Source: Candidatus Woesearchaeota archaeon | GTDB taxonomy: Archaea; Nanobdellota; Nanobdellia; Woesearchaeales; UBA583 | Direction of reading: 5' to 3' | Assembly (NCBI GenBank): GCA_027858315.1 | Contig: JAQICV010000065.1 | Span: 1 to 42,237 of the forward strand | Length of the DNA: 42,237 nt | Shown: piece after piece, positions 1-42,237 of the stretch | Position numbering within the stretch: the stretch's first letter is position 1 | How the letters are laid out: every line of letters starts with the position of its first letter | Program-made: the position numbers and the translations under genes | The notes under the pieces: generated by a model | What the model was told of the DNA's origin: nothing | Database searches by the model: none | What the model saw: the letters and a program-made list of their open reading frames with translations, nothing else

Positions 1-20
1 ATTTGTTATTTTTAATCTAT

Positions 21-2495
21 TTATTCTTCGAATTCTAAATCATCAAACATTAAATCATCATCATTTTTATAGTTATTTTGATTTGCATCTTCTTGAGAGT
101 TTAGATGTCTGTATCTTCTTATTACAAAAATTACTACCGAGAGTGCTATGAATATGATTACTATGTATGTTGTAAGACTTAATCCTTCTTCAGGTTCAAT
201 TGTTGAGATTTTCAAAGGAATTTTTTTGACATAATCTTCTTCTCCTTTAATTACTATATATGAGTTTGAAGTGTTTGCATATGTAAATAATATTTCTTCA
301 TTTGTTATTGAGAAGTATATTTCTCTTGTTTCATTTTTTGCTATAACTTTACTAGGTTCAGAAGGAATCACAATACCTTCTAGATCTCCTTCTATTGAAA
401 TTTCAATTACTTGTCTATCTGGATTTATATTTAGCACATTTATTGAAAAATCATTACTTCCAAAAATTATTTTTTCAGATTCTATAACTTCAAGAGTCTT
501 ATTAGTTTTTATTACTTCTAAATCAAATTCTGTTTTGAATTTATCTTTATCATTGTATATGCATTCAAATTCTAATAGGAATTCTCCTGGAGTTTGCAGA
601 GGATTAGAAATTAATATTTCATTTAATGGAAATAAGAGTAATGCTTCTTCTTGTGTATTTGTAAAAGGGTTCTCGTATAAACATTTGAAATTGTAATTTG
701 GTATTGTTGAGCTAATTTCTAATCTTATTACAGTTTCATCATCTGATAAAGCTATATTTTCTTGAGTTATTGTGAAGAGTTCTTTTCCAACGACATTTAT
801 TGGTGCATTAACTAATTCAATTTCGTTATTTTTTCCATCAATACCCGTAATTATAATTTCTCCACTTTTTGTTCCAAATAATTCTTCATCAACATTAACA
901 CTAAATTCCATTTTTTCTTCTCCTTTTAGATCTCCTAGACTTTGGGTGTATGACAAGTATTTGTTAATGTCTTCACTAAATATAACTCTTAAATTTCTTA
1001 ATTCATAGATTGTAGGATTTTCTATTTCAAAACTTGTTGTATTTTTTATTTCGTTTGTAGATGAAATTTTAAGATATGGTTTTAGACTGTCTTTTATTGC
1101 AATATATGCAAGTGAGTTCTTTTCAATACTTCCCCATCCTGAATAGGGTTCATTGTAATAAATCCAATTTTTACCATCAGTTACATATTCAGAAGTAGAC
1201 ATTGAAGTTTGTAAACCAATTATTGCCCAAGCTGTAGAAATTATTTTATCATAATTAGAATCTTCTCCCCATGAACCATCATTATTTTGTGTGTATTTGA
1301 TATAATTTTCTAATTCATCATTTTTTTTGTAATATAAGTATTTACTTGAATCAACTATTCTGTCTTCATAGTTTATGAAACTTTCTCCATCAAATTTTAG
1401 TATTAGTGTGTTTGCATAGTTTTCGATTAGTTGTGAGTCTTTTATGGTAGCTTTATATATTGCAAGAGCATTTATTGAGGCGTAATAATTACACTCACTC
1501 TCACCATTACAGGAGAATGGTTCTAATTTATAAGTGAATGAACTTATGTCATCATGGTCTTCGTTAATGTTAATATCATCATCAATATTATATAATTTGA
1601 AATTAATTGTGTCAATTGTTGTATTACATTCAAAGCTAATGTCAGTGGATGCTTCTTTGCTAATTATAAATCCTTCATCATCTAAATCTTCATCAAATTC
1701 ATAAGTTCGTTCTTCATCTTCATCAATTATTAGGTCACAAGAAATTTCTTCATTTGATTCGAAAGTATGTTCAATTTCTATTTCAAATTTTTGAGGATTG
1801 TTTTCATTGTTTATTAAATTTTTTTCTAGATAATTTTTACCATCTTCAAGCATTCTTGTATTTAGATCATAGTTTGAAAATTTTAGATTGTTTAATATGT
1901 TTGTAGTTGTTTCAATTTCACAGTCATTTTCTGGCCAACATTTGTCTTCATTATCTCTATCATTTTTTAATTTTTCATATATATCATTATTTTCTTTACT
2001 GTTTTGATCTTGTATTTCATTTAAGACAATTAGATAATAACTTAAATCTTGTGAGTTTAAGTCTAAGGAATCTTTGCTTAGTATGTGATTAATTAATAGG
2101 GATTGTTTTTGACTTTTGAATTCTCGAGAGATTTGCCTTTTTTTATTATTAACATTATAATTTATTTCAAGTTCAAAGTTTGTGCAAGTTAGTTTTTCTA
2201 AATCATAATTTGAAAAGTAACATCCATCTTCTGCTTCGAATTTAAAAACTTCTAATTCTTTTGGAATGTTATTGCATGTAATTTCAAATGAGATATTCTT
2301 TGATTCTTCTGAAAAAAATTTAAATGATAGTTGTTCATTTGCCAAATAATGGATTTTATCATATATGTTTGTTTGTTCGTTAAAATATTTTGGAGAAAAT
2401 ATCTTTAATTGGTCGTCTACTGCAAAATTTACATTGATTAAGCTAAAAAGTAGCAATAAAAATAAAAGAATTTTCATATTAATCATAGGTTTCAT
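21..2495 (-). CDS. Large exported surface protein, membrane-anchored, with a toroid-like repeat
   Basis: 824 residues. Residues 1-25 form a signal peptide (short basic start, then a leucine/phenylalanine-rich core). A second hydrophobic helix near residues 775-797 is followed by a basic patch and a short acidic cytoplasmic tail, so the bulk should lie outside the cell with a C-terminal anchor. Around residues 405-435 the pattern NDGSWG ... STAWAIIGL resembles the alpha/alpha-toroid repeats of prenyltransferases and terpene cyclases; I see only about one clear repeat. The middle is rich in Asp, Glu and Asn, and the C-terminal third looks like beta-sandwich repeats. Met4 and Met7 are alternative starts. 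It is divergent from secF. No enzymatic function can be assigned. Confidence 0.75.
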   Translation of the reverse strand: MKPMINMKILLFLLLLFSLINVNFAVDDQLKIFSPKYFNEQTNIYDKIHYLANEQLSFKFFSEESKNISFEITCNNIPKELEVFKFEAEDGCYFSNYDLEKLTCTNFELEINYNVNNKKRQISREFKSQKQSLLINHILSKDSLDLNSQDLSYYLIVLNEIQDQNSKENNDIYEKLKNDRDNEDKCWPENDCEIETTTNILNNLKFSNYDLNTRMLEDGKNYLEKNLINNENNPQKFEIEIEHTFESNEEISCDLIIDEDEERTYEFDEDLDDEGFIISKEASTDISFECNTTIDTINFKLYNIDDDININEDHDDISSFTYKLEPFSCNGESECNYYASINALAIYKATIKDSQLIENYANTLILKFDGESFINYEDRIVDSSKYLYYKKNDELENYIKYTQNNDGSWGEDSNYDKIISTAWAIIGLQTSMSTSEYVTDGKNWIYYNEPYSGWGSIEKNSLAYIAIKDSLKPYLKISSTNEIKNTTSFEIENPTIYELRNLRVIFSEDINKYLSYTQSLGDLKGEEKMEFSVNVDEELFGTKSGEIIITGIDGKNNEIELVNAPINVVGKELFTITQENIALSDDETVIRLEISSTIPNYNFKCLYENPFTNTQEEALLLFPLNEILISNPLQTPGEFLLEFECIYNDKDKFKTEFDLEVIKTNKTLEVIESEKIIFGSNDFSINVLNINPDRQVIEISIEGDLEGIVIPSEPSKVIAKNETREIYFSITNEEILFTYANTSNSYIVIKGEEDYVKKIPLKISTIEPEEGLSLTTYIVIIFIALSVVIFVIRRYRHLNSQEDANQNNYKNDDDLMFDDLEFEE

Positions 2496-2601
2496 AATAT
2501 TCTTTAATATTATTTGTTTATGATTGTTTATTATTACTTTAATAAGGTGAATTTAAATTTGACAAGTAAGTTTTTTAAATGAAGTTTGATTGAGATAATC
2601 T

Positions 2602-3519
2602 ATGGGTAAAAAAAAAATAAAATCTAATAAGGTTTTAGATAGTACATTTTTAGCATTTTATAAGAGAAATTATAAGAGATTAATTATAGTTCCTGCATTG
2701 ATTTTTATTGTATCCTTATTTTTTATTTTTCAAGCAGTGATTAATGATGGGACTCCTGTTTATAGGGATGTTTCATTGAAAGGTGGATTAAGTTCTATAG
2801 TTGAAGTTGATAGCTTATTTTCAGATGCTGAACTTTTAGATTCGCTTGAGAGAAATTTTAATGATAATTCTTTTGGAGTGTCTGAACTTGTTGATGAGGG
2901 TTCAAGAGTTGGATTTATTATTGATACTGATTTGGAAGAGGATTTATTGATTTCATTTTTAGAAGAGTATTTTGGCGAAAATTTAGAATTGGGAGAGAAT
3001 TATAATTCTAATTTTATTAGTTCTACTCTTTCAGGAACTTTTTTCAAACAAGCAGTTTATATTTTATTTGTAGCTTTTGTTTTAATGTCTATTGTGATTT
3101 TTTTATATTTCAAAGAGTTTGTTCCATCTGCTGCAGTTGTTCTTAGTGGAGTTTTTGATGTTGTAGTTACTATTGGAGTTTTGGATGCTTTTGGAATTAA
3201 AATTTCAATTGCAGGAATTGGAGCACTTTTAATGCTTATTGGTTATTCAATTGATACTGATGTTTTACTTACGAATAGAGTTGTAGTTGAGAGGGGTGAG
3301 AATTATTTTGAGAAGTTAAAATTTGCTTTTAAAACTGGAGTTTTGATGACTGCAACTACTCTTATTGCAGGAATAGGTGCATTAATCTTTACTAATTCTC
3401 CAATCATTTTTGAGATTGCATTGATTTTAGTTATTGGTTTATTGGTAGATTTTATCTCAACTTGGTTTCAAAATGCTGGAATCATTTTATGGTGGATTGA
3501 GAAGAATAAAAATAATTAA
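2602..3519 (+). CDS. secF: Protein-export membrane protein SecF
   Basis: 305 residues, normal for an archaeal SecF. SecF works with SecD beside the SecYE channel and helps complete preprotein translocation across the membrane. One helix lies near residues 27-49, followed by a small extracellular domain of about 90 residues containing the LKGGLSS stretch, then a C-terminal bundle of about five helices. The signature GYSIDTDVLLTNRVV near residue 215 is the classic SecF motif in the fourth membrane segment. TTTAAA is centred 25.5 nt before the ATG, which fits a leaderless mRNA. secD is not adjacent but about 5 kb downstream on the same strand. Confidence 0.93.
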   Translation: MGKKKIKSNKVLDSTFLAFYKRNYKRLIIVPALIFIVSLFFIFQAVINDGTPVYRDVSLKGGLSSIVEVDSLFSDAELLDSLERNFNDNSFGVSELVDEGSRVGFIIDTDLEEDLLISFLEEYFGENLELGENYNSNFISSTLSGTFFKQAVYILFVAFVLMSIVIFLYFKEFVPSAAVVLSGVFDVVVTIGVLDAFGIKISIAGIGALLMLIGYSIDTDVLLTNRVVVERGENYFEKLKFAFKTGVLMTATTLIAGIGALIFTNSPIIFEIALILVIGLLVDFISTWFQNAGIILWWIEKNKNN

Positions 3520-3593
3520 TTTAATTTAATTTTCATTTTTAGTACAGATTTTTATTGAGTGAATATTGTTTCACAGTTTGCAAAGTTTTTTTA

Positions 3594-3615
3594 ATTATGA
3601 ATTACTATTCATAAT
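3594..3615 (+). promoter_or_regulatory. Palindrome abutting the DUF134 start codon
   Basis: Perfect 9-bp inverted repeat ATTATGAAT / ATTCATAAT around a TACT spacer, ending on the base just before the GTG start at 3616. The position over the transcription or translation start fits an operator or an RNA hairpin. Since the next gene encodes a helix-turn-helix protein, autoregulation is a reasonable inference. Confidence 0.5.
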
Positions 3616-4071
3616 GTGGTAAGACCAAAAAGATTTAGAGTTGTTAGCGGATTGCCTAAGTTTAATTATTATAAACCAAGTGGAGTTATGCTTAACGAAT
3701 TAGAGGAAATAATAATTACTGTAGAAGGTTTTGAAGCTTTAAAGTTAAAAGACTATCATAATAAATCGGAGATAGAAGCTTCAGAATTAATGGTAGTTTC
3801 ACAACCAACTTTTAATAGGCTTTATGTAGATACTAAACAAAAATTAATTAAGGCCTTAGTTGAAGGACTTGCTATTAGAATTGAAGGAGGAAATTATAAA
3901 ATGCCAAATAGGGATAGAACCGGACCGCAAGGAAAAGGACCTAAAACTGGAAGAGGTTTAGGTCGTTGCAATAAAACAAATGAAGATAATTCTTCGCAAG
4001 AAGAAAATGCTAAATCAAATAATGATTTTGTTAGAGGCCAAGGTAGAGGTCAAGGAAGAAATAGAGATTAA
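3616..4071 (+). CDS. DUF134 family predicted DNA-binding protein with DUF5320-like tail
   Basis: 151 residues. Residues 1-95 match the DUF134 pattern: a basic start (VRPKRFR), GLPKFNYYKPSGV, a stretch beginning ELEEI, and a helix-turn-helix (SELMVVSQPTFNRL) ending in a GLAIRIEGG strand. Residues 99-120 (MPNRDRTGPQGKGPKTGRG, then LGRC) are the DUF5320 motif, usually a separate small protein or a DUF134 tail. In other archaea these proteins often sit near iron-sulfur or nitrogenase-cofactor-like genes; no such partner is seen here. The GTG start is forced, because the overlapping ATG two bases upstream runs into a stop after two codons. The C-terminal tail is Arg/Gly/Gln-rich. Confidence 0.85.
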   Translation: MVRPKRFRVVSGLPKFNYYKPSGVMLNELEEIIITVEGFEALKLKDYHNKSEIEASELMVVSQPTFNRLYVDTKQKLIKALVEGLAIRIEGGNYKMPNRDRTGPQGKGPKTGRGLGRCNKTNEDNSSQEENAKSNNDFVRGQGRGQGRNRD

Positions 4072-4088
4072 AATTATTTTTTTATTTT

Positions 4089-4784
4089 TTAGAATTTTTC
4101 AAAATGGATTAATTCTTTAGGAATACCTTTTTCTTGTAATTTTTGTTCAGTAGTTTCAATCATTGCTGGAAGCCCACACATATAAACTTCTGAGTTTAGT
4201 ACATCAATCATGTCTAAATTGTCTTGAACATATCCTTTTCTTCCTTCCCAGTTTTCAGTTGGTCTTGATATTATAGGAACATATTTGAAATTTGGATTTT
4301 CTTTTTCAATTTTTTCAAATTCTTCTTTGTATAAGATTTTGTCTTCTTGTCTTGTTCCATAGATTAGTATTATTTCTTTTTCTAAATGTTTGTCAATTAT
4401 TTCTGCAGTCATGCTTCTAAATGGCGCAATTCCTGTGCCTGTTGCAATGAATACAATTTTTTCTTTTTGACATTTTTCGAGTGTAAATAATCCGAAAGGT
4501 CCTCTGATTATGACTTCATCTCCTTCAACTTTTTTAAAAAGATGAGGGGTTACTTTTCCTGTATCTATTTTCTTTATACATAATTCAACTTGTTTGTTGT
4601 TTGATGAGGATGAAGCAATTGAATAAGGCCTCATAAAATCTTCATCTTTATCGTGGAATGATAAATTTAAGAATTGACCTGCTTTAAAATTGAATTCCTG
4701 GTCAAATGTTATTACGAAATGTCTAGCATTATCACCAATGTCTTTAATTTGTGTTAGTTTTCCTTTGTATTCTGTTAGGGGCAT
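4089..4784 (-). CDS. Ferredoxin-NADP reductase family flavoprotein
   Basis: 231 residues, with an FAD-binding barrel followed by an NAD(P)-binding fold. RPYSIASS near residue 52 is the flavin-binding RxYS(T)xxS motif. GPFG near residue 96 and GTGIAPFRSM near residue 115 are the phosphate-binding loops, and YMCGLPAMIE near the end is the NAD(P) site closure (CGxP). No C-terminal 2Fe-2S cysteines are seen, so it resembles the stand-alone reductase type (Fpr or flavin reductase) rather than a dihydroorotate dehydrogenase subunit. It probably passes electrons between NAD(P)H and a small carrier. TTTATAAA (4806-4813) is centred 25.5 nt before the ATG, giving it its own leaderless promoter. Confidence 0.85.
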   Translation of the reverse strand: MPLTEYKGKLTQIKDIGDNARHFVITFDQEFNFKAGQFLNLSFHDKDEDFMRPYSIASSSSNNKQVELCIKKIDTGKVTPHLFKKVEGDEVIIRGPFGLFTLEKCQKEKIVFIATGTGIAPFRSMTAEIIDKHLEKEIILIYGTRQEDKILYKEEFEKIEKENPNFKYVPIISRPTENWEGRKGYVQDNLDMIDVLNSEVYMCGLPAMIETTEQKLQEKGIPKELIHFEKF

Positions 4785-4826
4785 AGAAAAAAAAAGATTT
4801 ATTTTTTTATAAAATTTAGGTATATT

Positions 4827-5663
4827 TTACTCGAGTTCATTTTCAATTCCTTTTTCTTTTTCTAGTACTTTAAAGTATGTTATTCCATATAAAATGAAGA
4901 TAAATCCTACGGCTGTACTTATAAAAGTAGAAGGGAGGATTAATAATTGTTGAATATAATAGTTTTTAATAAAAGCTAAAGCAAAGTAAAGAGGGATAAG
5001 AAATAATCCTAAAATAAATTGGATTCCTTCAATAATTAAGAGTATTACAAATGAATATCCTACTGTTCTCCACCAATTTTCTTTAATAAGATCTTTACTG
5101 TATTTTAATGCTTGAGTGTAATCTTTATCTCTAATTATTACTGCATATAAATATAGTCCCCAATATACTGCAAAAATAATTCCAGGGATTATGAATAATA
5201 AACTTAAACCAAATACGAATATTCCAAATATGATTTGAGTTAGAAGTAAAATCCAAATTTTATCTATAGCTTTTAAGAAAGAATCATTTAAGCTTATTTT
5301 ATTATTTAGGTGATCATTGTTTATATAAAATATTAATGTTGATGTTAACAGCAAATTTACAATTAGACTAACTATAATGATTGTAATGATAAAGAAAATA
5401 TAACTAACTAATTCACTAATATGTATTCGAAAATATTCTAAAATCTCTGCGGCTTCCATTGAAGCAAAATCAAGATTAGTAAATATTATGTTGTTAATAT
5501 AGTGAGTTAAAGAATTGATACCTAAACTTAAAATTGTTGATATTAATGCAATTATTAATATTTCTTTGATATATTTTTTTGTTAATTCAACTGTCTTGTT
5601 TAATACGAATGAAAAATCGTATTCAGGATTTTGAAGTGTATTTAGTATAGGATTGTTTTCCAT
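4827..5663 (-). CDS. Multi-pass membrane protein of unknown function
   Basis: 278 residues with about six hydrophobic segments, near residues 34-54, 88-115, 138-165, 165-180, 200-225 and 245-268. The segment FGLSLLFIIPGIIFAVYWG with a following YAVIIRDKD stretch is typical of the broad family of integral membrane proteins related to glycerophosphodiester phosphodiesterase membrane domains (YciC/DUF975-like). No catalytic motif is visible. It lies upstream of the flavin reductase gene on the same strand with a 42-nt gap, but that gene has its own TATA box. The function is unknown. Confidence 0.7.
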   Translation of the reverse strand: MENNPILNTLQNPEYDFSFVLNKTVELTKKYIKEILIIALISTILSLGINSLTHYINNIIFTNLDFASMEAAEILEYFRIHISELVSYIFFIITIIIVSLIVNLLLTSTLIFYINNDHLNNKISLNDSFLKAIDKIWILLLTQIIFGIFVFGLSLLFIIPGIIFAVYWGLYLYAVIIRDKDYTQALKYSKDLIKENWWRTVGYSFVILLIIEGIQFILGLFLIPLYFALAFIKNYYIQQLLILPSTFISTAVGFIFILYGITYFKVLEKEKGIENELE

Positions 5664-5738
5664 AATGAGGATTTATGAAATTATTATTTAAACTTTTGTT
5701 TTTATTAGAATAAAAATACTTTATAAAATTTTTAGATT

Positions 5739-7634
5739 TTAAATATCTAAATCTTTTGCGAATTCAGCATTTTCGATGATGAAGTCTCTTCTTGGTTCTA
5801 CTTTGTCTCCCATTAACATTGAGAATACCATTTCAGCATCGATTGCATCTTCAATTGAGATTTTCTTAATGAATCTTTTTTCAGGATCTAGAGTCGTGTC
5901 CCATAGTTGGTCAGGGTTCATTTCTCCTAAACCTTTATATCTTTGAATTTCAAATTTTTCATCTTTATTTTCTTCTTTGTATTGATCTAACTCAAATTCG
6001 TTGTAGAGATATTTTTCTGATCTTCCTTTTTTAACTTTATATAATGGGGGCATTGCCAAATATACATGTCCTCTTAATATTAATTCTTTTAGATGTCTAA
6101 AGAATAGAGTTAATAATAAAGTTGCGATATGAGCACCATCAACATCTGCATCCGTCATTATTACAATCTTGTGATATCTTAATTTTTCAGCATCGAAGTT
6201 TTCTCCAAATCCAGTTCCCATAGCACTAATTAGTGTTTTGATTTCTTCATTTTCTAAAACTTTTACTAGTCTTGCTTTTTCAACATTGATGATTTTTCCT
6301 TTTAGAGGAAGGATTGCTTGTGTTTCTCTTAGTCTTCCTTGTTTAGCGCTTCCACCTGCAGAGTCTCCCTCTACGATGAATATTTCACATTCTTCAGGTT
6401 TTTTTGATGAACAGTCTGCAAGTTTTCCAGGTAATGAAGAGAATTCTAAAACATTTTTCCTTCTTACCAAATCTCTTGCTTTTCTTGCAGCTTCTCTTGC
6501 TTTTTGTGATTGAGATGCTTTTTCAATTATAGTTTGAGCAGCTTTAGGATTTTCATCTAGGTATGTATAGAATTGTTCAAAGAAAATTGTTGATACAATG
6601 TTTTGAACTTCAGGATTACCTAATTTATCTTTTGTCTGACCTTCAAATTGAGGTTCTGGAACTTTTACTGAAACGATTGCAGTGATTCCTTCTCTTATAT
6701 CGTCTCCACTAAGATTTAATTTTTTATCAGCAGCTTTACCATGTAGAGCTAGATAATCTTTAATTGCTTTAGTGATTCCTAGTTTAAATCCTGACATATG
6801 AGTTCCTCCACCAGGAGTTGAGATGTTATTTACAAATCCATCAAGAGTTTCATTGTATGAGTCTGTATATGTTAATGCTACATCTACTTGTACATCTTCT
6901 TTTTCTCCAGTAATTGCAATTACATCTTTGATTACTTTTTTATTGCTTCCAATAATGTATTCTACAAATTCACTAAGTCCACCCTCGTAGTGGAATACTT
7001 CTTCTTTATTGTTTCTTTCATCTGTGAATACAATTGTTACATTAGAGTTTAAGAATGCAAATTCTCTATACCTCTTTTTCATAGTTTTGTAATCAAATTC
7101 AATAGTTTCAAAAATAGATGCATCTGGCCAGAATGTAACTTCGGTTCCACTTTGCTTAGTTTCCCCTATTTGTCTTAAACCTTCTTTGGATTTTTGATTT
7201 TCAAAATCGATTTGGTATTCAAATCCATCTTTGTAAATTTTTGCAGTCAAATTTGTTGATAGAGCATTTACAACTGAAGATCCTACTCCATGAAGACCAC
7301 CTGAGACTTTATATGAGTCTTTATCAAATTTTCCTCCAGCATGAAGAACAGTGAACACAATTTCTACTGCAGATTTCCCTTCTTTGTGTTTATCTACTGG
7401 AATTCCTCTTCCATTATCTTTTACAGTTACAGAATTATCTGTATGAATTGTAATGTTAATTTTATCACAATGCCCTGCTAGGGCCTCATCTATTGAATTA
7501 TCAACTAATTCTTTAACAAGATGATGAAGACCATCAACTCCTGTTCCACCAATATACATACCCGGTCTTTTTCTTACGGCTTCAAGGCCTTTTAGAACTT
7601 TAATGTTGCCAGCTCCATAATTACTATTACTCAT
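5739..7634 (-). CDS. gyrB: DNA gyrase subunit B
   Basis: 631 residues, compact like many GyrB proteins. It is the ATPase subunit of gyrase, which introduces negative supercoils. The GHKL ATPase domain is at the N terminus: KELVDNSIDEA near 41-51, DNGRGIPVD, and GLHGVGSSVVNALS. The transducer domain follows. The TOPRIM domain has EGDSAGGSAKQGR near 416, LPLKGKIINVEKA, and the metal-binding DADVDGAH near 495. RYKGLGEMNPDQLWDTT marks the C-terminal GyrB region. gyrA is not in the window. Gyrase in archaea is usually viewed as acquired from bacteria. TTTAAA is centred 26.5 nt before the ATG. Confidence 0.96.
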   Translation of the reverse strand: MSNSNYGAGNIKVLKGLEAVRKRPGMYIGGTGVDGLHHLVKELVDNSIDEALAGHCDKINITIHTDNSVTVKDNGRGIPVDKHKEGKSAVEIVFTVLHAGGKFDKDSYKVSGGLHGVGSSVVNALSTNLTAKIYKDGFEYQIDFENQKSKEGLRQIGETKQSGTEVTFWPDASIFETIEFDYKTMKKRYREFAFLNSNVTIVFTDERNNKEEVFHYEGGLSEFVEYIIGSNKKVIKDVIAITGEKEDVQVDVALTYTDSYNETLDGFVNNISTPGGGTHMSGFKLGITKAIKDYLALHGKAADKKLNLSGDDIREGITAIVSVKVPEPQFEGQTKDKLGNPEVQNIVSTIFFEQFYTYLDENPKAAQTIIEKASQSQKAREAARKARDLVRRKNVLEFSSLPGKLADCSSKKPEECEIFIVEGDSAGGSAKQGRLRETQAILPLKGKIINVEKARLVKVLENEEIKTLISAMGTGFGENFDAEKLRYHKIVIMTDADVDGAHIATLLLTLFFRHLKELILRGHVYLAMPPLYKVKKGRSEKYLYNEFELDQYKEENKDEKFEIQRYKGLGEMNPDQLWDTTLDPEKRFIKKISIEDAIDAEMVFSMLMGDKVEPRRDFIIENAEFAKDLDI

Positions 7635-7759
7635 ACTTTTTACTAAATATTTCGCTTTTTAAAGTTTTGTTTTTTCTATGAGTCCTAAAAGTATTTTTTA
7701 TTTTTATCACTTTGAAAAAGTAAGAAATCTCTAAATAGCTTTTTATAAATAAATTTACT

Positions 7760-8098
7760 ATGTTAGCTAAAAAATTACAAAAAAAAGAGTTTGACTTGCT
7801 AGATAGTGCAGTTATTAATCTAATAGTTGAGAAAACTAAGTTGAATAAGGAGAAGTATAGTTTGATACTTTCAAAAACAGTTATTGTTTATATTTTAATT
7901 ATTGCTCTTGCAATGTATTCTGCAGTTGTTGAGTTTATTTCAAGAGAAATTTTAGCAGTAGCTTTAATTGTTGGAACTTTATTATTGTTTGTTGTTTATT
8001 TATATGTTATTGAACATTTTAACAAAATGGATAGAGATATAGATGAAGTTGTCTCACTTTTACAAACTAAAGCAATTGTTCATACTAAAAAAGAATAA
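7760..8098 (+). CDS. Small two-helix membrane protein, unknown
   Basis: 112 residues. Two hydrophobic helices, near residues 42-60 and 66-86, are separated by a short ISRE loop, so both ends should face the same side, probably the cytoplasm. The first 35 residues are charged and helical, and the last 25 (KMDRDIDEVVSLLQTKA) could form a short coiled coil. No family is recognised. It is divergent from gyrB and convergent with a methyltransferase gene. Confidence 0.65.
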   Translation: MLAKKLQKKEFDLLDSAVINLIVEKTKLNKEKYSLILSKTVIVYILIIALAMYSAVVEFISREILAVALIVGTLLLFVVYLYVIEHFNKMDRDIDEVVSLLQTKAIVHTKKE

Positions 8099-8108
8099 AA
8101 TATAATTT

Positions 8109-8201
8109 GTTATTTTTTTTTTGTAATGTAAATATCCATTCACACCTTTTCTTTAACGCTCATTTGCAAGTCGCTAAAAGTATGTACAAAAGAATAAAAG
8201 T
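8109..8201. other. Intergenic stretch holding a partial copy of the neighbouring gene's 3' end
   Basis: Between two convergent genes. The sequence GTTAT-T(n)-GTAATGTAAATAT starting at 8109 nearly repeats the methyltransferase gene's last codons starting at 8202. On the minus strand it reads IFTLQKKK-stop, against IFILQKK-stop in the gene. The T-run could also end transcription from the plus-strand gene. Confidence 0.4.
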
Positions 8202-8202
8202 G

Positions 8203-8712
8203 TTATTTTTTTTGTAATATAAATATATAATCTTTTTCTTCTTTTATTTCTTCTATAATTCTGAAGTTGGATTTTATTTCTTTAATTAAAATGTCTATCC
8301 CTTTTGTAAGGTGTAAAAAACTTAATATTAAAATTCCTTCTTTTTTTAGAATTCTTTTTGTTTCTTGTATTGCTTTTTTTTTATCGGGTATGTCTTGAAA
8401 TACTGTAAATGAGGAAATGTATTTGAACGATTCATTTTTGAATGGGATATTTAGAATTGATCCTTGAATTTTATTTTTATTTTTGTTTATTTTTAGAAGT
8501 TCGAAACTTAAATCAAAAGAGATAATTTTTATTTCTTTGTTTAGAAATTGATTTAATATTCCATCACCTGAACCTAAATCAAGGATAGTTCCTTTTTCAG
8601 GTAAGAATTGTTTTATTTTGTTTATTTTTAGAATTTGTTCTTCGTGATATAAATTTTTGTATCCTTTAGCTATTGCATTGTAATAGTTGAGTGTTTTAGA
8701 TTCTTTTTTCAC
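8203..8712 (-). CDS. Class I SAM-dependent methyltransferase
   Basis: 169 residues, the size of a bare Rossmann-fold methyltransferase. Motif I is ILDLGSGDGILNQFL near residues 39-53, which binds S-adenosylmethionine. Motif II is IISFDLSFELL (acidic Asp at the end of beta 2). Motif post-I/III is FTVFQDIPDKKKAIQETKRILKKEGILILS, broken here only in description. It resembles UbiE/COQ5-like enzymes, but the substrate cannot be deduced. The start is GTG (8712). The box TTTATAAA at 8742-8749, which drives secD on the other strand, lies 33.5 nt away and might serve both genes. Confidence 0.8.
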   Translation of the reverse strand: MKKESKTLNYYNAIAKGYKNLYHEEQILKINKIKQFLPEKGTILDLGSGDGILNQFLNKEIKIISFDLSFELLKINKNKNKIQGSILNIPFKNESFKYISSFTVFQDIPDKKKAIQETKRILKKEGILILSFLHLTKGIDILIKEIKSNFRIIEEIKEEKDYIFILQKK

Positions 8713-8741
8713 TTTTTATTATTATATATTATCTCCAAAAC

Positions 8742-8749
8742 TTTATAAA
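8742..8749 (+). promoter_or_regulatory. TATA box of secD
   Basis: TTTATAAA centred 26.5 nt before the secD ATG at 8772, the expected TATA-to-start spacing of archaeal promoters if transcription begins on the start codon. Confidence 0.65.
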
Positions 8750-8771
8750 ATATTTCTTGTTTAAATTATCT

Positions 8772-10553
8772 ATGAAAGATAGTTTTTTTACAAATATTAC
8801 TGACATTTTAAAGAGTGTTAGATTTTGGATATTGGTTTTTTTTGTTCTTATTAGTGTTTTAACGATTAATTTTAATTTTAAAGATCAAGGAGTTGTAATC
8901 AATGGAGTTACCGTTGGTAGTTTAGCAGATAATTCTGGGTTTGAATTTAATTCAAAAGCAAATCCTAGAGATTTTGAAAGAGTACTTAGTGTTAATTCTA
9001 ATCAAATTATAATTGTTGATGATTATTTTAATGCACTTAATGGTGTTTTAGAAGGAGATTTGGTTGATATTGTGACTGATCAGGGTGAGTATAATTTTCT
9101 TTTGTCAGATTTAGGAAATAGAAGTGTTGCAAATTATATTGGTTTGAGTGTTAAAGAAGGTGCCATGTCTAATTTAAGATTAGGTATTGAACTTGAAGGA
9201 GGATCAAGATTAATTCTAAAACCTGTAGATGAAATTTCTGAAGAGCAGTTTGATTTACTTGTTTCTAATTTGAAGAATAGATTAGATATATTTGGTGCAT
9301 CCGGAACTAAGGTCAATAAGCTTGTTGATTCTTTTAGTGGAGAAAAATTTGTTATTGTTGAGAGTATTTCAACTAATAAAAATGATATTTTTGATTTGAT
9401 TTCTAAACAAGGTGAATTTGATGCTAAAGTTGGAAATGTTACAGTTTTTACTGGAGAAAATGTTTTAATGGTGAAAGATGATCCTTCCCATTTAAGATAT
9501 GAGCTTGTTTCTGATGATGAGGATGGTTATGTTTACAAAGTTAGTTTTTCTTTAGAGATTGATGAAGAAGGAACAAATAATTTTTTTGATAAGACAAGTC
9601 AACTTGATGTTGTTTCAGGTAGTTATCTTAGTGAAGAAGTTGCATTTTTTTTAGATGGACAAGAGATTACTTCGCTTAGTATTTCTTCTGCATTTAAAAC
9701 TCAAAAGATTTCAACACCTCAAATTTCAGTTGTTGGAGATCCTGGTTCTACACAAGAAAAAGCAATAGATAATGCTAATAAAGAAAAAGATTTACTTAAG
9801 ACTCTTCTTTTGACTAAATCTCTTCCAACAGAATTAAATGTCGAACAAAGTTATTCTGTTTCAAGTTCTACTGGTAGCAGTTTTTTGAAAAATTCAATTA
9901 TTGTTGGAGTTCTTGCAGTTCTTTTAGTTTCTTCTGTTGTTGCTTTAAGGTATAGGCATATCGGAATTTTTATTGGAATTATGATTGCTCTTGTTGGAGA
10001 AGTTATTATTGTATTTGGTGCGTCTGCACTTTTAGGTCTGAGTATTGATTTAGTTGCAATTGGAGGACTTATTGCTGCAATTGGAACTGGAGTTGATGAT
10101 CAAATTATTATTACTGATGAGTATTTTAGAGATAGAGATAAGAAATTAACAAGTAAAACTAGAGTTAAGAATGCATTTTATATTATTATGATTGCATATT
10201 TTACAACTATTGCAGCAATGGCTCCGTTTTTACTTGCAGCTGGTTCAAAGATTGTAATTTATATGGTTATTACTATACTTAACATTTTGATTAGTGTATT
10301 ATTTTTGGTTAGATTAAATAGTAAATTTAAATATAAGTTACTTATGATTGTTGCATTTTGGACTTTTACTTTTACCATCACTCCACTTTTCTTTAGTCCT
10401 GTTTTATTATTACTTAAAGGGTTTGCATTTGTGATCATTATTGGTGTGACTATTGGTGTGTTTGTTACAAGGCCTGCTTATGCTACAATGCTTAGAATTA
10501 TTATGACTTCTAGAGAAGAAAGGAAAGAAGAAGCACAAGAAGACGAAGATTAA
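8772..10553 (+). CDS. secD: Protein-export membrane protein SecD
   Basis: 593 residues from the ATG at 8772; an in-frame TTG at 8757 lies between the TATA box and this ATG and is unlikely to be used. The first helix is near residues 15-36. A PDZ-like segment follows (GVTVGSLADNSGF ... GDLVDIVT, about 45-105). LRLGIELEGGSRLILKP near 137-153 is the archaeal SecD signature. The large periplasmic-type P1 region comes next, and the last 210 residues hold about five helices including GLIAAIGTGVDDQIIITDE, the SecD counterpart of the SecF motif. The tail is acidic. It acts with SecF in preprotein export and consistently accompanies the several exported proteins here. Confidence 0.92.
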   Translation: MKDSFFTNITDILKSVRFWILVFFVLISVLTINFNFKDQGVVINGVTVGSLADNSGFEFNSKANPRDFERVLSVNSNQIIIVDDYFNALNGVLEGDLVDIVTDQGEYNFLLSDLGNRSVANYIGLSVKEGAMSNLRLGIELEGGSRLILKPVDEISEEQFDLLVSNLKNRLDIFGASGTKVNKLVDSFSGEKFVIVESISTNKNDIFDLISKQGEFDAKVGNVTVFTGENVLMVKDDPSHLRYELVSDDEDGYVYKVSFSLEIDEEGTNNFFDKTSQLDVVSGSYLSEEVAFFLDGQEITSLSISSAFKTQKISTPQISVVGDPGSTQEKAIDNANKEKDLLKTLLLTKSLPTELNVEQSYSVSSSTGSSFLKNSIIVGVLAVLLVSSVVALRYRHIGIFIGIMIALVGEVIIVFGASALLGLSIDLVAIGGLIAAIGTGVDDQIIITDEYFRDRDKKLTSKTRVKNAFYIIMIAYFTTIAAMAPFLLAAGSKIVIYMVITILNILISVLFLVRLNSKFKYKLLMIVAFWTFTFTITPLFFSPVLLLLKGFAFVIIIGVTIGVFVTRPAYATMLRIIMTSREERKEEAQEDED

Positions 10554-10617
10554 AGTAGTTTAGTTTTAATTCACATCTTATGGAAAAATTTATATACTTC
10601 TTTTTTTGTTCCTATTT

Positions 10618-11175
10618 ATGGGAAGAAATAATCCTTCAGCATATTCGACAAAGAGTCGGCAAGAAATATTAAGCTCTATTATTGATTTAGAGATGTTTGG
10701 GAGAGTTCCAAAAAGATTTTATGGATTACCTAATTCTAAATTTAAAGTAGTTCCATCTTTATCTCGAAAAGAGAAAGAAATTAATAAGGCGTACAAATTA
10801 AGAGATGCATCAATTTTAAAATATGAAGTTGAGAGTTTTATACAATTAGAAAGAGAAATTAGTGAGAATCCATTTAATAAAATTCAAGATAGTTATTTGT
10901 TACCTGTATTTACTTCTAAAAGATTTACTAGAAAATTAGGAGAATTTGGTTTTGATGAAAAATTTGCTTTTGAAGATATTGAGAGATTAAGAAAAGTTAA
11001 GAAATTAGAAGATTTAGCTAGTGCGTATGGTGAAGATAGGCATTTATTTACTCAATTTGCTGAGAGTGGAGTAAATTCTGATTCTAAGGATGCATTAGAT
11101 TTGAAACCAGAATTTTTAGATTATTTGGGAGTTCATCCAAATTCTTTTGAAAAACTCTATAAAAGGTCTGCTTGA
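10618..11175 (+). CDS. Hypothetical soluble protein
   Basis: 185 residues from the ATG at 10618. An upstream in-frame TTG at 10606 is less likely because the TATA-like ATTTATATA sits at about 10588-10596, near 25 nt from the ATG. The product is charged and mostly helical, with no signal peptide or membrane helix. The central LPVFTSKRFTRKLGEFGFDEKFAFEDIERLRK stretch and the C-terminal PEFLDYLGVHPNSFEKLY are the most family-like parts, but I recognise no domain. It is in single-gene context between secD and the tatD-like gene. Confidence 0.6.
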   Translation: MGRNNPSAYSTKSRQEILSSIIDLEMFGRVPKRFYGLPNSKFKVVPSLSRKEKEINKAYKLRDASILKYEVESFIQLEREISENPFNKIQDSYLLPVFTSKRFTRKLGEFGFDEKFAFEDIERLRKVKKLEDLASAYGEDRHLFTQFAESGVNSDSKDALDLKPEFLDYLGVHPNSFEKLYKRSA

Positions 11176-11368
11176 GTTTAATATTTACAAATCATAGTTA
11201 CTCACTATGTTCGTTTGGTACTATTTAATATCTTATTAAATAGTTCAGTCATTAGCAATACTTATTCACAAGTATGTGTACCACATACAAATAAAAATTT
11301 GATATTATTAATCAATTTAATCTTCGATTAAATAGTTTTATAAACTTTTTATAACTTTTATTTCTTAG
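11176..11368 (+). promoter_or_regulatory. Structured intergenic region with three hairpins
   Basis: Contains three perfect short-loop inverted repeats: 11220-11244 (11 bp, TCT loop), 11272-11288 (7 bp, TAC loop) and 11315-11333 (8 bp, TTC loop). The second competes with an alternative ATACTT/AAGTAT stem at 11258-11275. CAGTCATT follows the first hairpin, as in the AGTCA elements elsewhere in this window. TTTATAAA at 11337-11344 is the likely TATA box of the next gene, 28.5 nt before its ATG. Confidence 0.5.
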
Positions 11369-12136
11369 ATGGTCTATATAGACACACATGCTCATTTGGA
11401 TTGGAATAGTTTTGATTCTGATCGAGAGCAGTTAGTTAAAGATATGAAGAGTAATAATGTAATTGCTTTAACTAATACTATTAATTATAAGAATTATATG
11501 TATACTAAAGGGCTTTTTGAGTCTAATTCTGATGTAGTTAAAGTGTGTCCTGGACTTTATCCTGAAGATGCTCAAAATATTTCAGATGAGGATTTTGAAG
11601 AGTATTTAGGAATTATCAAACAAGAAAAGGACAAGTTTGTTTTAATTGGTGAAGTTGGGCTTGATAAAAAATATGGAGATACTGAGGAATTGTTTGCAAA
11701 GCAAGTCTCAAGATTCAGAAGAATTATCGAGCTTGCAATTGAACTGGATAAACCTTTGTCAATTCATACAAGAAAGGCTGAAATTGAAGTATTAAATATA
11801 CTTAGAGAGTATGTCGAAAAATATAAGTTCACTAAATTTATTTTACACTGCTTTAGTGGGAAGAAAAGATTAATAAGTGAAATTAAAGAGTTAAAGATAT
11901 ATTGTTCAATTCCATTAATTGTTTTAAATACTCAAAGTTTTAGAATGTTAGTTGAGGAAATGCCTATATCAAAGTTATTAGCGGAAACAGATAGTCCTTT
12001 TTTGAATCCATCAAAGGAGCGAAATTCGTCGCTTAATATACCTCGAGTTTACGAGGAGATAGCAAATATTAAAGGTCTTGATAAGATTGAGATTGAAAAT
12101 ATTATTTATCGAAATTATGTGAAATTAATTATGTGA
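11369..12136 (+). CDS. tatD: TatD family metal-dependent hydrolase (DNase)
   Basis: 255 residues, the usual size. TatD proteins are TIM-barrel metallohydrolases acting as 3'-5' exonucleases or AP endonucleases in DNA repair. Metal-site elements in order: DTHAHLDW near residues 5-12 (HxH), GEVGLDKKYG near 97 (Glu ligand), LSIHTRKAE near 131 (His), LHCFSGKK near 157 (His), and LAETDSPFLNP near 206 (Asp). All key ligands are present. It is alone in its unit, behind a structured intergenic region. Confidence 0.9.
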   Translation: MVYIDTHAHLDWNSFDSDREQLVKDMKSNNVIALTNTINYKNYMYTKGLFESNSDVVKVCPGLYPEDAQNISDEDFEEYLGIIKQEKDKFVLIGEVGLDKKYGDTEELFAKQVSRFRRIIELAIELDKPLSIHTRKAEIEVLNILREYVEKYKFTKFILHCFSGKKRLISEIKELKIYCSIPLIVLNTQSFRMLVEEMPISKLLAETDSPFLNPSKERNSSLNIPRVYEEIANIKGLDKIEIENIIYRNYVKLIM

Positions 12137-12138
12137 GA

Positions 12139-12181
12139 ATGGTGCAGTCATTTACTTTGTTTGTTCGGTACCATTTTAAAC
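12139..12181 (+). promoter_or_regulatory. Promoter element, copy 1 of 3 (ATGGTRCAGTCA ... TTCGGWACNATTTTAAA)
   Basis: ATGGTGCAGTCA at 12139-12150 and TTCGGTACCATTTTAAAC at 12164-12181 match the elements before the rimB-like and rimK-like genes at 24.5 and 25.05 kb. The two blocks can pair (ATGGTGC with GTACCAT). ATTTTAAA is the putative TATA box; here it lies only about 20 nt before the ATG at 12197, closer than in the other two copies. Confidence 0.6.
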
Positions 12182-12196
12182 AATAACAAATTAAAA

Positions 12197-12877
12197 ATGG
12201 TAAAAATTACAACGATTCCTTCCCAGAAGGAAGAATTAAAAGTTAATGAGAAAATTGAGGCTGTTCTTTTGGACAGAAATAAAGTTATTGCTAAAAGATT
12301 TGGCGTTGAACCTGAAGTAGTTGATGTAGAGCTTTATTATAATACTTCACAATTGGTTTCAAAAGTTGGTTCTCATGATCAAAGGCTTGGAGTTTTTAGT
12401 GGTTATATTGATTATCAAAATTATATTTGTTTAGCACATCCTACTGCAGTTGGACCAATTTTTGGAGAAAATATTGACAAACAAATTAGCATTATGACTG
12501 ATTATTGTTTAATCAAATTATATTTGTGTAAAAATTATTATCCTAATCCTGTTGATTATAATTTATTTTATAAACATTTTAGTAATGCTCTTTCAAAGAT
12601 TACTTCTGGAAATTTTCAAAAAGCTGGAATTAATTTTATGATTAAAAATTATTCTGAACATAAAATGTATAAAAAGGATGAAGAGATTTTACTTTCTTTG
12701 TATGTTATGTTGGAGAAATCAGGAGTAGATTTTATTTATGAAAATTTGAAAGTTTTTATGGAAGATTGTAATATTAAAAAATCATTGATGAAAGTTTATA
12801 AAAAAGAATTTAAGGAATTAGTTGGACTTTACAAGAAAGAACTTGATGATGTTGAAAAGAAAATGAAGAAAGTTTAA
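12197..12877 (+). CDS. Hypothetical protein sharing the rimB/rimK promoter element
   Basis: 226 residues from the ATG at 12197; an upstream TTG at 12161 lies inside the promoter element. The N-terminal 50 residues look like a small beta-rich or ferredoxin-like segment. A mixed middle (DQRLGVFSGYIDYQN, CLAHPTAVGPIFG, YLCKNYYPNPVDYN) and a helical, Lys-rich C terminus (ELVGLYKKELDDVEKKMKK) follow. The middle is reminiscent of a metallopeptidase fold but lacks an HExxH motif, so I assign no function. Confidence 0.6.
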   Translation: MVKITTIPSQKEELKVNEKIEAVLLDRNKVIAKRFGVEPEVVDVELYYNTSQLVSKVGSHDQRLGVFSGYIDYQNYICLAHPTAVGPIFGENIDKQISIMTDYCLIKLYLCKNYYPNPVDYNLFYKHFSNALSKITSGNFQKAGINFMIKNYSEHKMYKKDEEILLSLYVMLEKSGVDFIYENLKVFMEDCNIKKSLMKVYKKEFKELVGLYKKELDDVEKKMKKV

Positions 12878-12920
12878 AGTTTTTATTTTTTCGGATTTAT
12901 TTTTGCACTCATTGAAAATG

Positions 12921-12956
12921 TTTATAAACTTAAATTGTTAGTAACTTTTTAGTTAC
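12921..12956 (+). promoter_or_regulatory. TATA box and start-site hairpin of the DHH operon
   Basis: TTTATAAA at 12921-12928 is centred 34.5 nt before the ATG at 12959. A perfect 6-bp inverted repeat GTAACT-TTTT-AGTTAC (12941-12956) lies between box and start codon, around the expected start of transcription. Confidence 0.45.
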
Positions 12957-12958
12957 GA

Positions 12959-14899
12959 ATGAAGTCTTCAGAGAATTTGGATGAAGTATTGAAAAGATAC
13001 CCTGAGTATCAAAGTTTTATTGATTCTATTGAACATGGAGTAGATTGGATTTATTCTATAGTAAATGATTTTTCTAAAGAGGAAAATATTAATATTGTGT
13101 CTCATTTGGCTGATGCAGATGGATTTGGTTCTCAAATTGTTTTTCAAAAAGGACTTGAGAGAGTTTTAGGATTTCTAGGTAATACTACTAAAACTGTTCA
13201 ATCTGAGAGAATTATGAGTTTTTCTAAGGATGAAAATAGTTTGTCTAGTTTGAAAGGTTTGCAAGATAATTGGTTTGGAGAGGGAGGTAAGTGGATTATT
13301 TCGGATTTAGCATCTTTTGAACCTAGTGATGCTAATAAATATTTAGAAGATGCACTAGTTGTTGATCATCATAAACCTAAGGAAGGTTTAGATAGTAAGT
13401 TTAAGATTGTTAATCCGCATTTACAAGGAATTGATGGTGGAAAAGAACTTTCTGCATCTATGATTTCAACTTTTATTGTTAATAGATTGTATGAGAGAAT
13501 TGAAGATGATACTCAATTGGATATTGAAAATGGTGTTTACAAAGGTAATGAAGTTAAAACTAATTTAGTTTCTTTGAGAAAAGATTTGGATTATATTTCT
13601 ATGTTTGGAATTGCTGGTTCAAAAGCAGATATGCAAGAAGATACTGGTTTGAATCGAGCTGCTTATGAGTATTTTGAAAATAGAGGAGTTTTGAAAAAAA
13701 TTGATTCTCCATTTTTCGGATATTATACTAAAACTTCAGGGAAAGTTTTTGCTCAATCAGGCCCAACATTTAATTTTAAGTATCAAATTCCTGATATTAA
13801 TCAATTAAATGGTGGTTTTGTTAATTCTTTTAAAGAAATTTCAGATAAACGAGCAGATTTGATTGTTGATATATATAATGATTTTAGATATGCTTTTACT
13901 AAAGAGGCAAAAGGTTTTTGTGTTAATGCTCATTATTTGGAGAGTTTACCTGATAAAGAAATTTCTAGATTAAATGATAAAGTTTCAAGTTTAGTTGGTA
14001 GGCCTGTTGTAAATATTACTTATGAAGATGAAGAGAGAATATTGGAAGTTGTAGATGGATTTGCTAAATCAGGTTTTGAAATTTTTGATGATGTTAAAGT
14101 TATGGAGAAAAGGGTCCAGGCAGCAGAAGGTTTAATTAGGGATTTAGGGCATGATCCTAAAAATCCTTTAGCATATGAGAGTAGTCTTAATTCTAGTTTA
14201 ATTAGTAGATTTAGGGATTCAACAATTGCGTTTGGAGATAGAGAAGATTTGGAAAGAAATATTGACAAATTATCTCAAGGACAATATGTCCCAATTAATG
14301 GAAAAGAGCTAGCAAATACTTCGATTCCTGAGATTGCAAATCTTATGACTTCTATGTCTAAACTTAGAGTTGGAGATATTTTTTTAGATGCAGTTGATGA
14401 AGTTTTTAGGGGACAACCCGGAGATAATGTTTCAGCTGTTCATAGTAAATGGGCAGAGTATAAATTATATGTTCATAAAGGAATGAGCGCTCTTGAGGGT
14501 GAGATTTTATCTAGAAAAAAATTAGTTGAACTTTCAAAGGGAGTATATTTTATGAATGTTGATTTCTTAAAACCAGTTGGGGAAGATTTTGAAATTGATT
14601 TAAGACAGATGAATGGAGTTTTTGCAGGAATTGCTTGTGAAACAAATTTATTACCTTCAGGAAAAGCAATATTTTTGACAGGAACTACGTATTCTGAAGA
14701 TGGAAAAGGCTTTGGAAAAATTTCCGGAAGAGCTACAGGTAGCGTAAGGTATGATAATATTAGAATTGATAAGTTTATGAGTTATTATGGAGGTGGAGGA
14801 CATAAAGCTGCAGCTGCAGTAAACACACTTCCAATTAAAAAGCTTGACGATTTTATTGAATCTATTGGAAAATTTGATTTTTATAAAGGTGAATTTTGA
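12959..14899 (+). CDS. DHH family phosphoesterase (RecJ-like)
   Basis: 646 residues, longer than archaeal RecJ/GAN nucleases (about 460-480). DHH proteins hydrolyse phosphodiester bonds in single-stranded nucleic acid or small nucleotides using two metals. Motif I is SHLADADGFGS (H49, D52, D54, G55), motif II SDLASFEPSD (D116), motif III VVDHHKP (D136-H137-H138), and motif IV GIDGGKELSASM near 160. The C-terminal DHHA1 substrate-binding motif is YYGGGGHKAAAA near residue 610. About 200 residues between the catalytic and DHHA1 parts are unassigned. The stop codon overlaps the next gene's ATG by one base (TGATG), so the two are translationally linked. Confidence 0.85.
   Translation: MKSSENLDEVLKRYPEYQSFIDSIEHGVDWIYSIVNDFSKEENINIVSHLADADGFGSQIVFQKGLERVLGFLGNTTKTVQSERIMSFSKDENSLSSLKGLQDNWFGEGGKWIISDLASFEPSDANKYLEDALVVDHHKPKEGLDSKFKIVNPHLQGIDGGKELSASMISTFIVNRLYERIEDDTQLDIENGVYKGNEVKTNLVSLRKDLDYISMFGIAGSKADMQEDTGLNRAAYEYFENRGVLKKIDSPFFGYYTKTSGKVFAQSGPTFNFKYQIPDINQLNGGFVNSFKEISDKRADLIVDIYNDFRYAFTKEAKGFCVNAHYLESLPDKEISRLNDKVSSLVGRPVVNITYEDEERILEVVDGFAKSGFEIFDDVKVMEKRVQAAEGLIRDLGHDPKNPLAYESSLNSSLISRFRDSTIAFGDREDLERNIDKLSQGQYVPINGKELANTSIPEIANLMTSMSKLRVGDIFLDAVDEVFRGQPGDNVSAVHSKWAEYKLYVHKGMSALEGEILSRKKLVELSKGVYFMNVDFLKPVGEDFEIDLRQMNGVFAGIACETNLLPSGKAIFLTGTTYSEDGKGFGKISGRATGSVRYDNIRIDKFMSYYGGGGHKAAAAVNTLPIKKLDDFIESIGKFDFYKGEF
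14885..14892 (+). promoter_or_regulatory. Ribosome binding site inside the DHH operon
   Basis: AAAGGTGA lies 6 nt before the ATG at 14899. It decides that start over the in-frame TTG immediately before it, and shows that operon-internal genes here use Shine-Dalgarno initiation. Confidence 0.6.
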
Positions 14900-16422
14900 T
14901 GTCTAAAAAGAATAAAGAAAAAAGATCTCGTGTTTCTGAGTCTAAAGATTTAGAGAGGAAAGTTTTTGAAGCTTTTTCGAAAACTAATTCTAGTATTGAT
15001 CCAATTTTTGTAGATAAGAGAGTTTATTTGAGTGTGAATAAACCTTCATCTAATCAAGTAATTGTATCTAATGAGTTGCTTTTGAATCCCTTTTTTTCTT
15101 CTTTTAAAAACGGTATGATTGTACCGTTTGATTATGCAGAGATTCCAAGAGAGGATTTTGTAGGATCTCAAGGAAGAGGTGATGAGTATCAAAAATATAT
15201 TGCAAGACCTGATTTTTTGTATATAGAGTCTTTAGAAGGGAAAGCTCATATTTTTCCAATAGATGTTAAGACTGGCAGAGGTGAAAATAGGGGGATTAGT
15301 AAAGTTAATCAAATAAGTATGTTGAATTTAGCAATGTTACATTTTCATTCAAAATATATGAGAAAGATTGTAGATTATTTAAGAAAAGACAATGAAAAAG
15401 TTGTTTTTGAGAATGGTTTCTTTTTGTTTGGCGAAACTCCTGATTCTTGCAGAACTTCATTAGAAGATTATATTGGAAAAAATTTACCTAATTCTGTAAA
15501 GAAAAGGGATAGAGACCAAAATAGATTAAGAGTAGAAATTGTTAATGAGAGACCAGTTATGAAAATTGGAGAAGGAAACTATTTTGATTCTAATATGGAG
15601 TTTAATTTCAAATTAATTTCTGAACCTGAGCTTATTAATCATTTTAGTTTTGTTAAAAATAGATTTGGAGAAAAGGTTACCTATCCTAATGTTATTTTGT
15701 CTATTGATGGATTTAATGGTGGAAGACGACCAGTTTATAGGCTAGATTATGATCCTTCTTCCCATATTAGAACTTTTAATCCGATGATTGAGATGATTGA
15801 GAGAGATATTTCAGATTTAGTTGAATTGAATGATGAAGATATATTTGAATTTTCTTCAGTTTTAGAAGGATATTCTAATAAAAGAAATCTTAAAAAACTT
15901 GAACTTGAAGTAGAATCGAAAATAATTGGAAGAGATTATTTGATTGAAAATAGGTGTGCAGCATTATCTTCTGAAGATATTAGAGATAGATATGCTAAGG
16001 CTAGACATGATAGATTTGTTAAAAAATTACAAAGTGTTGATTTGGAGATTGAGAGTAAAGAAGAAAAACTTAGGACTTTGAAAAATAGTATAGTAATTAG
16101 AGAGAATAGAGAATATTTTTCAAGATTAAAAGTTGGTTCGAGAGAATGGAAGACTGAGGCTTTGAAAATAAAGGATGGATTAGTTACAAAACTTAAATTT
16201 GAACTTACTGAATTAGTTAAAAAGGAAATTGTTTGGGAAAAAGAAGATTCTAGTAATAGAGAGACTATTTTGAATTTTTATTTGAAATCTCTTAATGGAA
16301 ATCCAAATTTCACTTTAGCTGTTAATCCAAGATATTCTCTACCAATAGAACTCTACATGCAATTTAGAACTAAGGATGTTGGGAAAGTTTTGTTATATAA
16401 TTCTTTTAGTTTGAAGGATTAA
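14899..16422 (+). CDS. Predicted PD-(D/E)XK nuclease, unknown family
   Basis: 507 residues, no signal or membrane helix. Residues 103-126 read RPDFLYIES ... FPIDVKTGRG: a Pro104-Asp105 pair, 16 residues, then Asp122-Val-Lys124. This is the spacing and beta-hairpin context of PD-(D/E)XK nucleases. A following helix with Gln138 (NQISMLNLAML) fits the extra Gln motif of RecB/Cas4-like nucleases. No cysteines for an Fe-S cluster are arranged as in Cas4/AddB. The C-terminal third is charged and helical, probably coiled coil near 370-445. Co-expression with a DHH phosphoesterase supports nucleic acid processing; the nuclease call is an inference from the motif only. Confidence 0.6.
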   Translation: MSKKNKEKRSRVSESKDLERKVFEAFSKTNSSIDPIFVDKRVYLSVNKPSSNQVIVSNELLLNPFFSSFKNGMIVPFDYAEIPREDFVGSQGRGDEYQKYIARPDFLYIESLEGKAHIFPIDVKTGRGENRGISKVNQISMLNLAMLHFHSKYMRKIVDYLRKDNEKVVFENGFFLFGETPDSCRTSLEDYIGKNLPNSVKKRDRDQNRLRVEIVNERPVMKIGEGNYFDSNMEFNFKLISEPELINHFSFVKNRFGEKVTYPNVILSIDGFNGGRRPVYRLDYDPSSHIRTFNPMIEMIERDISDLVELNDEDIFEFSSVLEGYSNKRNLKKLELEVESKIIGRDYLIENRCAALSSEDIRDRYAKARHDRFVKKLQSVDLEIESKEEKLRTLKNSIVIRENREYFSRLKVGSREWKTEALKIKDGLVTKLKFELTELVKKEIVWEKEDSSNRETILNFYLKSLNGNPNFTLAVNPRYSLPIELYMQFRTKDVGKVLLYNSFSLKD

Positions 16423-16847
16423 AAAGCAAAAGATTGCTTTTTAATTCTAGAATATGTTTTGTAATCAAGATTTTGTTTTCTTTTTTCATAAAATTTTCCT
16501 CGAATCCAACCACCTTCAATTTCTGGCATCTTTTCTTTAATTTCAGGTAAGATCTTCTGACTTTCCTGTATTTTTTTAATTAATTCTGATTTTGACATTA
16601 TTGAAGAATCTTTATACATACTTATCTCATTTTTATCAAATAGTCTTAAAGTATATGATTCATGTTTGTTTTCCATATGTGTTAATTGAAGAGTATATTC
16701 TTCATCTTGATGTGGAAAGGTGACATAGATTTCTAGTTTTTCAGGAACATCTAATGGAACATCTAACATAATCTCTAATTTTTCTTTAGGGATATTTAAA
16801 GTTTGTTGTATCAAAGGAAGAGCATCTTCTAAAGGTAACTTTTTCAT
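16419..16847 (-). CDS. Hypothetical small protein
   Basis: 142 residues, soluble. The N-terminal 80 residues look beta-rich (EIYVTFPHQDEEYTLQLTH), then a helix (SELIKKIQESQKILPEIKEK) and a basic C terminus (KRKQNLDYKTYSRIKKQ). No domain is recognised. Its 3' end overlaps the end of the convergent predicted nuclease gene by 4 bp. The ATG at 16847 is preceded by AT-rich sequence. Confidence 0.55.
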   Translation of the reverse strand: MKKLPLEDALPLIQQTLNIPKEKLEIMLDVPLDVPEKLEIYVTFPHQDEEYTLQLTHMENKHESYTLRLFDKNEISMYKDSSIMSKSELIKKIQESQKILPEIKEKMPEIEGGWIRGKFYEKRKQNLDYKTYSRIKKQSFAF

Positions 16848-16965
16848 TATTAATATTTCATATTTGAAGTATATAAACTTTTGTTATAGGTTCCAATATT
16901 ATTACTTTTAAAATCAATTTTTTTTAACAATTTTTCAAATTCTTAAACTTTCACTGAAAGTAAAA

Positions 16966-16973
16966 TTTATAAA
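16966..16973 (+). promoter_or_regulatory. TATA box of tRNA-Thr
   Basis: TTTATAAA centred 31.5 nt before the tRNA 5' end, which would give a leader of about 5 nt. Confidence 0.65.
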
Positions 16974-17000
16974 TGATTCTTAAGTTCTATTAGTATTGAT

Positions 17001-17073
17001 GCACTTGTGGCTTAGTGGCTATAGCGGCGGTCTTGTAAACCGCAGGTCGAGGGTTCAACTCCCTCCAAGTGCT
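17001..17073 (+). tRNA. tRNA-Thr (anticodon UGU)
   Basis: Complete intronless cloverleaf. The acceptor stem GCACTTG pairs with CAAGTGC (17066-17072), with discriminator T at 17073. The D arm contains AGTGGCTA. The anticodon stem GCGGT/ACCGC encloses the loop CTTGTAA with TGT at 17034-17036. The T arm is GAGGG-TTCAACT-CCCTC. CCA is not encoded. It reads ACA codons; threonyl-tRNA synthetase is encoded at 34-36 kb. Confidence 0.96.
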
Positions 17074-17133
17074 TACTTCTTAAAGATGAATTATTTTTAG
17101 ATACTTTTTTAAATTCTCAATGTATGATTGTCT

Positions 17134-17388
17134 ATGGCAAAAATTGTAATTTATACTAAAATTGGATCTTCTTTTTGCGAGATGTCTAAATCTATGTTTA
17201 ATAATTTAAGTGAAGTTTTTGAGGAGATTATTGTTAATGGTAAGCAAGAAGTCATAGCTGAACTTTTTAGTCGAACCAAGTCAATGACATTTCCTCAAAT
17301 CTTTATTTCTGGAGAATTTATTGGTGGTTATGAGGAATTAAGAATACTTTATGATTCTGGGGAACTTTTTGCAAAATTGAAGAAGTAA
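17134..17388 (+). CDS. Glutaredoxin-like protein lacking the first active-site cysteine
   Basis: 84 residues from the ATG at 17134 (a TTG two codons upstream is less likely given the TTTAAA box about 25 nt before the ATG). The glutaredoxin fold is clear: IVIYTKIG start, cis-proline motif TFPQIFISGEFIGGYEEL near residues 54-71, and a helical end. The CPYC site is replaced by S12-S-F-C15, so the usual nucleophilic first Cys is Ser and only the second Cys remains. It therefore may not perform ordinary dithiol chemistry; a monothiol or binding role with C15 is possible. Confidence 0.8.
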   Translation: MAKIVIYTKIGSSFCEMSKSMFNNLSEVFEEIIVNGKQEVIAELFSRTKSMTFPQIFISGEFIGGYEELRILYDSGELFAKLKK

Positions 17389-17396
17389 AATATAAT

Positions 17397-18467
17397 TTAT
17401 TTAATTGTTTTTATTTCGTTCACATTAAATTTTTGATCTTTAATTCTTTGTTTGATTAAATAATCTCTTAATTTTTTTGGATCTTCAAATACTTCGTATT
17501 TTTTTAGAGCAATTTTCGAATCTTCTTTTAATTCATTAGCTTCACCATCAAAAATGTCTGTTTTTGATAAGTATAGTACGATTGGTTTTTCTGAAGCTTT
17601 AGTTTCTTTTAATAATTTTAATTGTTGACTTATTGAAAATCCACAAGTTTCAGTAAAGTCTAGCACAAATACTATGGAGTCAGAGTATTGTGTTAGAATT
17701 ATTTGAGCTCTTTTTTCAATGTTATTTGATTTGTTTTCTCTTCCTAGAAGACCTGGAGTGTCAATTAATTGAATTATTTTATTATCATTAACTTTGATGT
17801 AACTAAACATTAAACCTTTTGTTGTGAATGGATAATTTTGAATTTCAACTTTTGAACCTGTTAATTTGTTCATTAAAGTTGATTTTCCTACATTTGGGAA
17901 TCCTCCAATTGAAGTTGTGTATAAGTCTTCAAAAGTTGGCATTTTATTCATAAATCTTCTGGATTCTTCTAATATTTTAAAGAATTCTTTGTTTTTTGAA
18001 AATAATGAATTAACTCTTCCAAGGTATTTTTTCATTAAGAAGCCAGTTGTTTCTTGAGTTCTTGCTTTTTTAATTTTTTCTTCAGTTTTTTGAGTAAGTT
18101 CATCTACTGTTGAAGCAATCCAATTTAATCTTTTAAGTGCATCTTCAATTGTTGCTACGCTGTGCTCATTAGTGTCGATTAGTTTTTTGTAGATGTCTTC
18201 TACTCTTCTAAATTTAGGATATTTCAGAATTATTTTTTTTAAGGCAATATTTACTTTGTCATTTAAATGCCTGATTTTTTGAAGTTCTAAGGCTTTTCTT
18301 TTATTTAGTCTTATTTCTTCTCCAGATTTTTCTTTTTGTTTAGGATTTTTATTCTTTTCATATCTTTCTTCAATATTATTTCTTTCTTTTTGAGCATATT
18401 GTTGCATATCATTCATTGCTTGATCGATATAGAAAGTAGGTTTTTCGATTCTTGGTATATTAAACAT
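17397..18467 (-). CDS. NOG1-family GTPase
   Basis: 356 residues, normal for archaeal NOG1. The family are TRAFAC GTPases that act in maturation of the large ribosomal subunit. An N-terminal helical region (residues 1-180) includes the coiled NOG1_N domain. The G domain follows: G1 GFPNVGKS at 189-196, G2 around NYPFTTKG (211-218), G3 DTPGLLGR at 236-243, and G4 LSKTDIF near 305. VFVLDFTETCGFSIEQ-like switch/SISQQ sequence after G3 is typical of NOG1. The C terminus is shorter than in eukaryotic Nog1. Confidence 0.9.
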   Translation of the reverse strand: MFNIPRIEKPTFYIDQAMNDMQQYAQKERNNIEERYEKNKNPKQKEKSGEEIRLNKRKALELQKIRHLNDKVNIALKKIILKYPKFRRVEDIYKKLIDTNEHSVATIEDALKRLNWIASTVDELTQKTEEKIKKARTQETTGFLMKKYLGRVNSLFSKNKEFFKILEESRRFMNKMPTFEDLYTTSIGGFPNVGKSTLMNKLTGSKVEIQNYPFTTKGLMFSYIKVNDNKIIQLIDTPGLLGRENKSNNIEKRAQIILTQYSDSIVFVLDFTETCGFSISQQLKLLKETKASEKPIVLYLSKTDIFDGEANELKEDSKIALKKYEVFEDPKKLRDYLIKQRIKDQKFNVNEIKTIK

Positions 18468-18508
18468 AGTAAAAAGAATAGATTTTTATTAATAAAGCTA
18501 TTTATAAA

Positions 18509-18844
18509 TTAATGATTTGGAGAGAGTCTTGTTATAATGATTTCTGAAATGATTTTTTTATCATTACTTACTTGAGTTATATTGGTGAATCTTCGTATTG
18601 GGTTTTTCTTTTTATCAATTTTTTTTGTTGTTATTGTATAATTTGTTGTTGGCATTTTCGCAATTTTTATTTCATTTTCTAGAGTTTGATTTAAAATTAA
18701 TAGATTTACTGTAGGTAATTTTTTAGTGTATAATATTTGTGATACATTATTTTCTAATTCAAATATTTGTAATTCAATTTCGAAAAATATCGTACTTATA
18801 CTGTTTTGCGATATTTCTTTAATGTTTAAATTTGTTATGTTCAT
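18509..18844 (-). CDS. Hypothetical small protein
   Basis: 111 residues, beta-rich, with several Asn/Thr-rich stretches and no signal peptide or membrane helix. TTTATAAA (18867-18874) is centred 26.5 nt before the ATG, which supports expression. No homology is recognised. It is upstream of the NOG1 gene on the same strand with a gap of about 40 nt. Confidence 0.5.
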   Translation of the reverse strand: MNITNLNIKEISQNSISTIFFEIELQIFELENNVSQILYTKKLPTVNLLILNQTLENEIKIAKMPTTNYTITTKKIDKKKNPIRRFTNITQVSNDKKIISEIIITRLSPNH

Positions 18845-18971
18845 AATATTTTTTTGAGATTTATTATTTATAAATTTTAGTTGATTTGAGTTACTTTTGC
18901 TTAAAGTTTAGTGTCTTTGCTTAAATATAACACAAAGTTTTTTAAATGGTTAATGCAGAAATCTTACTAAC

Positions 18972-19454
18972 ATGGCAAATTTTAGTGAAACACCGCTAAT
19001 GGAAATGACTTTGAGAAGGTATGAAGCCCCTCATAATTTGAATGAAAGAGATACATTAAAGAAGATTTGTCTATCTTTGGGTTTGTTACAACCTGGAGAT
19101 TCAAGAGATGTTATCGTTGACATCCTTCTTGTTTTGGAGAGAGCGAAAGCTCTTAGAAAAGAACTTCTTGCAACTGAAATTAAAGATGAGTTACTCTCAA
19201 TTAGACAAGAGAATGGACTTTCTTTAAATGGTACTGCTGATTCGAATATTAGAAGACAACTTAAGAGATTAAGAGATGTTTTTTTAGTTGAGAAGGTAAA
19301 GAATAGTTATAGAATTTTAGAGTTTATGGACTTACATCAAATTTTTGATGAAAAAATTAAAAAAATTATTTTAGATGCAGTTCTTATGAGAAATGATGAG
19401 TATTTTAAGTATTATAATAAGTATGAAAAAAATGGAGGAAAAAAAGAAAAATGA
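18972..19454 (+). CDS. Predicted winged-helix/HTH regulator
   Basis: 160 residues, soluble, helical. Residues 50-110 look like a DNA-binding domain: ILLVLERAKALRKELLATEIKDEL, SLNGTADSNIRRQLKRLRDVFLVEKVKNSYRI. The end is the recognition-helix and wing pattern often seen in archaeal transcription regulators. The function is inferred from this pattern only. TTTAAA is centred 28.5 nt before the ATG. Its stop overlaps the lipoprotein start (ATGA), so the two form an operon. Confidence 0.6.
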   Translation: MANFSETPLMEMTLRRYEAPHNLNERDTLKKICLSLGLLQPGDSRDVIVDILLVLERAKALRKELLATEIKDELLSIRQENGLSLNGTADSNIRRQLKRLRDVFLVEKVKNSYRILEFMDLHQIFDEKIKKIILDAVLMRNDEYFKYYNKYEKNGGKKEK

Positions 19455-20317
19455 ATAGGATTTTAGTTATTGGTTTAGTTAGTTTGATGATTTTGTTTGC
19501 AGGATGTTCTGCGGATACTGGAGATGCTCAAACTAGTGGTTTTTTGGGTTCAGGTTCATCATCTAAAGGTGGAGTTGGAGTAGGACTTAGTTTTGCTGAA
19601 GGTAATCCTAAATCTGAGATGATTAAGGAACAACCAGGAACTTTTGCGTTTGTTTTCACGAATTATCAAGAGCATGAGATTTCAGATTTAGTAGTTAGAA
19701 GTAAAGGTTTTGATTGGAATTATGTTAATGGGTTAGATGAAGAATTTTCAATTGATACTATTCCAAAAGCTACTACTCAAACAGGACCTGGAATTTATGC
19801 AGGATATATTGTTTCAGGTGTTAGTGTTTCAGGTTTTACTGGAGATTATAATTTTAATCCTAAGTTTGATTATTGTTATAGCGCTAAAACTTTATACAGG
19901 GAACAAATTTGTGTTCCTTCAGTAAATAATCAATGTGATACTGATGTTACAAAGTCTTTAGTACAAAATGGTCCGCTTAGTGTTAAGTATGACAGGATTA
20001 ATTCAATTGAAGATGAAATTAGAATTGATTTTACTGTGAATGATAATGGTGGTGGTAAAGTTGTTAATGAGTGTTTTAATGATGAGGATTATGCGAATTC
20101 ATATGAACTTGTAGCGACTCTTGGTTCTGATCAAGGTTCTTGTGAAGCAGTTTCAGGACAAAATATGATTAATGGTAAGTCTAAATTTTATTGTACTTTT
20201 TCAAGGTCAGGAGATGACTCTTATGCTTCTCAAATTGTTGTAGAATTAGATTACAAATATCAACAAACAAAAGAGCAAAAAATTACAGTTAAAGATTTGA
20301 ATCAAGGATATAATTAA
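19451..20317 (+). CDS. Secreted lipoprotein, unknown function
   Basis: 288 residues. The N terminus is a lipoprotein signal: MNRILVIGLVSLMILFAGC with lipobox FAGC at residues 16-19, followed by a Ser/Gly linker. The mature part is beta-rich and has about eight cysteines (CYSAKTLYREQIC, NNQCD, NECFND, GSCEAV, YCTFSR) that probably form disulfides outside the cell. The folded part may be Ig-like. Translation overlaps the regulator gene; GGAGG at 19434-19438 is a possible ribosome binding site. Confidence 0.75.
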   Translation: MNRILVIGLVSLMILFAGCSADTGDAQTSGFLGSGSSSKGGVGVGLSFAEGNPKSEMIKEQPGTFAFVFTNYQEHEISDLVVRSKGFDWNYVNGLDEEFSIDTIPKATTQTGPGIYAGYIVSGVSVSGFTGDYNFNPKFDYCYSAKTLYREQICVPSVNNQCDTDVTKSLVQNGPLSVKYDRINSIEDEIRIDFTVNDNGGGKVVNECFNDEDYANSYELVATLGSDQGSCEAVSGQNMINGKSKFYCTFSRSGDDSYASQIVVELDYKYQQTKEQKITVKDLNQGYN

Positions 20318-20413
20318 TTCTTCTAGAATTAATAGACACTTTTTACAAAGAGTATAATTAATTTTCTATGAAAATTAATGGACTTTTTCTTATTAGTCGA
20401 ATAATCCTTTTTT
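20313..20413 (+). terminator. Three tandem hairpins with T-runs
   Basis: Overlapping and following the lipoprotein stop codon: ATTAATTCT-TCT-AGAATTAAT (20313-20333, 9 bp), ATTAATTTTC-TAT-GAAAATTAAT (20357-20379, 10 bp) and TTATT-AGTCG-AATAA (20390-20404). Each is followed by a run of T within about 10 nt. The first two share sequence and look duplicated. They fit a tandem terminator at a convergent junction. Confidence 0.6.
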
Positions 20414-20441
20414 AGAAATTATATTTTTTTATTTTAAATAA

Positions 20442-21023
20442 TTATTGTGAGAGATTATATTTTTTTCTATCTTCTTCTGGAGAAACTAACATAGTTTTAT
20501 TTGTATCAAATAAGCCCATAAATCTATAATTCTCAACATCTACTCCTTCAAAGAAAATATTTTCTTCTCCGATTTTTTTTACTAATGATTGATATTGTTC
20601 ATGGTTAAGAACTTCATCGATTGAATTGTATAATTTCATACTTTTTGGCATATGTGCTATATCTTCTTTTTTTGTAGTTAATGAATACATTATAGTTCTA
20701 ATACTTCCATCTTCTTTTTTATTGTTAAAAGTTAGCATATACATTATACCATCTTCATCAGAATTGTTACAAGTGTAAAATTTAGAAATTAATTCAAACA
20801 AATCTTTCTCAGTTCTAAAATTTGCTTGAGTTCCAACTCCTTGACTGTGTTGATAGGGGTTAATTCCTAATTTTTCTTTATCTTGTTCAGTAACACATTC
20901 GTTTTGCTCCAGTCTTTTTGGAGTGTATGATTTGTCTACTAAAAGAGCAGATTGTGCAGGTGTTGTTAGAGATAAACCAGCTAATAAAAGAACTGAAGTT
21001 AGTGTTAATTTTGGCTTTTTCAT
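20442..21023 (-). CDS. Exported protein of unknown function
   Basis: 193 residues with a signal peptide: basic start, hydrophobic core LTSVLLLAGLSL, then a TPAQSA-type cleavage site near residue 25. The mature protein of about 165 residues has two cysteines (NECV and FYTCNN) and charged beta/alpha segments. No family is recognised. TTTATAAA at 21045-21052 is centred 25.5 nt before the ATG. It is divergent from the 1125-residue exported protein. Confidence 0.65.
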   Translation of the reverse strand: MKKPKLTLTSVLLLAGLSLTTPAQSALLVDKSYTPKRLEQNECVTEQDKEKLGINPYQHSQGVGTQANFRTEKDLFELISKFYTCNNSDEDGIMYMLTFNNKKEDGSIRTIMYSLTTKKEDIAHMPKSMKLYNSIDEVLNHEQYQSLVKKIGEENIFFEGVDVENYRFMGLFDTNKTMLVSPEEDRKKYNLSQ

Positions 21024-21119
21024 AGTTTATAAAGTATAAGATTATTTATAAATTTAACTTATGTTATTACTTAGGTCTAGTAACAATTTAATTTAAACAA
21101 TTATTTTAGTAAAATCTAT

Positions 21120-24100
21120 ATGTTAAATGCGATAAAGAGAGTTTTTAGTTTATTTCTAATTTTAATTTTATTTTTTAGTTTATTTGGATCCGTTTTTGGA
21201 GAGGATTTAATTAATACTGGTAGGTACGATAATACTTATTTGGAGATGATTCCAGGGGAAACTGAAGGTATATTTACGATGCCAACAGATTATTATAGTA
21301 GGTTTTATGATGAAACTACAGGCACTCAATTTACTAAAGCATCTGAAGGTGAAACTACAACTTTATCTAATGTTCGTGAATCTTTATCTATCATAGAAAA
21401 TAGTGGTATGTTGATTAATTCTCAAAGTTTTGAATTTGAGACTGTTGATGGAGATAAATATAAATATTCTCCAGTTAAAATTGGTGATAATGAAGATATA
21501 GTTTTTAATGTTGAAAAGGTAAATTCGTGGTATATTCCAAATGAAAATTTAGGAACTTATAATGAGAATATTCCTATTTCTGCTGATGAACAGTCACTTT
21601 CTTGGAATATTTATAAGGCAACTACTGGTTTTTTTGTTTCAAATGCAGAGGCTAGTGAGTTTGATACAACTAAACATTATGTTCCTCCAATTAGTCCAGA
21701 GATTAAAATTTCAGATGGTGAGGATGAATGGACAAATACTGGAGAATTTGCAGATATGGAAAATAATGATGAAAAAACTGAAACTGTTGCAGGAATAGAT
21801 AAAATTGTCGTAGATAGTCCTGGAAGAGATTTTGATGTTGATTACAAATATAATGAGGAAAATGGAGAGTGGGAGTATAGTAGTGGAATTGCCTGGTGGT
21901 GGACCTCTGTGTCTGAAATGCCCGATTCTGCAACGGAGACTAATAAAGCAATTGCAACAAATTTAGATAATGCAGACAGAGAAGAAGGATTGAAAGTTTT
22001 TGAAGAGTTAGGTGAAAAAGATTTAGAAGCAATGTATTATCATTTAAATTCTGATGAAGAAGGACAGTCTGTTGTTAAAAAATCATTTGAAAATGGAGAA
22101 GAGGAATTAATAGTAACTAAAGGGACTCAAGAGTTATTGGGAGGAGTTGCTAGTATTGATGAAAAAACTGGAGAAGTATCAATTAGTGGAGATAATGAAA
22201 AAGTACTTGTTTCTACAGATAAATCATTGATTCTAACTAACTCTCAGGCTGCAAGAGTTTTAGATGAATTTGAAAAGAATGATATTGTGAAAGTTGAACC
22301 TAAATCTAGAGCTTCAAATCTAGAAGATGAAAATTTAGTTCAAGAAACTAATTCACAACAATCAGCAGCAGAACTTAAAGCAGAAGAAAAAACATCTTTA
22401 ACAAAACAATTAGAGACTTGTGCTAAAACTCAAAAAAATTGTCCTAATGGGTATTCTTATGATCCTAAATCTGAATCAAGATTAAGTCAAATAGTTGAAT
22501 ATAAGGACAAGTCAGGAATAGTTATAGGTACTTATTTAGTTCCGGTGAAATTAGATGGTTCTGCACTACCTGATTATGATCCTAAAGTTTTAGAAGCTAA
22601 AATTAAAACTTATAGTAATATCTTATTAAATAAACCAAGTTTTGAAATAGATGATAAGTTGCCTGAAGAAGATAAATTAGTATTTAATGCTTTGAAAGGA
22701 AAAGATATTAGTGATCAAATAGGAAATTTACCAACTGAGTCTTTATTGATTTTTGGAAATATAGAAAATTTGCCTCAAAGTTCTATAGAATCTATTGCAA
22801 CTAAATTGATAGAGAATAATTTAATATTTGATGATTTAAGTACAATTTACAAAGGCGTGACAAATAAAGTTTTGGCTGATGCAATGATGGGACAAGCTTT
22901 GAAATATACGCAAGATGCCCTTAATGTAGGAATAATGGAAACTGATTATTCCAAGATTGAAGCTTTATGTAAAGGAGATTCTGAAAAATGTGGTCAATCT
23001 TTATTTGATGTTGCTTTAGCTGAAAGCACAAAGACTCAGCCTTTAACATCAGAACAAGAGACAGCGAAACAATTGGCACAAGATTTAGCTTTTAGTTTAA
23101 TTAATGATGGAACTGTTAAATGGACTGTGGGAGATATTTCAAATTTTGGTTATCAATCAGGAGAAGCTTTAGCTGATGCTGAAAATTATAGAGAAGCACT
23201 TACAAAAATTCAAAAGACTGATTGTGATGGTTTTTTTGGTTCTATGTGGTGTTCAGTCTCAGATGGACAAAATACTAAAGAGAATTATTTGAATGGATTA
23301 AAAACTAGTATTGATAAAATTAAATCGGATTTTGTAGTTATGCCTAGTGATGGTATTGTTATAGGCTCAGAATCTAAAACATTAGGTTATTTTGGTAAAG
23401 ATGTCGAAGGCGTAACATTTGATTGTAATTCAGTGACTGTAAAAACTTGTATTGATAACAATAAAGTAAATATTGAGAATTATTGTACAAAAAATAAGAT
23501 TAAAGGAGATTGTAATGAGTTTTTTACTTCTGAGCTAGAGAAGCTTGCAGTTATTAAAGATGGGACTGGACTTCAATCTGAGGGTAAAGCTTTGGATAAA
23601 GATGGTTATAATGATGCTTTATATAATAATTTTTTGGGAACTTTAGATGCTGAAAGTTGTAAAGGATTAGTAGATTGCCAAGAAAAAGCAGATGCAGCAG
23701 TTGAGGCTGCTTGTCCTGATGGGGCATTTATGGATCCAACTTGCATAAAAGCAATAGCTGGTCAAAAAGCAATTGAGCAATATGAACAACATACATATAG
23801 TGTTGGTATGGTTTCTCTTATGGGCGCTTTAACACAGTCTGATCCTAAAGCACTTGATGCAGCTAAAACCTTGTTTGGTGCAGAGGCTGATTATTCTGGT
23901 TTAGGTAAATTAGGTCAAGAAATTCCTGCTGGAATTTGTGAAGCAAAAATTGAAGGATATTTAGATAAGACAATTGAGAGTGCTGGTACTGCAACAAAGT
24001 ATGGTTGTTTGGATAATCCTGATTTTGAAGAGAATGATCCTTCAAATCCTTGTCTTAATGTTATTGTAGATTTGAGAGCAAAAAGGACAGAAGTTACTCC

Positions 24101-24497
24101 TGATAATTTTACTGCGGTTTCTTTTTCATATTATATTCATGCTCCTGAGGATGAAGCAATTAAATTTGTAGTTGCTATGTCTTATGTTGCTAATGGAAAG
24201 AAAGAAAAAGAATTATTGTTAAATGTTACTAATGTTGATGAAAATGGAGTTGGGGCTGATTTTCATAATTTTGATATTGAATTGACAAATAAAGATGCAA
24301 CAGATTTTAGAATAGCTATTGCTGCATTTTACTCTGATGATAGTGTTTATGAGAATGTTGGAGCTACAATAATTTTAGCAACTCCTGGCGCGTATTATTC
24401 TGAGGAAGGAAATACTCATGGTAATGAAGAAGAACAGTCATCAAATCCCTCTCAGGACTTGTCTCCACAAGAGATGCTTGATTTAGCAAATATCTAA
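21120..24497 (+). CDS. Very large exported cysteine-containing protein, unknown
   Basis: 1125 residues, the largest protein here. A signal peptide occupies residues 1-27 (SLFLILILFFSLFGSVFG). No C-terminal membrane helix is visible, so it may be released or bound to the surface by other means. The N-terminal third is acidic and beta-rich (Trp-containing segments near 130-270); the centre is helical with many Ala/Gln/Lys; residues about 440-1010 contain some 20 cysteines, often paired (CKGDSEKCG, CDSV-like, CKGLVDCQEK, CPDGAFMDPTC). The C-terminal 130 residues look like a beta-sandwich. TTTAAA is centred 25.5 nt before the ATG. It may be a surface or host-contact protein, which is inference. 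Confidence 0.7.
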   Translation: MLNAIKRVFSLFLILILFFSLFGSVFGEDLINTGRYDNTYLEMIPGETEGIFTMPTDYYSRFYDETTGTQFTKASEGETTTLSNVRESLSIIENSGMLINSQSFEFETVDGDKYKYSPVKIGDNEDIVFNVEKVNSWYIPNENLGTYNENIPISADEQSLSWNIYKATTGFFVSNAEASEFDTTKHYVPPISPEIKISDGEDEWTNTGEFADMENNDEKTETVAGIDKIVVDSPGRDFDVDYKYNEENGEWEYSSGIAWWWTSVSEMPDSATETNKAIATNLDNADREEGLKVFEELGEKDLEAMYYHLNSDEEGQSVVKKSFENGEEELIVTKGTQELLGGVASIDEKTGEVSISGDNEKVLVSTDKSLILTNSQAARVLDEFEKNDIVKVEPKSRASNLEDENLVQETNSQQSAAELKAEEKTSLTKQLETCAKTQKNCPNGYSYDPKSESRLSQIVEYKDKSGIVIGTYLVPVKLDGSALPDYDPKVLEAKIKTYSNILLNKPSFEIDDKLPEEDKLVFNALKGKDISDQIGNLPTESLLIFGNIENLPQSSIESIATKLIENNLIFDDLSTIYKGVTNKVLADAMMGQALKYTQDALNVGIMETDYSKIEALCKGDSEKCGQSLFDVALAESTKTQPLTSEQETAKQLAQDLAFSLINDGTVKWTVGDISNFGYQSGEALADAENYREALTKIQKTDCDGFFGSMWCSVSDGQNTKENYLNGLKTSIDKIKSDFVVMPSDGIVIGSESKTLGYFGKDVEGVTFDCNSVTVKTCIDNNKVNIENYCTKNKIKGDCNEFFTSELEKLAVIKDGTGLQSEGKALDKDGYNDALYNNFLGTLDAESCKGLVDCQEKADAAVEAACPDGAFMDPTCIKAIAGQKAIEQYEQHTYSVGMVSLMGALTQSDPKALDAAKTLFGAEADYSGLGKLGQEIPAGICEAKIEGYLDKTIESAGTATKYGCLDNPDFEENDPSNPCLNVIVDLRAKRTEVTPDNFTAVSFSYYIHAPEDEAIKFVVAMSYVANGKKEKELLLNVTNVDENGVGADFHNFDIELTNKDATDFRIAIAAFYSDDSVYENVGATIILATPGAYYSEEGNTHGNEEEQSSNPSQDLSPQEMLDLANI

Positions 24498-24498
24498 A

Positions 24499-24579
24499 AT
24501 GGTACAGTCAAAAATTCAACAATCAAAGATTTTTTGTACCCAAGGAATTAAAAATAATTTCTTCGGAACAATTTTAAAA
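24499..24579 (+). promoter_or_regulatory. Promoter element, copy 2 of 3, before the rimB-like gene
   Basis: ATGGTACAGTCA at 24499-24510 and TTCGGAACAATTTTAAAA at 24562-24579. Copy 2 has a 51-nt spacer instead of 13-14 nt, holding a GGTACA/TGTACC stem partner (24535-24540) and an AAGGAATTA/TAATTTCTT hairpin. The TTTTAAAA box is centred 26.5 nt before the ATG at 24602. Confidence 0.65.
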
Positions 24580-24601
24580 AATATAAGGAGATTTTGTTAA
24601 A

Positions 24602-24940
24602 ATGGTAAAAAAAAAAGAGAGGTTGGTGATTGGTCTTGTTGAGACAGTTATTTTAGAAGGTAAGAAGTATAAAGCAAAGATTGATACTGGTGCGGATTCT
24701 TCTTCAATTGATGAGAGTATAGCTTTTAAATTGGGTTCTAAGGAGATAGTATCTCATAAAATAATTAGGTCTGCTTTAGGGAGAGTTAGAAGGCCTACAG
24801 TTATGATTGATATTGAGTTTCAAGGTAAAATTTTTCATGAGAAGATTACAATTGCTAATCGGACTAATCTTAAATATAAAATTTTAATTGGACAAGATAT
24901 TTTGAAGAGAGAAGGATTTTTGATTGATCCAAATAAATAA
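24602..24940 (+). CDS. RimB-like retropepsin-fold protease (ATP-dependent zinc protease family)
   Basis: 112 residues. Matches the family formerly named ATP-dependent zinc proteases, now viewed as retropepsin-like: the catalytic KIDTGADSSSID motif is at 27-38 (D28-T29-G30-A31), then an ALGRVRRPTVMIDIEF strand pair and the closing LIGQDILKREGFLIDP near 97-112. In E. coli, RimB trims glutamate tails put on ribosomal protein S6 by RimK. Here a RimK-like ligase follows directly under a copy of the same promoter element, which supports a paired add/remove peptide-tail role; the target in this organism is unknown. Confidence 0.85.
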   Translation: MVKKKERLVIGLVETVILEGKKYKAKIDTGADSSSIDESIAFKLGSKEIVSHKIIRSALGRVRRPTVMIDIEFQGKIFHEKITIANRTNLKYKILIGQDILKREGFLIDPNK

Positions 24941-24965
24941 TAAATTGTATTAAAATTCAATTTAT

Positions 24966-24989
24966 AGTCATTGTTTTTTTAAGAACAAT
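24966..24989 (+). repeat. AGTCATTGTT hairpin element, copy a
   Basis: AGTC followed by an ATTGTTTTT / AAGAACAAT inverted repeat (24970-24989, one G-T pair), then an AT-rich AAATAATAA run. A second copy is at 26738-26765. It lies after the rimB-like stop codon and could end its transcript. Confidence 0.45.
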
Positions 24990-25052
24990 AAATAATAAAT
25001 TTTCATTTTCAATAGTTTTTTAAAGGATTAAAGATATAATTTAATATTAAAG

Positions 25053-25096
25053 ATGGTACAGTCAAGAATTATGATTCTTTCGGTACGATTTTAAAA
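25053..25096 (+). promoter_or_regulatory. Promoter element, copy 3 of 3, before the rimK-like gene
   Basis: ATGGTACAGTCA at 25053-25064 and TTCGGTACGATTTTAAAA at 25079-25096, with an AGAAT-TATG-ATTCT hairpin in the spacer. The TTTTAAAA box is centred exactly 26.5 nt before the ATG at 25119, as in copy 2. Confidence 0.65.
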
Positions 25097-25118
25097 TTTG
25101 GTATGTCAAATTTATAAA

Positions 25119-26195
25119 ATGGGATTAAAATTTGGTCTAATTAGTTTGGGAAGTGTTTCTTCTAAGATGCTTTTAGAGGAGGCTAAAAATTATTTTGATG
25201 TTGTTGATCATATTGATTTGAGAAAGATTGAAATCAAACTTGATACGAAAACTACTGTATTGTGTGATGGAGAACCATTAAAGGAGTATGACTGTTTGTA
25301 TATGAAAGGGAGTTATAGGTATTCTACTCTTTTGTATGGTTTAAGTGAAGTTTTTAAGGATAAATGTTTTGTTCCTCTTGATTCTAATGCACATATTATT
25401 GCTCATAATAAATTTATGACTCAGTTATTTTTTGCAAAGAATAAGAATTTAAAAATGCCTGGAACTTATTTTGCTGCAAAGGTTTCTGAGACTAAACAAT
25501 TTTTGAAGACTCTTAATTATCCAATGATTTTAAAATTCCCTACAGGAACGCATGGAAAAGGAGTAATTTTTACTGAGAGTTATCAGTCTGCTTCTTCAAT
25601 GATTGATGCATTAGATATATTTAAGCAACCTGCAATTATTCAAGATTATATTGATATTAGATCTGACATTAGAGTTATTGTTGCTGGTGATAAGATTATT
25701 GGTTCTATGAGGAGAATTGCAAAGGATGGTGAGATTAGGGCAAATGCTCATCAAGGTGGGAATGCAGAACCTTATGTTGTGACTAGTCAAATTAAGAGTA
25801 TGTGTTTAGAGTCTGCAAAGATGATTAAAGCAGGAATTTGCGCAGTAGATATTATTGAGAGTGATTATGGTCCACTTATTTTAGAGATTAATACTTCTCC
25901 TGGTCTTCAAAAAATTACTGAAGTTACAAAAAAAAATATTGCTGGTGAGATGGCAAAATATTTGTTTGAGGAAACTGAGAAGTTAAAGACTGGAAAAGAT
26001 AAAGTTAAAACTAAGGATATGATGTCAGATTTGGGTGTTTCAGAGATTGGTTCTAGAGATATTGAGACTGAACTAATTATTAGGAATAATAAAATTGTAC
26101 TCCCTGAATTTGTGTATAAGATGTCTAAATTTATGGAAGGAGAAGATGTTACTATTAGAATTTCTAATGATAAAATAGAGATTCTCAGAAATTGA
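25119..26195 (+). CDS. RimK-like ATP-grasp ligase with an AbrB-like C-terminal segment
   Basis: 358 residues from the ATG at 25119; the in-frame TTG at 25098 is inside the promoter. RimK-type ATP-grasp enzymes join glutamate or similar amino acids to a carboxyl group using ATP. The ATP-grasp core covers residues about 95-285: MILKFPTGTHGKGV (136-149), IIQDYIDIRSDIRVIVAG (173-190), MRRIAKDGEIRANAHQGG (197-214) and the metal-binding LILEINTSPGLQKI (253-266; E257, N259). Residues 315-358 (LIIRNNKIVLPEFVYKM ... IEIL) resemble an AbrB swapped-hairpin half, an unusual tail. Related archaeal enzymes are LysX, MptN and CofF, so the substrate is open. Confidence 0.88.
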   Translation: MGLKFGLISLGSVSSKMLLEEAKNYFDVVDHIDLRKIEIKLDTKTTVLCDGEPLKEYDCLYMKGSYRYSTLLYGLSEVFKDKCFVPLDSNAHIIAHNKFMTQLFFAKNKNLKMPGTYFAAKVSETKQFLKTLNYPMILKFPTGTHGKGVIFTESYQSASSMIDALDIFKQPAIIQDYIDIRSDIRVIVAGDKIIGSMRRIAKDGEIRANAHQGGNAEPYVVTSQIKSMCLESAKMIKAGICAVDIIESDYGPLILEINTSPGLQKITEVTKKNIAGEMAKYLFEETEKLKTGKDKVKTKDMMSDLGVSEIGSRDIETELIIRNNKIVLPEFVYKMSKFMEGEDVTIRISNDKIEILRN

Positions 26196-26222
26196 AAATA
26201 TTTTTTGTTTTTATTCTTTAGT

Positions 26223-26591
26223 TTATTTCTCAACACCTTTTAGAGTTCCAGAGATTCTTATTATTTCAAGTTTTATCTCATCATTGTCTATTTTGTTTAT
26301 TAGTGTAAGTGCAGCTAGAGTTTTGTCCTTAAATTTTGTTGATACTTTAATTATTGCAGTTTGGTCTTCAAAATTGAATTTGTCTTTTAGTATCCAAACT
26401 CCTCCTTTTCCAAAATCAATTGCACCAAGATAATATAATATTTGGTTGTTTAGTGAGTATGATAATGTTTTAAAATCATATTTTTTTTTTGATTCAAGTT
26501 TTATTTTAATGAATCTTTTTTTCTCTCTGAGTACTGGTAGAATTGGTTTAAGTTTTGTTTCTTTTATTTGAGAAGGTTTACCTTGTTTCAT
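26223..26591 (-). CDS. rnp2: Ribonuclease P protein component Pop5
   Basis: 122 residues from the ATG at 26591. Archaeal RNase P Pop5 binds the RNA of RNase P and helps cleave 5' leaders from pre-tRNAs. Family marks: LKPILPVLREKKRFIKI near residues 14-30, GKGVWILKDKFNFEDQTAIIKVS near 62-85 and the C-terminal LEIIRISGTLKG. The order matches Pop5 and not Rpp30 or Rpp29. An upstream in-frame ATG (26645) would run through the palindromic promoter and is rejected. The start codon lies inside one copy of an 18-bp direct repeat (see repeat entry). Confidence 0.8.
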   Translation of the reverse strand: MKQGKPSQIKETKLKPILPVLREKKRFIKIKLESKKKYDFKTLSYSLNNQILYYLGAIDFGKGGVWILKDKFNFEDQTAIIKVSTKFKDKTLAALTLINKIDNDEIKLEIIRISGTLKGVEK

Positions 26592-26673
26592 TTTTCTACT
26601 ATATATAAAAATGAAGAAATTTTTAAAAATTTCTAAACAACGCAATACTTAGTATTTTACCTTGTTTCATTTT
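26577..26673 (-). repeat. Promoter-bearing miniature repeat, copy A, at the pop5 start
   Basis: TTTACCTTGTTTCATTTT occurs at 26577-26594 (over the pop5 start codon) and again at 26656-26673, exactly 79 bp apart. Between them lies the perfect palindrome AGAAATTTTTAAAAATTTCT (26615-26634), centred 33.5 nt before the ATG, and the end motif ACTTAGTA (26647-26654), which roughly mirrors TACTATAT at 26597-26604. A 45-bp core matches copy B at dph5. Confidence 0.6.
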
Positions 26674-26737
26674 CTATACTAATGAGTATTTGTTGTTTAT
26701 TATAAATTTTTACATAATTAATATGAAATAATTCTCA

Positions 26738-26765
26738 GTCATTGTTTTGTTTATTCCAAAACAAT
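26738..26765 (+). repeat. AGTCATTGTT hairpin element, copy b
   Basis: AGTC followed by a perfect 9-bp inverted repeat ATTGTTTTG-TTTATTC-CAAAACAAT (26741-26765) and an A-rich run, closely like copy a at 24966. It stands just upstream of the TATA box TTTATAAA (26776-26783) of the next gene. Confidence 0.5.
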
Positions 26766-26775
26766 AAAATAAAAG

Positions 26776-26783
26776 TTTATAAA
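26776..26783 (+). promoter_or_regulatory. TATA box of the membrane-protein operon
   Basis: TTTATAAA centred 26.5 nt before the ATG at 26806. Confidence 0.6.
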
Positions 26784-26805
26784 GATTTATTGTAGTATTT
26801 TTATT

Positions 26806-27639
26806 ATGATTTTTGACTATGTTAGATTTAAAATTGAAGAGTTGAGAGATTTATTGATTATTAATTTAGTTTTAGCACTTTTGTTTTCTTTAACTTTTGC
26901 AAGATTTAGTTTTGAACAAATTTCATTTTTTAGGGTTTTTGTTTCATTTTTTAGTTTTTTGATTATATTATTTATGTTGAGACTTCTTTTTATGAAATAT
27001 ATTGCTTATCGAAATGGTTTTGAGCTAAGTTTAAAACTTACATATTTTGATAGGTATCATTTGAGAAATTATGATAAATTGTCTTATACTACGGATTCAG
27101 CGCAAAAATTTGTAGGTCTTAAAGAGATTAAAAAAATAAAAGGTATTCCTATGCCAGTTATGGGTATTATTTTATATATCTTGACACTTGGTCTTTTGAT
27201 TTTTCCTTCATATTGGATTTATGATAAAAAAAAGATACAGCACAGACATTTAGGTGTTAAAAAATTTTATGAGAGTCAGGCCTTTTTTAATATTACTGAT
27301 TATAGGTATGCTAAGGTTTTATTTGCAGGATTTTTATTTTATTTTATATTTGGACTTTTCCTTAAGGCTTTTTATAGCTTAATTGGTGCTAGTTTTTATA
27401 ATGGGTTTATTTTTGCATTGTACTGGATTGCATTTTTCACAATTATTCCAATTTTAGGAACTGAGGGATATGAACTTTTTACAAGGCATTGGTTTATGTG
27501 GATTAATGTTTTAACAATATTGATTTTGGGAATGGTTGCACTTCTTGTTTTTGAGAGTATTGAGTATATTTTAATTGTAACAGCAGTTAGTTTTGTTATG
27601 GTTTTTATAGTTATTGTATATAAGGAGTTGATGAAGTAG
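26806..27639 (+). CDS. Six-helix membrane protein, possibly a degenerate site-2-protease-like family
   Basis: 277 residues with about seven hydrophobic segments (near 17-35, 40-62, 117-137, 165-188, 193-212, 225-242 and 246-272). The spacing of the segment MKYIAYRNGFELSLKLTYFDRY after helix 2 recalls M50 site-2 proteases, where the preceding helix would carry HExxH, but here the place reads RLLFM with no His/Glu pair. If related, it is catalytically dead. This is a weak inference; otherwise simply an unknown membrane protein. It is followed one base later by a small anchored protein. Confidence 0.6.
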   Translation: MIFDYVRFKIEELRDLLIINLVLALLFSLTFARFSFEQISFFRVFVSFFSFLIILFMLRLLFMKYIAYRNGFELSLKLTYFDRYHLRNYDKLSYTTDSAQKFVGLKEIKKIKGIPMPVMGIILYILTLGLLIFPSYWIYDKKKIQHRHLGVKKFYESQAFFNITDYRYAKVLFAGFLFYFIFGLFLKAFYSLIGASFYNGFIFALYWIAFFTIIPILGTEGYELFTRHWFMWINVLTILILGMVALLVFESIEYILIVTAVSFVMVFIVIVYKELMK

Positions 27640-27640
27640 A

Positions 27641-28144
27641 GTGGAAAAAACTAAGAAATCGGAGATAGGAATTGAGACATTATTTTATGTTTTTATGGCT
27701 ATAATTTTTGTTTGGATTTTAATTTTTGGTTTTCAAAAGATTTTTCTTGTTCAAGATGTATTGAATGAAAACGATAGAATTGAAATAATGAATGATATTA
27801 AGGATTCAATTGAGTATTGTGATGATCCTCTCAATAAAGGTACGGTTAAAGTTATTGATTTTAAAAATAATTTTTTTAATAGTATGTGTCTTGTTGATGT
27901 AAATTTTGAGTTTGGAGATTTAGCAATAATTCCAAGTGATGATTTTGTTGAGGACATTAATTTGATAATGGAGAATACTGGTTCAAAGAGTACTATTTTA
28001 CTTTTGAAGACTTCATTTATCAATAATGATTCACTTGAAGATTATGTAATTATTGATGCTGAAGAGGTTGAGACTAATGTTTTGCCTTTTTGTAGTTTTG
28101 ATTTTGGTGGACAAGGTGAATTTAAAGCTGAAATTGTTTGTTGA
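27641..28144 (+). CDS. N-terminally anchored pilin-like protein
   Basis: 167 residues, GTG start one base after the previous stop; AAGGAG at 27622-27627 is a distant ribosome binding candidate. One hydrophobic helix lies near residues 10-32, preceded by KKSEIGIETLF, which resembles archaeal class III (type IV pilin) signals with Glu at position +5 after a possible cleavage point. The outside domain is acidic with four cysteines (YCDD, MCLVD, FCSF, EIVC). A minor pilin or surface role is inference. Confidence 0.6.
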   Translation: MEKTKKSEIGIETLFYVFMAIIFVWILIFGFQKIFLVQDVLNENDRIEIMNDIKDSIEYCDDPLNKGTVKVIDFKNNFFNSMCLVDVNFEFGDLAIIPSDDFVEDINLIMENTGSKSTILLLKTSFINNDSLEDYVIIDAEEVETNVLPFCSFDFGGQGEFKAEIVC

Positions 28145-28241
28145 TAGATAAAATAATAGTGTTGAATATAAGTGTGATTTTATTAATTAATATATTTAAT
28201 ATATTCTAAAGGTTTTTAAATAAATTATTCTTTATTTTTTT

Positions 28242-28472
28242 ATGGTCGATAAAGAAGAGATTAAAAAAGAAGCAAAACAAATTATGGATAATTTTATGCA
28301 AGCTTTGTTTGATATTGACGTAGAGGAAGATTTTTTATTAGAAAGAAAGAGTTGTTATCGTGAAGAAAAGAATGGTGATTTACCTGATAATGATTTTAAA
28401 CAAAGGTTTTTATCTAATGCTAGAAAAACTTCTGGAGATGCAGTTTTAGCAAATAAGGGTGAGTGGGTATAA
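28242..28472 (+). CDS. Small protein resembling archaeal amidotransferase subunit GatC
   Basis: 76 residues. The start KEEIKKEAKQIMDNFMQAL and the end (DAVLANKGEWV) resemble short GatC-like proteins annotated in DPANN archaea, which help assemble the Asp/Glu-tRNA amidotransferase. No gatA or gatB is nearby, so this remains tentative. TTTAAA is centred 24.5 nt before the ATG. The next gene starts 4 nt after its stop, suggesting co-transcription. Confidence 0.45.
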   Translation: MVDKEEIKKEAKQIMDNFMQALFDIDVEEDFLLERKSCYREEKNGDLPDNDFKQRFLSNARKTSGDAVLANKGEWV

Positions 28473-28476
28473 AAAA

Positions 28477-29034
28477 ATGAGTAAAAATAATAAAGAAATT
28501 GTAAAAGGTAGAATTGAGAAGAAAGAGAAGAATAAAGTTTTAATTCCAAGTATTGTTCTTTTAGTTATCATGGTTTTTTCCATGTTTGGATTTGCCCTTA
28601 GTGGGTCTGGTGGAAGTTCAAGTTCTGGAGATGGTAGCGATATTGCTTTTGGACAAAATTTTCAAAATCCTCAAACAGGAGAGCTTTATTATGGTACAGT
28701 TAAAAATGGAGAACAGTTTGTTTATAACACAATTGATGGTTATGATGCTGCTTTAGTTGAAGCAGGAATTGCAAGAAAATTAAAAGAACTTAGTTATGTT
28801 AATCTTTATGTAGATTCAGATTTTAATTCATCAAATGCTAGATATTTAATTGAAAAAAGTTTAAGAGCTAATGATATTGTTTATAATCAAGTTTTTGATG
28901 GTGAATGTAGTGAGAACACATTAGTTTTAACAATTAATCCTTTGTACAATGGAAGTGAGTGTATTAAATTCATTGCTTCTAATAAAGATGCAGAAGAGAG
29001 AGCAAAGATATTATCCTACCATTTAGTTAAATAA
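28477..29034 (+). CDS. Single-pass membrane protein with extracellular domain, unknown
   Basis: 185 residues from the ATG at 28477; a GTG at 28459 lies in the preceding gene. A basic N-terminal stretch of 20 residues precedes one helix (VLIPSIVLLVIMVFSMFGFAL, given here in parts: residues 22-42), then a Gly/Ser linker and an extracellular domain of about 130 residues with two cysteines (GECS, SECI). AAGGGTGA upstream may be its ribosome binding site. The function is unknown. Confidence 0.65.
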   Translation: MSKNNKEIVKGRIEKKEKNKVLIPSIVLLVIMVFSMFGFALSGSGGSSSSGDGSDIAFGQNFQNPQTGELYYGTVKNGEQFVYNTIDGYDAALVEAGIARKLKELSYVNLYVDSDFNSSNARYLIEKSLRANDIVYNQVFDGECSENTLVLTINPLYNGSECIKFIASNKDAEERAKILSYHLVK

Positions 29035-29045
29035 AATTTTATTTT

Positions 29046-31391
29046 TTATTCTTTTTTAGATTTAGTTTCTTTAGCAGGCGCTTTTTTCTTTGCTGGTTCC
29101 TTTTTCTTAGCAGGAGCTTTTTTAGGTTTAGGACTAATTGGAGTTGTGTCCACTGAACCATGAGTTATTTTCATCATTGTTTTACATTCAGGATAATTAT
29201 TACATCCTAAAAATTCACCATAGAAACTTTTTCTAAGAGCCATTTGACCCTTTTCACATGTTGGACAAGTCATTCCTTCTTCTTTGTAAGTTTTTGGCAT
29301 ATTGGCAAGATCTTCAGGTTTAGGATTAATTAATACTTTTCTCATTTTCCCTTCAGATTTTCCTGCAAATACAAAGATATTTCCCTCTTCATCAGGTTGG
29401 TCTGTTAAAGTTTTAACTACAGGCACTTGAGGGAGTTTGAATATTGTTTTACATTCTGGATACCCATTACATCCAACAAATTTTTGTCCTGTTTTTTTTG
29501 CAGATCTGATCATTAGGATTCCATTTTCACAATTAGGACATTTTCCAACTGTTGCTCTTTCAACTTCTACAATCTTTGAAGCTTTGGCAAGTTTTTGTCC
29601 AATATCAACTTCATTTTTTTTAATGTCGCCAAGAACTTTTTCTAATTTAGTTCTAGCAATCTTTAAAATATTTTCTGGAGTTGCTTTTCCTTCTCTGATT
29701 GCTTCCATTTCTTCATCGAATTGTCTGGTAAGTTTCTCATCAATTAGATCAGGAGTCTCTTTTTTTAGCACATCGTCCATCTCAAGCCCCAATTCAGTTA
29801 CTTTTATGGATTTGTCAACAACATACCCTCTATCTCTTAAACTTGACAGGATTTCAGCTCTGGTTGCTTTTGTTCCTAAACCTCTTTTCTCTAGTTCTTT
29901 AATGATTGATGCGTCAGTATATCTTTTTGGAGGAGAAGTTTCTTTGTCAACTTTGTCAATTCCTTTATTGATTACTTGAGCTCCATTTTCTAGTGTTGGA
30001 AGTTCTACTTCTTCAAATTTTAAATATGGCTCGTATAAGTCATGCCAGTTTCTTTCAAGAGTTCTTGTTCCTTTTAGCATGAATTGGTGAGAATTTACAT
30101 CGATTTTAACAGTATTAGTTTCTCTTACTGCAGGTTTACCAAATATTGAGAAGAATCTTTTAACAATTAAATCGTATAATTTTGCTTCTTGTCCTTCTAA
30201 TTTCTTAGGAACTTCTCCAGTTGGATGAATTGCAGGATGGGCTGGGTCTGTTTTCTTACCTTCATTTGGTTTGATTTGAGGATTTATTTCAAGAACAATT
30301 TTTGCTTTTTCTCTATATATAGGTTGGGCAGCTAATTTTTCAATTACTTTCTTTAATTCTAATTCAGCAGGAAGTTTTTGGGAAGATGTTCTAGGGTATG
30401 ATGTAATTCCTTCGATATATAACTTTTGAGCAATCTCAAGAGTTCTTTTAGGAGAATATCCAAGCATTGTGGATGCTTCCATTTGAAGTGAGGTCAAATC
30501 AAAAGGAGTTGGTACTGCTTGCGTAAATTTTTTAGCCTCAATTGCAGTAATTTTACCATCCTTTCCAGTTGTTTCTTGAGCAACTTTCTTTGCAAATTCT
30601 TCATCAAAGATTTTACTTTTTTCTACTTTTTTAGTTTTATTCGAAATTGTAGTATTTTTTTCATCTTCATATTGAGCTTTAATAGGAGTATCTTTACAAA
30701 GTCCATCTAAATATATTTCAGAATATGCTTCAGGAATGAATTTAGCAATATCTCTTTCTCTATTGGCTAGGAAATGAAGTGCTGGAGCTTGTACTCTTCC
30801 AGTTGAGAGAACTTTAAATTGGTTTGTTCCTTTCTTGATACTTTGAGTGAAAGCTCTTGATAGATTGATACCATAGAACCAATCAAGGTTATGTCTAGTT
30901 TCTCCTGCTTTTGCTTGACCCCATTCTAAATGGTCTTGTTTTTCTTCATAGGATTTAACTAATGCATCTTTTGTTAGAGATGAAAATTTCATTCTATTTG
31001 CATCCTTTCTTCCTAATGCGAATCTTACTACATTTAAACCAATAACTTCTCCTTCGATATCAAAGTCGGCAGCTACTGTTACTTCATTAGCTTCTTTTCC
31101 TAAGTCAGTAAGTAGTCTTATGTAGTCTGCAGTGTATCCAGCTGATTTGTTTACTTTGAATATAGGTTTCCATTCTGTATCAAAAATAGGATATTCCCAA
31201 GATTCTCCGCCCTTTTCTCCAAGGATGTATAAGTGGCCTACTGCTGAGGCTACTCTAATCTCTTTACCTTTGTGTGTTAGGGAAAAATAGTTTACATTGT
31301 GTTCTCTTATTTTCTTAGGAGAAGAGTCTGCAAGTGCTTTTGCAATCTTTTCTGCTGCCTGTGGTTTTTCAGAAATAATTAATTCATACAT
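29046..31391 (-). CDS. topA: DNA topoisomerase I (type IA)
   Basis: 781 residues. Relaxes negative supercoils through a single-strand break held by a 5'-phosphotyrosine. The TOPRIM domain comes first: ISEKPQAAEKIAKAL near 6-20 and AADFDIEGEV at 108-116 (D109, D111, E113). The catalytic tyrosine is in EGITSYPRTSSQKLP near residue 332. Two Topo IA C4 zinc fingers follow: CPNC ... GCNGYPECKT near 617-650 and CPTC ... GCNNYPECKT near 706-740. The last 35 residues form a Lys/Ala/Pro-rich DNA-binding tail. Nearest TATA box TTTATAAA (31428-31435) leaves a short leader of about 14 nt. Confidence 0.95.
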   Translation of the reverse strand: MYELIISEKPQAAEKIAKALADSSPKKIREHNVNYFSLTHKGKEIRVASAVGHLYILGEKGGESWEYPIFDTEWKPIFKVNKSAGYTADYIRLLTDLGKEANEVTVAADFDIEGEVIGLNVVRFALGRKDANRMKFSSLTKDALVKSYEEKQDHLEWGQAKAGETRHNLDWFYGINLSRAFTQSIKKGTNQFKVLSTGRVQAPALHFLANRERDIAKFIPEAYSEIYLDGLCKDTPIKAQYEDEKNTTISNKTKKVEKSKIFDEEFAKKVAQETTGKDGKITAIEAKKFTQAVPTPFDLTSLQMEASTMLGYSPKRTLEIAQKLYIEGITSYPRTSSQKLPAELELKKVIEKLAAQPIYREKAKIVLEINPQIKPNEGKKTDPAHPAIHPTGEVPKKLEGQEAKLYDLIVKRFFSIFGKPAVRETNTVKIDVNSHQFMLKGTRTLERNWHDLYEPYLKFEEVELPTLENGAQVINKGIDKVDKETSPPKRYTDASIIKELEKRGLGTKATRAEILSSLRDRGYVVDKSIKVTELGLEMDDVLKKETPDLIDEKLTRQFDEEMEAIREGKATPENILKIARTKLEKVLGDIKKNEVDIGQKLAKASKIVEVERATVGKCPNCENGILMIRSAKKTGQKFVGCNGYPECKTIFKLPQVPVVKTLTDQPDEEGNIFVFAGKSEGKMRKVLINPKPEDLANMPKTYKEEGMTCPTCEKGQMALRKSFYGEFLGCNNYPECKTMMKITHGSVDTTPISPKPKKAPAKKKEPAKKKAPAKETKSKKE

Positions 31392-31492
31392 TTTTTATTA
31401 ATAATATATATAATTTCCTATATAGATTTTATAAAGTTTTGTTTGATTGACTTTTAGTAATTCTTTTAAAACGAAGATTATTCTTTGTTACT

Positions 31493-31762
31493 ATGAATAA
31501 GGATGAAACTAAAGTTTTAATCAGGAATTTAATTAATAAAATTTACAATTCTGCAGATATAACTAATGATATTTTAGATGAAATTGAAGAAGATCTGAAA
31601 ATTATTTCAGAGTACTTACAAGAAACTAGATTTTCAAGAGAATTGGGAGTTTTCATTAGTTCTGCTAGAGAACAGAAGAACCAAATTGGGAAAAATAGTT
31701 TTAAATTTTTATTTTTGTCTAATTTAGAAAAGAGATATCAAAGACTTTGTAGAGAAGAATAA
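31493..31762 (+). CDS. Small helical protein, unknown
   Basis: 89 residues, nearly all predicted helix, charged, no cysteine except one near the C terminus (RLCREE). TTTTAAAA is centred 25.5 nt before the ATG, so expression is likely. No family is recognised. Confidence 0.55.
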   Translation: MNKDETKVLIRNLINKIYNSADITNDILDEIEEDLKIISEYLQETRFSRELGVFISSAREQKNQIGKNSFKFLFLSNLEKRYQRLCREE

Positions 31763-31841
31763 AAATTATCACATAATTTTTAACCACTTTGAATAAATCA
31801 AAGAGGAATAATTATTTAAATTCTAAATTTTAAGGTATAAT

Positions 31842-32705
31842 ATGATTATTGATGATAAAATTAAAATTTTTAGGGAAGAAGGGATTTCTAAAATTAAAAT
31901 TGTATCTGATTTTGATGGAACTCTGACAAAACAATATAGAGATGTAGATACTCGTGAGAACAATTCAGTCTCTGTATTTAGAAATGAAGGATATTTAGAT
32001 GAGAGATATTCAGATGAAGCAAAACAATTATTTTCAAAATACCATAAAATTGAACTAGATGATACTATTTCTAAAGAAGAGAAAGCAAAATACATGGAAG
32101 AGTGGTGGACGTCTCATTGGGAAATTATGAAAGTGTATGGGATGAATAGAGAAGTAGTCGATGATGTTGTTAAAAGAAATTTAATTAAAATTAGAAGTTG
32201 TTTTGATGAATTTGTTAAGTTATTAAATAAGAATCGTATGCCACTTTTTATTTTTTCTTCTGGTACTGGAAACTTGATTGAGGAGTACTTGGTTTCAAGA
32301 GAGTTGAATTTCTCTTTAGTTAAAGTAATATCAAATATTTGGAAATTTGATTCTAAAGGAAATTTTATAGGAATTAAGAATAAAATTATTCATGCACAAA
32401 ATAAGGATGTAAGTGTTTTAAAGGATTGGTTTAAATCTCCTTATGAAGGTGCGGAGTGTTTAGTGGATTATTCAGAGGATGTTTTTGATGGTATTGAGAA
32501 GAAGAGTAATGTTATTTTAATTGGTGATAGTTTGCATGATATTAATATGTGTAATAATTATGATAATGTTATTAAGATAGGATATATATCTAAGGTTTTA
32601 GGAGAAGAGAAAAGAAAAGAATTTGAAAATGTTTTTGATCTAGTTATTGATGATTCAGAAGGACTTGAAAAAGTTATAGATATTCTTAAAAAAATTATTG
32701 AATAG
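31842..32705 (+). CDS. Cytosolic 5'-nucleotidase III type (UMPH-1) HAD phosphatase
   Basis: 287 residues, the usual length. HAD-fold enzyme that removes the 5' phosphate of pyrimidine nucleoside monophosphates. Motif I is SDFDGTLTK at 22-30 (nucleophile D23, D25). The UMPH-1 cap region has YSDEAKQLFSKYHKIE and YMEEWWTSHWEIM near 60-100. Motif II is FIFSSGTGNLIEEYL near 138-152 and motif IV IGDSLHDINM near 229-238. This is otherwise a mainly eukaryotic and scattered prokaryotic family. TTTAAA is centred 24.5 nt before the ATG. Confidence 0.85.
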   Translation: MIIDDKIKIFREEGISKIKIVSDFDGTLTKQYRDVDTRENNSVSVFRNEGYLDERYSDEAKQLFSKYHKIELDDTISKEEKAKYMEEWWTSHWEIMKVYGMNREVVDDVVKRNLIKIRSCFDEFVKLLNKNRMPLFIFSSGTGNLIEEYLVSRELNFSLVKVISNIWKFDSKGNFIGIKNKIIHAQNKDVSVLKDWFKSPYEGAECLVDYSEDVFDGIEKKSNVILIGDSLHDINMCNNYDNVIKIGYISKVLGEEKRKEFENVFDLVIDDSEGLEKVIDILKKIIE

Positions 32706-32708
32706 TTT

Positions 32709-33368
32709 TTAGTTTAATGTTAAATATAGATTACCTTTGTTATATTCTCTTTTAGTTATTGTAAAATCAGCTTCTTTGCATAACTCAATTAATTCAGTTT
32801 CTTTAAACAAATAATAATACCTATCATGTTTCTTATTTTCAGAAATGAAAAATACTTTGACTATTTGCTTATTTTCATTCTCGAATAAAAATTTGCCTTT
32901 TTGTATTTGCTGGTCTACAAAATCTTTTTCTGGAAACCAATTTGCCAATAAGATTTTCCCATCTTCATTTAGGATTCTTTTCATCTCTTTTAGAGATTGT
33001 AGTTGTGTTTTTTTTTCTAATAAATGGTGGTGCGCTGCAATGCAAACTATTGAGTCAAATTCTTTATCTTTTATTTCTAGATTTTGCATATCAGAGAGAA
33101 TTGTTTGAAATCCTTTTTGTTTTACAACTTCTAATTGTCCTTTAGAATAGTCTGATCCGAATATGTTTTCTTTTTTAAAGCCTTTTTTTTGAGCAAGTTC
33201 TAAATGTCTTCCTGTTCCACACCCAAGGTCTAAAAATTTTAAATCATTTTTATTTTCAAAACTTTCAATAAATTCTACAACTGGTTTCCAATAATATTGT
33301 CTTTTTTTATCCCAATTCTCTGCTACAGTGTTGTATGTTTTTTTTGTTATTTCTTGAAAGTCTTTCAT
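32709..33368 (-). CDS. Trm9/ABH8-like SAM methyltransferase
   Basis: 219 residues. Motif I is LKFLDLGCGTGRHLEL near 43-58; GSDYSKGQLE is motif II; the catalytic-side motif IVCIAAHHHLLEKKTQLQSL is close to the Trm9 form (IAAxHH), and ILNEDGKILLANW completes the fold. Trm9 methylates carboxymethyl groups on wobble uridine of tRNA; that activity is inferred from resemblance only. It starts 2 nt after the exonuclease stop codon, so the two are one operon. Confidence 0.75.
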   Translation of the reverse strand: MKDFQEITKKTYNTVAENWDKKRQYYWKPVVEFIESFENKNDLKFLDLGCGTGRHLELAQKKGFKKENIFGSDYSKGQLEVVKQKGFQTILSDMQNLEIKDKEFDSIVCIAAHHHLLEKKTQLQSLKEMKRILNEDGKILLANWFPEKDFVDQQIQKGKFLFENENKQIVKVFFISENKKHDRYYYLFKETELIELCKEADFTITKREYNKGNLYLTLN

Positions 33369-33370
33369 TT

Positions 33371-34126
33371 TTAGGCAAAGTTGTAGAGTGGAGTTCTTGT
33401 TTTTTCTTTCTCTTTTAGATAATATTCTAAAAGGAATTTTAAGTTTACAATATCTTCTTTATTATAGATTAATAATTTTCTTAGAGCATTTTCATCTCCT
33501 TTTTTATATCTTCTCCATAGCCTTACTGCTTCGAATCCATCAACTCCTTGGACTTCATCATCTCTTGTAATCCCTAAAGCTATTTCAATTTTTTTTAATC
33601 CTCCTGCAAGTCCTAATTCTTTTAGCATAAATCTTAGATCTAGATGTATTTTATCATATTTAATTTTAGATTTGTATTCTATGAAAGGCATGTCAAATGT
33701 TTTCCCATTAAATGTTACAATAATGTCAAATTCTTTTAATTTTTCATAAGCTTCTTCTAAGTCTTGGCCTGATACATATGATTTAGCAGTTTCTCCATCG
33801 AAGATTCCAATCATAGTAATCTCATCAGTATACTTGGAGAGTCCAGTTGTTTCAATATCGACATATGCGATTTTCCCATAATTTGCAAGTCTGTGGTGTT
33901 CTTTTGGAATAAGTTTTTCTTGGAAGTATTTCAAATTATTATTTTCTAGATGTTCTCTTGAGAATATTATTTCCGTTTTTATTTTTTCTAATTTTGATTG
34001 AGGTATACAAGATATACTCTCAAAGTTTTCTAGGAATTCTTCCCATGTTCCAATTCCATTTTCCCATAGGACTTTCTCAGTTTCATTAGAGATTCCTTGT
34101 GTATGACAGAATGTTTTTTTAAGCAT
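33371..34126 (-). CDS. RNase H-fold exonuclease (YprB/RNase_H_2 family)
   Basis: 251 residues. An N-terminal helical part (residues 1-75; TFCHTQGISNETEKVLWENGI, HhH-like) precedes a DEDD-type nuclease domain: motif I YVDIETTGLSKYTDEITMIGIF near 88-108 (D, E), motif II VTFNGKTFDMPFI near 136-148 (D), and motif III YNKEDIVNLKFLLEYY near 222-237 (D). The three acidic motifs are intact, so it should cut single-stranded or duplex nucleic acid ends. The ATG at 34126 has TTTATAAT about 26 nt upstream, giving an independent promoter downstream of thrS. Confidence 0.8.
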   Translation of the reverse strand: MLKKTFCHTQGISNETEKVLWENGIGTWEEFLENFESISCIPQSKLEKIKTEIIFSREHLENNNLKYFQEKLIPKEHHRLANYGKIAYVDIETTGLSKYTDEITMIGIFDGETAKSYVSGQDLEEAYEKLKEFDIIVTFNGKTFDMPFIEYKSKIKYDKIHLDLRFMLKELGLAGGLKKIEIALGITRDDEVQGVDGFEAVRLWRRYKKGDENALRKLLIYNKEDIVNLKFLLEYYLKEKEKTRTPLYNFA

Positions 34127-34203
34127 AGTTAATGTTAAGAAAAATACTTTTATAATATTTAGGTGTTATTTTGGGTGGTAAAAAATGACCAAAAATTGAA
34201 GTT

Positions 34204-36168
34204 TTAATCTCTAATTTCTTTTGTCTCTCTTTCTTTTTTGATATCTTTCAAAAATTCTTTAATTGTTGTTGTGAATTCTTCGTTCTTACCATCAACAAAT
34301 TTTCTTGTTCTTACACTTACAGTTTTATTCTCAATATCTTTGTCACCTAATATTAACATGTAATTAGGTTTGTCAAATTCTCTTGCCATTGCAATTTTTT
34401 TACCAACGCCTTCATTAGAATAATCAGTTTCTACTCTGAAGTCTTCTTCTTCTAATTGAGTTTTAATTTCATCACAATAGTCTTGATGTCTGTCTGCAAC
34501 ATTAATTATTTTAACTTGAACTGGTGCAAGCCATAGAGGGAATTTTCCTGCAAAATTTTCAATTAGAATTCCTAAGAATCTTTCAAATGATCCATATATT
34601 ACTCTGTGAATCATTATAGGTCTAACTTTTTCATCTTTCTCATTAATGTAATTCATATCAAATCTTTCAGGAAGATTCATATCTAGTTGAATTGTTCCAC
34701 ATTGATGTGTTCTTCCAATTGCATCTTTTAGATGGATGTCAATTTTTGGTCCATAAAATGCTCCGTCACCAGGATTCATTTTGTATCCTTTTTTGAATTC
34801 TTCTAAAGCTATTTTTAATCCAGTTTCCGCCTTTTCCCAATTCTCATCAGTTCCAATTGAACCTTCCTCAGGCCTAGTTGATAATTCTAGATGGTAATCT
34901 AATCCAAGCATACTATATGTTTTTTCTACAAGATTTAATACTCCAAGTATTTGCTCAGTTATTTGATCTTCTCTCATGAAAATATGAGCATCATCTTGAT
35001 GAAAACATCTTACTCTGAATAATCCAGTTAATGCTCCTGATAATTCATGTCTATGAACTAATCCAACTTCTCCTGATTTTAATGGTAAGTCTTTGTATGA
35101 GTGAGATTTTGTTTTGTATACTAAGATTCCACCTGGACAATTCATTGGTTTAATTGCGTATTCAACATTGTCAATATTTGTTTCATACATGTTTTCTCTG
35201 TAATGTTCCCAGTGCCCTGAAGTTTCCCATAAGGATTTATTCAACATGATAGGAGTTTTAATAATTTCATAACTATCTTTTTTATGGATTGTTTCCCAGT
35301 AATTCATAAGTTCATTCCATAAAACCATTCCTCTGTTGTGAAAGAAAGGCATACCTGGAGCAAAGTCTGAGATTGAGTACAAATCCATTTTCTTTCCAAT
35401 GATTCTGTGGTCTCTTTTCTTTGCTTCTTCTATCATAGTATAGTATTCATCCATCTCGGACTTTTTCCAAAATGCACTTCCATAGACTCTATTTAGTTGT
35501 TTATTGTTTGCATCCGCTCTCCAGTATGCTTTTGTTACTTTCTCTAGCTTGAAGGCTTTTATTAGTCCAGTATTTGTTAAATGTGGCCCAGTACATATGT
35601 CTTCGAATTCTCCTTGTTTGTAAAATTTGAATTTTCCATCTTCTAGGTCTGCTTCACCTTTTTCATCTTCGTGCGCCTTTCCTTGAGAGATTGCCTCAAT
35701 TATTTCTTGTTTGTAGTGATTATCATAAAAGAATTTTAATGCTTCTTCTTTTGTTTTGTAGTTGATTGAGATTTCAAGTTTTTCCTTAATTATTTTTTGC
35801 ATTTCATCTTCGATTTTAGGAAGTTCTTCATCATTTAATTTTTCACAGTCAACATCATAATAAAAACCATGTTCAATTGCAGGACCTATAGTTATTTTTG
35901 CTTCAGGGTGTAGTCTTAATATTGCTTGAGCAAATACATGTCCAGTTGTGTGTCTTAGAACATCTAAACTTTCTTCAGATTTAGGTGTAATAATTTCAAG
36001 ATTAGAATTTTTAGTGATGGTAGTCGTTAAATCGGATAGTTTTCCGTCAATTTTTGCAGCTATTGCCAATCTTGCTAATCCTTCAGAGATAGATTTAGCT
36101 ATGTCTAGGACTGATATGCCCGCTTTAAATTCTTTTATGCTACCATCGCTTAAAGTAATTTTAATCAT
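34204..36168 (-). CDS. thrS: Threonyl-tRNA synthetase, bacterial-type
   Basis: 654 residues. TGS domain at residues 1-60, then the bacterial/eukaryotic N2 editing domain with HTTGH (HxxxH) near 73 and the DICTGPHL C-x3-H near 190; these remove mischarged serine. The class II core carries motif 2 (RHELSGALTGLFRVRCFHQDD) and motif 3 (GSFERFLGILIENFAGKFPLW) near 545, with the C-terminal anticodon-binding domain after 560. Most archaeal ThrRS have an unrelated DTD-like editing domain, so this copy suggests acquisition from bacteria. It shares one TATA box with mre11. Confidence 0.95.
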   Translation of the reverse strand: MIKITLSDGSIKEFKAGISVLDIAKSISEGLARLAIAAKIDGKLSDLTTTITKNSNLEIITPKSEESLDVLRHTTGHVFAQAILRLHPEAKITIGPAIEHGFYYDVDCEKLNDEELPKIEDEMQKIIKEKLEISINYKTKEEALKFFYDNHYKQEIIEAISQGKAHEDEKGEADLEDGKFKFYKQGEFEDICTGPHLTNTGLIKAFKLEKVTKAYWRADANNKQLNRVYGSAFWKKSEMDEYYTMIEEAKKRDHRIIGKKMDLYSISDFAPGMPFFHNRGMVLWNELMNYWETIHKKDSYEIIKTPIMLNKSLWETSGHWEHYRENMYETNIDNVEYAIKPMNCPGGILVYKTKSHSYKDLPLKSGEVGLVHRHELSGALTGLFRVRCFHQDDAHIFMREDQITEQILGVLNLVEKTYSMLGLDYHLELSTRPEEGSIGTDENWEKAETGLKIALEEFKKGYKMNPGDGAFYGPKIDIHLKDAIGRTHQCGTIQLDMNLPERFDMNYINEKDEKVRPIMIHRVIYGSFERFLGILIENFAGKFPLWLAPVQVKIINVADRHQDYCDEIKTQLEEEDFRVETDYSNEGVGKKIAMAREFDKPNYMLILGDKDIENKTVSVRTRKFVDGKNEEFTTTIKEFLKDIKKERETKEIRD

Positions 36169-36193
36169 AGTACTTTATATTAAAGGAGAATAT

Positions 36194-36201
36194 TTTATAA
36201 A
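36194..36201. promoter_or_regulatory. Single palindromic TATA box shared by thrS and mre11
   Basis: TTTATAAA is its own reverse complement. Its centre lies 26.5 nt from the mre11 ATG (36224) and 29.5 nt from the thrS ATG (36168), and the 55-nt gap holds no second box, so one TATA element can serve both strands. Confidence 0.65.
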
Positions 36202-36223
36202 GTTTTAGATATAAATCATAGAT

Positions 36224-37438
36224 ATGAAGTTTAAATTTGCCCACCTTGCCGATTTACATTTAGGTTCTTTTCGTGAGAAAAGACTTAATCAACTTAACTT
36301 TTTAGCCTTTAGAAAAGCAACAGATAAAATTCTTGAAGAGAAAGTAGAATTTGTTTTAATTTGTGGAGATATTTTTAATAATGCCATGCCTCCAATTGAA
36401 CTTGTAACATTAGTTGTAGAACAAATAATGAGACTTAAAAAAGAAGGAATTAGAATTTATGTTATTGGTGGAAGTCATGATTATTCTGATTCTGGAAAAA
36501 GTTTTTTAGAATTACTAGAGGCTTCAGGAGTTTTTGTTAATACTTGTAAATATGATTTAGTTGGAAAAGAAAAATATAAATTAAATCCAACTTATGATGA
36601 GAAAACTAAAACTTGTATTTATGGTATTTTAGGGAAGAGAAGAGAACTTGAAAAAGATTTATATAAAAATTTAGAGAAGATTACTTTGAAGAGTGATTAT
36701 TTTAATGTGTTTATGTTTCATTCAACTCTTAACGATTTGAAGCCTGATTTTATGAGAGCAGTCGAGGCTGAGATTAATTCTTCTTTTTTGCCAAAGGGTT
36801 TTAATTTTTATGCTGGAGGTCATGTTCATAGTGTAATTAATGCTAGTTATGATAAAGGTAAAATTTCTTATCCTGGTGCTATGTTTCCAAATAATTTTTC
36901 TGAATTAAAAAGAGAGACTCCAGGGTTTAATTTATGTGAATTTGATTCTGAAAATTTTGAATTAAAGATTAGGAGATTTGATTTAAATATTTTTGAGAAA
37001 GAGTATATTAAAATTGATGTTGATGGCTTGAATCCTATTGATGCAAAAAATAAAATTTTGGAAGATGTTGATAAATATGATTTGAATGAAAAATTAGTAT
37101 TACTTGAAATTGTTGGGATAATTGAAGGTAGAGTTTTAGATGTTAAATTAAATGAAATTGTTTCTTCAATTTATGATAAAGGTTCTTTTCAAGTGTTGAA
37201 AAATACTTACAAATTAAATAGTTGTGAAGTTGAAATTCGTGAATCTTTGGTTGGAGATAATGTTTCAGAATTGGAAGATAGAATTATTAATGAGAATTTA
37301 GAGGGAACTGAAGAATTTGAGAAAAAAGTCAAATTGATTAAGGATTTATTAATGTTTGATTTTTCTAAAAATGAAGAAGAAAAGAATGCACCCTATGAAC
37401 AAAGAGTTATAGAATTATTAGAAAAAAATTTAAATTAA
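36224..37438 (+). CDS. mre11: Mre11/SbcD-like DNA repair nuclease
   Basis: 404 residues. Calcineurin-like two-metal phosphoesterase that normally acts with Rad50 at double-strand breaks. Motifs: HLADLHLG at 7-14 (D10, H12), CGDIFNN at 47-53 (D49), GGSHDYS at 82-88, FHSTLND near 166 and AGGHVHSV near 197. In the third motif the standard GNHD reads GSHD, with Ser84 in place of the conserved Asn; H85 and D86 are kept. The C-terminal 160 residues form the capping and tail part. No rad50 follows: the next gene is on the other strand. Confidence 0.8.
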   Translation: MKFKFAHLADLHLGSFREKRLNQLNFLAFRKATDKILEEKVEFVLICGDIFNNAMPPIELVTLVVEQIMRLKKEGIRIYVIGGSHDYSDSGKSFLELLEASGVFVNTCKYDLVGKEKYKLNPTYDEKTKTCIYGILGKRRELEKDLYKNLEKITLKSDYFNVFMFHSTLNDLKPDFMRAVEAEINSSFLPKGFNFYAGGHVHSVINASYDKGKISYPGAMFPNNFSELKRETPGFNLCEFDSENFELKIRRFDLNIFEKEYIKIDVDGLNPIDAKNKILEDVDKYDLNEKLVLLEIVGIIEGRVLDVKLNEIVSSIYDKGSFQVLKNTYKLNSCEVEIRESLVGDNVSELEDRIINENLEGTEEFEKKVKLIKDLLMFDFSKNEEEKNAPYEQRVIELLEKNLN

Positions 37439-37878
37439 TTTTTTTTAGAATATTCTAGATAGTCTTCAAGTACTTGTTTATTGTCAAGAGCTAAATCTAA
37501 ACTAGGTATTACTGTTTTTGAAAACCACTTTATTGTGGAATCTTCAATTATTTGATTTTTTTTGAGATTTGCAGTGAATATTAATGATATAGAATTTTTA
37601 TTTATATGTCTTCCAATTTTATCATAATATTTTCCAGTAAATTCTATATTTTTTAGTTCTTTTGTTCCAATTTTTCTTTCTGTAACCCTAATTAAAGCAT
37701 CGTTTAGTGTTTCTTCAGGATGTACATATCCTGCGATTATTTCCCATTTCCTTTTATCTGGTTCCTTTGTTCTAATTTTTAGCAGGATTTCATCTTCTTC
37801 ATTTGTTATGATTGCATCAACAGCTAGAATTTTAGGGAATAATTCATATCCTGGTTTCTTGAAGAATTTTTTTAACAT
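37435..37878 (-). CDS. Nudix-fold protein with a degenerate Nudix box
   Basis: 147 residues. The fold is clear: KWEIIAGYVHPEETLNDALIR near 45-64 gives G50, E56 and R64 of the box. The rest, VTERKIG, lacks the canonical REUxEExGU glutamates at positions 65, 68 and 69 (Val, Arg, Lys), leaving only E67 out of register. Metal-dependent diphosphate cleavage is therefore doubtful; a binding or regulatory role is possible. Its stop overlaps the mre11 stop by 4 bp. It shares the box TTTATAAA at 37900-37907 with the next gene. Confidence 0.75.
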   Translation of the reverse strand: MLKKFFKKPGYELFPKILAVDAIITNEEDEILLKIRTKEPDKRKWEIIAGYVHPEETLNDALIRVTERKIGTKELKNIEFTGKYYDKIGRHINKNSISLIFTANLKKNQIIEDSTIKWFSKTVIPSLDLALDNKQVLEDYLEYSKKN

Positions 37879-37899
37879 GATTATATATTAAAATTAAAA

Positions 37900-37907
37900 T
37901 TTATAAA
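37900..37907. promoter_or_regulatory. Second palindromic TATA box between divergent genes
   Basis: TTTATAAA centred 25.5 nt from the Nudix ATG (37878) and 28.5 nt from the ATG at 37932; the same layout as at 36194. Confidence 0.6.
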
Positions 37908-37931
37908 CTTATTTGTATTTGTAATTTTAGA

Positions 37932-38525
37932 ATGTTGAAAAGTGAAAGGATGATTTTTGATGAAAAAAAACAAAAAGAAGTCAAAATTATTGATGCACGA
38001 GATCTTTTTAAGGAAAAGTATGGTGTTTTTCCAGTAAGAGCTTCAAGAGATTATATTTTAAATGAAGTATTACGAAATAATAATAATTTTGCTTTAATTC
38101 ACCCTGATTCTGCTATTTCTGATTTTTTAGGTAAAGATATTCCAAATGTTGAAGATTTAATAAGGTCTCAAGAAAAAGAAGTATTTTTGAATAATTTAAG
38201 ATTTAATGAAGATTTGAAAACAGAGTATAATCTTGAAATTAAAGAAGATGTAGTAGAGGATAAAAAAATTGTTGATTTGCAAAGCTTTCAAGATACAAGA
38301 GAAGTTACTTATTTAAAACCAGAGATTACAACTAAAAATTTTGCACCAGTTAATTATTCTACTCCTAATTTACCTATAAATAGGTATTCTCCTAATAATT
38401 ATGTTGGCTTGAGAGGGCTTGAGTATATGGCTTTTGAGAATAGAAGACCTTTACCTAATATGGGTAAGTATGCATATAATATTGCCTCAAAAGAATTTGA
38501 AATTAATTATCGGAGAGCTAGTTAA
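37932..38525 (+). CDS. Hypothetical protein
   Basis: 197 residues, soluble. The N-terminal half is charged alpha/beta (VKIIDARDLFKEKYGVFPVRASRDYIL), the C-terminal half is Pro/Asn/Tyr-rich and low in regular structure (FAPVNYSTPNLPINRYSPNN). No signal peptide, membrane helix or known motif. It is followed by a surface protein gene with its own TTTAAA box. Confidence 0.55.
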   Translation: MLKSERMIFDEKKQKEVKIIDARDLFKEKYGVFPVRASRDYILNEVLRNNNNFALIHPDSAISDFLGKDIPNVEDLIRSQEKEVFLNNLRFNEDLKTEYNLEIKEDVVEDKKIVDLQSFQDTREVTYLKPEITTKNFAPVNYSTPNLPINRYSPNNYVGLRGLEYMAFENRRPLPNMGKYAYNIASKEFEINYRRAS

Positions 38526-38557
38526 ATTTAAAAACTAGTAAATTAAAAATTATTATA

Positions 38558-40108
38558 ATGATTAAAAAGATATTTATTTTATTTTTGTTTTCTTTAATGA
38601 TTCAAAATATTTTCTCATTGAATCCACAAATTTTAATTGAAGAAAATTCTACTTTTATTGAACAGAGTTCAAATAAATATGAGGTTATGACTTTTGGTAA
38701 AATTACTATTTTGAATCCTTCTCTTGTTAATCAAATTTATCAGATGAGTGTTCCTTTAAATAATACAAACAAATTGACAATTAAATTAATAAATTCTTCA
38801 AATATTAGCCTTAATGAAAATCAAATTTTTAGTAATAAATTTAGTTTAAATACTAATCTTTCTTTTGAATATGAAATTTATGGAGTTTTGACACAGTTTG
38901 AATATAAATTTATTAAAGATAATTTAAGTTCTATTTTTGAATTTGAAACAATTTATGCAGATTTGAAACCTCTTAGGGACGCGAAACTTAACAAATTAGA
39001 AAGGGAAAATCAACTTACAACTAATTTTTCACGAAGAAATATTATTGTTGAAATAACTAATCCTACTGAATTTGAAGTTAATCTTAAATATTTGAGACTT
39101 TTTAAGACAGTTTCTAATGCGAGTGCAATAATTAATGATAGTATAACTCTTAGTGAAATTAAAGGAATTTATTTAGACCCTAATCAAAAATATATTTTAA
39201 ATGAGATTGATTTTATTAGTGATGATAAATTGATTTATTGGATAGAGTATGAAGTTATAACTATAAATAATATTGTTAGGGATTTGGAGTCTGTAACTAT
39301 TTCAAGACCTGGTTCAAATAGAGGTAATGATGATGAAGATGAGGATATAGATTCAGAGGATAGTGTTTTGATTGAAGAGATTGTATTTAAAAAAACAGCA
39401 TCTAGGACATCAATGGGATTAAATGATAGCATAATAATAAATTTAGAGTTTAGAAATCCTAACGAAGATATGAAAAATGTTTTATTGACTGATTTTTTGC
39501 CAGAGCAATTTATTTCAATTTCGGATTTAGTATTGGATATTGGAGATGTTGATAAAGATGAGAGTATATTGTTTGAATATTTTGCTAATTTAACTTTGCC
39601 ATTTGATTCAGATATAATTTATTTAGAACCTGCTATACTTGAGTATGATAGTAGTATATATTTATTTTCAAATTCTTTAAATATTTTTTATAATGATGAG
39701 GGTGAGATTAGAAAAATTATTGTTGAAAAAGAATTACTACCTCAAGAAAATAGTACTAAAGTTATAATTAGAATTAAAAATATTGGAAATGTAGATATTT
39801 TAGATATAATTGTGATTGAAACAAATGATGATACAGTATTTATTGATTCAGGTTTTGAAGATGTAAAATACAGGTGGGATATTCTAAATCTTAGCGTTGA
39901 TGAAGAATGGCAGGTTTCATATGAAATCCCGAAAGATATTTTTGATAGTTCTTTGCCTGAAGTTTATATTCCTGAGGATACAATTATCTATAAAACTTTA
40001 GTTTTAAATGAAATTGTTGAGAGTAATTATGATGCTCCAATTTCTCCTATGATTACAATTGTTATTGCAACAGCAGTACTTTTGTTATTAGTTGATGTGA
40101 TTTTTTAA
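38558..40108 (+). CDS. Exported surface protein with C-terminal anchor
   Basis: 516 residues. Signal peptide at 1-21 (IFILFLFSLMIQNIFS). The body is beta-rich with repeated Ig/CARDB or DUF11-like modules: phrases such as NPTEFEVNLKYL, LLTDFLPEQF and IKNIGNVDILDI are typical. An acidic linker (GNDDEDEDIDSED) lies near 255-270. A hydrophobic C-terminal helix (residues about 496-516) ends almost at the last residue, so it is membrane-anchored with the body outside. TTTAAAA is centred 28.5 nt before the ATG. Confidence 0.7.
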   Translation: MIKKIFILFLFSLMIQNIFSLNPQILIEENSTFIEQSSNKYEVMTFGKITILNPSLVNQIYQMSVPLNNTNKLTIKLINSSNISLNENQIFSNKFSLNTNLSFEYEIYGVLTQFEYKFIKDNLSSIFEFETIYADLKPLRDAKLNKLERENQLTTNFSRRNIIVEITNPTEFEVNLKYLRLFKTVSNASAIINDSITLSEIKGIYLDPNQKYILNEIDFISDDKLIYWIEYEVITINNIVRDLESVTISRPGSNRGNDDEDEDIDSEDSVLIEEIVFKKTASRTSMGLNDSIIINLEFRNPNEDMKNVLLTDFLPEQFISISDLVLDIGDVDKDESILFEYFANLTLPFDSDIIYLEPAILEYDSSIYLFSNSLNIFYNDEGEIRKIIVEKELLPQENSTKVIIRIKNIGNVDILDIIVIETNDDTVFIDSGFEDVKYRWDILNLSVDEEWQVSYEIPKDIFDSSLPEVYIPEDTIIYKTLVLNEIVESNYDAPISPMITIVIATAVLLLLVDVIF

Positions 40109-40120
40109 GAATTTTTGGTC

Positions 40121-40167
40121 GGAAGAAGAATTTTTAAATCTTGAACTGCTTTAAAAATTCTTCTTCC
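40121..40167. repeat. 18-bp perfect inverted repeat at a convergent gene junction
   Basis: GGAAGAAGAATTTTTAAA (40121-40138) and TTTAAAAATTCTTCTTCC (40150-40167) around an 11-nt loop. The right arm is the 3' end of the dph5 coding region (codons for EEEFLK), so it folds in the mRNA of both strands. It may block read-through between the convergent genes. Confidence 0.6.
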
Positions 40168-40949
40168 ATTTCGTGCATGTCTCCAGGAATTATTATACAA
40201 AGTGGTTCTTTTAATATTTCTTTTTTATCGTATTCAATTAATTCTTTAATTGTTCCATATAATATTATTTCATCCTCAAAGCCTAATCTAGAGCATATTA
40301 TTGCATCATCAATCTCATCTATTACTTGGGATTCTTTCTCTTCAATTTCTTCGTTCTCAAGCATCAATTTAGGTATATCTAGTAGAAACTGTAGCGCTTT
40401 GTTTGCTTCGAGGTATTTATCGTGTCCTTTATATGCGATATCATTTGAAGGATTTAAGTCAAGAAGAAATAATGAGTGTGCGCCAATTCTGTGATTGTCT
40501 ATAAATACTAGATATGGAGTTCTTGGCATAAATTTTTCTGAAAAGAAGGGGATTGAAGTTATTTTTCCAAATTTGTAAAATTGAAGTCCAGTTCTTGTTA
40601 TATAGTTTCCAATTGATACATTGTTGTAAACTTTTGTTTTAATATTCATGTCCTTTGCTCTTAGAAGTAAATCTGTATGAGTTGTTGCAATTAGTGGGTC
40701 GCCTAATATTAGAAGAGCAATGTCTGTTTTTTTTGCAGGTTCAAGAATCTGTTCTTCAATTTGACTCTCAATTAAGTCTCTATCTGCAATAGTTAGTTCT
40801 TTTCCTAAATATTTTGATAAGTCTTCAAATGTTGTTTGATAAAATGAAGTGTAATATTCTAGAAATACTTTTTCTGATTTTTTTATGGCTTCTAGCATTT
40901 CTGGATTGATATGCTCTTTTTTTGCGCCAATTCCAATTAAGTGTAACAT
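40134..40949 (-). CDS. dph5: Diphthine synthase
   Basis: 271 residues. Tetrapyrrole methylase-fold enzyme that trimethylates the amino-carboxypropyl histidine of elongation factor 2 on the way to diphthamide, a modification absent from bacteria. Start MLHLIGIGAKKEHINPEMLEAIKK, LEYYTSF, LLILGDPLIATTHTDLLLRA near 80-99 and YNNVSIGNYITRTGLQFYKFGK near 108-130 are the SAM-binding and substrate loops of Dph5. The start codon lies within a 14-bp direct repeat (see repeat copy B). Confidence 0.93.
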   Translation of the reverse strand: MLHLIGIGAKKEHINPEMLEAIKKSEKVFLEYYTSFYQTTFEDLSKYLGKELTIADRDLIESQIEEQILEPAKKTDIALLILGDPLIATTHTDLLLRAKDMNIKTKVYNNVSIGNYITRTGLQFYKFGKITSIPFFSEKFMPRTPYLVFIDNHRIGAHSLFLLDLNPSNDIAYKGHDKYLEANKALQFLLDIPKLMLENEEIEEKESQVIDEIDDAIICSRLGFEDEIILYGTIKELIEYDKKEILKEPLCIIIPGDMHEMEEEFLKQFKI

Positions 40950-41035
40950 TTTTCTACTAAGTGTAAAAATGGAGAAATTTTTTAAAATTTCTAGACTAAG
41001 TGATGCTATGCATTTTACTTAGTAACATTTTTCTA
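40943..41035 (-). repeat. Promoter-bearing miniature repeat, copy B, at the dph5 start
   Basis: GTAACATTTTTCTA at 40943-40956 (over the dph5 ATG) and again at 41022-41035, 79 bp apart as in copy A. Inside: AGAAATTTTTTAAAATTTCT (40973-40992, near-palindrome, TTTAAA centred 34.5 nt before the ATG). TACTAAGT (40955-40962) and ACTTAGTA (41017-41024) form inverted ends. A third GTAACATTTT is at 41092-41101, and TTTTATGTGTG is repeated at 41073 and 41098. Confidence 0.6.
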
Positions 41036-41144
41036 TATATTTGGAAGTAATTGTTGTTTTATAAGATTTGTTTTTTATGTGTGCGAGAGTAGTAACATTT
41101 TATGTGTGTTTATAAAGTGGTTTTTATTAGCTAATTTTAGATTT

Positions 41145-42026
41145 ATGGGCAAAAATAATGTTCGAGAAGTAATAGGGATTACATATAAGTTAGGTTTAGT
41201 GTTACAAAAACACTTTCCTAATTTGGGAATGGGGTATAAGGGTAGCTTATTTGATGTAGCAAAAAATTTACAAGAAAGGGTTGGAGATAAGGTTGCATTT
41301 AGAGTTGATGGTAAGTCAATAACTTATGGTGAAATTAATTTGAGCATTTTGAAAACTGGAGTTAGAAATTCGTTAGGTGGTGTTGAAGAAAATGAGTTTC
41401 ATGATGGGTATTCGGGATTATTGGGAGATTCTTATTCTGAAAAGAAAGGTAATGGTGGGATTACGACTAGAGATAGAGGTGTTGGGTGTTTTGCTATTTC
41501 GATTGAAGAAAAGAAGAAATTAGGTAAGAAGAATATTCATAAATTACATAAAATTAATGGCACTACTGTTTGGCAACCATGGGAGAGAGTTAGTTTTTTT
41601 AAATATTTTAAAGATCCAGAGTTTCAATATGGATCAAGACCAAATTATGCTTTAATTGCAGAACAATTAAATGATGAGTTTCATGAAGGATTTCCGACTC
41701 GAAGTTCAAAGTCTTTAGAGATAGAACTGCAAAGGATAAAAAATAAATTAGGTATTGAGAAGAAAAAATTGATAAATTGGAATAAGGAGTTAGTTTATTC
41801 TAGTCAAAATGATGTGATGCCACTTATTGATTTTGTTGTTTATTGTTCTAAAGCAAGTAAATTTAAACAAAAATATCGAGATGGTTTTAGAGTCAAAACT
41901 AAAATTCTTGCAAATTATTTAAATGAAAAATTTTCAAGGGAAGATTTTACTACATACAATGTTGGAAAAGCTTTGAAAAGATATGATTCTACTTCAGAGA
42001 ATTTAGAAGAAAGGATTGCTTCATAA
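41145..42026 (+). CDS. Putative DNA-binding protein with SANT/HTH-like segments
   Basis: 293 residues from the ATG at 41145; an earlier ATG at 41079 falls in the repeat region. The product is basic. Residues 164-203 (YGSRPNYALIAEQLNDEF ... SLEIELQRIK) have the spacing of SANT/Myb-like helix-turn-helix repeats, and residues 255-285 (VKTKILANYLNEKFSREDF, VGKALKRY) look like a second copy. The N-terminal half is alpha/beta with no known motif. DNA binding is inferred from this pattern. TTTATAAA (41109-41116) is 32.5 nt upstream. Confidence 0.55.
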   Translation: MGKNNVREVIGITYKLGLVLQKHFPNLGMGYKGSLFDVAKNLQERVGDKVAFRVDGKSITYGEINLSILKTGVRNSLGGVEENEFHDGYSGLLGDSYSEKKGNGGITTRDRGVGCFAISIEEKKKLGKKNIHKLHKINGTTVWQPWERVSFFKYFKDPEFQYGSRPNYALIAEQLNDEFHEGFPTRSSKSLEIELQRIKNKLGIEKKKLINWNKELVYSSQNDVMPLIDFVVYCSKASKFKQKYRDGFRVKTKILANYLNEKFSREDFTTYNVGKALKRYDSTSENLEERIAS

Positions 42027-42058
42027 TTTTTCAGATTTATTTATTAGAATTTTTATAA

Positions 42059-42108
42059 CGGCAGAACTGGGATTTGAACCCAGAATTCCATAGGAACTAG
42101 ATTTCAAG
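42059..42108 (-). tRNA. 3' half of a type II (serine-like) tRNA; 5' half absent
   Basis: Reading the minus strand: a possible anticodon loop CTTGAAA (42102-42108) with TGA at 42104-42106; a 3' anticodon stem TCTAG; a 13-nt variable arm (TTCC-TAT-GGAA stem); T arm CTGGG-TTCAAAT-CCCAG; acceptor 3' strand TTCTGCC; discriminator G. G73, long variable arm and UGA anticodon agree with tRNA-Ser. No GGCAGAA acceptor 5' strand or D arm is present up to the window edge. The amino-acid identity and the exact half boundary are inferences. Confidence 0.65.
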
Positions 42109-42161
42109 TGGTAAGCGTAATTCCGTATAATGGTATTGTGCTTTATCTTAATCTAGTTCCT
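42092..42161 (-). repeat. 12-bp inverted repeat spanning the tRNA half
   Basis: On the minus strand AGGAACTAGATT (42161-42150) pairs perfectly with AATCTAGTTCCT (42103-42092). The 3' arm includes the tRNA positions 37-43 and the start of the variable arm; the 5' arm is leader sequence. The 46-nt loop ends with the putative anticodon. Confidence 0.55.
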
Positions 42162-42225
42162 TTTTGTTATCGAAAATCAAGTTTGTAAGTTTGATTTCAT
42201 TACATTAAATACAAATCTCCATTTA

Positions 42226-42233
42226 TTTATAAA
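42226..42233 (-). promoter_or_regulatory. TATA box upstream of the tRNA half
   Basis: TTTATAAA on the minus strand at 42226-42233. With the usual spacing, transcription would start near 42203, giving an approximately 95-nt leader before the tRNA half. This argues that the half is transcribed on its own. Confidence 0.5.
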
Positions 42234-42237
42234 TTTA

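What the first reader, a model, noticed from the sequence alone, without database searches (positions are those of the whole stretch)
42059..42233. Stand-alone 3' half of a tRNA with its own TATA box: candidate trans-spliced tRNA-Ser
Seen: T arm, type II variable arm, acceptor 3' strand, discriminator G and a possible UGA anticodon loop, but no D arm or 5' acceptor strand upstream; a TATA box sits about 26 nt before an expected start near 42203. Known: Nanoarchaeum equitans and some Thermoproteota make tRNAs from separately transcribed halves that carry complementary intervening sequences and are joined after cleavage at a bulge-helix-bulge. Inference: the leader at about 42109-42149 would pair with the tail of a 5' half elsewhere. 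Alternatives are a long intron reaching past the window edge, or a tRNA remnant left by an integration.
Basis: partly seen in the sequence, partly recalled or inferred. Interest (0 to 1): 0.85.

Follow-up and report, generated by a model that had tools for sequence, protein, structure and literature searches.

The report
Host tRNA split by tRNA-carrying element
The stand-alone tRNA half is the right-hand scar of a mobile DNA element that inserted into the anticodon loop of a serine tRNA gene in a DPANN archaeon, cut the gene in two and apparently pays for the damage by carrying its own complete copy of that tRNA, a trick described so far only for some bacterial viruses.

Summary
In detail: 42059-42108 (-) is the 3' half of a tRNA-Ser(UGA), from anticodon loop to discriminator G. 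The trans-splicing reading fails. A matching 5' half lies on contig C49 (73998-74036), and the two halves join into a perfect tRNA-Ser(UGA). But the sequences next to the halves are not complementary (duplex no better than shuffled); they carry a 15-nt direct repeat instead. A complete tRNA-Ser(UGA) lies 79 nt after the 5' half, followed by mobile-element genes. A relative (G002) has the uninterrupted locus: PrsW-like gene, intact tRNA-Ser(UGA), one gene, DPH5. So an element integrated at the anticodon loop (9-bp shared core), destroyed the host tRNA and carries a complete replacement. The same genome shows this twice: tRNA-Ser(GCU) is split in parallel (C9/C92, 7-bp core), again with a complete tRNA-Ser(GCU) 77 nt inside the element, which continues on C97 with an SSV1-like integrase. 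This matches 'tRNA-dependent lysogeny' of actinobacteriophages (2024); I found no archaeal report, and the 2021 review says archaeal integrations restore the tRNA. Limits: draft assembly, UGA element not closed, dependence on the element's tRNA inferred.

The parts
42059..42108 (-). 3' half of the host tRNA-Ser(UGA): anticodon loop to discriminator G (attR side)
   Evidence: joins with C49:73998-74036 into a perfect tRNA-Ser(UGA) by ARAGORN
42102..42108 (-). 7-nt anticodon loop CTTGAAA, the core of the crossover; shared core with the 5' half is ACTTGAAAT (9 bp)
   Evidence: comparison of C49 and C65 junctions
42109..42237 (-). right end of the integrated element, cut by the contig end
   Evidence: lies between the two halves of a gene that is intact in relatives; no complementarity to the 5'-half trailer
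42131..42145 (-). [quoted passage not shown] candidate integrase arm site
   Evidence: blastn E 7e-6; arm-site role is inference
   Evidence: local alignment score 106 against 47.5 +/- 8.8 for shuffled, p <= 0.001
42225..42233 (-).
41079..42026 (+). host gene next to the 3' half, 315 aa, no family found
   Evidence: not homologous to the gene at the same place in G002
40134..40949 (-). host gene DPH5 (diphthine synthase; name by my reading of the sequence), the syntenic anchor on this side
   Evidence: 67-68% identity to G002, G004, G005; lies beyond an intact tRNA-Ser(UGA) in the same order and orientation in G002 and G005

Best explanation
An integrative mobile element recombined with the host's only tRNA-Ser(UGA) gene at the 7-nt anticodon loop. 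Because its attachment site shares just 9 bp with the tRNA, integration did not rebuild the gene: the 5' half stayed on C49 (73998-74036), the 3' half on the window contig (42059-42108). The element carries a complete tRNA-Ser(UGA) 79 nt inside its left end (C49:74116-74197), which takes over the lost function. A sister element did the same to tRNA-Ser(GCU) (5' half C9:169-207, complete copy C9:285-366, 3' half C92:398-447); it encodes an archaeal SSV1-like tyrosine integrase. Shown by sequence: both split genes, the cores, the replacement tRNAs, the empty site of the UGA case in relatives, the integrase of the GCU element. Inferred: that this integrase family made both insertions, that the replacement tRNAs are expressed (perhaps by read-through from the host tRNA promoter, since they lie just behind the 5' half), and that the host now depends on them.
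For: Halves: 5' and 3' halves join into a tRNA-Ser(UGA) with a full acceptor stem (one G-U) and anticodon stem; same for GCU. Empty site: G002:C86 has PrsW-like gene / intact tRNA-Ser(UGA) / one gene / DPH5 in the order and orientation of C49-left plus the window; G005:C36 has tRNA-Ser(UGA) / gene / DPH5; G004:C4 has the PrsW-like gene next to tRNA-Ser(UGA). Insert: complete tRNA-Ser behind each 5' half, then the same gene set (343-aa HTH protein 86% identical, further shared ORFs) on C49 and C9. That protein is absent from 59 relatives apart from weak matches to its HTH region. C9 overlaps C97 by 22 nt, end to start, joining an ORF in frame. C97 has PF16795 archaeal phage integrase (E 2e-23; PDB 3uxu/3vcf/4dks E 4e-11 to 5e-10), a second tyrosine recombinase and a Type III-like restriction-modification pair. 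Direct repeat at both element ends. The upstream GCU 5' half has the D-stem of other Ser tRNAs while the element copy has a compensatory change. No other intact UGA or GCU Ser tRNA was seen in the assembly.
Against: The UGA element is not closed: C49 and C65 both end inside it, so its own integrase and size are unknown. No empty site was found for the GCU case, and there the complete copy and the C92 half share 51 bp, so a canonical integration plus an unrelated 5' duplication is not excluded for GCU alone. The 315-aa gene next to the 3' half differs from the gene at that place in G002. The genome is a 105-contig draft, 95% complete, 4% contaminated, so another intact tRNA-Ser(UGA) could be missing. 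No expression or read-mapping data.
Confidence: 0.87

Rival explanations
1. Trans-spliced (split) tRNA: the 5' half on C49 and the 3' half on C65 are transcribed separately, pair through complementary flanks and are joined after cleavage at a bulge-helix-bulge.
For: Two separate halves exist and would give a perfect tRNA-Ser(UGA).
Against: Flanks are not complementary beyond chance and share a direct repeat instead. A complete tRNA-Ser(UGA) sits 79 nt behind the 5' half. Insertion with an empty site explains both halves. The leader is predicted to fold onto the 3' half itself.
Confidence: 0.03
2. Canonical archaeal tRNA integration: the complete tRNA at C49:74116 (or C9:285) is the rebuilt gene at attL, the stand-alone 3' half is attR, and the extra 5' half upstream is an unrelated partial duplication.
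For: Usual outcome for SSV-type and pNOB8-type integrases (PMC8371274). In the GCU case the complete copy and the C92 half are identical over 51 bp.
Against: For UGA the 3' half differs clearly from the 3' part of the complete copy (whole genes 78% identical) and pairs with the upstream 5' half. The upstream 5' half sits where relatives have the intact tRNA, next to the PrsW-like gene. Both loci show the same layout: 5' half, about 77-79 nt, complete tRNA, same genes.
Confidence: 0.06
3. Ordinary decayed tRNA-Ser pseudogene: a full-length copy whose 5' half has drifted.
For: RF00005 places a weak full-length match at 42142-42059 (16.1 bits), and the 28 nt upstream show 19 identities to a tRNA-Ser 5' half (p 0.007).
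Against: The inverted match of the same stretch is far stronger (score 106 against 59; the D arm is nearly palindromic). The true 5' half exists on C49, unmutated, next to the orthologous upstream gene.
Confidence: 0.02
4. Assembly artefact: chimeric contigs at tRNA-Ser repeats.
For: Both halves lie near contig ends in a fragmented draft. C35 shows a second continuation of the GCU left junction.
Against: Breakpoints fall exactly at the anticodon loop in two different tRNAs, the element ends share a 15-nt repeat, and the flanks match the synteny of relatives.
Confidence: 0.04

Closest known systems
tRNA-dependent lysogeny of actinobacteriophages (Fionnbharth, LeBron, Gaia and others; PMC10865867)
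   Different: Archaeal (DPANN) host; SSV1-like integrase family PF16795; replacement tRNA only 77-79 nt from the left core; two sister elements each matched to a different serine tRNA; dependence not tested experimentally.
SSV-type / pNOB8-type archaeal integrative elements (PMC8371274)
   Same: Integrase family (for the GCU element), tRNA target, anticodon loop as crossover region as for SSV1 integrase.
   Different: Those rebuild an uninterrupted tRNA gene; here neither junction does.
Caldiarchaeum tRNA-Thr(GGU) locus disrupted by a mobile element (PMC3293823)
   Same: tRNA fragment left by an element, proposed as a route to split tRNAs.
   Different: There the element supplies part of the tRNA with an intron; here both host halves survive and the element brings a full gene.
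Split trans-spliced tRNAs of Nanoarchaeum equitans and Thermoproteota (PMC3218864)
   Same: Separate 5' and 3' halves.
   Different: No complementary flanks, no bulge-helix-bulge, complete isoacceptor gene present.
tRNA gene fragments from integration events (PMC9897764)
   Same: Partial tRNA genes as integration scars in archaea.
   Different: Those scars pair with a rebuilt complete gene at the other end.

Membership tests
tRNA-dependent lysogeny | attachment site inside a host tRNA gene | tested here: met
   both junctions at the anticodon loop of tRNA-Ser(UGA); same for GCU
tRNA-dependent lysogeny | short common core so that no functional tRNA is rebuilt | tested here: met
   9 bp (ACTTGAAAT) and 7 bp (CTGCTAA) shared by the two junctions
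tRNA-dependent lysogeny | element carries a complete tRNA of the same isotype | tested here: met
   ARAGORN tRNA-Ser(UGA) C49:74116 and tRNA-Ser(GCU) C9:285, each behind the matching 5' half
tRNA-dependent lysogeny | element-encoded tyrosine integrase | tested here: inconclusive
   met for the GCU element (PF16795 on C97); the UGA element is cut by contig ends
tRNA-dependent lysogeny | disrupted host tRNA otherwise single copy | tested here: met
   no other intact UGA or GCU Ser tRNA found in the assembly; assembly 95% complete
tRNA-dependent lysogeny | lysogen survival needs the element's tRNA; element is a phage | not testable with these tools
   no experiment; whether the element is a virus or a plasmid-like island is not known
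split trans-spliced tRNA | separate 5' and 3' half genes | tested here: met
split trans-spliced tRNA | complementary intervening sequences and bulge-helix-bulge | tested here: not met
   duplex energy no better than shuffled; direct repeat instead
split trans-spliced tRNA | no complete gene for the same isoacceptor | tested here: not met
   complete tRNA-Ser(UGA) at C49:74116
canonical SSV/pNOB8-type tRNA integration | uninterrupted tRNA gene rebuilt at one junction | tested here: not met
   UGA: neither junction is a complete gene, and the complete copy differs from the host halves

The most novel reading that the evidence does not exclude
A family of integrative elements in DPANN archaea makes itself indispensable: each member destroys one essential serine tRNA gene by inserting in its anticodon loop and supplies a complete copy of exactly that tRNA, so that losing the element by anything but precise excision is lethal. 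This would be the first archaeal case of tRNA-dependent integration, using an SSV1-like integrase, with two sister elements matched to UGA and GCU in one cell.
Probability: 0.75. Interest if true: 0.6.

Novelty: new variant of a known kind. Interest (0 to 1): 0.55.

Why it matters
Standard annotation would call this a split tRNA or miss it. It is instead an insertion that breaks an essential tRNA and replaces it, known so far from actinobacteriophages and suspected in one Lactobacillus prophage. Finding it twice in one archaeal genome with an unrelated integrase family suggests that the strategy evolved repeatedly. It also gives a concrete intermediate for the long-debated idea that split tRNAs arise when mobile elements break tRNA genes: here two perfect halves already lie apart, made redundant by a replacement copy.

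Tried and rejected
Trans-splicing: duplex and adjacent-duplex tests against shuffles, negative. Full-length pseudogene: my first reading from the weak Rfam match; dropped when the C49 5' half and the stronger inverted match were found. Search for more members: the 343-aa protein and the integrase in viral contigs and reference genomes gave no relatives; a 14-nt end-repeat search in viral contigs gave only chance-like hits. Neighbours of the HTH homologues in other families: ordinary HTH regulators, no tRNA next to them. Contig-end overlaps for C49, C65, C92, C35: none; only C9 to C97. Empty site for GCU: not found. DPH5 neighbours in three reference MAGs: no tRNA-Ser(UGA) there.

Full report
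What is there. The window is the whole of contig C65 of a 1.77-Mb, 105-contig archaeal draft genome (95% complete, 4% contaminated). Named relatives of its DPH5 gene come from uncultured Woesearchaeota/Nanoarchaeota MAGs, so the host is a DPANN archaeon. On the minus strand, 42108-42059 is the 3' half of a tRNA-Ser(UGA): anticodon loop CTTGAAA, TCTAG, variable arm TTCC-TAT-GGAA, T arm, TTCTGCC and discriminator G. It matches tRNA-Ser genes of relatives at 77-84%. Nothing upstream completes it.

The other half. The genome has a complete tRNA-Ser(UGA) at C49:74116-74197. Upstream of it, at C49:73998-74036, stands a 5' half: GGCAGGATCGCATAATCTGGTATTGCGCTAGACTTGAAA. Joined to the window's 3' half it gives a tRNA-Ser(UGA) that ARAGORN accepts, with a full acceptor stem (one G-U) and anticodon stem. 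The complete copy is a different sequence (78% identical to the joined host gene; the joined gene is 86% and 83% identical to the UGA genes of G003 and G004).

Not trans-splicing. For split tRNAs the tail of the 5' half and the leader of the 3' half must pair. Here the best duplex is -15.1 kcal/mol, against -17.2 +/- 3.1 for shuffled tails; next to the junction -6.0 against -5.2 +/- 1.8. The two flanks share a 15-nt direct repeat instead, TAAAGCACAATACCA. The TATA-like string is at chance level in this AT-rich window. The inverted repeat that looked like a leader is part of a decayed, inverted tRNA-Ser copy at 42124-42163.

An insertion, with its empty site. In G002 the order is PrsW-like gene (-), intact tRNA-Ser(UGA) (+), a 238-aa gene (-), DPH5 (+). 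(PrsW-like and DPH5 are names from my reading of the sequences; homology between the genomes is what was tested.) In our genome C49 has the PrsW-like gene (39-40% identical to the relatives' genes) and then the 5' half; the window, read on the minus strand, has the 3' half, a 315-aa gene (-) and DPH5 (+; 67% identical). G005 has tRNA-Ser(UGA), a gene and DPH5 in the same arrangement, and G004 has the PrsW-like gene next to tRNA-Ser(UGA). Both contigs end on the insert side, so the sequence from C49:74037 to the end of C49, and from C65:42109 to the end of C65, reads as the two ends of one insert at the anticodon loop.

A second, parallel case. C9 has a 5' half of tRNA-Ser(GCU) (169-207), then a complete tRNA-Ser(GCU) (285-366), then the same genes as C49 (343-aa HTH protein, 86% identical). 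C92:398-447 has the matching 3' half. The shared core is CTGCTAA, again the 7-nt anticodon loop. C9 overlaps C97 by 22 nt, end to start, and the overlap joins an ORF in frame. C97 (14 kb) encodes a PF16795 archaeal phage integrase with SSV1-type integrase structures as best PDB matches, a second tyrosine recombinase, a Type III-like methylase and helicase pair, a nuclease and a KAP ATPase.

How it most likely works. Shown: two host Ser tRNA genes split at the anticodon loop, each with a complete tRNA of the same anticodon 77-79 nt inside the insert. Inferred: a tyrosine integrase recombines a short core with the anticodon stem-loop, whose dyad fits its core site; neither junction rebuilds the gene; the carried tRNA replaces it. 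Its place just behind the 5' half would let it ride on the host tRNA promoter. No other intact UGA or GCU Ser tRNA was seen, so the cell should depend on the element.

What is known. This is the logic of tRNA-dependent lysogeny, shown for actinobacteriophages with cores of 8-11 bp (up to 17 bp of identity in LeBron) and suspected for Lactobacillus prophage Lj965 (PMC10865867). The review of archaeal tyrosine recombinases states that integration events restore an uninterrupted tRNA (PMC8371274), and my searches of the paper library showed no archaeal case. The Caldiarchaeum tRNA-Thr locus is the nearest archaeal precedent for disruption (PMC3293823). I therefore rate it a new variant of a known kind.

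Limits. The UGA element is not closed; the GCU case lacks an empty site and, taken alone, could be canonical integration plus a 5' duplication. The second continuation of the GCU left junction on C35 points to variants in the population or to a misjoin. Expression and dependence are untested. An absence of archaeal reports in an open-access library is not proof of absence.

Noticed in passing
L001, L002/L011, L021, L029, L030 (own genome) and L051, L054, L055, L061, L062, L063, L066, L075, L108, L110 (relatives): 15 of 59 tRNA genes have, 55-315 nt downstream, a partial copy of their own 3' end (T loop plus acceptor strand), none in shuffled controls; most are preceded by a small palindrome such as AAAATCTTTGATTTT or GTGAACAAGTTCAC. 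It looks like small palindromic insertions with duplication of the tRNA 3' end; origin unknown.
   Followed up: partly
L056, L059, L061, L064: Some tRNA-Ser genes also have upstream copies of their own 5' end (acceptor strand plus GTCGCATA) followed by a hairpin, matching the tRNA's own acceptor sequence.
   Followed up: partly
G000:C35 (L095) 9487-9607: The last 121 nt repeat the GCU 5' half plus element left end of C9 at 99% identity, then continue into other genes (methylase, Schlafen-type, membrane proteins): a second variant of the junction or a misjoin.
   Followed up: partly
G000:C92:63503-64291 and C74:8391-9047: Two further homologues of the C97 integrase; the C92 one lies next to a tRNA gene cut by the contig end (64318-64380), probably another tRNA-integrated element.
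   Followed up: no
G000:C3:11163-11234 (L014 1501-1573): A Gly-like tRNA with anticodon UCA, and a neighbouring ORF that becomes one long frame if TGA is read as Gly (code 25): probably a contaminating Gracilibacteria/SR1 or phage contig.
   Followed up: partly
C9:1-139 and the ends of C49, C80, C98, C84, C72, C29, C41, C77; also C51:762-900 and C37:39181-39293: A repeat of about 139 bp (91-100% identical) sits at many contig ends and probably caused assembly breaks.
   Followed up: no
L059 1490-1612 (G030), minus strand: A relative's tRNA-Ser appears to hold an intron in the anticodon loop, called only when ARAGORN allows introns.
   Followed up: no
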